Shown here piece by piece: positions 1-36,316 of a DNA stretch of 36,316 nucleotides. Made by a program: the position numbers and the translations under genes. Source of the stretch: Candidatus Lambdaproteobacteria bacterium RIFOXYD2_FULL_50_16 (GTDB taxonomy: Bacteria > SAR324 > XYD2-FULL-50-16). The notes beneath the pieces are model-generated. The model searched no databases, was not told where the DNA came from, and was given only the letters and a program-made list of their open reading frames with translations. The stretch is taken from positions 1 through 36,316 of the forward strand of contig MFNE01000017.1 in assembly GCA_001783695.1 (NCBI GenBank). The letters are read 5' to 3'. Position 1 is the first letter of the stretch; each line of letters starts with the position of its first letter.

Positions 1-885
1 GTCGAACTCGCGCCAGTCGCCGGAGGAGGGGTGGAAAAAACCTAATTTTCCGGCGTGCAATAATTGCCGGTCGATGAGGCCAAACTCGCCAAAAATCGGC
101 TCTTCTTCGCCCTGATAGATCCGCAAAAACCGCTCGTCGCTCTGTCCGTAAAGCTTGTCCCCCAAGATCGGCATTCCCAGCCATTCGGCGTGGCAGCGAA
201 TCTGGTGGGTCCGCCCGGTCAGCAGTTCTACCTCGACCAAGGTTAGCCCACCAGCCTTGGCCAAAGGCCTAAAGATACTCTGGCTCGCTTTGCCTCCCGC
301 CTCGATTAGCTGGCGAATCCGCACGGTCTCCGGCCCTGCGGGCTTGACCTTGCCGATGGGCTGATCCACCAAAACCTCCTGTTCCAATTGGCCAATTAAT
401 ACGGCTTGGTATATTTTTTTCGTCTCCCCCTTGGCGAACTGAAAACCCATGGCCTTGGCCATCTCCGCGCTTTTAGCCACCAAAACCAAGCCAGAGGTCT
501 CCTTATCCAGACGGTGGACCGCAAATAACTCTGAGTAGCCTTCTTCCTCTTTGAGGACGTTTATCAAGGTGTTTTGATAAAATCGGCCCGACTCTACGAT
601 GGGGATATTCCCGTTTTTTTCCACCACCAACAAAAACTCATCTTCATAAACCATCTTATACCGCCGGTCTATCGCTGGCTCTAAGGCCCGCTCCCTCCGG
701 TATTCGATTTGGTCGCCGGTCTCTAATATCTGTGCAGGCTTAGCGTTGGCCGTATTTACGGTCAAGGCCCCGCTTGTTACCTGTTCAATCCACTTGAATC
801 GAGGGTGATAGGGGAACCGGCGGCATAAAAAATCGATCAGTTCTTCCTTATTTTGTTGATGTCGAACGTAGCGAAAGACCTGCAT
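1..885 (-). CDS. RluA-family 23S/tRNA pseudouridine synthase, 3' end outside window
   Basis: Converts specific uridines in rRNA or tRNA to pseudouridine in the cytoplasm. Read from the ATG at 883-885, the open frame runs 295 codons to the left edge without a stop, so the C-terminus is missing. The N-terminal ~60 residues look like an S4-type RNA-binding segment (GALTVNTANAKPAQ followed by ETGDQIEY). The catalytic motif HRLDKETSGLVL, holding the nucleophilic Asp, lies near residue 135. The later family motif GRTHQIRCHAEWLGMPILGD is also present. The order S4 then catalytic domain matches RluC/RluD-type enzymes, but the exact target uridine cannot be told, so no symbol is given. The gene is divergent from the receiver-like gene at 1001, with 115 bases between them. 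Confidence 0.93.
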   Translation of the reverse strand, partial: MQVFRYVRHQQNKEELIDFLCRRFPYHPRFKWIEQVTSGALTVNTANAKPAQILETGDQIEYRRERALEPAIDRRYKMVYEDEFLLVVEKNGNIPIVESGRFYQNTLINVLKEEEGYSELFAVHRLDKETSGLVLVAKSAEMAKAMGFQFAKGETKKIYQAVLIGQLEQEVLVDQPIGKVKPAGPETVRIRQLIEAGGKASQSIFRPLAKAGGLTLVEVELLTGRTHQIRCHAEWLGMPILGDKLYGQSDERFLRIYQGEEEPIFGEFGLIDRQLLHAGKLGFFHPSSGDWREFD

Positions 886-1000
886 CGGCGTAGATTTTGC
901 TTAGATGATTAATTAAGAGTTCGCGGTCACCGCGGTCTCGGGGAAATGTTTACAGGTTTGGGCGGGTCTGGTAGTCCTTGGGGAAACCCTAAGGCTCAAG

Positions 1001-1582
1001 ATGAACCTAAAACTTTTACTGGTTTGTGCCAACGACTTCCCTGAAGATCTGCACCAACGGATGCAAGATTTTGGTTTTACAACCGAAACGGCACGCGGAG
1101 GGATGCGGCTCAAAAGTTTGATGGAGGAACAGGACTTCGACGCCTTTGTTTGGTGTTTCGATGACTACGATCAGGCGCTTCGCCAGGATCTCTTGGATAT
1201 CTTCAACAGGCGCCCTAAAAATCCACTGGTTTTATTAACCGGCGATTTGGAAGCACCCGATTTTTTAGAGCAAATAGCCGGGCCTTATGGCCAGCTTGAT
1301 TTAAACGACGACCCAGCCGAACTCTTGGCCGCTATTGAGTTTGCCTGTTTACAACCACTAATTGAAGAAGGGGCCCACTTGCAAGAAATTGACTTTAAAA
1401 ATCTGGTTCACCAAGTGACCCATGATAAATCACGCTTCGCACACCAAGGCGCGGGGACCCTTAAGTTACAAAGTGCTTGGTTGGCCGTAGATGGGCGGGA
1501 AAAACGGATTTTGTCTTCGGCTAAAGAACCGGTCAAAACCGGTTTTTTTGCTGGGTTTGCCCAGTGGTTTAAAAGGGCTTGA
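1001..1582 (+). CDS. Receiver-like (CheY-fold) protein of unknown role
   Basis: A 193-residue protein with no signal peptide or membrane span. Residues 1-118 have the alternating pattern of a response-regulator receiver: strand LKLLLVCAND, a segment FDAFVWCFDDYD around residues 46-57 where the phospho-acceptor loop would be, NPLVLLTGD at 74-82 (switch Thr position), then a GQLDLNDDPAELLAAIEFA tail helix. Residues 120-193 match nothing I recognise and end in an aromatic/basic tail (GFAQWFKRA). A modest ribosome site (AAGG) lies 6 bases before the ATG. The 3' end overlaps nqrM on the opposite strand by 14 bases and contains an intrinsic terminator. The receiver assignment is inferred from the fold pattern; it may be a degenerate receiver or an unrelated Rossmann-like protein. 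Confidence 0.7.
   Translation: MNLKLLLVCANDFPEDLHQRMQDFGFTTETARGGMRLKSLMEEQDFDAFVWCFDDYDQALRQDLLDIFNRRPKNPLVLLTGDLEAPDFLEQIAGPYGQLDLNDDPAELLAAIEFACLQPLIEEGAHLQEIDFKNLVHQVTHDKSRFAHQGAGTLKLQSAWLAVDGREKRILSSAKEPVKTGFFAGFAQWFKRA
1527..1549. terminator. Intrinsic terminator inside the 3' end of the receiver-like gene
   Basis: A perfect 7-bp stem (AACCGGT / ACCGGTT) with a 4-base CAAA loop runs into seven T on the + strand, starting with the stem's own last two T. It lies about 33 bases before the stop of the + gene. A second small hairpin (CTGGG TTTG CCCAG) follows at 1551-1564. Read on the - strand the same stem lies about 20 bases after the nqrM stop and is followed by TTCTTT, a weaker tract, so it may also end the nqr transcript. 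Confidence 0.7.
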
Positions 1583-1808
1583 GCATTCGGCTTTGAGCCT
1601 CTTTGACCCGCCGTTTACGCCGCTCGCAGACCCGTTTTTCTTCCTCTGGGTTCTCGCAAAAGTCGCAACTTGGAATCTTCCCCTCGTCCACATCACAATT
1701 GCTGCTACCACCGCAGCTTTTTTTGATCGTTTTGCCTGCAAAGATCACTCCTAGAGACATCCCCAGCATCACCAAACCAAACACCAGCATCGAAGCAATC
1801 ATTTCCAT
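1569..1808 (-). CDS. nqrM: NqrM, Na+-NQR maturation factor (DUF539)
   Basis: A 79-residue membrane-anchored protein required for NQR maturation; the family is thought to deliver iron to the Fe site between NqrD and NqrE. One N-terminal membrane span (residues 4-24) is followed by the family motif KKSCGGSSNCD. Cysteines sit at 32, 38, 48, 51 and 61, which fits the conserved Cys cluster of NqrM. The tail is strongly basic. It is the last gene of the operon, 20 bases after apbE, the usual gammaproteobacterial order (nqrA-F, apbE, nqrM). The ATG at 1806-1808 was chosen because the membrane span begins directly after it. Its last 14 bases overlap the end of the convergent receiver-like gene. Confidence 0.92.
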   Translation of the reverse strand: MEMIASMLVFGLVMLGMSLGVIFAGKTIKKSCGGSSNCDVDEGKIPSCDFCENPEEEKRVCERRKRRVKEAQSRMLKPF

Positions 1809-1828
1809 ATAGAACTCGTTTGAGGCCG

Positions 1829-2869
1829 CTATTCGCCCGCTTCGGGGTTGAGTAGTTGATTAAACGCAGCGGTGCCACGGGTTTTAAGGGAGTCTTTGTC
1901 GCGGTAGATAAAATAGGCGGCCAACCCTTTTTTTTCAGCCAGTTGGAATCCCTTTTTCTCGCCTAAGACCATTAAGGCTGTCGCCCAGCCATCGGCGGTC
2001 ATACAACTCGAATGGATCACACTAACACTGGTTAAATCGTGTATCACCGGGCGGCCTGTGTGGGGATCAATGGTGTGGGAATAGTTTTTACCGCCTTCGC
2101 TAAAGAAGTTGCGATAATCGCCACTAGTTGCCATCGATTGGTCGCTCAATTCAACCACTCGGTTTACCCCACCTTCGGGGACCGGTTCCTCAATCCCAAT
2201 CCTCCAAGCCCCGCCACCAGGGCGTTCGCCTAAAACCCGAATCTCCCCGCCGATCTCGACCATATGGTTTTTGATCTCCAGATTTTTAAGTAAATCAGAG
2301 ACTTGATCCACTCCGTATCCCTTGGCGATAGAAGAAAGGTCCAGGGTCAAATTGCTGGTTTTTTTTTGGATTTGCCCACCCTTGGGGTCTAAGGCCAACT
2401 TATCCAACCCGGTTTTAGCCAACGCCTCTTGAATCTGATCTTCTGGGGGAATCCCCTTTTGTTCGGTCGGACCAAAACCCCAAAGGTCCACCAAGGGCAT
2501 CACTGTAATATCCAGCGCCCCACCTGATTCTAATCCCAAGGTTAGGGCCTCACTTAAAACCCGATAGGTCTCCTTACTGACCGGATACACTCCTGGTTTG
2601 ACCGCTTGATTAAGTTTAGAAAGTTCGGAGTCTTTTAAATAGGTGGACATCTTTTGCTCGACCTGACTTAAGGTCAAGGCCACCATGCCTTGAACTTCCG
2701 ACTCTTCAGGGGTTTCAGCAGTGGGAAGATAGAGAATTTTATAGGACGTCCCCATGGCTCGCCCCCGCAACTCCACTGGTTCGGGAGCCGATTTCAGGCA
2801 GCCTGCCAAAGAGAGCAAAAGAAAAAGGCTCCCCAAAAGGAGCCCTTTTTTTGGTGAATACCAACCCAT
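1829..2869 (-). CDS. apbE: ApbE, FAD:protein FMN transferase lipoprotein
   Basis: Transfers FMN from FAD to a threonine hydroxyl of target proteins in the periplasm; here the obvious targets are NqrB and NqrC from the same operon. The N-terminus is a lipoprotein signal: basic start, LLLGSLFLLLSLAGC with a lipobox LAGC, so the mature protein should be lipid-anchored. ApbE landmarks are RGRAMGTSYKI, LDLSSIAKGYGVDQ, IGGEIRVLGE and SHTIDPHTGRP, followed by SSCMTADGWATALMVLG with the metal/FAD-binding Asp. Length (about 346) is normal. I prefer the ATG at 2867-2869 (AAGG 8 bases upstream) over a TTG two codons earlier. A strong hairpin plus T-tracts lies inside the signal-peptide codons (2827-2852). 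Confidence 0.95.
   Translation of the reverse strand: MGWYSPKKGLLLGSLFLLLSLAGCLKSAPEPVELRGRAMGTSYKILYLPTAETPEESEVQGMVALTLSQVEQKMSTYLKDSELSKLNQAVKPGVYPVSKETYRVLSEALTLGLESGGALDITVMPLVDLWGFGPTEQKGIPPEDQIQEALAKTGLDKLALDPKGGQIQKKTSNLTLDLSSIAKGYGVDQVSDLLKNLEIKNHMVEIGGEIRVLGERPGGGAWRIGIEEPVPEGGVNRVVELSDQSMATSGDYRNFFSEGGKNYSHTIDPHTGRPVIHDLTSVSVIHSSCMTADGWATALMVLGEKKGFQLAEKKGLAAYFIYRDKDSLKTRGTAAFNQLLNPEAGE
2827..2852. terminator. Bidirectional intrinsic-terminator-like hairpin within apbE start
   Basis: A perfect 6-bp stem GGCTCC / GGAGCC with loop CCAAAA is flanked by A5 on one side and C plus T7 on the other. On the + strand it reads as a classic Rho-independent terminator. On the - strand, the direction of the nqr operon, the stem GGCTCC TTTTGG GGAGCC is followed by T5-C-T4, also a good terminator. 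It lies about 30-55 bases after the nqrF stop, inside the apbE signal-peptide codons. Function is inferred from shape only. Confidence 0.6.
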
Positions 2870-2881
2870 GGGCAAAGCCTT

Positions 2882-4105
2882 TTAGCCTCCGAAGTCGTCG
2901 AGCAGGATATTGTCCTTTTCTACACCGAGACTTTGCAGCATATTAATCACCGCCGAGGTCATCATCGGCGGGCCACACATGTAGAACTCACAATCCTCTG
3001 GGGCCTCATGGTCCTTCAAGTACTGCTTGAACAAGACGTTATGAATAAAACCTGTGGCCCCGGTCCAATTGTCTTCAGGCAAAGGGTCCGAGAGCGCAAC
3101 ATGAAACACAAAGTTCGGATGGTCTTTGGTCAACTGGACAAAGTCCTCGTAGTAAAACATTTCGCGCAAAGAGCGGGCACCATACCAAAAGCTTACCTTA
3201 CGTTTAGTATTGAGCCGTTTTAGCTGGTCAAAGATATGGCTGCGCATTGGGGCCATACCGGCGCCCCCACCGACAAAGATCATCTCGGCGTCCGTGTCTT
3301 TAGCGAAAAACTCGCCATAAGGACCCGAGATCGTAACCTGATCACCTGCCTTCAGGTTAAAGATGTAACTAGACATAATCCCTGGCGGAACCCCTGGCTT
3401 ATTAGGCGGGGGCGAGGCAATCCGCACGTTGAGCATGATGATGCCCTTTTCGTCGGGGTAGTTAGCCATCGAATAGGCCCGAATACAGGGCTCGTGGTTA
3501 ACGGCGTGGTATTGCCAGATATTAAACTTATCCCAATCACCCCGGTATTTGGGGGCGACCTCAAAATCCTTATATTGAATATCGTAGGGACCACATTCGA
3601 TTTGAATGTAACCACCAGCCCTAAAGGGTACATCTTCGCCAGCCGGCAGTTCCATTACCAATTCCTTGATAAAGGTAGCCACGTTGTTGTTACTACGAAC
3701 GGTACATTTCCACTTTTTGACTTCTAAAAATTCGGGTTCCACCTCGATCTTCATATCCCTTTTAACCGCCACTTGGCAGGCCAGCCGCTCGCCTTCGCGG
3801 GCTTCTTTTTTGCTAATATGGCTCAACTCGGTCGGCAGAATATCCCCACCGCCCTCGTGGATCTTAACCCGGCACTGGCCGCAGGTTCCCCCGCCGCCAC
3901 AAGCAGAGCTTAAAAAGATCTGTTTGTCCGCCAAAGCTCCCAATAGCTTAGAACCGGGAGAGAGTTGGATTACGTGATCGGGGCCGTTAATCTGGACGTT
4001 AACATCTCCCTTGGGTACCAGCTTAGAGCGGGCACCGAGGATCAAGGCCACCAAAAAGAGGACAATCGCGGTGAACATCACCACGCCCAAAATGATCAAT
4101 GTCAT
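2882..4105 (-). CDS. nqrF: Na+-NQR subunit F (NADH-oxidising, 2Fe-2S and FAD)
   Basis: Entry point of electrons: oxidises NADH on the cytoplasmic side and passes electrons through FAD and a 2Fe-2S centre. One N-terminal span (residues 3-24) anchors it. The ferredoxin domain shows C69-x5-C75-x2-C78 and C110, the plant-type 2Fe-2S pattern. The FAD site RAYSMANYP lies around residue 210, followed by the nucleotide-binding [13 protein letters not shown] and the C-terminal YMCGPPMM and LLDDFGG. Length 407 equals the family norm. It starts 31 bases after nqrE; no clear ribosome site precedes the ATG, but a small GC hairpin (4121-4134) fills the gap. Confidence 0.98.
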
Positions 4106-4120
4106 AGCTATCTATGGTGT

Positions 4121-4134
4121 CGGGCTTGGGCCCG
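4121..4134. other. Small GC hairpin in the nqrE-nqrF gap
   Basis: CGGGC TTGG GCCCG forms a perfect 5-bp stem with a 4-base loop just after the nqrE stop and about 16 bases before the nqrF start on the - strand. It has no T-tract, so it is not an intrinsic terminator. It could mark an mRNA processing or stability element in the operon; that is inference. Confidence 0.4.
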
Positions 4135-4136
4135 GA

Positions 4137-4745
4137 TTAAAGCTGAATCCCTGAGAAGGACATAAAGGCCATGGCCATCAGTCCTGCCGTAATGAAGGTG
4201 ATCCCTAGACCCCGAAGCCCATGTGGCACATCAGAGTATTTTAATTTTTCTCGAACCCCGGCCATCAGCAATATAGCCAGTGCCCAACCAGCACCTGAAC
4301 CAACCCCGTAAACCACGGACTCGGTAAAGTTGTAATCCCGCTCCACCATAAACAAAGAACCGGCCATAATGGCACAGTTAACCGTGATCAGGGGCAGGAA
4401 GATACCCAAGGCATTATACAAGGGTGGAAAATACTTATCCAAAGCCATTTCTAAAATTTGCACAATGGCCGCGATCACCCCAATATAAGAGATAAAACCT
4501 AAAAACCCTAAATCCACCTCCGGCATACCGGCCCAGGAGAGCGCACCCTCTTTAAGGAAAAAGGTGTAAAGCAGGTTGTTAGCAGGCACCGTCACCGCCT
4601 GCACCGCAACCACCGAAATTCCAAGTCCAGCTGCGGTTTCCACCTTTTTGGAGACCGCCAGGAAAGTACACATCCCCAAGAAAAAGGCCAAAGCCATGTT
4701 CTCGATAAAGACGGACTTGATAAAAAGGCTCAACAGATGTTCCAT
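4137..4745 (-). CDS. nqrE: Na+-NQR subunit E
   Basis: Integral inner-membrane subunit that, with NqrD, forms the inverted pair of half-channels and binds an Fe centre at their interface. The protein has 202 residues and about six membrane spans. Cysteines C26 (LGMCTFLA) and C124 (TVNCAIMAG) lie in the two half-helices that carry the Fe ligands in the family. An excellent ribosome site (AGGAGG, 8 bases before the ATG) overlaps the nqrD stop codon, so the two genes are translationally linked. NqrE and RnfA/RnfE are homologous, but the surrounding nqrA, B, C and F settle it as NQR. Confidence 0.98.
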
Positions 4746-4757
4746 ATTCAGGGCCTC

Positions 4758-5384
4758 CTAATCGTGCTCTTGTTGTTCCGTCTTCCAGGTACGAAGTCCC
4801 CAGATTAAGAATCCGATGATAAAAAAGGCCGAGGGTGGCAGGATCATCAAACCGTTGGTTTGATACCAGCCCCCTTCGGTAATGGGGGTAAGGATATTAA
4901 AACCGAAAAGTTTGCCCGAACCAGTCAGTTCGCGAATCACGCCAACCACCAGTAGAAGCAACGAATAACCCAATGTGTTACCAAGGCCATCTGCCGCTGA
5001 AAGCCCGACCGGGTTGCTCATGGCAAAGGCTTCGGCGCGACCCATAACAATACAGTTGGTAATAATCAGCCCTACAAATACCGAGAGTTGCTTAGAAATA
5101 GCGGGCATGTAGGCCTTTAAGATTTGGTCCACCACAATAACCAAAGAGGCGATGATTACCATCTGCACAATAATCCGAATTGACGAAGGGATCAGGTTTC
5201 GAATCGCTGAAATGCCGATGTTTGAAAAGGTAGTCACAAACATCAACGCCGCCGACATAGCAAAAACCGTCTCCAACTTACTGGTCACCGCCAGGGCTGA
5301 GCAGATGCCCAGGACCTGGAACATGATTGGGTTGTTGTCGAAAATCGGGCTAAGTAAGGCCTTTTTGACCGTCATTTGGCTCAT
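4758..5384 (-). CDS. nqrD: Na+-NQR subunit D
   Basis: Integral membrane partner of NqrE in the Na+-pumping core. It has 208 residues and six predicted spans, with Fe-ligand cysteines C28 (LGICSALAV) and C111 ([14 protein letters not shown]). The AGGAG ribosome site lies 8 bases before the ATG, and the gene starts 2 bases after nqrC ends. It terminates with TAG, whose bases are part of the nqrE ribosome site. Assignment to NqrD rather than RnfE follows from the operon and from the family N-terminus ([20 protein letters not shown]). Confidence 0.98.
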
Positions 5385-5386
5385 GT

Positions 5387-6154
5387 TTAGGCTCCTTGTT
5401 TTTTAAAGCTTTTAAGTAGCGGGCCATATCCATTGTCGCCCATCCAGTACCGAATCAGGTTGTTAACCCCGCGAGTGGTCAAGGTTGCCCCACCCAAGCC
5501 ATCTACGTGATGGACCGCCATTGGCGAATCAGGGCTAACCGTACCTTTATCGACTTTGACCGCTAAATTACCTTTACCGTCAAATATCGCTTTACCGGGC
5601 CACTGGGCTTTCCAGCGGGGGTTGTCCACCTCACCGCCCAGACCAGGGGTCTCGCCATGTTCATAAAAGGTAAGGCCCTTAACCTGATTGCCATCGGCCG
5701 CCAGGGCGACAAAGCCATACAAGGTGGACCACAGCCCCTTGCCATAGATCGGCAGAATTACCGTTTCAATCTGGTCGTCCTTTTTTACCAAGTAAATCAA
5801 AGCCTGTTTGGCACGCTGGCGAATCTTAGCAATGTCCAGATTGGCTGGGATCTGATAATTGGTACTGCTGTCTTTAGAGGCTTTAATCGCGTTAAATCGA
5901 GAAGGGTCCCCATCACTAAAGGTACCCGACTCCAGGTCCACCAAGCGGGGCTCAACCTGGGTAAAGGCTTTATCAATATCCATCCCCTCGGTATAAATAC
6001 CAGCCGCTTGGAGGATATTTTTCTTGGTCTCCAAGGCCTTGTTACGCTCTTGGGCAGGCCTTAAGGCAACCGTAGCGCTGGCCACCAGGACCGAACAGAC
6101 CAAACAGGTAACCACGGCCACCATGATTACTTTTTTGGGAGATTCCTTAGACAT
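5387..6154 (-). CDS. nqrC: Na+-NQR subunit C (covalent FMN)
   Basis: Periplasmic electron carrier with one N-terminal membrane span (residues 8-31) and an FMN-binding domain. The flavinylation site is [15 protein letters not shown], with the acceptor Thr at residue 224; this matches the D-x-x-(S/G)-G-A-T rule recognised by ApbE, encoded downstream. I chose the ATG at 6152-6154 (MSKESPKKV), giving 255 residues. It has a strong GGAGG site, starts inside the last codons of nqrB (8-base overlap), and puts the basic residues directly before the span. The longer open frame adds 16 residues that overlap nqrB and look spurious. Confidence 0.97.
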
Positions 6155-7355
6155 TGCGCAGCTTCCTCCGAGTAATATTGGCTTTGACCACATAGTGATC
6201 AATCAGCGGGGCCACGGTGTTGCCCAGAAGGATTGCCAGCATCATCCCTTCGGGGTAGGCCGGGTTGATCACCCGCACCATCACCACAATAAACCCGATA
6301 AATCCGCCGTAAACAAATTGCCCCCTAAAGGTCATGGACGCCGAAACCGGATCGGTTGCCATAAATACCAAGCCAAAGGCAAAACCGCCCAAGACGAGGT
6401 GCCAACCAGGAGGGACACTAAACATGGGGTTGGTGTCCGAGCCTATCAGATATAAAATACTAGAAAAGACAAACGTCCCAACCAACACTGAAAGCATAAT
6501 CCGCCAACTGGCCACGCCAGACAGCAGCAAATATCCGGCTCCTAGCAAGCAGGCCAACGTCGAGGTTTCCCCCATTGAACCAGGGATGGTGCCCACAAAG
6601 GCGTCAAACCAGCTGTAAGCTTCGGTCAGCCCGGTGTAACCACTGCTTGCAGCCAAGGATAAGGGGGTTGCCCCACTAAAGCCATCTACAGCAGTCCAGA
6701 CCGCGTCCCCTGAGATTTGCGCAGGGTAGGCAAAAAAGAGGAACGCCCGTCCAGTCAAAGCTGGGTTTAAGAAGTTTTTGCCTGTTCCCCCAAATACCTC
6801 TTTGCCAATCACCACCCCAAAACTAACCCCTAAAGCAACCTGCCACAAGGGAATGGTTGGGGGTAAGGTTAAGGGAAATAAAAAGCCTGTGACCAAAAAT
6901 CCTTCGTTAATTTCGTGACCGCGGATCAGGGCGAAATTGGACTCCCAAAAACCGCCAACTAGCTGAACTACTAGGAAAATGGGCATAAACCAGAGTAATC
7001 CGTGGGCAATACAAGCGAAAATGGAATCAGGGTCAAAACCGATACCGAGATTTGCCAAGACACTGCCCCGCCAACCCTCTGGGCGAACCACACCCAGACG
7101 AGCCAGGGCCCGGTTGGCTTGCAGCCCAGTGTTGTAAGTAGCCATGATCAAGACCGGCTGCAAAGCAATGACCACCGAAATCATCATCCGCTTGAGATCA
7201 AGCTGGTCTTTAACGTGGGTCCCGCCCTTAGTGGTTTTGCCTAAGGTAAACAAGAAGGTATCGGCCATTTCGTAAATGGCGTACAACTTCTCAAATTTAC
7301 CCCCCTTAACAACATGGGGGTGGATGGCGTCCAGCAGGTTTCTTAAAGGTTTCAT
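6147..7355 (-). CDS. nqrB: Na+-NQR subunit B (covalent FMN, riboflavin/quinone site)
   Basis: Large membrane subunit containing a covalently bound FMN and non-covalent riboflavin; it takes part in quinone reduction and Na+ transfer. It has 402 residues. The flavinylation motif [13 protein letters not shown] has its acceptor Thr at residue 230, and NQR/Rnf-D type helices surround it. The conserved [22 protein letters not shown] precedes it. The ATG immediately follows the nqrA TAG with no gap; AAGG lies 5 bases upstream, inside nqrA. Homologous to RnfD, but the N-terminal ~50 residues and operon are NQR type. Confidence 0.98.
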
Positions 7356-8699
7356 CTAGCCTTCATGTTCGATTTGGGTCAGGCTCCGCCGCAAAATCGG
7401 GCCGTAATCATACTTACCAGGGCAAACGAAGGTGCAAAGCCCCAGATCTTCTTCGTCCAACTCCAAGGCCCCGAGGGCTTGGGCTTGGTCTGTGTCTCCA
7501 ATTATCAAAGAGCGGAGTAAATAGACGGGTTCCATATCCATGGGTAAAACTGATTCATAACTACCCACAGGCACCATCGCCCTATCCGACCCACCGCAGT
7601 TGGTCGTAAAATCAAAGAGGTGTTTCGGGTTTAGCGCCGAATGAAATACTCGCTTAACCGAAAACTTCTCTGAGCCAGGCTTTAACCAGCCCAAAAACTC
7701 TCGGTTAGTGCCTTCAGGGAGCACAGAAACTTGATTGTGGAAACGGCCTAGATAGGCTAATTCCCCTTCGGCCTTGTGGCCCCAAAGTACCGAACCTGAG
7801 ATCACCCGGTTTGATCCAGGGCGAATCTCGCCGGTAATCAATTGGTCTAACGAGGCACCTAAACGGGTTTTAACCAAGCGTGGCATAATCACAGGACTTC
7901 CACCTAACCCGACAACCCGGTCCGTAAAGAGCCGCCCCGTTTCAAAGAGTTTAGCCATCGCAATCACGTCTTGATAGCCAACGGTCCAAACCGTTTTATG
8001 GGCATGCACCGGGTCAAGGAAGTGAATATGAGTCCCGGCCAATCCGGCTGGGTGAGGTCCTTTAAATTCGGCGATAAAGGTCGAGGCTGAACGCCCAGAG
8101 GGGATATTGCTGCCTACCTCTTTACACAAATAAACCTTGCCCTCGGTCAGCTTAGCAAGCAGTTCCAATCCCGCCGAAAAGGCCTCAGCATGCTCGTCAA
8201 CCACCACTGCCGGATCCACAGCAAAAGGGTCCGTGTCGATAGCGGTAACAAAGATACTCACCGGTCGGCTGCCCAAATGGGGGGTTTTAGAATAGGGCCT
8301 TGTCCGAAAGGCGGTCCACATCCCCGATTTAACCAGATTTTCTTCAATCTTTTGGGCGTCTAAGCCAGAGAAATCTTTAAAGGCGCATTTATCGAAGGTT
8401 TCCGCTTTATCGCCCTTAAGCTCGATAACCACTGACATCAGGACCCGCTTGTCGCCGCGATTGATTTCAACCACGGTCCCCGAGCCAGGGGCGGTAAAAA
8501 CCACTCCAGGATTTTTTTTATCCTGGAAAAGCTCTTGTCCTAGTTTAACCTCGTCGCCCACCCTAACCGCCATGGAGGGCTTCATGCCGTGGTAATCTGG
8601 GCCTAGAATAGCCACCCGACTCACCGGATGCGACGGCGTGATCTTCTGCGAGGGTTTACCTAAGATCGGCAGATTTAAACCCTTTTTGATTGTAATCAT
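7356..8699 (-). CDS. nqrA: Na+-NQR subunit A
   Basis: Peripheral cytoplasmic subunit of the NQR complex, implicated in quinone binding. It has 447 residues. The start [18 protein letters not shown] is nearly the same as well-known NqrA N-termini, which fixes the ATG at 8697-8699 despite a weak ribosome site. The carboxysome-like/lipoyl-like fold segment [19 protein letters not shown] and the C-terminal [20 protein letters not shown] match the family. Its C-terminal region carries no ferredoxin cysteine motifs, which separates it from RnfC. It is the first gene of the operon; a leader of about 300 bases upstream contains hairpins and a possible leader peptide. Confidence 0.98.
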
Positions 8700-8716
8700 T
8701 GCGTCTTTAAACTACA

Positions 8717-8734
8717 GCCCAGTTGACCCTGGGC
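8717..8734. other. Hairpin close to the nqrA start codon
   Basis: GCCCAG TTGACC CTGGGC is a perfect 6-bp stem with a 6-base loop, lying 18-35 bases before the nqrA ATG on the - strand. In the mRNA it would sit just upstream of the ribosome-binding region, which itself lacks a clear Shine-Dalgarno sequence. Confidence 0.45.
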
Positions 8735-8756
8735 GGTTTGGAAAAAAATGGGTTGC

Positions 8757-8795
8757 TTTCCTTGTTAGACAAAAAAAAACCCGCCGTCAAGGAAA
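8757..8795. other. Inverted repeat in the nqr leader
   Basis: TTTCCTTG (8757-8764) and CAAGGAAA (8788-8795) are perfect 8-bp arms around a 23-base loop with nine A (+ strand). The arms extend by four more pairs (GTTG / CAAC) if one base bulges. On the - strand transcript the loop carries nine U. The candidate leader peptide ends directly at the second arm, so its translation would melt the first arm. Confidence 0.45.
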
Positions 8796-8848
8796 CAACA
8801 GATTGGGTATAACTTTCCAGTACGGCTTATCTTGTTTTGAAGGTTCAA
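8765..8848 (-). CDS. Candidate 27-residue leader peptide upstream of nqrA
   Basis: A TTG codon at 8846-8848 follows AGGAGG (8853-8858 on the - strand) with a 4-base spacing, the best ribosome site in this leader. The frame encodes 27 residues, ending C-C-F-L-D-G-G-F-F-F-V and then TAA. The stop adjoins the distal arm of the 8757-8795 inverted repeat. No homology is recognised; the ribosome site and its placement are the only support. It may be chance, since the T-tract alone produces the Phe codons. Confidence 0.3.
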   Translation of the reverse strand: MNLQNKISRTGKLYPICCFLDGGFFFV

Positions 8849-9002
8849 CTCTCCTCCTAATGCCTGCCAAGTCTAGGCTTCCTCCCTTGGACCTTGATCA
8901 AGTCGAAGGATTGTTACAGGATTAGACCCGGTATTGCAATTACCCAATTTATCAAAACAATACATTCTAGTATTCGAATAGTCTCAAATCCGGCTTGAAC
9001 CT

Positions 9003-9821
9003 ATGGTCAAGATGATTAGGATCCACTTGTTTTTAATGTCACTAGCCCTTCTAAGCCTAGTGCCACTATGGGTGATGTTCACCAGTAGCTTGACCCAAGG
9101 GGGGACCCATTTGGGGCTCTCGACCCTGTGGCCAGGATGGGACCGACTGACCTTAACCAATTATTCTGAAGTTTGGACCCAAGGCAACTTTGGCCGATAT
9201 TTTTTCAACTCAGTCTGGGTAAGTTTTTGGATAACCCTTTCAAACCTGTTGTTCGACGCCATGGCTGCCTACGCCTTGGCCCGCCGCCGCTTTGGTGGGC
9301 GAGGGTTATTAATGGCATTGATCCTGGCCAAGTTAATGATCCCAGGGGCGGTTTTAATGGTTCCCCAGTTTATTTTGATTAAAGCGTTAGGTCTTTATGA
9401 CGGCTATTTGGCCCTAATCCTACCCATGGTCGCCGAGACTTTTGGTATTTTTATGCTGCGTCAATATATGCTCAGCTTGCCTAAAGAACTAGAAGAGGCG
9501 GCTCGCTTAGAAGGAGCGGGGGATATAAAAATATTTTTTTCGATTATCCTGCCCTTGTGCCGCCCCGCCTTGGCGGTGGTGGCTATTCATAGCCTTTTGG
9601 TAAGCTGGAACGCCTACGTTCATCCCTTGATTCTCACAAGTTCAGACGCAATGCGAACCCTCCCTTTGGGCCTCGCCTTTTACCGCGCCAGCCACTCTGG
9701 GGTGGATACGGCACACCTAATGGCCGGAGCGATGATCGCTAGTTTGCCCGTGATGATTGCTTTTGCTGTTTTCCAAAAACAGATTATCTCGGGGCTAACC
9801 CAAGGCGCGGTTAAAGGATAA
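9003..9821 (+). CDS. Carbohydrate-type ABC transporter permease (MalG/UgpE family), orphan
   Basis: A 272-residue inner-membrane protein with six predicted spans of the binding-protein-dependent transport family CUT1. The cytoplasmic coupling (EAA) loop is clear at about residues 163-190: LEEAARLEGAGDIKIFFSIILPLCRPAL. The N-terminal span and the following F-x-N-S-V-W-V-S stretch (residues 68-74) fit MalG/UgpE permeases. The usual partners (second permease, ATPase and substrate-binding protein) are not in this window on either side, so the substrate is unknown. No clear ribosome site precedes the ATG at 9003. It is followed after 71 bases by a cytochrome c gene of unrelated function. Confidence 0.88.
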   Translation: MVKMIRIHLFLMSLALLSLVPLWVMFTSSLTQGGTHLGLSTLWPGWDRLTLTNYSEVWTQGNFGRYFFNSVWVSFWITLSNLLFDAMAAYALARRRFGGRGLLMALILAKLMIPGAVLMVPQFILIKALGLYDGYLALILPMVAETFGIFMLRQYMLSLPKELEEAARLEGAGDIKIFFSIILPLCRPALAVVAIHSLLVSWNAYVHPLILTSSDAMRTLPLGLAFYRASHSGVDTAHLMAGAMIASLPVMIAFAVFQKQIISGLTQGAVKG

Positions 9822-9892
9822 TCTACGCCGCTTGCTTCTTTTGACGGATTTTTTTATCCTTGGGGCTTATCTAACCTTTGCCTTGGAGTGCC

Positions 9893-10405
9893 GTGAGTAA
9901 CCTGCCAGATAACGATCAAGAAGCCAAAGATGTGGCCAAATATAAAAAACTGGCCCAGTGGGGGATGTTTTTCGCTATAGCGCTGGCGGTGGGTTTGGTG
10001 GCACTGCCAATGTCTAAAATGCGCCGCAACAACCGCAACCGCATGGTTGAAAATGGCCAAGTACTCTATGTGCAACATTGTCAAAAATGCCACGGCGAGA
10101 AGGCCGTGGGTGAGGATGCGGCCCATCTGGCAGGCGGTCTTAAACCAGACGGCACCTTTATCGCTCCTGCCTTAGACAGCACCGCCCATGCTTGGCACCA
10201 TTCCAACCGCGAACTCTTTGAGACCGTCAAAAACGGCAGCCTAGACCCCACGAGTTCGATGAAGGGTTTTAAAGACCAATTAAGCGATGAAGATATTGCG
10301 GCAGTCTTGATTTATCTGCAATCCCTTTGGACCAATGAGGTAAGGGAGCGCCATAAAATCATGTTTGGCGACACCACTCGGCAATCGTCCGAATTTAATT
10401 TTTAA
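9893..10405 (+). CDS. Membrane-anchored monohaem cytochrome c
   Basis: An electron carrier facing the periplasm: a cytoplasmic N-terminal segment of about 22 residues, one uncleaved membrane span (residues 23-40) followed by basic residues, then a class I cytochrome c domain. Haem is attached at C63-x-x-C66-H67 (CQKCHG) and M123 (SSMKGF) is the likely distal ligand; the closing helix is DEDIAAVLIYLQSLW. I prefer the GTG at 9893 (GGAG 4 bases before) over a TTG at 9878. The basic flank on the far side of the span (SKMRRNNRNR) would conflict with the positive-inside rule, which is odd and worth noting. The gene ends in a 4-base tail-to-tail overlap with the next gene. A hairpin GCCCCGC/GCGGGGC at 10419-10442 follows its stop but has no T-tract. 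Confidence 0.88.
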   Translation: MSNLPDNDQEAKDVAKYKKLAQWGMFFAIALAVGLVALPMSKMRRNNRNRMVENGQVLYVQHCQKCHGEKAVGEDAAHLAGGLKPDGTFIAPALDSTAHAWHHSNRELFETVKNGSLDPTSSMKGFKDQLSDEDIAAVLIYLQSLWTNEVRERHKIMFGDTTRQSSEFNF

Positions 10406-10650
10406 GCCTCTGGTTTAGGCCCCGCCGTCTGGCAAGCGGGGCTACAAAAAAGAAACCCTTTTTTTTTGATAGCCAACTTCGGGTCAAAAAATACCCCGCA
10501 AGCAGCACAAGCGACCAATTCGCTAGGGGCTTGTGGGGCAGGGCCCGCCAAGAGCCCCCGAATCCACAAGGTTAAGCCCCTTTTAGCTAGCCGATACAAG
10601 AGATACATCCCTAAAAAAAAGATCAAAAACTTTAGCAGGAGGCTGATCAT
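10402..10650 (-). CDS. PP0621-like small membrane protein with Cys4 motif
   Basis: An 82-residue protein: N-terminal membrane span (residues 2-20), basic linker, then a small metal-binding knuckle with C48-x2-C51 and C69-x3-C73 (CAACG ... FCSPAC). This arrangement is that of the PP0621 family, whose role is not known to me; zinc binding is inferred from the cysteines. Its ATG overlaps the trpF stop (ATGA, 4 bases), so it is the last gene of the trp cluster. GGGG lies a few bases upstream of the start. Confidence 0.75.
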   Translation of the reverse strand: MISLLLKFLIFFLGMYLLYRLAKRGLTLWIRGLLAGPAPQAPSELVACAACGVFFDPKLAIKKKGFLFCSPACQTAGPKPEA

Positions 10651-11273
10651 CTAGTCCCCAAAAAGGAAAAAATCGCCTCCGCCTTTTTTAAATCCTTAAC
10701 CCCAGGGCTCACCTCAATCCCACTGGACAGGTCAATACCGTAGGGCTGAACTTGATCCAGAGCCGCACCTAGATTCCCCAAGTTAAGCCCTCCCGCCAAA
10801 ATCACCTGATACCTTCTGGCTACCTCCTGGGCAAGGCTCCAATCGAAGGTTTCCCCGGTGCCGCCCATGGCTTTGCCGCTTTTTGCGTCGAGCAAAAAAC
10901 AGGGGCAATCGTAGGCCTCAAGCCCGGCTAAGTCTTCAGCGCCCCCAACTCGAACCGCCTTAATCCAGCGAATCCCCAACCGGCCCAGTTCTTGGGCATA
11001 TTCGGGCGACTCTTCCCCATGGAGTTGAGCCAAATCCAACCCAGACTGGGTGACAATCTCCACCAACGAATCGAGGGGTTCGTTTACAAAAACTCCGGCT
11101 GTTTTAACCAAGGGCGGCAGGCCGGCAATCAGGCCTGGCAGCCGTTCGGGCTCGACGTAGCGAGGGGAAAGGGGGTAACAAACAAATCCCAAGGCATCGG
11201 CTCCCATAGCAGCCAACGCCAACGCCTGCCCCGCGTCGGTCAGGCCACAGATCTTTACTTTTGGACGGCTCAT
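10647..11273 (-). CDS. trpF: Phosphoribosylanthranilate isomerase
   Basis: Third step of tryptophan synthesis from anthranilate: Amadori rearrangement of phosphoribosylanthranilate to CdRP, in the cytoplasm. It is a single TIM barrel of 208 residues. Motifs run in order: VKICGLTDAG (general-base Cys), GFVCYPLSPRYV, TAGVFVNEP, LAQLHGEES, LLDAKSGKAMGGTGETFDW (general-acid Asp), ILAGGLNLGNL, and GIDLSSGIEVSPGVKD for phosphate binding. The ATG overlaps the trpC stop by 4 bases, with GAGG 6 bases before it. Confidence 0.98.
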   Translation of the reverse strand: MSRPKVKICGLTDAGQALALAAMGADALGFVCYPLSPRYVEPERLPGLIAGLPPLVKTAGVFVNEPLDSLVEIVTQSGLDLAQLHGEESPEYAQELGRLGIRWIKAVRVGGAEDLAGLEAYDCPCFLLDAKSGKAMGGTGETFDWSLAQEVARRYQVILAGGLNLGNLGAALDQVQPYGIDLSSGIEVSPGVKDLKKAEAIFSFLGTR

Positions 11274-12043
11274 AGCTTTCCTCGTAACTCAAGTAGCGCG
11301 TGCCCTGGGTCCACTGCCCGCATTAATCGCTCCCCTACCAAAACCCCATTGTACCCAGCCTTCTGCAAACGTTGCAAATCGGCCCAGTCCCCGATTCCAG
11401 ACTCGCTGATTTTAACCACTCCCTGAGGCATTGCGTCCACCAGTTCTAAGCTGGTGGCAAGGCTGGTTTCGAAGGTTTTGAGGTTTCGATTATTAACCCC
11501 AATCAAATCAAAGCCAAGCTCTTTGGCGCGGTCCAATTCGTTACGGTCATGGACCTCGGCTAAAACCGACAAGCCATACCCTTTGGCTAGAGCGTAAAAC
11601 TCGTCCAGTTGCTCATCAAGTAAGCTGGCCAAAATCAATAGCAAAGCGTCCGCGCCCAGCTCGTAGGTTTCGCGAATCTGGCGAGGGTCCACAATAAAGT
11701 CTTTTCGTAAGATAGGCAGTTCAACAGCCGCCCTAATATCCAAAAGATATTGGTTACTCCCTTGAAAATACGCCTCTTCAGTCAATACACTTAAACAAGC
11801 CGCTCCCGCCTTTTGGTAAGCCAACGCAATGGCCACCGGGTCAAAGTCTGAGCGGATCACCCCCTTCGAAGGGCTCGCTTTTTTAACCTCGGCGATCACC
11901 CGAATCTCTTCCCCGGTCAGCGCGCCCCGGAAATCCTTGGGCCTCCGTTGGTCTTTGGGTCCCTTGACTAACGCTGTGATTCTTCCCAAACGCTGATCAA
12001 CCTCAACCTGTTTGTTTCGGTTGATTTTATCTAATATATTCAA
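11270..12043 (-). CDS. trpC: Indole-3-glycerol-phosphate synthase
   Basis: Closes CdRP to indole-3-glycerol phosphate, the step after TrpF. It is a stand-alone TIM barrel of 257 residues with the family signatures VIAEVKKASPSKG (catalytic Lys), LPILRKDFIVDP, LLLILASLL, LAEVHDRNELD, IGVNNRNLKTF and ISESGIGDW. The start codon is TTG (12041-12043), supported by GAGG 8 bases upstream at the very end of trpD and by the 3-base gap to the trpD stop. It is separate from TrpF, unlike the enterobacterial fusion. Confidence 0.98.
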   Translation of the reverse strand: MNILDKINRNKQVEVDQRLGRITALVKGPKDQRRPKDFRGALTGEEIRVIAEVKKASPSKGVIRSDFDPVAIALAYQKAGAACLSVLTEEAYFQGSNQYLLDIRAAVELPILRKDFIVDPRQIRETYELGADALLLILASLLDEQLDEFYALAKGYGLSVLAEVHDRNELDRAKELGFDLIGVNNRNLKTFETSLATSLELVDAMPQGVVKISESGIGDWADLQRLQKAGYNGVLVGERLMRAVDPGHALLELRGKL

Positions 12044-12046
12044 AGG

Positions 12047-13063
12047 TTAAACCTCATGACTAAGCGTCCGAATCCGCTGCACGGCTAAGAGCCCCTTACC
12101 CGAATCAATCAGTCCTTGAGCCTCTTCGATCCCTTCTTTGATCCCACAGTCTTTGGCCGCACTAATGGCAAACCCGGCGTTAATGGCCAGTAGGTCCCGC
12201 TTGGGTCCGACGGTCTGGCCAGATAAAAGGCTTAGCGTAATCTCGGCGTTATCCTTTGGGCTACCGCCCTTGATCTGATCCAGCCCAGCCAAAGCAAATC
12301 CATGGGCTGTCGGATCAAACAAAAAGCTTTCCGTTTTTCCATCTTTTAATCTAGCCACTTGGGTCATGCCGCCAATACTCACCTCATCAAGACCGTCTTC
12401 TCCGGCCACGACGTAAGCGGCCTTGCTGCCTAAGGCCGCTAGCACTTGCGCAATCTGACCGACCCGGTTTTTATCAAACAAGCCAATGATCTGCACATTG
12501 GCCCCGGCGGGGTTAGTCAAGGGCCCCAAAAGGTTAAAGACCGTACGAATAGCCAACTCGCGCCTAATTGGCACCACATGTTTCATCGCAGCATGAAGGG
12601 CGGGGGCAAACAAAAAGCCAAAACCGGTTTCCGCGATTAGGGTAGAGACTTGGATAGGACTTAAGTCAATCTTAACCCCTAATGCCTCTAAAAGATCGGC
12701 GCTGCCCGACTGGCTGGTCATGGAGCGGTTGCCGTGTTTAGCCACCTTATAGCCGCCCCCGGCCAATAACAAAGCCACAGTGGTTGAAAGGTTATAAGAA
12801 CCCGAGCCGTCCCCCCCGGTCCCGCAGGTATCAATAATCAGATCCCCTTCAACCGCAATCGGGGTCGCGTGGGCTCTCATTACCTTGGCAAAGGCGGTTA
12901 ATTCTTGGGTTGATTCGCCTTTAGAGCGCAAGGCGATTAAGAGGGCTGAGGTTTCCACTGGGCTCAAGTCGCCGCCCATCATCCGCCCCATTAAAAGCTC
13001 CGCCTCTGCTTCACTCAAGTCTTGGTGGTTGACCAACCGCTCTAAAATTTCTTTTGTTGTCAT
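12047..13063 (-). CDS. trpD: Anthranilate phosphoribosyltransferase
   Basis: Joins anthranilate to PRPP, the second step of tryptophan synthesis. It has 338 residues. The PRPP-binding loop DTCGTGGDGSGSYNLST is at about residues 78-95, followed by KHGNRSMTSQSGSADLLEALG. The N-terminal four-helix segment and the PLTNPAGA motif are present. AGGAG lies 9 bases before the ATG. It is the first gene of trpDCF plus the PP0621-like gene. No trpE, trpG or trpAB lies in the window, so the pathway is split in this genome. I saw no trp leader peptide or attenuator in the 193 bases upstream. Confidence 0.98.
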   Translation of the reverse strand: MTTKEILERLVNHQDLSEAEAELLMGRMMGGDLSPVETSALLIALRSKGESTQELTAFAKVMRAHATPIAVEGDLIIDTCGTGGDGSGSYNLSTTVALLLAGGGYKVAKHGNRSMTSQSGSADLLEALGVKIDLSPIQVSTLIAETGFGFLFAPALHAAMKHVVPIRRELAIRTVFNLLGPLTNPAGANVQIIGLFDKNRVGQIAQVLAALGSKAAYVVAGEDGLDEVSIGGMTQVARLKDGKTESFLFDPTAHGFALAGLDQIKGGSPKDNAEITLSLLSGQTVGPKRDLLAINAGFAISAAKDCGIKEGIEEAQGLIDSGKGLLAVQRIRTLSHEV

Positions 13064-13256
13064 CGCTAACCACTCCTTGGGGGCTTTAAGGGGTCTAAAA
13101 TCGTCCGAAAACGTGGATTCTAGGTCGAATAATCGAATATAAGGAAAAAAAAATTGTTTTTTTGCCTACACTTTGATAAACAGAAGGTCGGTTCATTTGC
13201 AAGTCTTGACGGTGGACTAGGCGAAAAACAGGCAAAAATCAATCGAGGAGAATACT
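13064..13256. promoter_or_regulatory. Divergent intergenic region trpD / hemerythrin
   Basis: It contains an A9/T7 block (13145-13163) that should bend DNA and resembles an UP element, a direct repeat TCGAATA-ATCGAATA at about 13124-13139, and the hemerythrin ribosome site GAGGAG 7 bases before its ATG. A weak -10-like GATAAA sits at 13175-13180. No assigned promoter is convincing. Confidence 0.4.
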
Positions 13257-13667
13257 ATGGCGTTGTTAAACTGGAATGATAACCTAAGTGTTAGAATTCC
13301 GTCGATCGACGAGCAGCATAAGGTTTTGATCAACATGATCAACTCCTTACAGGATGCTATGTCTAGCGGTGACTCCCGGGCGGTGCTGGGTGACATCTTC
13401 GATGGGCTCTTAAAATACACCGATCAGCACTTCACCTACGAAGAGGCATTGTTTGCTGAACATGGTTACCCTGAAACGGAAGACCATACCCGCGAACACA
13501 AAGCGTTTGTTTCCAAAGTGACTGACCTTCACAAACAGTTCACTGGTAGTTCAAACTTCATGATCGGCGTGGATGTGATGAAGTTTTTGACCGACTGGCT
13601 GGTCAATCACATTCAAGGCGTGGACGCTAAATACTCGGACCACCTATTGTCCAAAGGCGTTCGCTAA
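13257..13667 (+). CDS. Bacteriohemerythrin
   Basis: A single-domain di-iron oxygen-binding protein of 136 residues, cytoplasmic, likely for O2 storage, sensing or delivery. All seven expected ligands are visible: H21 (DEQHK), H58 and E62 (QHFTYEE), H77 and H81 (DHTREH), H118 (VNHI) and D123 (GVDAKY). The start is well supported by GAGGAG 7 bases before the ATG. There is no fused signalling domain. It is monocistronic and followed by a hairpin at 13677-13696. Confidence 0.96.
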   Translation: MALLNWNDNLSVRIPSIDEQHKVLINMINSLQDAMSSGDSRAVLGDIFDGLLKYTDQHFTYEEALFAEHGYPETEDHTREHKAFVSKVTDLHKQFTGSSNFMIGVDVMKFLTDWLVNHIQGVDAKYSDHLLSKGVR

Positions 13668-13676
13668 AGGTAATAG

Positions 13677-13696
13677 GCCCCGGTTTTTATCGGGGC
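13677..13696. terminator. Hairpin between convergent hemerythrin and 381-residue gene
   Basis: GCCCCG and CGGGGC make a 6-bp stem around GTTTTTAT, with a few more A-T/G-T pairs outside. It begins 10 bases after the hemerythrin stop and includes the stop codon of the - strand gene. The T-tracts are poor in both directions, so it is only terminator-like. Confidence 0.5.
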
Positions 13697-14832
13697 TTAT
13701 CCTCCCAACCGATTTCGGCCATCTTTTCCATAAAGCAACTCGACATAATCCCTTGTACCTCTGAAAGGATCAAAGCCTTGTTTAGGTATTTTGCGTCCTT
13801 GTCGATCAAGTGCCAATAATAAGACTCTGCCAAAAAGATCTCAAAGCTGTTGGGCTCCGAATTGTCCCGGTAGTCTGAATCTGCTAAAAGCTCCAAGTGG
13901 CCCGTGTATTCCTTCATCTTTTTTACAAACTCTTCTGACTCTTCCTTATTGGTCGGATGGGGAAAAGGAATGTAATTAAGCTTGTAATATTCGATCCCCT
14001 TTTTCCAAACGGTTTCTAAAAACTCGCGGGTGTCGAACTGTTTGTTTAATTGGTCAAAATAACTTTGTTTGGCCAAGATTCGTTTGGCTTTGGCATCTCT
14101 CTCATTAACCAACCGCTCTGCGTCCTTATGTAAAGCGTAACTATAAAGCCGAAGCGCCTCGGTTTCATCGGCCATATAAACCCCATACTTAACGTAAATT
14201 GGGCGGTTTTTATAGCTTTCTAAGAGTTGCAGATAAAATTCGGGGGGGGCGCCAATCTCACCAATGAGGTTTAAAAAGGCAATGTTGGTGGCCACTTGAC
14301 TGGCTTGGTCGTTTTGCTTTCGTTGGGTTAATCGGGCTGAGCGTTTAAGCAAAGTCTCCATTTTATCGTAAAACCGGTTAGGATCATCACCTCGCTTGAT
14401 CCCCTTTTTATAAAGCACAAATCCACACTCGCGCTCGATCTCTTGGTTGGCTAGTAACATAAAAAGTTGGTGGTTTACCAACTTGCCATGGGTCACCAAC
14501 TCTGGCGTGCGCGCATCGCCCTCAAAATAAAGGGTAAAGGGAAAGACTCGGTTATGGGTCTTAGCCGCCATTTCATCGATTTTTTTGTGCAGCCGAGCCT
14601 CAGAAAGGCCCGGTTGGCGGGGAATCTCTTGGGCGTAGGAAAACCCATTATTCGAGACATCCCCAATCACAAAGGCTTTGCTGCCTACTCGAACCGCAAT
14701 CCCCACCAAATTGTTAGAGATCAGGTCAAGCCTTTGGGGGCGCGAGGTGAAGAGGTAATGACCAAAGGTCATGTCCTTCTGCACCCCGACGGCGGCTTCG
14801 TTTAGAAAATCTTTAAGCGTTTTTAACCCCAT
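13687..14832 (-). CDS. Unrecognised 381-residue soluble protein
   Basis: I do not recognise this protein. It has no signal peptide and no membrane span. Residues 1-140 look like a mixed alpha/beta domain (FGHYLFTSRPQRLDLISNN, VGIAVRVGSKAFVIGDVS, FPFTLYFEGDARTPELVTHG). Residues 150-381 are highly charged and helical, with many Lys, Glu and Tyr (KKGIEYYKLNYIPFPHPTN), and end in a helix with CFMEKMAEIGWED. Codon use resembles the neighbours. It is a single-gene unit: a near-consensus sigma70 promoter lies directly upstream, and AGGGG abuts the ATG. It sits between hemerythrin (convergent) and topA (upstream, same strand), which gives no functional hint. Confidence 0.8.
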   Translation of the reverse strand: MGLKTLKDFLNEAAVGVQKDMTFGHYLFTSRPQRLDLISNNLVGIAVRVGSKAFVIGDVSNNGFSYAQEIPRQPGLSEARLHKKIDEMAAKTHNRVFPFTLYFEGDARTPELVTHGKLVNHQLFMLLANQEIERECGFVLYKKGIKRGDDPNRFYDKMETLLKRSARLTQRKQNDQASQVATNIAFLNLIGEIGAPPEFYLQLLESYKNRPIYVKYGVYMADETEALRLYSYALHKDAERLVNERDAKAKRILAKQSYFDQLNKQFDTREFLETVWKKGIEYYKLNYIPFPHPTNKEESEEFVKKMKEYTGHLELLADSDYRDNSEPNSFEIFLAESYYWHLIDKDAKYLNKALILSEVQGIMSSCFMEKMAEIGWEDKPR

Positions 14833-14862
14833 CCCCTATCTCATACGGGTTTGCTTGAGGCT

Positions 14863-14890
14863 ATTATAGGCATGCCCAAACTTTTTTCAA
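14863..14890 (-). promoter_or_regulatory. Sigma70 promoter for the 381-residue gene
   Basis: On the - strand TTGAAA (14885-14890) is separated by 16 bases from TATAAT (14863-14868): 5 of 6 and 6 of 6 matches to consensus. The expected transcript start near 14856 leaves a leader of about 24 bases before the ATG at 14832. This is the clearest housekeeping promoter in the window. Confidence 0.75.
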
Positions 14891-14901
14891 CTAAATCCCA
14901 A

Positions 14902-17472
14902 TTAACGACGTCGCCGACCCTTTTTAGTTCCCTGGACCTTGGACTTGGCCTCTAAGAGTTCAAGGGCCCGCTCCATGCTCAAAGTTTCATAAGGCTCATC
15001 CTTAGGCAAAGACGCATTAAGCAGCCCATGTTTAACATAGGCCCCATAGGGACCGTTAAAGATGGCCACTTGGGTTTGATCGGTCGGGTGTGGGCCCAGA
15101 TCGCGCAGGGGTTCCGATTTTTTGCGGCCCTTGCGTTTTTCTTCAGCAAATAATTCAAGCGCCTTTTCTAAATCAACGTCTAATACTGAAAGCTCTTTAG
15201 GCAAGGTGCGGAAATCTTTGGTACCGCCTTTTTCCTCTAAAACTACATAACTACCAAAGCGGCTAATGCCCGCCTTAATTGGCGCTCCCGACTCAGGATG
15301 GTCCCCTAAATGGCGCGGTAGGGATAATAAAGCGCAAGCAGCCTTCATATCCACTTGATCCTCCCTAAGCCCCTTGGGTAAGGTTACCCGTTTGGGCTTA
15401 GGCCCATCGGGAATCGCCTCGCCAAGCTGCACATAAGGCCCGTAAGCGCCGTTAAACAAAAAGACGGGCTCATGGAACTCGGGATGGATACCCAGCTCTT
15501 CCTGCCCCTTATTTTGCTGCATAAGGATCAGGTCCACTTGCTCCTGATTGAGATCAGCCGGAGTCATCTCTTTGGGGATGCTGGCGGTCTTGACCTCATC
15601 ACCCTCTTTAGATTCCAAATAGGGACCAAACCGGCCAATACAAACCTTGGCGGTTAGATCGTCAAACTGCAAAGAGCGGAATTCGCCAGGGGCAATCTGT
15701 TCGGTTTTAAGGGTGGCCTTTTGTTCTAAACCCTCTGGGCCTAAATAAAATTCCTGCATGTATGGCAGCCACTTTTTCTCGCCTAACGCAATTTCGTCTA
15801 GGTTAAGCTCCATCTGGGCCGTAAAGCCTGGATTGACCAGATCGGGGAAATGTTGCTCCAACAACTCGACCACCGCAAAGGCAGTAAAAGTGGGCACCAG
15901 GGTGTGGCTGACAATTTCCACATAACCCCGGCTTTGAATGGTATCAATTACAGTAGCATAGGTCGAAGGCCGACCAATCCCTTCGGTTTCCAATTTTTTG
16001 ACCAAGCTCGCTTCGGAATACCTGGCCGGGGGCTTGGTTTCATGGGATTTGGCCTCTAGGTTTTTTTGATCAATTAAATCTCCCGCTTTCATCTCGGGGA
16101 GCAAAATTTCTCGATCTTCAAGCGCCTGACTTGGATCGTCGCTACCTTCGACATAAGCTCTAAAAAATCCAGGGAACAAAATCCGTTTCCCTGAAGCCCT
16201 AAACTGGGCGTGGCCCACTTCAAACTGGGCGCTTAAGTGGAGCTGTTGGGCGTCTTTCATCTGGCTGGCGACGGTGCGCTTCCAGATTAATTCGTAAAGC
16301 GCCAACTCCACCCCTTTAAGCCCCGTTTTGTTGGGTGGTTCAAAGGTCGAACCTGCCGGGCGAATGGCCTCGTGGGCCTCTTGGGCCCCTTTGGATTTGG
16401 TTTTATACTCGCGAGGCTCTTTGGGTAAGAAGTCCTTGCCATAAAGACTTTCCACACACTTGCGGGCTGCTTTAATCGCCTGTTCGGAGAGGTTAACCGA
16501 GTCGGTCCTCATATAGGTGATAAACCCGCGCTCATAAAGCGCCTGCGCGACCTGCATGGCTTTTCTAGGGCTCAAACGCAACTTACGCGCGGCCTCTTGT
16601 TGTAAGGTCGAGGTAATAAAGGGGGGCGAGGGTTTGCTAGTGGCAGGTTTTTCTTCAACCGCCAAAACCTTCATCGGTTGCCCACTTAACTCGTTTTCTA
16701 AACCTCGCGCCGACTTTTCGTCTAAAAGCAGTCGTTTGGTGCCTTCTTTTAGTTTTCCCGTATTTTCGTCAAAATCGGCCCCTTGGGCAATACGCTCACC
16801 TTTGAGGCTATAAAGCTTGGCTTCGAAGCTGACACTTTTTTTGTTTAATTCGGCCACTAAATCCCAATAACCCGCCTTACGGAAGGCGCGTCGTTCACGT
16901 TCTTTAAGGACTAATAGCCGAATCGCTACAGATTGCACCCGCCCAGCCGAAAGCCCGGCGGCCACCTTTTTCCAAAGCAGAGGGCTTAGGGTATATCCGA
17001 CCAACCGGTCTAAAATACGCCGAGTTTCTTGAGCCCGAACTAGATTTAAGTCCACCTCGCGGCAATGGTTTAGCGCGTCTTGAATCGCTTCTTTGGTGAT
17101 CTCATGAAAGACCATCCGTTTGACCGGGATCTTGGGTTTGAGTTCCTCTAGCAAATGCCAGGAAATGGACTCCCCTTCGCGGTCCTCGTCAGTCGCCAGC
17201 AACAATTCATCTGCTTTGTCCACCAATGCCTTGATGTCCTTAAGCATCTTCTTTTTGTCCTTGGGGACCACATAGAGCGGCTCAAAGTCCTTCTCGACAT
17301 TGACCCCCAATTGGGACCACTTCTCTTTTTTGTATTTTTCCGGGATCTCCGCCGCCGATTGTGGCAAGTCTCTGATATGACCCATGGAAGCGACCACCTC
17401 ATACCCCTTGGGGAGAAAATCTTTGATGGTTTTAGCTTTGGTAGGGGACTCGACGATGACAACGAAGCTCAT
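14902..17472 (-). CDS. topA: DNA topoisomerase I (type IA)
   Basis: Relaxes negative supercoils by a transient 5'-phosphotyrosyl break. It has 856 residues from the ATG at 17470-17472 (MSFVVIVESPTKAKTI), which places the family N-terminus exactly; a longer frame with a TTG start adds 13 spurious residues. The Toprim domain has VESPTKAK and DEDREGE (residues 95-101). The catalytic Tyr is Y320 in FITYMRTDSVNLS. Instead of the zinc fingers of enterobacterial TopA, the C-terminus has several Gly-Pro/Ser-Tyr repeats (FGPYLE, YGPYVQ, FGSYVVLE, YGAYVK) and a basic tail ending KGRRRR. This is the repeat-type tail known from many non-enterobacterial TopA. Confidence 0.97.
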   Translation of the reverse strand: MSFVVIVESPTKAKTIKDFLPKGYEVVASMGHIRDLPQSAAEIPEKYKKEKWSQLGVNVEKDFEPLYVVPKDKKKMLKDIKALVDKADELLLATDEDREGESISWHLLEELKPKIPVKRMVFHEITKEAIQDALNHCREVDLNLVRAQETRRILDRLVGYTLSPLLWKKVAAGLSAGRVQSVAIRLLVLKERERRAFRKAGYWDLVAELNKKSVSFEAKLYSLKGERIAQGADFDENTGKLKEGTKRLLLDEKSARGLENELSGQPMKVLAVEEKPATSKPSPPFITSTLQQEAARKLRLSPRKAMQVAQALYERGFITYMRTDSVNLSEQAIKAARKCVESLYGKDFLPKEPREYKTKSKGAQEAHEAIRPAGSTFEPPNKTGLKGVELALYELIWKRTVASQMKDAQQLHLSAQFEVGHAQFRASGKRILFPGFFRAYVEGSDDPSQALEDREILLPEMKAGDLIDQKNLEAKSHETKPPARYSEASLVKKLETEGIGRPSTYATVIDTIQSRGYVEIVSHTLVPTFTAFAVVELLEQHFPDLVNPGFTAQMELNLDEIALGEKKWLPYMQEFYLGPEGLEQKATLKTEQIAPGEFRSLQFDDLTAKVCIGRFGPYLESKEGDEVKTASIPKEMTPADLNQEQVDLILMQQNKGQEELGIHPEFHEPVFLFNGAYGPYVQLGEAIPDGPKPKRVTLPKGLREDQVDMKAACALLSLPRHLGDHPESGAPIKAGISRFGSYVVLEEKGGTKDFRTLPKELSVLDVDLEKALELFAEEKRKGRKKSEPLRDLGPHPTDQTQVAIFNGPYGAYVKHGLLNASLPKDEPYETLSMERALELLEAKSKVQGTKKGRRRR

Positions 17473-17482
17473 AGGAGGACTA

Positions 17483-17511
17483 TATATAAGTGTGGGAAAA
17501 ACACAAAGCAA
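17483..17511 (-). promoter_or_regulatory. Candidate topA promoter giving a near-leaderless mRNA
   Basis: TTGCTT (17506-17511) and TATATA (17483-17488) on the - strand are 17 bases apart. Only 10 bases separate the -10 box from the topA ATG, so the transcript would begin about 3-4 bases before it. In agreement, no Shine-Dalgarno sequence precedes that ATG (the bases are CCTCCT). Confidence 0.45.
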
Positions 17512-17593
17512 CCAGATAAAGCAAAGGATGGAGGCCCGTCAAGGGAAGCCCCAAAAAAGAAAGGTAACTAATTGGAATCTTGCGGTTTATATT

Positions 17594-19393
17594 TCAGGTG
17601 GTTTCCCCGGCTTTCGCGTCCAGGTAAGCCCATCGGCCATAAAGACGTTCCAATTCCGCCTTGGCATCACCCAAATTCTGCCACTTTTTTTCCAAGCCCA
17701 CTAAATCGCGGGCCGCGTCCTCACTGGCTAAGTAGGCCTCCAACTCTTGAACCCTTTCTTCCGCCTTGGCAATCTTGCTTTCAATCTGCCTAAGTTCTTT
17801 TTGCTCTGGGTAACTTAAGGCTTGAACCGTTTTGGGTTTCTTAGGCGGTGGGGCGCTGGGACTAGCTGTGGCCGGAGCCTTAGAAACTTGGGCTTGGGCC
17901 CACTGGTCAAAGTCGGAATAAAGCTGTGGGTGTTCTTCGTCTAGTCCCAAAAGACCCGTAGCCACTCGGCTTAATAGGGCCCGGTCATGGGTCACTAAAC
18001 AAATCGCACCTTGAAATTCCATTAGCGACTCTTCCAGGACCTCTAAACTTTGAATATCTAGGTCGTTAGTAGGCTCATCAAGAAGCAGCAAATCGGCCGG
18101 ACGCAGCATCAACCGAGCGATTAAAACCCGCGCCTGTTCCCCACCCGAAAGCTGGCCCACGGGTAATTCGAGTTGGCTCGGTTTAAACAAAAACCGCTTA
18201 GCCCAAGTGATTATATGAACCTCTTTGTCCTGATAAACCACCGAATCCCCGGTTTTACTCAAGGCGTTTCTAAGCGGGATATGGGGGTCTAGTTGTTCTC
18301 GATTTTGGTCAAAATATTCAACCCTCAAATCGTCCGCTTTTTTAATGGTCCCCCGGCTAGGTTGTAAATCCCCGGTCAACAGGGACATTAAGCTCGACTT
18401 TCCCGAACCATTTTTGCCCATCAAACCAAGTCTGGTCCCATTAGACAGTTTAAACCCTAGCCCCGAAAAAAGATGTTTTTCCCCTCGGTCAAGTCCAAGG
18501 TTATAAACCTCTACCAACCTTCTTGTTTGCCGCCCGGTTGCCTCAAAATCGAGTCCCATTTTGGGTTTGGGGCGGTTGAGTTGTTTGATTTGACGAAGCT
18601 CTTCCTCTAGTCTTCCGGCTTCGTCTATACGTCCCTTGGCCTTGGTGCCCCGCGCTTTAGGGCCTCTTTGCAACCATTCGGTTTCGCGACGGAATTTGTT
18701 GGTTAGTTGGGACTGGCGAGTGATTTGGTCGGCGAGGAATTTTTCCTTTTTTTCCAAAAATTCATGCCAACGTCCAGAAACCGAAAGGTAGCCTTCTGGG
18801 TAATGGCTTCCTAGCTCAATTATCCGTTTGGGCACTCGGTCTAGGAGTTGGCGGTCATGGCTAACCAAAACAAAAGCAAAGGTTGCTTGGTTTAAAAGCC
18901 CCTCAAGCCACTCAATCCCCTCTAAATCCAAGTGGTTGGTAGGCTCGTCGAGAAACAGTAATTCAGGCTCGGGGAGCAAGGCGCGGGCGATAGCGAGGCG
19001 TTTTTTATAGCCCCCAGAAAGGACCGCGATTGGTTGAGCCACGCCTAAAAACCCAGTTTCTTGGATCCAACGCTCGACCAAACCCTCCTTGACCAGGGGG
19101 TCCAATTCGAGGGCGTTTGCAGCCTCGCCCAAGGCTTCACCCACGGTTTTAAATTTGCTGAAATCCTCCGATTGAGCCAGCCAAGCGGTTTTAAGACCTC
19201 GCTTAGTGACCCGCTCCCCTTCGTCAGGGTCTTCGAGGCCCGCCAATAAGCGCAGTAAGGTAGATTTTCCAGCGCCGTTAGGGCCAATCAAGGCTAATTT
19301 TTCCCCTTCTTCGATCCCTAAACTAAGGTCGCAAAACAAGGGCTGGGCGCCAAAGGCCTTCCTAATGGCGCGACAAGATACTAAAGGGGGCAT
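17594..19393 (-). CDS. uup: ABC-F family ATPase, Uup type
   Basis: A soluble protein with two ATPase domains and no membrane part; ABC-F proteins act on the ribosome or, for Uup, affect DNA/ribosome processes. It has 599 residues. Domain 1 has Walker A GPNGAGKS (37-44), signature LSGGYKKRLAIARALL and Walker B LLFLDEPTNHLD; domain 2 has GKNGSGKS, LSGGEQARVLIARLM and LLLLDEPTNDLD. The C-terminal coiled coil (SYPEQKELRQIESKIAKAEE onward) is the mark of Uup. The linker between the domains is basic (KFRRETEWLQRGPKARGTKA). The ATG at 19391-19393 lacks a strong ribosome site. It lies 121 bases upstream of topA. Confidence 0.93.
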   Translation of the reverse strand: MPPLVSCRAIRKAFGAQPLFCDLSLGIEEGEKLALIGPNGAGKSTLLRLLAGLEDPDEGERVTKRGLKTAWLAQSEDFSKFKTVGEALGEAANALELDPLVKEGLVERWIQETGFLGVAQPIAVLSGGYKKRLAIARALLPEPELLFLDEPTNHLDLEGIEWLEGLLNQATFAFVLVSHDRQLLDRVPKRIIELGSHYPEGYLSVSGRWHEFLEKKEKFLADQITRQSQLTNKFRRETEWLQRGPKARGTKAKGRIDEAGRLEEELRQIKQLNRPKPKMGLDFEATGRQTRRLVEVYNLGLDRGEKHLFSGLGFKLSNGTRLGLMGKNGSGKSSLMSLLTGDLQPSRGTIKKADDLRVEYFDQNREQLDPHIPLRNALSKTGDSVVYQDKEVHIITWAKRFLFKPSQLELPVGQLSGGEQARVLIARLMLRPADLLLLDEPTNDLDIQSLEVLEESLMEFQGAICLVTHDRALLSRVATGLLGLDEEHPQLYSDFDQWAQAQVSKAPATASPSAPPPKKPKTVQALSYPEQKELRQIESKIAKAEERVQELEAYLASEDAARDLVGLEKKWQNLGDAKAELERLYGRWAYLDAKAGETT

Positions 19394-19410
19394 AGGTTAG
19401 GCCGAGGCCG

Positions 19411-19692
19411 TTAGAGGTAATCGTCGAAACCGCGCTTTTGCCCTCGTCCTTCCCGCATCTTGCGCTTTTCTTCGAGTTTTTTGTTTTTGTACTTTTGGTA
19501 GAAGTAGGTCAAAACCCCGGTGGCAACAATCATGGCAAAAAAGATCAGGATCTCTTTCATCGGATTGAAGTCACGGTAGTAAAGCTGCATAGCCTTTGCC
19601 CAGTCCATAGCAAAGGCTTCTTCTGCCCATATAAACAGGGCCATAGCCCAAAAAATGGGCCGTTGTTTAGTTAAGAGAGATGGTAGTGCCAT
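19411..19692 (-). CDS. Small predicted membrane protein, unknown function
   Basis: A 93-residue protein I do not recognise. The first 28 residues may be a signal sequence ending WAEEAFA. A second hydrophobic span (about residues 46-64, ILIFFAMIVATGVLTYFYQ) precedes a strongly basic cytoplasmic-type tail (KYKNKKLEEKRKMREGRGQKR). It lies 17 bases before uup and 50 bases after fliW on the same strand, so it may be co-transcribed with them. The ribosome site is weak. Coding status is supported by the ordered hydrophobic and charged blocks and by the tight gene packing. Confidence 0.65.
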   Translation of the reverse strand: MALPSLLTKQRPIFWAMALFIWAEEAFAMDWAKAMQLYYRDFNPMKEILIFFAMIVATGVLTYFYQKYKNKKLEEKRKMREGRGQKRGFDDYL

Positions 19693-19742
19693 GATTGCCC
19701 ACTTTGTTTTTGACCTACTCTAACAAACCCCAAACTCTTTGA

Positions 19743-20177
19743 CTAGGCCTCTGGATCGGGAATCAGTGGTTCTTTGGTGGTGTAATCGGTATCGTTTAAA
19801 ACTGCCTGCACGCCCTTGTGGGAAATTCGATTTACAATCAAAGGTGCGCCCAAATTCAAGGTCGCCTCCTCTAAACGTCGGCCTAAGGTAACAATGGCCA
19901 TTTGGGCCAGATCGGCCCCTTTGGTTGCGTCAATCAAAGCCAAATCTTCGGTGCTAGGCTCAATCTTAAAATCGGCGTAAATAGCCACCGGGTCCACCAC
20001 CACAAAGGTCAGGGCAGGTTCGTCTAACGATTGCAACATCCTAAACGGCCCAGCCTCTTCTTGGTCAATCACAACGTACCTCTTCTGCTTCTCGAAGCCG
20101 TAAAGACCCTCGGGAAAGAGGATTACTTCCTCGTCAGCGACCTCAATTAAACCAAATCTGGTGGTTGATACCTGCAT
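19743..20177 (-). CDS. fliW: Flagellar assembly factor FliW
   Basis: FliW binds flagellin in the cytoplasm and, in species with the FliW-CsrA switch, antagonises the RNA-binding regulator CsrA. It has 144 residues, the family norm. Typical segments are TRFGLIEVADEEVILFPEGLYGFE, FRMLQSLDEPALTFVVVDP and a late NLGAPLIVNRISHKGVQAVL. GAGG lies 6 bases before the ATG. The usual csrA or flagellin neighbours are absent; the flanks are a TfoX-N protein and a small membrane protein. Its presence implies a flagellated host. Confidence 0.94.
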   Translation of the reverse strand: MQVSTTRFGLIEVADEEVILFPEGLYGFEKQKRYVVIDQEEAGPFRMLQSLDEPALTFVVVDPVAIYADFKIEPSTEDLALIDATKGADLAQMAIVTLGRRLEEATLNLGAPLIVNRISHKGVQAVLNDTDYTTKEPLIPDPEA

Positions 20178-20274
20178 GTAATCCTCAAAAGTTACTCCCC
20201 TCTCTAGGCGAAACCCTAACCGATTTTTGGCAAAGGAAATAGAGGAAAATCGGCCAAATTTAAATAATTCCTAC

Positions 20275-20637
20275 TTAAGCCCCGGTTTTTATGGGCTTAG
20301 ATTTTTTCTTTCCCCCAGCCCGCTTCGCCACCTCAAGGGCAATTTTGGACCATTTAAATAGGGTCTCCGAATCTTCTAAGATCTCGGCTGCCACCTCGTG
20401 ATACCCCATAGAGTAAGCCTTGTCCGCAAAGGGGACAAACGGGCCCATCCCTAATTTTTCAAAATCTGGGCGGTTAGTTTCGTCGGTTTTTAGATAGAGT
20501 CGGTCCTCGGCGATCAGCCCAAAAAACCAGCCTTCCGCATACAACCCTACCCCGCCAAACATCCGTTTATACACAAGCCCCTCAAGCCCGTCTAATTGGT
20601 CTAAACAAAATTCTAAAAAATCCTGGCTATAGGCCAT
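20275..20637 (-). CDS. TfoX N-terminal domain protein
   Basis: A 120-residue single-domain protein of the TfoX/Sxy N-terminal family: LVYKRMFGGVGLYAEGWFFGLIAEDRLYLKTDE, then FVPFADKAYSMGYHEVAAEIL. In gammaproteobacteria full-length TfoX/Sxy activates competence with CRP, but stand-alone N-domains are widespread and mostly uncharacterised, so a competence role is not claimed. The tail is basic (KRAGGKKKSKPIKTG). It follows the AlkC gene by 27 bases on the same strand and may belong to that transcript. Confidence 0.87.
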   Translation of the reverse strand: MAYSQDFLEFCLDQLDGLEGLVYKRMFGGVGLYAEGWFFGLIAEDRLYLKTDETNRPDFEKLGMGPFVPFADKAYSMGYHEVAAEILEDSETLFKWSKIALEVAKRAGGKKKSKPIKTGA

Positions 20638-20664
20638 GTTTCTAGGTGATTTTTAAGCCACCGC

Positions 20665-21783
20665 TTAGTCGATTTCCAAAATAAAGGGAACCTCTCCCAT
20701 TGAAGTCCCATTGATCTGCAAACTTAGCTTGTGCAGGCCTGGATAATGCTCGCGGGTGGACCTTTGCTCAAGCTGGACCCCTTTGGATACAACTAAGGTT
20801 TCACCTGGCCCCAAGGTGGGTTTAGCGGCCTTAAAAACCTTGGGGCTAAGCTTACCACCCGCCTTTTGGTAATGCACCACAAAATCGACCATCAGCCGTT
20901 GGGGGCGGCTCTGGGGGTTAAATAACCTGGCCTCAAAGCGCAGTTCCTCACCTAGGCGGTAGCGCGGTTTGGTCAAACAAAGCGACTTGAGTTCGACCAA
21001 ACCCAAAGTTCCATATCCCAGAAGCGCCAAGGCCCCGGCATGCCCTTTTTTGATCAAAGAGCGCAGCGCATGGCGGGTCATCCAGTCTAATTCTGGGCTG
21101 GGTGTTTGATTCCACCGGGACAATAACGCTACCACTACCTCGGGATTGTCTTTGGCGATGTCATTAAGGTTGTTGGCCACCGAACGCCGCACATAAAGTT
21201 CAGGGTCATTTTTTAACACTTCTAAAAGGGGCAAGATCGGGCTAGGGTCTTTTTTAAAAGCCGGGAGGGCCCGACAGAGGGGAAGCCTTGGCCTAGTGCC
21301 CTCAGAGACCAGCCTACGCACATGGACGTTAGGATCCTTTGCCCACTCGGCCAATCGCGCCAAGGTTTCTTGGGGATATTTTTCGATAAAAAAGCGGATA
21401 TCCCCTTCTGCCGAAAAGCAGCGGGTCATCTGGTAAAGCGCCCCCATCGACAACTCGAAATGATTGATCCCATAACTCGAAACAAACTGGGCTAAGGGCC
21501 AGATAATAAAATTATCCATGCCCAAAAGCTCGGAGCGTGTCAGTTCGGGCGGCAAGGCTTTGAGGATGATTGCCAAGGCCTCTGGGTAGGCTTGCGGCAA
21601 AAATTCATGAAGCGATTCCCGAATCAACTGCGCCCGCTCCCCAAAATTCAGCGCCGCTAATTTAGGACAAACCGCCTCTTCAAACCCCACCCGGTCAAAT
21701 CCGGCCCAAGCCCCCAATAGCCGCCCCGCCTGCTCCTGCACCCCCTTAGGATTAAACGCCTCTCTAAGTAAAAATTCAGCCAT
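20665..21783 (-). CDS. AlkC-type DNA alkylation glycosylase with C-terminal Ig-like domain
   Basis: Base-excision repair enzyme family (AlkC/AlkD, HEAT-like repeats) that removes alkylated bases such as N3-methylpurines. It has 372 residues. Residues 1-245 are the helical repeat region, with the characteristic DPNVHVRRLVSEGTRPRLP and NDPELYVRRSVANNLNDIAKD segments. Residues ~250-372 are beta-rich (LRFEARLFNPQSRPQRLMVDFVVHY and the TLGPGETLVV turn) and fit the Ig-like domain found in one AlkC subgroup. The ATG lies inside the last codons of the RND pump gene (8-base overlap), so its translation should be coupled to the pump. This is an unusual partner for a DNA repair gene. Confidence 0.88.
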   Translation of the reverse strand: MAEFLLREAFNPKGVQEQAGRLLGAWAGFDRVGFEEAVCPKLAALNFGERAQLIRESLHEFLPQAYPEALAIILKALPPELTRSELLGMDNFIIWPLAQFVSSYGINHFELSMGALYQMTRCFSAEGDIRFFIEKYPQETLARLAEWAKDPNVHVRRLVSEGTRPRLPLCRALPAFKKDPSPILPLLEVLKNDPELYVRRSVANNLNDIAKDNPEVVVALLSRWNQTPSPELDWMTRHALRSLIKKGHAGALALLGYGTLGLVELKSLCLTKPRYRLGEELRFEARLFNPQSRPQRLMVDFVVHYQKAGGKLSPKVFKAAKPTLGPGETLVVSKGVQLEQRSTREHYPGLHKLSLQINGTSMGEVPFILEID

Positions 21784-24700
21784 TTTCTTTCCGTTTCAAC
21801 CAAGGAGGCAGTTTGATTTTTCGCCCTTTTTGGGGAGGCTCGTCTTCGGTTTTTGCCTCGCTGGGTGCCTCACTTTTAGGGGCACCGATGACTGCTTTTT
21901 TGCTGACTAATTTTGTCCCATTTTTTAAAGAGGCTTTGGCCGCTTTTTGGGCGGCTTTAGCTGCGACTTTAGCGGGGTCCGGTTTTAATGATTTGCCCCA
22001 ATTAGAAAGGGTTCGGGCAAGGCGCTCTGAAAGGGGCGCGCCCGTGCTAAACTGGGTCCAAGTCCCTTTGGGGTTGGACAATAAGGCCCCAATTTGGGCC
22101 ATTATTTTATTGCTCCAATTCGTAACGGATTCCATTAAGGAATATATCACTGGCACCACAATCAAGGTCAGGGCCGTGGCTACACCCAAGCCATAGATCA
22201 CACTACGCGCCATGGGCTGCCACATCGCGGCCGATTCAGAGCCAAAGGCTACAATCCCAGAACGGTAAAAGTTAATATCCATGCCTAAAACAATCGGCAC
22301 CAACCCTAAAATAGTGGTGATGGCGGTCATTAATACTGGCCGCATACGCAGCATCCCTGAAAGCACCAAGGCGTCGCGGGTACTTTTTCCTTGGGCTTTG
22401 AGTTGGTTAATATAGTCAATTAAAACAATCGCGTTGTTAACCACGACCCCGGCCAAACTGATCACTCCAATCCCGCCCATCATAATCGAGAGCGGCGACC
22501 AATGAATAATCCATCCTAAAAACACCCCCATAAAACTCATAAAGACGGCCGTCAGAATAATAAATGGCAACAAAACTGAGTTAAACTGGGTCACCAAAAC
22601 TAAAAAGATTAAAAAAATGGCAATTAAAAAACTCTTGCCCAAATAGGACTGCATCTCTTTTCTTGACTCGTCCTCACCGGTGTAACGGATCCTATAACCC
22701 CGAGGCAGCCCAAAGTCGGCCAGTCGCTCTTGCACCCGTTTGAGTACAGTTCCGCCTGGAACCCCTTCGGCGTCGCCACTGATGGTAATCACTTGCTTAC
22801 CGCCAATATGGCGGATCGAACCCTTGCCCGGTTCAGTCGAGACCTTTGCCAACTCACTTAAAGCCACCGATTGGCCACTCGGGGTTTTTAAATACAGCCC
22901 CGAAATATCGGTCACCGAATTTCGAAAACGCGGGTCTAGGCGGACCACAATGTCATATTCATCCTTGCCCACGCGCCAAGTTGAGACCTCGCGCCCGTTA
23001 AAGGCGGTGCGGATTAGGTTGGCTACTTGCATGGTATTGAGTCCCATCTGGGCGATTTTTTGGCGGTCTAGGCGAACCTGAATTTCAGATCGAGTCGAAG
23101 AAAAATTGTCGGCCAGGTTTACTAACCCTTCAATATCCTTGATTTTCCCCTGAATATCCAACGAGAGCCGCTTAAGCTCTTTAGGATCAACCCCGTTTAG
23201 TTCCAGGTTGACCGGCTTACCCGTCGGTGGGCCTTGGCTGGGTTTAGACAAGGAAATCAAGGCTCCACCAAACTGGCTAAATGACTTTCTTATTTCCGCG
23301 ACCACCTGACTCGGTTTGATATCACGCTCCTGCCAGTCGGGAAAACTTAAGGTAATGTGGCTTTGGTGACTCGTCCGTCCCCCGTTGCTCCCGCCAGAAC
23401 CTTGGGGCTGGCCCACGTTGGCTACAATCGCTTCGGTATGGGGCTGGTAGGGGACCAAGCTGGCCTCAATCTGGCGGACAATTTGATCACTGGTGGCCAG
23501 GGTCGAGCCAAAGGGGGCCTCGATCTCCACTGTTGCAGAACCGGGCTCACTGCCGGGGAAAAACTCCACCCCCGCTTTGGGCAAGACCACTCCAAAATAG
23601 ACCATCGCCAAAACCACCCAAGCGGTTATCACCATAAACAAGGTTTTGACCCGATTCTCCAAAGCCCAAAGCAGACTGCTGCGGTACATCCGCAAAAACC
23701 GGCTGTTTTCGGCCATCGAAATTTCGTCTTTTTGCTGAATATCCTTGTGTGGGTGCATCAAGGTCGAGCAAAGGACTGGGTTTAAAATCAGTCCTACAAA
23801 CAAGGAGGCGGTTAAGGTTAATATCAGGGTTTTAGGTAGGTACCCCATAAACTCCCCGGCGATGCCCGGCATACCAAGGAGGGGCACGAAAGCCACCAAC
23901 GTAGTTGCGGTCGAACTAATCACCGGAATTGCCACCTCGCCCACCCCAACCTGGGCGGCCTCTTTGGGGCTTAGACCGGTCTCTAGGTGTCGATAGATGT
24001 TTTCAACCACCACAATGGCGTTGTCCACCAACATACCCAAGGCCAAAATCAGGGAAAAGAGCACCACAAAGTTCAGGGTAATCCCCGCCCAGCTAAGCCA
24101 GATAAAGGTAAGCAGCATTGATAAGGGAATGGAGACCCCAATAAACAGGCTGTTTTTAAACCCCATCACCATCATCAACAACCCTACCACCATAATCATG
24201 CCGGTATAGATGTTGTTCTCCAAATCGCTGACCATGCTGCGAATACGTTTGGATTCGTCGTTAAGTAGGGTAAACTTAAGTTTGTCGCCATAGCGGGCCT
24301 GTTCTTCGGAGACGATAGCCTTGACCCGGTCTGCAATCGCCACTAGGTTTTCCCCGCTTTTTTTAGAGACCGACAGACTCACCGATTCAAGCCCATTAAG
24401 CCTTGAGCGGCTGGTCACCTCTTTATAGCCATAAATCACTTGGGCTAGATCATCCACATGGATCGGCACACCGCCCGGCGCGGAGATAACCATCTCCTTG
24501 ATCTCGGCGGGACTTTTGATCTCGCCTGGGACTCGGATCATGTATTTCATACTGCCCACCTCCAAGTCCCCAGCGGGAATGGTGGTGTTTTCATTTTTAA
24601 TCGTGTCTGAGACTTGATTCAGGTCGAGTTGGTAATAGTTTAACTTGTCCGGGTCCACCTCGACCTTGACCTCACGCTCCAGACCCCCAGCCCGCTTGAC

Positions 24701-25219
24701 CTCTAAAACACCAGGAATGGTCTCGATCCGCTCCTTTAGATCGTCCGCAATGTTTCTAAGCTGAAACCCGTCAAAGTGGCCAGAGAGATTAACAATCATG
24801 ATCGGTCGTTCCGAGAGGTTGATCTCGGTGATCGAATAATCCTCCACATCTTTAGGCAACTCCCCCTTGACCCGGTCCATCGATTCTCTGACCTTGGTGT
24901 GGACCTCGTCGATGTCGGTGCCTAGCTGGAATTCTAAGGTCACCATCCCTGCCCCTTCGGTCGCAGTACTGCTAATCTTTTTTAAATTGTCCAAGCCTTG
25001 CAATTCGGTTTCGACCTTGTGGATAATCAAGGCTTCCACGTCTTCTGGGCTCGCTCCTCTATAGGGAACGGTGACAAACAACATTGGGATTTGTATGTCT
25101 GGTGCCGATTCTCGGGGTAAAGCGTTGTATGCAGAGAACCCCATGCCAATCAAAATCAGCATAAAAATATAGATCGAGGCGGGCCGCTCTAAGGCCAGAT
25201 CGCTAAGGGCAAACCGCAT
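21776..25219 (-). CDS. RND efflux pump permease (AcrB-like, HAE family)
   Basis: Inner-membrane proton-driven pump that exports drugs or other toxic compounds with an adaptor and TolC. It has 1147 residues, 12 predicted spans and two large periplasmic loops. Landmarks: N-terminal span, PRESAPDIQIPMLFVTVPYRGASPEDVE, and span 4 LALGMLVDNAIVVVEN (residues 392-407). In AcrB this site is Asp-Asp; here it is D399-N400, a variant common in some HAE subgroups. A ~100-residue cytoplasmic C-terminal tail rich in Ala and Lys (from about residue 1045) is longer than usual. AGGAGG lies 10 bases before the ATG, and it follows the adaptor by 2 bases. The substrate cannot be told. Confidence 0.95.
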   Translation of the reverse strand: MRFALSDLALERPASIYIFMLILIGMGFSAYNALPRESAPDIQIPMLFVTVPYRGASPEDVEALIIHKVETELQGLDNLKKISSTATEGAGMVTLEFQLGTDIDEVHTKVRESMDRVKGELPKDVEDYSITEINLSERPIMIVNLSGHFDGFQLRNIADDLKERIETIPGVLEVKRAGGLEREVKVEVDPDKLNYYQLDLNQVSDTIKNENTTIPAGDLEVGSMKYMIRVPGEIKSPAEIKEMVISAPGGVPIHVDDLAQVIYGYKEVTSRSRLNGLESVSLSVSKKSGENLVAIADRVKAIVSEEQARYGDKLKFTLLNDESKRIRSMVSDLENNIYTGMIMVVGLLMMVMGFKNSLFIGVSIPLSMLLTFIWLSWAGITLNFVVLFSLILALGMLVDNAIVVVENIYRHLETGLSPKEAAQVGVGEVAIPVISSTATTLVAFVPLLGMPGIAGEFMGYLPKTLILTLTASLFVGLILNPVLCSTLMHPHKDIQQKDEISMAENSRFLRMYRSSLLWALENRVKTLFMVITAWVVLAMVYFGVVLPKAGVEFFPGSEPGSATVEIEAPFGSTLATSDQIVRQIEASLVPYQPHTEAIVANVGQPQGSGGSNGGRTSHQSHITLSFPDWQERDIKPSQVVAEIRKSFSQFGGALISLSKPSQGPPTGKPVNLELNGVDPKELKRLSLDIQGKIKDIEGLVNLADNFSSTRSEIQVRLDRQKIAQMGLNTMQVANLIRTAFNGREVSTWRVGKDEYDIVVRLDPRFRNSVTDISGLYLKTPSGQSVALSELAKVSTEPGKGSIRHIGGKQVITISGDAEGVPGGTVLKRVQERLADFGLPRGYRIRYTGEDESRKEMQSYLGKSFLIAIFLIFLVLVTQFNSVLLPFIILTAVFMSFMGVFLGWIIHWSPLSIMMGGIGVISLAGVVVNNAIVLIDYINQLKAQGKSTRDALVLSGMLRMRPVLMTAITTILGLVPIVLGMDINFYRSGIVAFGSESAAMWQPMARSVIYGLGVATALTLIVVPVIYSLMESVTNWSNKIMAQIGALLSNPKGTWTQFSTGAPLSERLARTLSNWGKSLKPDPAKVAAKAAQKAAKASLKNGTKLVSKKAVIGAPKSEAPSEAKTEDEPPQKGRKIKLPPWLKRKENG

Positions 25220-25221
25220 GG

Positions 25222-26259
25222 CTAGCGCGCCTCCTGTTTAGCCGAACGCAGAAGTTTGACCCGTTCCCCATGGGTAATCATCTGATGCCCCACAACAATC
25301 AACTGATCCCCAGCCTTAAGCCCAGCCGTCACTTGGATTTCCGAGCCCAACCCCACCCCCACTTTGATCGGATTTTTTTTGACCTGTTCGCCCACCAACA
25401 AAAAGACATAAGAACCACTTTCATCTTCTAAAACGGCGTCGCGAGGGACAATCATCTGGTCAAATAAACTCTTAGTTACCATCCGTACCCGAGCCAACAT
25501 CCCGGAGCGTAACTCCCCATTAGGGTTGGGCACCTCCACCTCGACGCGAAAACTGCGACTTTTTTGGTCCGCCTCGAAGGACACCGAACTGATCTGCCCC
25601 TCGTAGATTTTACCCTCAACCGCGTCCAAACTAACCTCTACCTTTTTTTCCCGCCTTGCTTGGGTCACCTCGCGCTCAGGCACGTTAACATTGGCTTTGA
25701 CTTGGGATAAATCTAAAATCTCGACCAACTCTTTGCCCATGCCGATGTACTCCCCCTGGTCGATCATTTTTTTAGAAATCACGCCATCAAAAGGGGCAGT
25801 GACTTGCGACTTTTTAAGGTCGAGCTGGCCCAGTTCCATTTGGTATTGGGTCACTTCCATACGGTTTTTGAGCTGGTTAAGTTGGGCTCGGGTAGAGAGC
25901 TTCTTGGCGAAAAGCTGCAATTCTCGCTGGTAGTCTTCCTTGGCCAGTTCTGCATTAGAGCGCGCCAGTTTATATTGAACCTCCAACTTTTTGGTTTCAA
26001 TCTGGAGCAACATCTGTCCTTTTTTTACTTGATCACCTACACTAAAATCAGCCCTTTCAATCGCCCCGGCCACTTCAGAGCCAATCATAACCCGAGATTG
26101 CGGCTCCAAGTGCCCCATGTAAGTCGAATAGGCGGTCAAGGGCCTGTGGGCCAGGAGCAAGGTTTCGACGTTGGTTAGCTGCCTAGTGGTTTCCTCCGCC
26201 CAAACGGGCCCGGCCCACAAAAGGAAAATGCATCCCCAAAGGGCGCGATTATAGCTCAT
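25222..26259 (-). CDS. RND periplasmic adaptor (membrane fusion protein)
   Basis: Links the pump to the outer-membrane channel. The signal peptide (SYNRALWGCIFLLWAGPVWA) is followed by a half lipoyl domain (SEVAGAIERADFSVGDQVKKG), a coiled-coil hairpin (about residues 90-155), the second lipoyl half (VTAPFDGVISKKMIDQGEYI), then beta-barrel and membrane-proximal domains. I chose the ATG at 26257-26259 (345 residues); a TTG four codons upstream is possible. Either way the start overlaps the end of the tolC-like gene, so translation is coupled. Confidence 0.93.
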   Translation of the reverse strand: MSYNRALWGCIFLLWAGPVWAEETTRQLTNVETLLLAHRPLTAYSTYMGHLEPQSRVMIGSEVAGAIERADFSVGDQVKKGQMLLQIETKKLEVQYKLARSNAELAKEDYQRELQLFAKKLSTRAQLNQLKNRMEVTQYQMELGQLDLKKSQVTAPFDGVISKKMIDQGEYIGMGKELVEILDLSQVKANVNVPEREVTQARREKKVEVSLDAVEGKIYEGQISSVSFEADQKSRSFRVEVEVPNPNGELRSGMLARVRMVTKSLFDQMIVPRDAVLEDESGSYVFLLVGEQVKKNPIKVGVGLGSEIQVTAGLKAGDQLIVVGHQMITHGERVKLLRSAKQEAR

Positions 26260-27805
26260 AGTTTTTCTCAAATTCGCCGGTTAACAGGGTCAGATTCAGA
26301 TAGGTCTTTTCATAGCCAATCTTGGCTAAGGTCAAGGAGAGTTCGGCGTCAAGCAGGTCACTTCGAACCTGGGAGACGCGGTAACTGGTGGCCTTGCCTA
26401 AACGGAATTTTTGCTGCTCTTTTTCTAGTAATTGCTGGTTTAGTTCAACCGATGTTTGCGCTAAATCAATGGTTTGCAGCCCTAGGTCGAGGTTACGTAG
26501 CAATGAACCATAGGTCACTTCTAGTTGGCTTTTTGCGTCCCTAAGTTGCAGTTCGGCATTAGCCTTTTCTAGTTGGGCCTGGGCCAAGACCTGCTCGCTT
26601 TTGTGGTCAAAGAGGGGCACCGACCAAGTGAGCCCTACTTGATACCCAGCCAGTCCTGGATCCCCCACGCCCGAACCCGCCGTCCCGGCGTCATATCCAT
26701 AGCCATCTAGGCGGTATTGAAGGTTAAGGTCTAAATTGGTAGAGACCTTATTTTGGGCTTCTATTAGATCTAGATCGTTAGATTTGATCTGTTCTTCGAA
26801 AATTTTAATCTCAGGATTTTGCTCCATAATCCGGCGCAGAGCTTCCGTGCTGCCCATTGGCTTAGAGTGGTTTTGCAAAGTTTCAGTTGGTTCATATTCC
26901 ATCGGTAGGCTGCCCAACCCTAAGACCACCCGGATTTGGTCTTCAATGGATTTTTTGTCGATCCTGGCGGCTAAAAGATTTTTTTCGGCCATAGCTAGTT
27001 GAGCCTCCGCTAACTTAACCTCGGTTGGATCAATAGCCCCCACCGATTCGCGCACCCGATTGTCCTCTAAAAACTGCTTGGCTAGGGTGGCCGACTTTTC
27101 TAGGGCTTTAATGTTTTCACTGATCCCCACCAAGTCCCAATAAATCGAAGCTACCTGTCCCAATATCTGGCGGCGCTCTTTTGCTGCATTTAGTTCAGCC
27201 CTTTGGGCAGCAATACCACTGCGTTTTTCGGGCACCTCGTTGACCTCGCCCAAATCCTGAAAGAGGGGCAGATTGACCCCTAAAATCACCGCGTCTGCAT
27301 AAACGGGATCGGTTAAATCAGTAAAAGCCCCCACCTGCCCACCACTTTGCTCGATACTTCCCAGGCTTGTGGTGCTGATACCTCGCTGGTAGGTGAGTCC
27401 GTAAGACAGCCCACTTTTTAACTTTTGCTTAAGCCCAGTCGAAAGCAACCTTTGTTGAGTTGCGGTTAGGCTCATGTAACTGGTGCTGCCTGTCTCCGAA
27501 ATCAAAAAGCTGGCCGGACTGGTTGAGTAGGTTTGGCTGATTTGGTTGGTCCAGGTGATCGGCTCCATCCCTTGAGAGGCCTCATATACCTGCGCCGCCG
27601 CTTGGGTTCGGTTGCTGGCAATCTTCAGTTGAGGGGCGCGCTGTAGGGTGAGTTTAAGGATCGCTTTTAGGCTAACCTGAACCACCTGTTTGCCTTGGCG
27701 CTCAACCAACACAAACTCCCTTAAGAGTTCTGGGTCCAGCTTTTGGGCCCATAAAAAGGGGGGCAGCCCCATTAAAAGAAGGAAGAGAAAACTAGCTTTA
27801 CGCAT
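26249..27805 (-). CDS. TolC-like outer membrane efflux protein
   Basis: Outer-membrane channel of the tripartite pump. From the ATG at 27803-27805 the protein has 518 residues with a cleavable signal (MRKASFLFLLLMGLPPFLWAQ). Two internal outer-membrane efflux (OEP) repeats are seen, each with long Ala/Leu/Gln/Glu helices (first repeat near AERNAAKERRQILGQVASIYWDL-like helix; second near LEKANAELQLRDAKSQLEV). The start overlaps the tetR stop by 8 bases, so tetR and tolC are coupled. A longer frame starting 8 codons upstream is unlikely because it would spoil the signal peptide. Confidence 0.92.
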   Translation of the reverse strand: MRKASFLFLLLMGLPPFLWAQKLDPELLREFVLVERQGKQVVQVSLKAILKLTLQRAPQLKIASNRTQAAAQVYEASQGMEPITWTNQISQTYSTSPASFLISETGSTSYMSLTATQQRLLSTGLKQKLKSGLSYGLTYQRGISTTSLGSIEQSGGQVGAFTDLTDPVYADAVILGVNLPLFQDLGEVNEVPEKRSGIAAQRAELNAAKERRQILGQVASIYWDLVGISENIKALEKSATLAKQFLEDNRVRESVGAIDPTEVKLAEAQLAMAEKNLLAARIDKKSIEDQIRVVLGLGSLPMEYEPTETLQNHSKPMGSTEALRRIMEQNPEIKIFEEQIKSNDLDLIEAQNKVSTNLDLNLQYRLDGYGYDAGTAGSGVGDPGLAGYQVGLTWSVPLFDHKSEQVLAQAQLEKANAELQLRDAKSQLEVTYGSLLRNLDLGLQTIDLAQTSVELNQQLLEKEQQKFRLGKATSYRVSQVRSDLLDAELSLTLAKIGYEKTYLNLTLLTGEFEKNYEL

Positions 27806-28415
27806 CGCTTTTATCGATACAATGGCCAATCAGGGCAAACACCTGTCGCGCCAATCCGGCTGGATCATTAAAGGGGCTTTTTTCGCCATGCATGGTCACA
27901 TGAGAGATGTAACCTTCCCGCAATATAGTGACCGCGAAGGAGGCTAATTCGAGGTGCTCCGGGGTCATCTTGGAGCCGCCAATCTTTCGCAAGGTTTCTA
28001 ATAAACTCGCCTGAATGTGGCGGCTCATTTGATTTAATCGTTCCGAAAAAACCGGGTCAAACATCGCCCGCTCCATGATCGTAAAAAAGCCCTTTGCGCT
28101 GTGGTTGCGGCTTAAACTTTCGTTGATATTATCAAAGAGGTTTACAAAGTATTCGCTTACATTGGCAGATTGCGCCTCTTCCAGGGCCGAAATGCGCGAT
28201 TTGACCTTACGCATCATCGTATCAAACAAGATGGCGTCTAAATCAGGGAAATGATGATAAAGGCTTGATTGACTTAAACCGGCGGCCCGGGCGATGCTGC
28301 GGGTACTAAACCCCCGGATACCCTGCTCTTCTAAGATTTGGTCGGCAGCTTCGACAATCCGAGTCCGGGTTCGCTCACCCTTTATTTTCCTAAGATCGGT
28401 ATGGTTCGAGTCCAT
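27798..28415 (-). CDS. TetR-family regulator of the efflux operon
   Basis: A 205-residue repressor-type protein. The N-terminal helix-turn-helix is canonical: RTRIVEAADQILEEQGIRGFSTRSIARAAGLSQSSLYHHF, with a ligand/dimer domain after residue 70. It is the first gene of the operon tetR - tolC - adaptor - pump - alkC, all overlapping or nearly so, so it very likely autoregulates the whole unit. A palindrome lies 25 bases upstream of its start. No strong ribosome site precedes the ATG. The inducer is unknown. Confidence 0.94.
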   Translation of the reverse strand: MDSNHTDLRKIKGERTRTRIVEAADQILEEQGIRGFSTRSIARAAGLSQSSLYHHFPDLDAILFDTMMRKVKSRISALEEAQSANVSEYFVNLFDNINESLSRNHSAKGFFTIMERAMFDPVFSERLNQMSRHIQASLLETLRKIGGSKMTPEHLELASFAVTILREGYISHVTMHGEKSPFNDPAGLARQVFALIGHCIDKSDA

Positions 28416-28439
28416 ATTTTCAATTAGATAAGGTTATAT

Positions 28440-28453
28440 ATCGAACAATCGAT
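28440..28453. promoter_or_regulatory. Candidate TetR operator
   Basis: ATCGA-ACAA-TCGAT, perfect 5-bp arms, lies in the AT-rich gap upstream of tetR and within promoter distance of the divergent FliG-like gene. TATATA- and TATTAT-type boxes flank it on both sides. Position and symmetry fit TetR-family autorepression; the binding claim is inference. Confidence 0.5.
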
Positions 28454-28493
28454 CAGTTATTATTGCGTATATTTTTGGGCTTAGCAAGGGGTA

Positions 28494-28601
28494 GTGCCCG
28501 GCGCTGGACTCCCGCTCAGCGCCGGACTGGAGGAACGCCTCTTGGGTGGCGTTGAAGATAGTTTGCCCCTATTTTTAGAGCGCATCATCAACAGAGGGTA
28601 A
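28494..28601 (+). CDS. Possible small ORF or gene remnant
   Basis: From a GTG at 28494 the frame reads 35 residues (start PGAGLPLSAGLEERLLGG, end LFLERIINRG) before TAA. The pattern of alternating hydrophobic and acidic residues looks protein-like. The purine run AAGGGG is only 2 bases from the GTG, too close for a normal ribosome site. The first codons are the left arm of a hairpin, so the composition may instead come from RNA structure. Low certainty. Confidence 0.25.
   Translation: MPGAGLPLSAGLEERLLGGVEDSLPLFLERIINRG
28498..28525. other. Strong hairpin upstream of the FliG-like gene
   Basis: CCGGCGCTG and CAGCGCCGG form a perfect 9-bp GC-rich stem around a 10-base loop (GACTCCCGCT). No T-tract follows, so it is not an intrinsic terminator. 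It could be a 5' leader structure of the downstream gene or a small protein-binding site. Confidence 0.6.
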
Positions 28602-28684
28602 GCATTTGTAACAAAGAGTAACGATTTGCCCTTTTCGAGATGGACCAATTTAATTATACTTCGCCCAAACCTCAACGGCTTATT

Positions 28685-30460
28685 ATGCGTATTTTCCTTG
28701 CGATCCTTCTCTTTTGGCCCGCCCTCGCTGGCGCAAAAAGCTTCGACAGCCCCTTAAGCGGGCAAAGTGAAGTGGCCCTGCTCTTAGCCAACACCCTAAA
28801 ATCGCAGGGATACCAGGGCGATATCCCCAAGGTAGAGATCGAATTTAGTTTAAATCTGCCCAAGTCGATTCCTGGCCCTGGAAAACAGGCTGGAAAACAG
28901 GCCGGCCTGTTTTTCCCAAAGATCACTGAAAAATTAGGAGCCGGGGGCTTTGAAGCGGTAAAGGTAAAACTTGCGTCCTCTAGCCTAACCTCGGCGCAAA
29001 CAGCGGCGCTCAAGACCGCCCTAGGCGGCCTATTGGGGCTTGACCCTCAAAAGGATTGGTTAACCCAAGGCGAGGCCCTGCCCGCTATAACTATCCCCGT
29101 CCTTGCAGAAGAACAAAAAGCAATCACCTCTACCGAAACCCTAATTATTCCCGAGCCCGAAGACGCCCCAGAACCAGATCTAACCCCAGAGCCCTTGGGC
29201 CCGGACCCGGCTAAAGAAGCTAGATTCAAAACCCTGCTCGCCTGGATTTGGGGGACTGCTGCCCTATTAGTGGTGCTTATGGTAGGTTCTACCTTGTGGC
29301 TTCGCCGCTCGCAAAGCCCTAAAGCAGATCTAAAACAATTAAGGAAACTTAAACTTGAAGAGGAAAATCTCGATTTTTCAGAGCTCAAGGAATTTAAGGA
29401 ACTATTCAAGGAGTCGGAAAAACTAGCGCCCATACCTGCCGAAGAAGAGCCCGCCCCCCTCCCCGAAGGTCTTACTGAATTAGAACAGGTTAAAAACGAC
29501 CTAGGTGACTTGCTACGCTGGCAGCCAGATTGGGCCTTGGAATTGGCTGAAGCCAGAAACGACCAGGAACTGTCTAAATTGATGGCCCTTTTTGGCCCTG
29601 AACGCTCTAAAGAGGTGTTTGGACCGGTTTTAGGTCCAGAACGGCTTAGAAAACGGTTGGAATCTGCCGCCGAAACCATCTACCGCCCCGACGAAGAGGG
29701 TAGTCTTTTGATGGAGTTACATAGAGGATTTTTCTTAGAAAAGCTTTCCATCCTCAAGGCGCAAAAGGAATCCCCCAAAACCCAGGCGGAGGTCGCCCAA
29801 GATCAAGCGGAAAAAAGCGAGGAGGCCGCAGCCTTTGCCTTTATTGCCCAAGTTCCCGAAGAGGAACTGTATCTGCTCCTTAAAAAGGAAACCCCATTGA
29901 TCCAGTCTTTAGCCCTTCGCCACTGGGCGGGCCCTTCTGAAGAACTGGCCCAGCGGCTTCCTGATCCCTTAGCCCTAGAAGCGGAAAACAAAAAGCGAAG
30001 ACCCTTGTCTAATGAGTTAGTTGGGCAGATCGCTCAAGGTTTGGCTGGGCGCCTAGAGGCGTTGGGCCACGGGGGGGAGTTGGACCTAAACCGACTGGAA
30101 GAATCCCTGATTTTGCTGGCCGACATGGCCCCCATCGAGCGCGAAGAGCATCTGTTGGCTGTGGCCGAGGATCAACCCAATCTAGCCGAAGCGGCCCGCC
30201 AAGCCTTTTATCCTTGGGAGGAGGTCGGTGGACTAGACCCCTCGCTTTTAATCCGTGCTACTGGCGCCCTAGACCCGCAAACCCTAGCCCAAGCTTTATC
30301 TGGGCTTGCCAAACCCCTACAAGAACCCTTGTTATTCCACCTATCCAAAGAGGCGCGGAGTCAATGTATTAAAATTTTGCGTGCCAACCCTCCGGCTCAA
30401 GGCGCCCGCCTTCGGGCCCGTCGTCTTCTGGCCATGTTACTCAAAGGGGCAGAGGCTTAA
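28685..30460 (+). CDS. Membrane protein with FliF-like periplasmic part and FliG-like cytoplasmic domain
   Basis: 591 residues from the ATG at 28685 (MRIFLAILLFWPALAGA, a signal peptide); a start 15 codons upstream (28640) is also open. Numbering below is from that upstream start. Residues ~60-150 form a periplasmic domain whose LTSAQTAALKTALGGLLGLD segment recalls the last periplasmic domain of FliF. A Pro/Glu-rich stretch (168-192) precedes one span (198-221). The cytoplasmic half holds an acidic linker, then EEELYLLLKKETPLIQSLAL and EELAQRLPDP (~407-443), resembling the FliG middle domain with its EHPQ region. FYPWEEVGGLDPSLLIRATG (523-542) to the C-terminus aligns with FliG-C. The FliG torque residues (Lys264, Arg281, Asp288/289 in E. 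coli numbering) align with Ser, Glu and Ile-Leu here. A 12-bp tandem repeat (28878-28901) codes GKQAGKQAG. Function unknown; the domain calls are by eye. Confidence 0.75.
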   Translation: MRIFLAILLFWPALAGAKSFDSPLSGQSEVALLLANTLKSQGYQGDIPKVEIEFSLNLPKSIPGPGKQAGKQAGLFFPKITEKLGAGGFEAVKVKLASSSLTSAQTAALKTALGGLLGLDPQKDWLTQGEALPAITIPVLAEEQKAITSTETLIIPEPEDAPEPDLTPEPLGPDPAKEARFKTLLAWIWGTAALLVVLMVGSTLWLRRSQSPKADLKQLRKLKLEEENLDFSELKEFKELFKESEKLAPIPAEEEPAPLPEGLTELEQVKNDLGDLLRWQPDWALELAEARNDQELSKLMALFGPERSKEVFGPVLGPERLRKRLESAAETIYRPDEEGSLLMELHRGFFLEKLSILKAQKESPKTQAEVAQDQAEKSEEAAAFAFIAQVPEEELYLLLKKETPLIQSLALRHWAGPSEELAQRLPDPLALEAENKKRRPLSNELVGQIAQGLAGRLEALGHGGELDLNRLEESLILLADMAPIEREEHLLAVAEDQPNLAEAARQAFYPWEEVGGLDPSLLIRATGALDPQTLAQALSGLAKPLQEPLLFHLSKEARSQCIKILRANPPAQGARLRARRLLAMLLKGAEA

Positions 30461-30473
30461 TAAACCCAGTCCA

Positions 30474-30980
30474 ATGAAGGGTTATGAAAAGAAATTTATG
30501 TGGGCAGTTGCTACAGTATTTCTATAGTTTCACCAACTAAATTTAGGGGTCCGGTTTTCCCGGAATCACGCCCTTTCCCTAGAAAAAATAACTTAGAGAT
30601 ATTTGGCGCCAATAGGGATTCCTTATGGCAGGGCTAAATCGAGCCGGGAGGAGGAATACCCAGGCTCGATTCGTTCAGAGGGGATCGCGCTGGCTTATCG
30701 GGGCTTTATAACAGACCGATTTTATACCGCCTTACAAGCTTTACCCCTACAGCAGACCTTTCTGGATACCAACGGGGAGGAAATAGCCCAAGGCAAGCAA
30801 CTGTTTATGAAACTGAGGTTTGGCCTTCCTTATGGAGGCACCTTGTTTATGGAACCTTCGCTCGCCTTTACCTATTGGCCCAACAATGAAGGATTACCCC
30901 AAAGCTTTCAGGCAAAAGAAGACCCGTGGCCAAATCATTTTTTATTTGAACCTGGGCTGCATGTGCGGATGAACTTTTGA
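30474..30980 (+). pseudogene. Outer-membrane beta-barrel protein gene with two in-frame TAG codons
   Basis: One reading frame from the ATG at 30474 gives MKGYEKKFMWAVATVFL (signal-like), TAG at 30525, then FHQLNLGVRFSRNHALSLEK-I-T, TAG at 30594, and then 128 sense codons to TGA at 30980. The last part reads like a small barrel: alternating strands such as LFMKLRFGLPYGGTLFMEPSLAF, an FQAKEDPWPNHFLFEPGLHVRMNF end, and a terminal Phe as required by the Bam machinery. The longest unbroken piece starts at a TTG at 30603 and lacks a signal peptide. Both stops lie in the same frame as the signal and the barrel, so this is most simply a decayed gene. TAG ends nqrA, nqrD and phoU here, so recoding is unlikely. 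The N-terminal part also seems short for such barrels. Confidence 0.7.
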
Positions 30981-30992
30981 CCGATCAAGACG

Positions 30993-31038
30993 AATGCCCT
31001 TTTAACTCCTTTACCAGGGGCATTTAAGCCAATGCCCC
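30993..31038. terminator. Nested hairpins between the barrel pseudogene and phoU
   Basis: GGGGCATT (31017-31024), loop TAAGCC and AATGCCCC (31031-31038) form a perfect 8-bp stem. A further AATGCCC at 30993-30999 can pair with the same GGGGCATT as an alternative 7-bp stem with an 18-base loop. T-tracts are lacking in both directions. It lies between convergent genes, where a bidirectional stop is expected for the pst-phoU transcript. Confidence 0.5.
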
Positions 31039-31048
31039 CACTAAAGAA

Positions 31049-31723
31049 CTAGCCTAAATCAAGGTCGTCTAGGTCCTGGTGGCGGACGATGTAACCTTCA
31101 ATTAAGTAGATCACGTCTTCGGCAATATTGCTGACTAGGTCGGCGATACGCTCTAAATATCGCGAGATCGAGGCGTATTGGAGCATAATCCCCACCTGAT
31201 TGGGATTGGTACGGATACACTCGGTTACTTGGGCGAAGATTTCCTTGTTTTGTTGGTCCACTTCGTCATCGAGGCTGCAAACCTCAATGGCCAATTGCAG
31301 GTCCATATTTAACAAGGAATCGAGACTCTTAGAAAACATTTCCCCTACCTTTTTGGCCATACCCTTTATGTCGAAGCGGGCCACACAAGGGGACTGACTA
31401 GAAAGGTCTAAAACCCGCTCACCAATGTTCACCGAGCAATCGTTGATTCGCTCTAACTCATTATTAATCTTTAAAATCGAGATAATCAGCCGCAAGTCCA
31501 CCGCCACCGGCTGGTGAAGCGCCAAAATTTTGAGGCACTCCTCCTCGATTTCGAGTTCGATGGTGTTGATGTCATCGTCGCCCGCAATCATCCGCTTAGC
31601 GGTCTCTACATCCACCGTCTCTACCGCTTCGGTGATGTCGTGGAAGTTTTTTTCCACTTTGGCGCTCATCGAAAGGATCTGGGATTTGAGCCGTTCGATT
31701 TCTTTTTGAAGTTGTATAGTCAT
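31049..31723 (-). CDS. phoU: Phosphate signalling regulator PhoU
   Basis: Cytoplasmic protein that couples the Pst transporter to the PhoR/PhoB two-component system. It has 224 residues of all-helical structure with two PhoU repeats. Metal-binding type motifs are seen: ERINDCSVNIGERV and ERIADLVSNIAEDVIY (E-x2-x-D-x3-N pattern in each repeat). AAGGGAAG lies before the ATG, 9 bases after the pstB stop. Last gene of the pst operon; it ends with TAG. Confidence 0.97.
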   Translation of the reverse strand: MTIQLQKEIERLKSQILSMSAKVEKNFHDITEAVETVDVETAKRMIAGDDDINTIELEIEEECLKILALHQPVAVDLRLIISILKINNELERINDCSVNIGERVLDLSSQSPCVARFDIKGMAKKVGEMFSKSLDSLLNMDLQLAIEVCSLDDEVDQQNKEIFAQVTECIRTNPNQVGIMLQYASISRYLERIADLVSNIAEDVIYLIEGYIVRHQDLDDLDLG

Positions 31724-31732
31724 AAGCTTCCC

Positions 31733-32509
31733 TTAGCCGAAACGGCCGGTAATGTAATCTTCGGTCTGTTGATTGGTGGGTTTAGTAAAGATGGTTTGGG
31801 TTTCGTCGAACTCGATCAACTTTCCCTCGTAAAAAAAGCCGGTGTAATCACTCACCCGAGAGGCTTGTTGCATGTTGTGGGTAACAATCACAATCGTATA
31901 GTTACCCCGAAGTTCCATGATTAAATCTTCGATCTTGGCGGTCGATTTGGGGTCCAGGGCAGAGCAGGGTTCGTCCATTAAAAGGATCTCTGGCCCCACG
32001 GCCACAGCCCTAGCAATACACAACCGCTGCATCTGTCCTCCTGAAAGTCCTAAGGCCGTTTGGTCGAGCCGGTCTTTGACCTCGTCCCACAAAGCGGCCC
32101 GTTTGAGGCTCAACTCGACCACCTCATCGAGTTTGGCTTTGTGATTTTCCCCGGCAATCCTTAGTCCGTAAATTACGTTTTCATAGATCGACTTAGGGAA
32201 GGGATTGGACTTTTGGAAGATCATGCCCACCTGTCGGCGAAGCTGAATTGGGTCTTGGTGTTTGTCGTAAATATTAACCCCGCCTTCAAGCTCAATGGTG
32301 CCGTTGAGGGAGACGTTGCCCAACAAGTCGTTCATCCGGTTCAAACAACGCAAAAAGGTGGATTTGCCGCAACCTGAAGGGCCAATCAGGGCGGTTACCT
32401 GATGTTTGGGAATGTCCATGTCGATATTAAACAGCGCCTGCGCCTCCCCGTAAAAAAGGTTGAGGCCCCGCACGGTCATCACCGAATCGTAGGTAAGGGT
32501 ATCGTTCAT
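31733..32509 (-). CDS. pstB: Phosphate ABC transporter ATPase
   Basis: Powers high-affinity phosphate import. It has 258 residues. Walker [10 protein letters not shown] is at about residues 42-50, the Q-loop [20 protein letters not shown], the signature [16 protein letters not shown] and Walker [13 protein letters not shown], and the switch His in [14 protein letters not shown] and [10 protein letters not shown] are typical for PstB. AAGG lies 6 bases before the ATG and 8 bases separate it from pstA. Confidence 0.98.
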
Positions 32510-32517
32510 TCTAATCC

Positions 32518-34140
32518 TTAAAAGGTCCGGCCTGCGTACCGCTTCTTTAAGCGGCTCCGCAAGATGATAGAAGCGGAGGTCATCAACACCACCACGCCCA
32601 GAAGCAATAAAGTGGTGACAAACACCATGGGCTTAGCCGCCTCGACGTTGGGCGATTGGAATCCCACATCATAAATATGAAACCCCAAATGCATAAACTT
32701 GCGCTCTAGGTGGATAAAAGGAAAACGCCCGTCCACCGGCAAGGTAGGGGCTAATTTGACTACCCCTGTAATCATTAAGGGGGCCACCTCCCCGGCGGCG
32801 CGGCTCATAGCCAAGATAAATCCGGTCATAATCCGGGGACCTGCCATAGGCAGAATCACTCGCATCAAGGTTTGGAATTGGGTCGCCCCCAGGGCTAGCG
32901 AACCATGCCGAATTTCACCTGGAACCGAGCCCAAGGCCTCTTCAGTGGCCACAATCACCACCGGCACGGTCAAAAGCCCCAAAGTAGAGCTGGCCCAAAG
33001 CATTCCACCGGTCCCGAAGACAGGGTTGGGTGCGCGTTCAGGAAAAAACAAGGCGTCGATCCCGCCGCCTACAAAATAGACAAAAAAGGCTAAACCAAAG
33101 ATACCCCAAACAATCGAAGGGATCCCAGCCAAATTGTTCACTGCGACACGAATCGCTTGGACCAAAAATCCCTTTCGCGCATATTCTCGCAAGTAAACGG
33201 CCGCCACTACCCCTAAGGGAAAGGATACAAAACTCATCATAAACACCAACATCACCGTACCCAAAATGGCCGGGAACAGCCCCCCTTCGGTGTTTGACTC
33301 ACGAGGCTCATCAAAAAAGAGTTCAAAAAGCCGTTTCCCATAAACCGCCAATTTGCCTCCGAGCCCCAATTGATTCGGCTGGAAATAGCGATGGATCAAA
33401 CCTCTAGGGATCGACTTTTGGCGGTCAGTGGCGTCTTTAAAAATGGCTAGGTGTTCTAACGCGGCTTGGGCCAGTTCGGCTTGAGTGTTTACTAACCCTT
33501 CGAAATGTTCTTTTAAAGTCTCGATCTGGGCTTTGAGTGGAAGGGCTGCGGGGTCTTCTGCATTTTTATATTCAATCGCCTGTATTTTAAGCCGCAAGTC
33601 TTCCATCTGGTAGGCCAGATCTTTAATCTCTTTGGTTAAAACATGAAGCTTTTCTTGGGCCTCATGGCTGGCTTTATCTAAAGTGGCCAAGCCTTTTTGG
33701 CTGGGGTCAAGCGCAGGGCTCTGGGTTTGAACTAAAAACCCGTAAAAGTTCCCGTATTCCTCGCGCTCTAGGGTATAAGCATCTGTTGGATACTCGATTT
33801 TTTCGATTTCCGAGTCTGGGATCCATTTAAAATCTAATCCATACAGATCCCGGTTACCGATCTTAAGTTGGTAACGAAGCTTTTTTTTCTCTGGGCCAAA
33901 ATGTTCGGTTTGGATCAATTCACCCAGATACCTTTGACCTTCGTGAGTAGTAATCAACGCCAAGTCACGTGGCCACAAGGCGGCAGCGCCGTTGGAGACC
34001 ACCACATACAAAACCGTAAGGGCCATTAAGACAATCACCCCAATGCTGGTCGTAGAAAACCAGACATTGTATTCCCCTTCGCGCCAGAATTTTTTGACCT
34101 GTTCCTTACGGAAGGCCTTTTCTGAATCAAAACTCGGCAT
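32518..34140 (-). CDS. pstA: Phosphate ABC transporter permease PstA with coiled-coil insert
   Basis: Membrane half-channel for phosphate. It has 540 residues, far above the ~300 of E. coli PstA. Span 1 (about 30-52) is followed by a periplasmic insert of ~220 residues containing a Lys/Glu coiled coil ([19 protein letters not shown] to about residue 235). The permease domain then begins ([23 protein letters not shown]) with the coupling motif [24 protein letters not shown]. Such enlarged PstA are known in several proteobacteria. Its start overlaps the pstC stop by 14 bases; GGAAG precedes the ATG. Confidence 0.95.
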
Positions 34141-36316
34141 ATTTCTTCCGCAGGCTGTTGCGGAATAGCTCCGCGATGCTGTTGATTAAAAAGGTGAAGC
34201 CAAACAGGATCAACGCCGAAAGGAACAAAACCCGGTAAAGCGAGCCACCCACGGGCGCTTCAGGAATCTCGACGGCAATATTCGCCGAAAGGGTTCTCAT
34301 ACCGTTAAAAGCGCTTAGATCAATGATGGGGGTGTTGCCCGTGGCCATCAACACAATCATGGTCTCCCCAATCGCCCGCCCCATACCTAATATGGTCCCC
34401 GCAAAAAGCCCTGGGCTTGCCGAAGGCAAAAGCACCTTCCAAGTGGTTTGCCAGCGACTGGCGCCCAAGGCGACCGAGGCGGCCTTTAGGGAGTCAGGAA
34501 CACTAGAAAGGGCATCGTCGGTCATAGTAAAAATAAAGGGGATCACAATAAATCCCAAGGCGAAAGAGATAACAATGCTGTTTCTTTGATCATAGTTCTT
34601 GGTCACATTATCAAAGATCCATTGTTTAAAGTCTCCGTTAAAAAACCAAGACTCCAATAAAGGCTGACACCAAGCAACCAGGAACACGGTAACTAGAAGT
34701 ATAGGTAAGATTAAGTATAGCTCTTTAGACTGTTCGATTAGCCGAATTTTCAGGTTGATCCGCAATCTGGACCAGAGTAGCAAAAACAGCCCCAAGTTCA
34801 GCGGCAAAAGCAGCAAAAAGCTAAAAAAGGCCAGTAGCCAATGGTCGATAATCGGAGCCAACCACAACGCGGCCAGAAAACCGATAATCACACTAGGCAC
34901 TGCCGCCGTTATCTCGACCGCCGGTTTTACAATTCCCCTAAAACGGCGGCTGCCAAACTGGTTGGTGTAGATCGCGCCAAAAATCGCGATGGGCACTGCG
35001 AAACCCATAGCGTAGAGGGTGCCCTTGATCGAGCCAAAGATCAGAGGAACTAAGCTAAATTTAGGTTCAAAATCGTTGGTAGAGGCCGATGATTGCCAAA
35101 CATAGCTGGGCGCTTGATAGTTCTCGTACCAAACCTTCCCAAAATAGACCTTCCAACTCCCCTCTGGGTGGGGAGCTGTCACCTGCCAAAGCTGCATTTG
35201 CCCAGTCTCATCAAGGGCCAAAAGTCCGTTTCCCCTGGCCGAGAAGGCGGAAATTAACAGGTTCTCTTTTTGGTCGAACTGGACCAATTCGCGTTCACTA
35301 GTGACATGGTCCAAAGCCATTTTGCCGCCTGCCAAACTAAGTACCGACTTATTTCGCATCGATGGCCAAATATGCTTCACTGGGTCTTTAAACCTGGTCA
35401 GTTCATGAATCAGGATCAGCCTTTTTTCCCCGGTCTCACTGCTTTGATTGCCTAAAAACCAAACACTCACCTGCCCCTTAGCATCGCCGACGGCAATCGA
35501 CTCATCTCCAAAAACCAAGGCCAATGCGGTCAAGGCCCGTTTGTCGCCAAAAGCCAAGCGCACGTCCTTAAGAAACGGTTCGTCGGGATCGGAAAAATCC
35601 CAGAGAATCAATTTTCCGGTTTTGGTGGCCAAATAAAGGTTTTTCCCATCGCCGCTGAAGGCCATGGCGCTAATGGGGTCAGCTTCACCTGTCTCTACTT
35701 CGGCGGAGTTTTCGGTTTCGGTAGATTCACCTAAAAAATTTTCTTCGATTTTAGTAAAATGCACCTCCACTCGGTTGCCCGGCAACAAGGCCGCCACGGC
35801 CATTCCCCCGTTAAATTCCCGAATTTGAGCCGAGATAGGGGGTGCGGAAAAACGGTTGGCTTGGAAGGTTTTGACCACCTCTGTTTGGTGGGCAATGGTT
35901 CGGTTGGAATCGAGATCAAAAGAGGGGTTAAAGGAGACCGTAACCAGCGCGACCGTACCGTCGTTATAAGTCAAGGTATGCTGCCCAGAGCCGTAAGTGC
36001 TAACCGTTCGCACCTGTCCTTGGTACCCTGCTTGCCAAAGCTCGGTTTTTTCACCTTTAACTAAATCAACAAACTGGAATTCCCCTTGGCCACTAATGGC
36101 ATAACCCGTTTCTAAATATTCATCCACCCCTAATTCCAGGATTTTTTCCGACGGCAAATCCAGTGGGAACCGGGTCAAAACCTTGGTTTCTGGCGGGTAA
36201 AATAGGGGCAAAGTCTCCATCAAGAGCATCACCAGCATGCCAATGACACAAATCAGGATCAAACCGCCGCCCGCAGTGATTCCCCACTTGGCAAGACGAT
36301 CATTGCGACGATTTCG
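34127..36316 (-). CDS. pstC: Phosphate ABC transporter permease PstC with large periplasmic domain, 5' end outside window
   Basis: Second membrane half of the phosphate importer. The frame stays open to the right edge: upstream of the first span (LILICVIGMLVMLLMETLPLFY) it reads NRRNDRLAKWGITAGGG, a plausible cytoplasmic start, so the TTG at 36260 is not the real start. Between span 1 and the permease domain lies a ~350-residue insert with WD40-like beta repeats (AMAFSGDGKNLYLATKTGKL with ILWDF; ALALVFGDESIAVGDAKGQV with SVWFL). The permease part has about six spans and the coupling motif LGASRWQTTWKVLLPSASPG. Large PstC of this type are familiar from Pseudomonas-like genomes. pstS would be expected beyond the edge. 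Confidence 0.95.
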   Translation of the reverse strand, partial: RNRRNDRLAKWGITAGGGLILICVIGMLVMLLMETLPLFYPPETKVLTRFPLDLPSEKILELGVDEYLETGYAISGQGEFQFVDLVKGEKTELWQAGYQGQVRTVSTYGSGQHTLTYNDGTVALVTVSFNPSFDLDSNRTIAHQTEVVKTFQANRFSAPPISAQIREFNGGMAVAALLPGNRVEVHFTKIEENFLGESTETENSAEVETGEADPISAMAFSGDGKNLYLATKTGKLILWDFSDPDEPFLKDVRLAFGDKRALTALALVFGDESIAVGDAKGQVSVWFLGNQSSETGEKRLILIHELTRFKDPVKHIWPSMRNKSVLSLAGGKMALDHVTSERELVQFDQKENLLISAFSARGNGLLALDETGQMQLWQVTAPHPEGSWKVYFGKVWYENYQAPSYVWQSSASTNDFEPKFSLVPLIFGSIKGTLYAMGFAVPIAIFGAIYTNQFGSRRFRGIVKPAVEITAAVPSVIIGFLAALWLAPIIDHWLLAFFSFLLLLPLNLGLFLLLWSRLRINLKIRLIEQSKELYLILPILLVTVFLVAWCQPLLESWFFNGDFKQWIFDNVTKNYDQRNSIVISFALGFIVIPFIFTMTDDALSSVPDSLKAASVALGASRWQTTWKVLLPSASPGLFAGTILGMGRAIGETMIVLMATGNTPIIDLSAFNGMRTLSANIAVEIPEAPVGGSLYRVLFLSALILFGFTFLINSIAELFRNSLRKKYAEF

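Follow-up and report, generated by a model that had tools for sequence, protein, structure and literature searches.

The window analysed here is a stretch of 36,316 nucleotides from Candidatus Lambdaproteobacteria bacterium RIFOXYD2_FULL_50_16 (host genome G000). It carries an intact open reading frame (ORF) of 591 aa at 28685-30460 on the forward strand, whose product combines a membrane-anchored periplasmic part with a FliG-like cytoplasmic half. The locus raises the question of whether this protein belongs to the flagellum, to another motor, or to no motor at all. A preliminary description made from the letters alone regarded it as a FliG-derived scaffold anchoring a ring outside the canonical motor.

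Layout of the protein and its FliG-like half

The signal peptide and the single membrane span are clear, and the cytoplasmic half is helical. A hydropathy scan, the sequence and a structure model together recovered the signal peptide, periplasmic domain and single span that had been described. Use of an in-frame ATG further upstream, at 28640, would lengthen the protein by 15 aa, and the start at 28685 is supported because the homologue in genome G002 starts at the same place. The features of the gene are as follows.

28685..30460, + strand: FliF(RBM3)-TM-FliG-like single-chain protein, 591 aa (ORF, Pfam, PDB search, hhalign, Foldseek)
28685..28738, + strand: signal peptide, residues 1-18 (hydrophobic stretch in hydropathy scan; sequence)
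28748..29098, + strand: periplasmic domain, residues 22-138, predicted alpha-beta-beta-alpha-beta (low-confidence model; relatives' model matches FliF S-ring/RBM3)
29099..29233, + strand: Pro/Glu-rich acidic periplasmic linker, residues 139-183 (sequence; pLDDT mostly <50)
29234..29302, + strand: single transmembrane helix, residues about 184-206 (hydropathy; model helix 175-209)
29468..29758, + strand: FliG_N-like helical domain, residues about 262-358 (common to the SAR324 fusion family)
29810..30070, + strand: FliG_M-like domain, residues about 376-462, with ETPL in place of EHPQ (hhalign; motif alignment)
30077..30448, + strand: FliG_C-like domain, residues about 465-588, reading S, E, K, I at the torque positions (Pfam FliG_C; hhalign; alignment)

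The FliG homology of the window protein is beyond chance. Its Pfam FliG_C match (2.7e-4, 21.6 bits) lies just under the cut-off of 23.3, and FliG_C was above the cut-off in the genome search, in which the window ORF was taken with its frame neighbours. The PDB search returned FliG chains only, the best being 3hjl (4.1e-6, residues 340-580). A profile built from the window protein and L005 of G002, the single close relative (40% identical and colinear over the full length), matched ordinary FliG by hhalign at 96% (E 1.9e-9). The same pair matched the SAR324 fusion family at 99% (4e-18) over 295 columns, starting at the FliG_N-like domain. The AlphaFold model of the window protein is weak (pLDDT 56); used as a Foldseek query it gave FliG at ranks 1-13, all nine PDB matches at E <0.001 were FliG, and full-length FliG 3hjl was aligned over 320 columns. 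The proposed homology of the cytoplasmic half with the middle and C domains of FliG is thus borne out by the hhalign, PDB and Foldseek results. The window protein also matches the family profile at E 7e-153, a profile of which it is itself a row. It scores 16.4 bits against the NCBIfam fliG equivalog TIGR00207 and a SAR324 relative scores 77.8 bits, both below the cut-off of 226.7. MgtE_N and MlaA matches were also considered for the fusion proteins and rejected; MgtE_N has a FliG_M-like fold and was the weaker match.

A putative, degenerate FliF-like periplasmic part

The putative FliF part appears degenerate in the window protein. No sequence match to FliF was found by hhalign with the window protein (0.1%), and neither the window pair nor the SAR324 family gave a significant hhalign match to canonical FliF. 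The Pfam scan of the window protein found no YscJ_FliF match (PF01514; RBM1/RBM2), the protein lacks the first transmembrane span of FliF, and its periplasmic domain no longer carries the RGD motif seen in the family. The FliF assignment accordingly draws on predicted structure and on homologues further removed. A better-covered SAR324 relative was modelled at pLDDT 73 with a periplasmic alpha-beta-beta-alpha-beta domain, and Foldseek matched this model first to FliG (to 1e-8) and next to a series of FliF S-ring/RBM3 structures, the latter at a probability of 0.96-1.0 with E values of only 3e-3 to 0.14. The window model has the same order of elements, at low confidence in that region. FliF_C (PF08345) is above the Pfam cut-off in the more distant relatives L091, L093, L120 and L123. 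From the matches of the relatives' model and the shared element order, the family can be read as a natural FliF(RBM3)-TM-FliG chain, and the periplasmic domain at 28748..29098 is taken here as a putative, degenerate RBM3-like ring-building domain. The resemblance to the last periplasmic domain of FliF that had been proposed therefore stands for the family; in the window protein it does not extend to the sequence, and only the predicted topology agrees.

Separate flagellar genes and altered motor residues

The host genome has a separate canonical FliF (one), FliG (two copies) and FlhA, which supports the earlier view that the window protein lies outside the canonical motor. The only PF01514 match in the genome is this separate FliF, on contig C35. 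The fliW gene reported at 19743, from which a flagellated host had been deduced, was confirmed at 19743-20177 (PF02623, 2.2e-33). The genome check that the preliminary description had called for thus found both fliF and fliG, though fliG does not follow fliF. The host fliF (L099:6125-8907) is directly followed by other genes, and the two near-identical canonical FliG genes (L001, G000:C26:98351-101671; L002, G000:C39:21411-24731) both lie away from other flagellar genes.

The motif EHPQ is the known FliM-binding motif of FliG. It is present in all 18 flagellar FliGs compared and in none of 23 FliG-like proteins outside the flagellar clade, and the window protein carries ETPL where it is expected. 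In the alignment, the torque positions read S for K264, E for R281, K for D288 and I for D289. All four are changed, as had been claimed; the S and E were correct, but the last two had been read one column off, as I and L. The torque charges are changed in the SAR324 fusions, so stator coupling there would need a different interface, while the split FliGs of other phyla have K, R, E and D at these positions. In a tree of the FliG M-C region, the 18 flagellar FliGs fell on one side of a supported branch (99/94), with all fusions and split forms outside it. The window pair either joined SAR324 fusion-2 or fell outside, with long-branch warnings, and its grouping with the fusion-1 clade was not rejected (AU p 0.31).

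The fusion family and its operons in SAR324

Fusion homologues with the same layout (600-660 aa) occur across the same class, and a scan of named genomes placed the fusion in MAGs labelled SAR324 cluster, Deltaproteobacteria and Lambdaproteobacteria, among others. Pfam assigned FliG_C to 12, FliG_M to 11 and FliG_N to 8 of 12 members. In about 27 SAR324 genomes the relatives adjoin or co-occur with MotA-MotB, an OMP-like protein, a TPR lipoprotein and FliF_C-like proteins. The operon in G001 (L048), G003 (L046) and G006 (L051) reads motA-motB-OMP-TPR lipoprotein-RBM protein-RBM/TPR protein-fusion, with the fusion last, and other SAR324 families have the same genes in a slightly different order. 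The RBM protein has FliF_C-like domains (PF08345, 2.4e-4, just under the cut-off). Across 52 SAR324 genomes, the OMP was present in 26 of 29 fusion genomes (Fisher p 2e-9), as was the RBM protein (p 2e-10), and the dedicated MotA in 25 of 29 (p 7e-7), values uncorrected for MAG incompleteness and shared ancestry. This MotA is of the flagellar MotA/MotP type rather than TolQ/ExbB, scoring 119 bits to MotP and 26 to TolQ. The dedicated MotB has an OmpA domain and an invariant channel Asp (10/10). None of the operon components tested reached the cut-off of any NCBIfam family.

Two further SAR324 variants were found, fusion-motA-motB-OMP and OMP-715 aa-fusion-motA-motB. They are represented by L080, L081, L083 and L085 (e.g. 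L080:4335-9805) and by L082:5151-13010, in each of which a membrane FliG-like gene adjoins motA-motB and MotB is enlarged, at 449-522 aa. A porin-like protein is also part of the first variant, as is a FecR-domain protein in those loci that are long enough to show it. In one five-contig MAG the fusion (L017, G038:C1:573679-575523) contains several internal stops, reflecting assembly error or decay. FlhA was found in all nine SAR324 genomes tested, and four SAR324 genomes (G012, G015, G016, G023) have canonical FliF and lack the fusion.

Similar operons in other phyla

Roughly 330 genomes of a 383-genome sample were surveyed from other phyla, and several carry a FliF_C/FliG/MotA/MotB-type kit. 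Similar operons are found in at least two phyla other than SAR324. G264 codes for a FliF_C-TM-FliG-TPR chain with PF08345 above the cut-off, plus motA and motB; in G259, motA and two motB genes accompany a fusion. In G239 and G094 the fusion occurs with a TPR lipoprotein and OMPs, in G094 without adjacent motAB. G105 and G379 have a split form, OMP-motA-motB-FliF_C/TM-FliG. FlhA was absent from G094, G259 and G264 (95-96% complete).

Long relatives occur in about 11 of 16 genomes of the phylum of G264. The loci L091, L121 and L122 of this phylum contain a UPF0164-match OMP, a FliF_C-TM-FliG-TPR fusion, a protein of roughly 1300 aa without a Pfam match, and motA; the L091 operon has motB as well, and most sampled genomes of the phylum have the fusion. 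In the phylum of G379, four neighbourhoods from four families share one operon order, and a FliF_C protein was matched in 52 of 80 genomes, some of which could be flagellar FliF. Its loci L118:1135-9711, L119, L120, L123, L092 and L093 contain exported proteins, OMP/TPR, motA, motB, FliF_C-TM and FliG. FlhA is present in G105 and G379 too, on contigs other than that of the operon. A match in G269 that spanned FliF and FliG with an internal TAG was discarded as ordinary neighbouring fliF-fliG, about 16 kb from its FlhA.

Loss of partner genes in the window lineage

The neighbourhood of the window gene can be compared with that of its relatives through conserved flanks.

27798..28415, - strand: TetR regulator, left flank; synteny common to L048 (37%) and L052 (49%)
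28416..28639, no strand: TetR/fusion junction; in G001 (L048) the motA-motB-OMP-lipoprotein-RBM protein-RBM/TPR genes occupy this position
31049..31723, - strand: PhoU, right flank; synteny common to L048 (54%) and L052 (68%)

In G001 the complete operon lies between the counterparts of these TetR and PhoU genes, with TolC and MFP further out. No remnants of the partner genes were found at the window junction. The dedicated MotA and the RBM protein were absent from the whole G000 and G002 assemblies (97-98% complete); the OMP was absent from G000, and G002 gave only a weak partial profile match to it (5.9e-9). The ORF at 30603-30980, downstream of the fusion, gave no Pfam match and bears no convincing resemblance to the OMP genes that G002 and G001 have at this place. 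Six partner genes are gone, a loss specific to the lineage of the window and one sister genus.

The window fusion is the fastest-changing gene of its neighbourhood, at 36% identity to G002 compared with 49-86%. Identity by codon position between the two genes is 0.50/0.59/0.33, and both ORFs are intact. These values show that the protein of the window lineage is under protein-level constraint.

Possible roles and alternative explanations

Stator coupling is probable for the family as a whole, since in most relatives the gene belongs with a flagellar-type MotA/MotB and envelope genes of its own. In such a machine the fusion subunit would form an inner-membrane ring, and a dedicated MotA/MotB stator, anchored to peptidoglycan through the OmpA domain of MotB, would act by MotA pushing the FliG part. 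Stacked periplasmic RBM3-like rings and TPR proteins might then pass motion or force to the outer-membrane protein. Since the FliM-binding EHPQ is lost, no FliM/FliN switch is expected, and a CheY switch would be missing along with FliM. The window lineage has lost the stator set, which makes a ring or scaffold a likelier role for the window protein than that of a torque-bearing rotor; normal stator coupling is probably absent there, although the protein could possibly borrow flagellar MotAB. The earlier opinion that stator coupling is unlikely therefore fits the window lineage, with its changed torque residues and missing partners, but not the family as a whole. Likewise, the FliG derivation, the membrane anchor and the place outside the canonical motor were correctly recognised, but the dedicated MotA/MotB and envelope genes of most relatives were missed. 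We consider it probable that the window protein is an orphan of a single-chain rotor family (RBM3-like domain, membrane helix, FliG N-M-C) whose relatives would work as an ion-driven, envelope-spanning machine, and that, being still under constraint, it has most likely been kept as a membrane-anchored ring or scaffold whose coupling to a stator is weak or absent.

Three other explanations were weighed. The window gene could be a decaying relic of a lost machine without present function, and its high divergence, the lost partner genes and the disappearance of the FliF motif and torque residues fit this. However, the ORF is intact in two genera and aligns colinearly over its full length with the G002 homologue, and second codon positions are conserved (0.59) while third positions are saturated (0.33), which makes a relic rather improbable. 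Could the protein instead be a static, membrane-anchored scaffold or a polar organiser that has nothing to do with torque? The lost torque positions and the lack of a dedicated stator in the host genome speak for this, but a FliG-like gene beside motA-motB recurs elsewhere in the family in several arrangements, and the split FliGs keep their torque residues; we regard it as unlikely, and no evidence was found for the polar organiser that had been suggested.

The family might also serve the flagellum as an accessory, adding a further rotor or a scaffold ring to a polar flagellum along with a second stator set. The flagellar type of MotA and the presence of FlhA in every SAR324 genome tested agree with this. 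It is nonetheless highly doubtful, given the fusion-motAB operons of FlhA-less G259 and G264 (and the fusion of FlhA-less G094, without adjacent motAB), the fusion-motAB in most sampled members of one phylum, the SAR324 genomes with canonical FliF and no fusion, and the loss of EHPQ with the FliM/FliN switch. Beyond the orphan rotor subunit of the window, we hold it an evenly balanced proposition that widespread non-flagellar rotary machines exist in which MotA/MotB drives a FliF_C/FliG membrane ring, with periplasmic rings reaching the outer membrane and without export apparatus or filament, and of which the window lineage kept only the rotor subunit. If this is true, a FliF/FliG rotor with its own flagellar-type MotAB, in genomes that lack flagellar export genes, would either descend from the flagellar motor by reduction or be a pre-flagellar relic, and the order in which rotor, stator and export evolved would become testable by sequence. 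A motor so far unrecognised, which moves cells over surfaces or works on the envelope, may also be indicated for the abundant marine SAR324 and for other little-known phyla.

Comparison with known systems

All core parts have flagellar homologues, and the machine as a whole appears undescribed. No report of such a system was found in the literature searched, which lay outside bioRxiv and most subscription papers. The available portions of a MotAB survey (PMC12505986), a review of 5:2 motors (PMC9389320) and a gliding review (PMC13104615) do not mention a FliF/FliG-MotAB machine. The survey places flagellar-type stators together in a single flagellar group and sets them apart from ExbB/TolQ-like motors (PMC12505986).

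The 5:2 motors AglRQS, GldLM, TolQR and ExbBD are similar in coupling an ion-driven inner-membrane stator to periplasmic or outer-membrane parts, but no FliG-like rotor is named for them in the accessible text of these sources (PMC12505986, PMC9389320, PMC13104615). Unlike the TolQ/ExbB stators, the dedicated MotA of the family scores with flagellar MotA/MotP. Zorya ZorAB is also a MotA/MotB-like pair; identity with Zorya was rejected, as only ZorB/OmpA-domain cross-matches and no ZorA match were found, and a FliG-like rotor stands in place of the Zorya effectors.

Spirochetes have FliG1 and FliG2, and, as in the present host, an additional FliG is thus found in a flagellated cell; an asymmetric localisation of FliG1 has been reported. 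According to the part of that paper available, the second FliG still serves flagellar torque generation; neither a FliF part nor a membrane span is mentioned there (PMC7225975). FliF-FliG fusions are known as engineered or mutant forms in Salmonella, and such fusions are motile (PMC7355467). They likewise join the C-terminal part of FliF and FliG in one chain, but are laboratory or mutant forms with full-length FliF inside the flagellum (PMC7355467), whereas the chain described here is natural, truncated and outside the flagellum.

The closest comparison is with the flagellar rotor, in which the C-terminal part of FliF and the FliG C-ring are driven by MotAB. The SAR324 form differs from it in being a single chain without RBM1/RBM2, without EHPQ and with changed torque charges, and the operons of the family lack export, rod or hook genes and occur in genomes without FlhA. 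It nevertheless resembles the rotor in the predicted RBM3-like domain followed by a membrane helix, in the N-M-C order of FliG, in the flagellar type of its MotA, and in a peptidoglycan-binding MotB that has the channel Asp.
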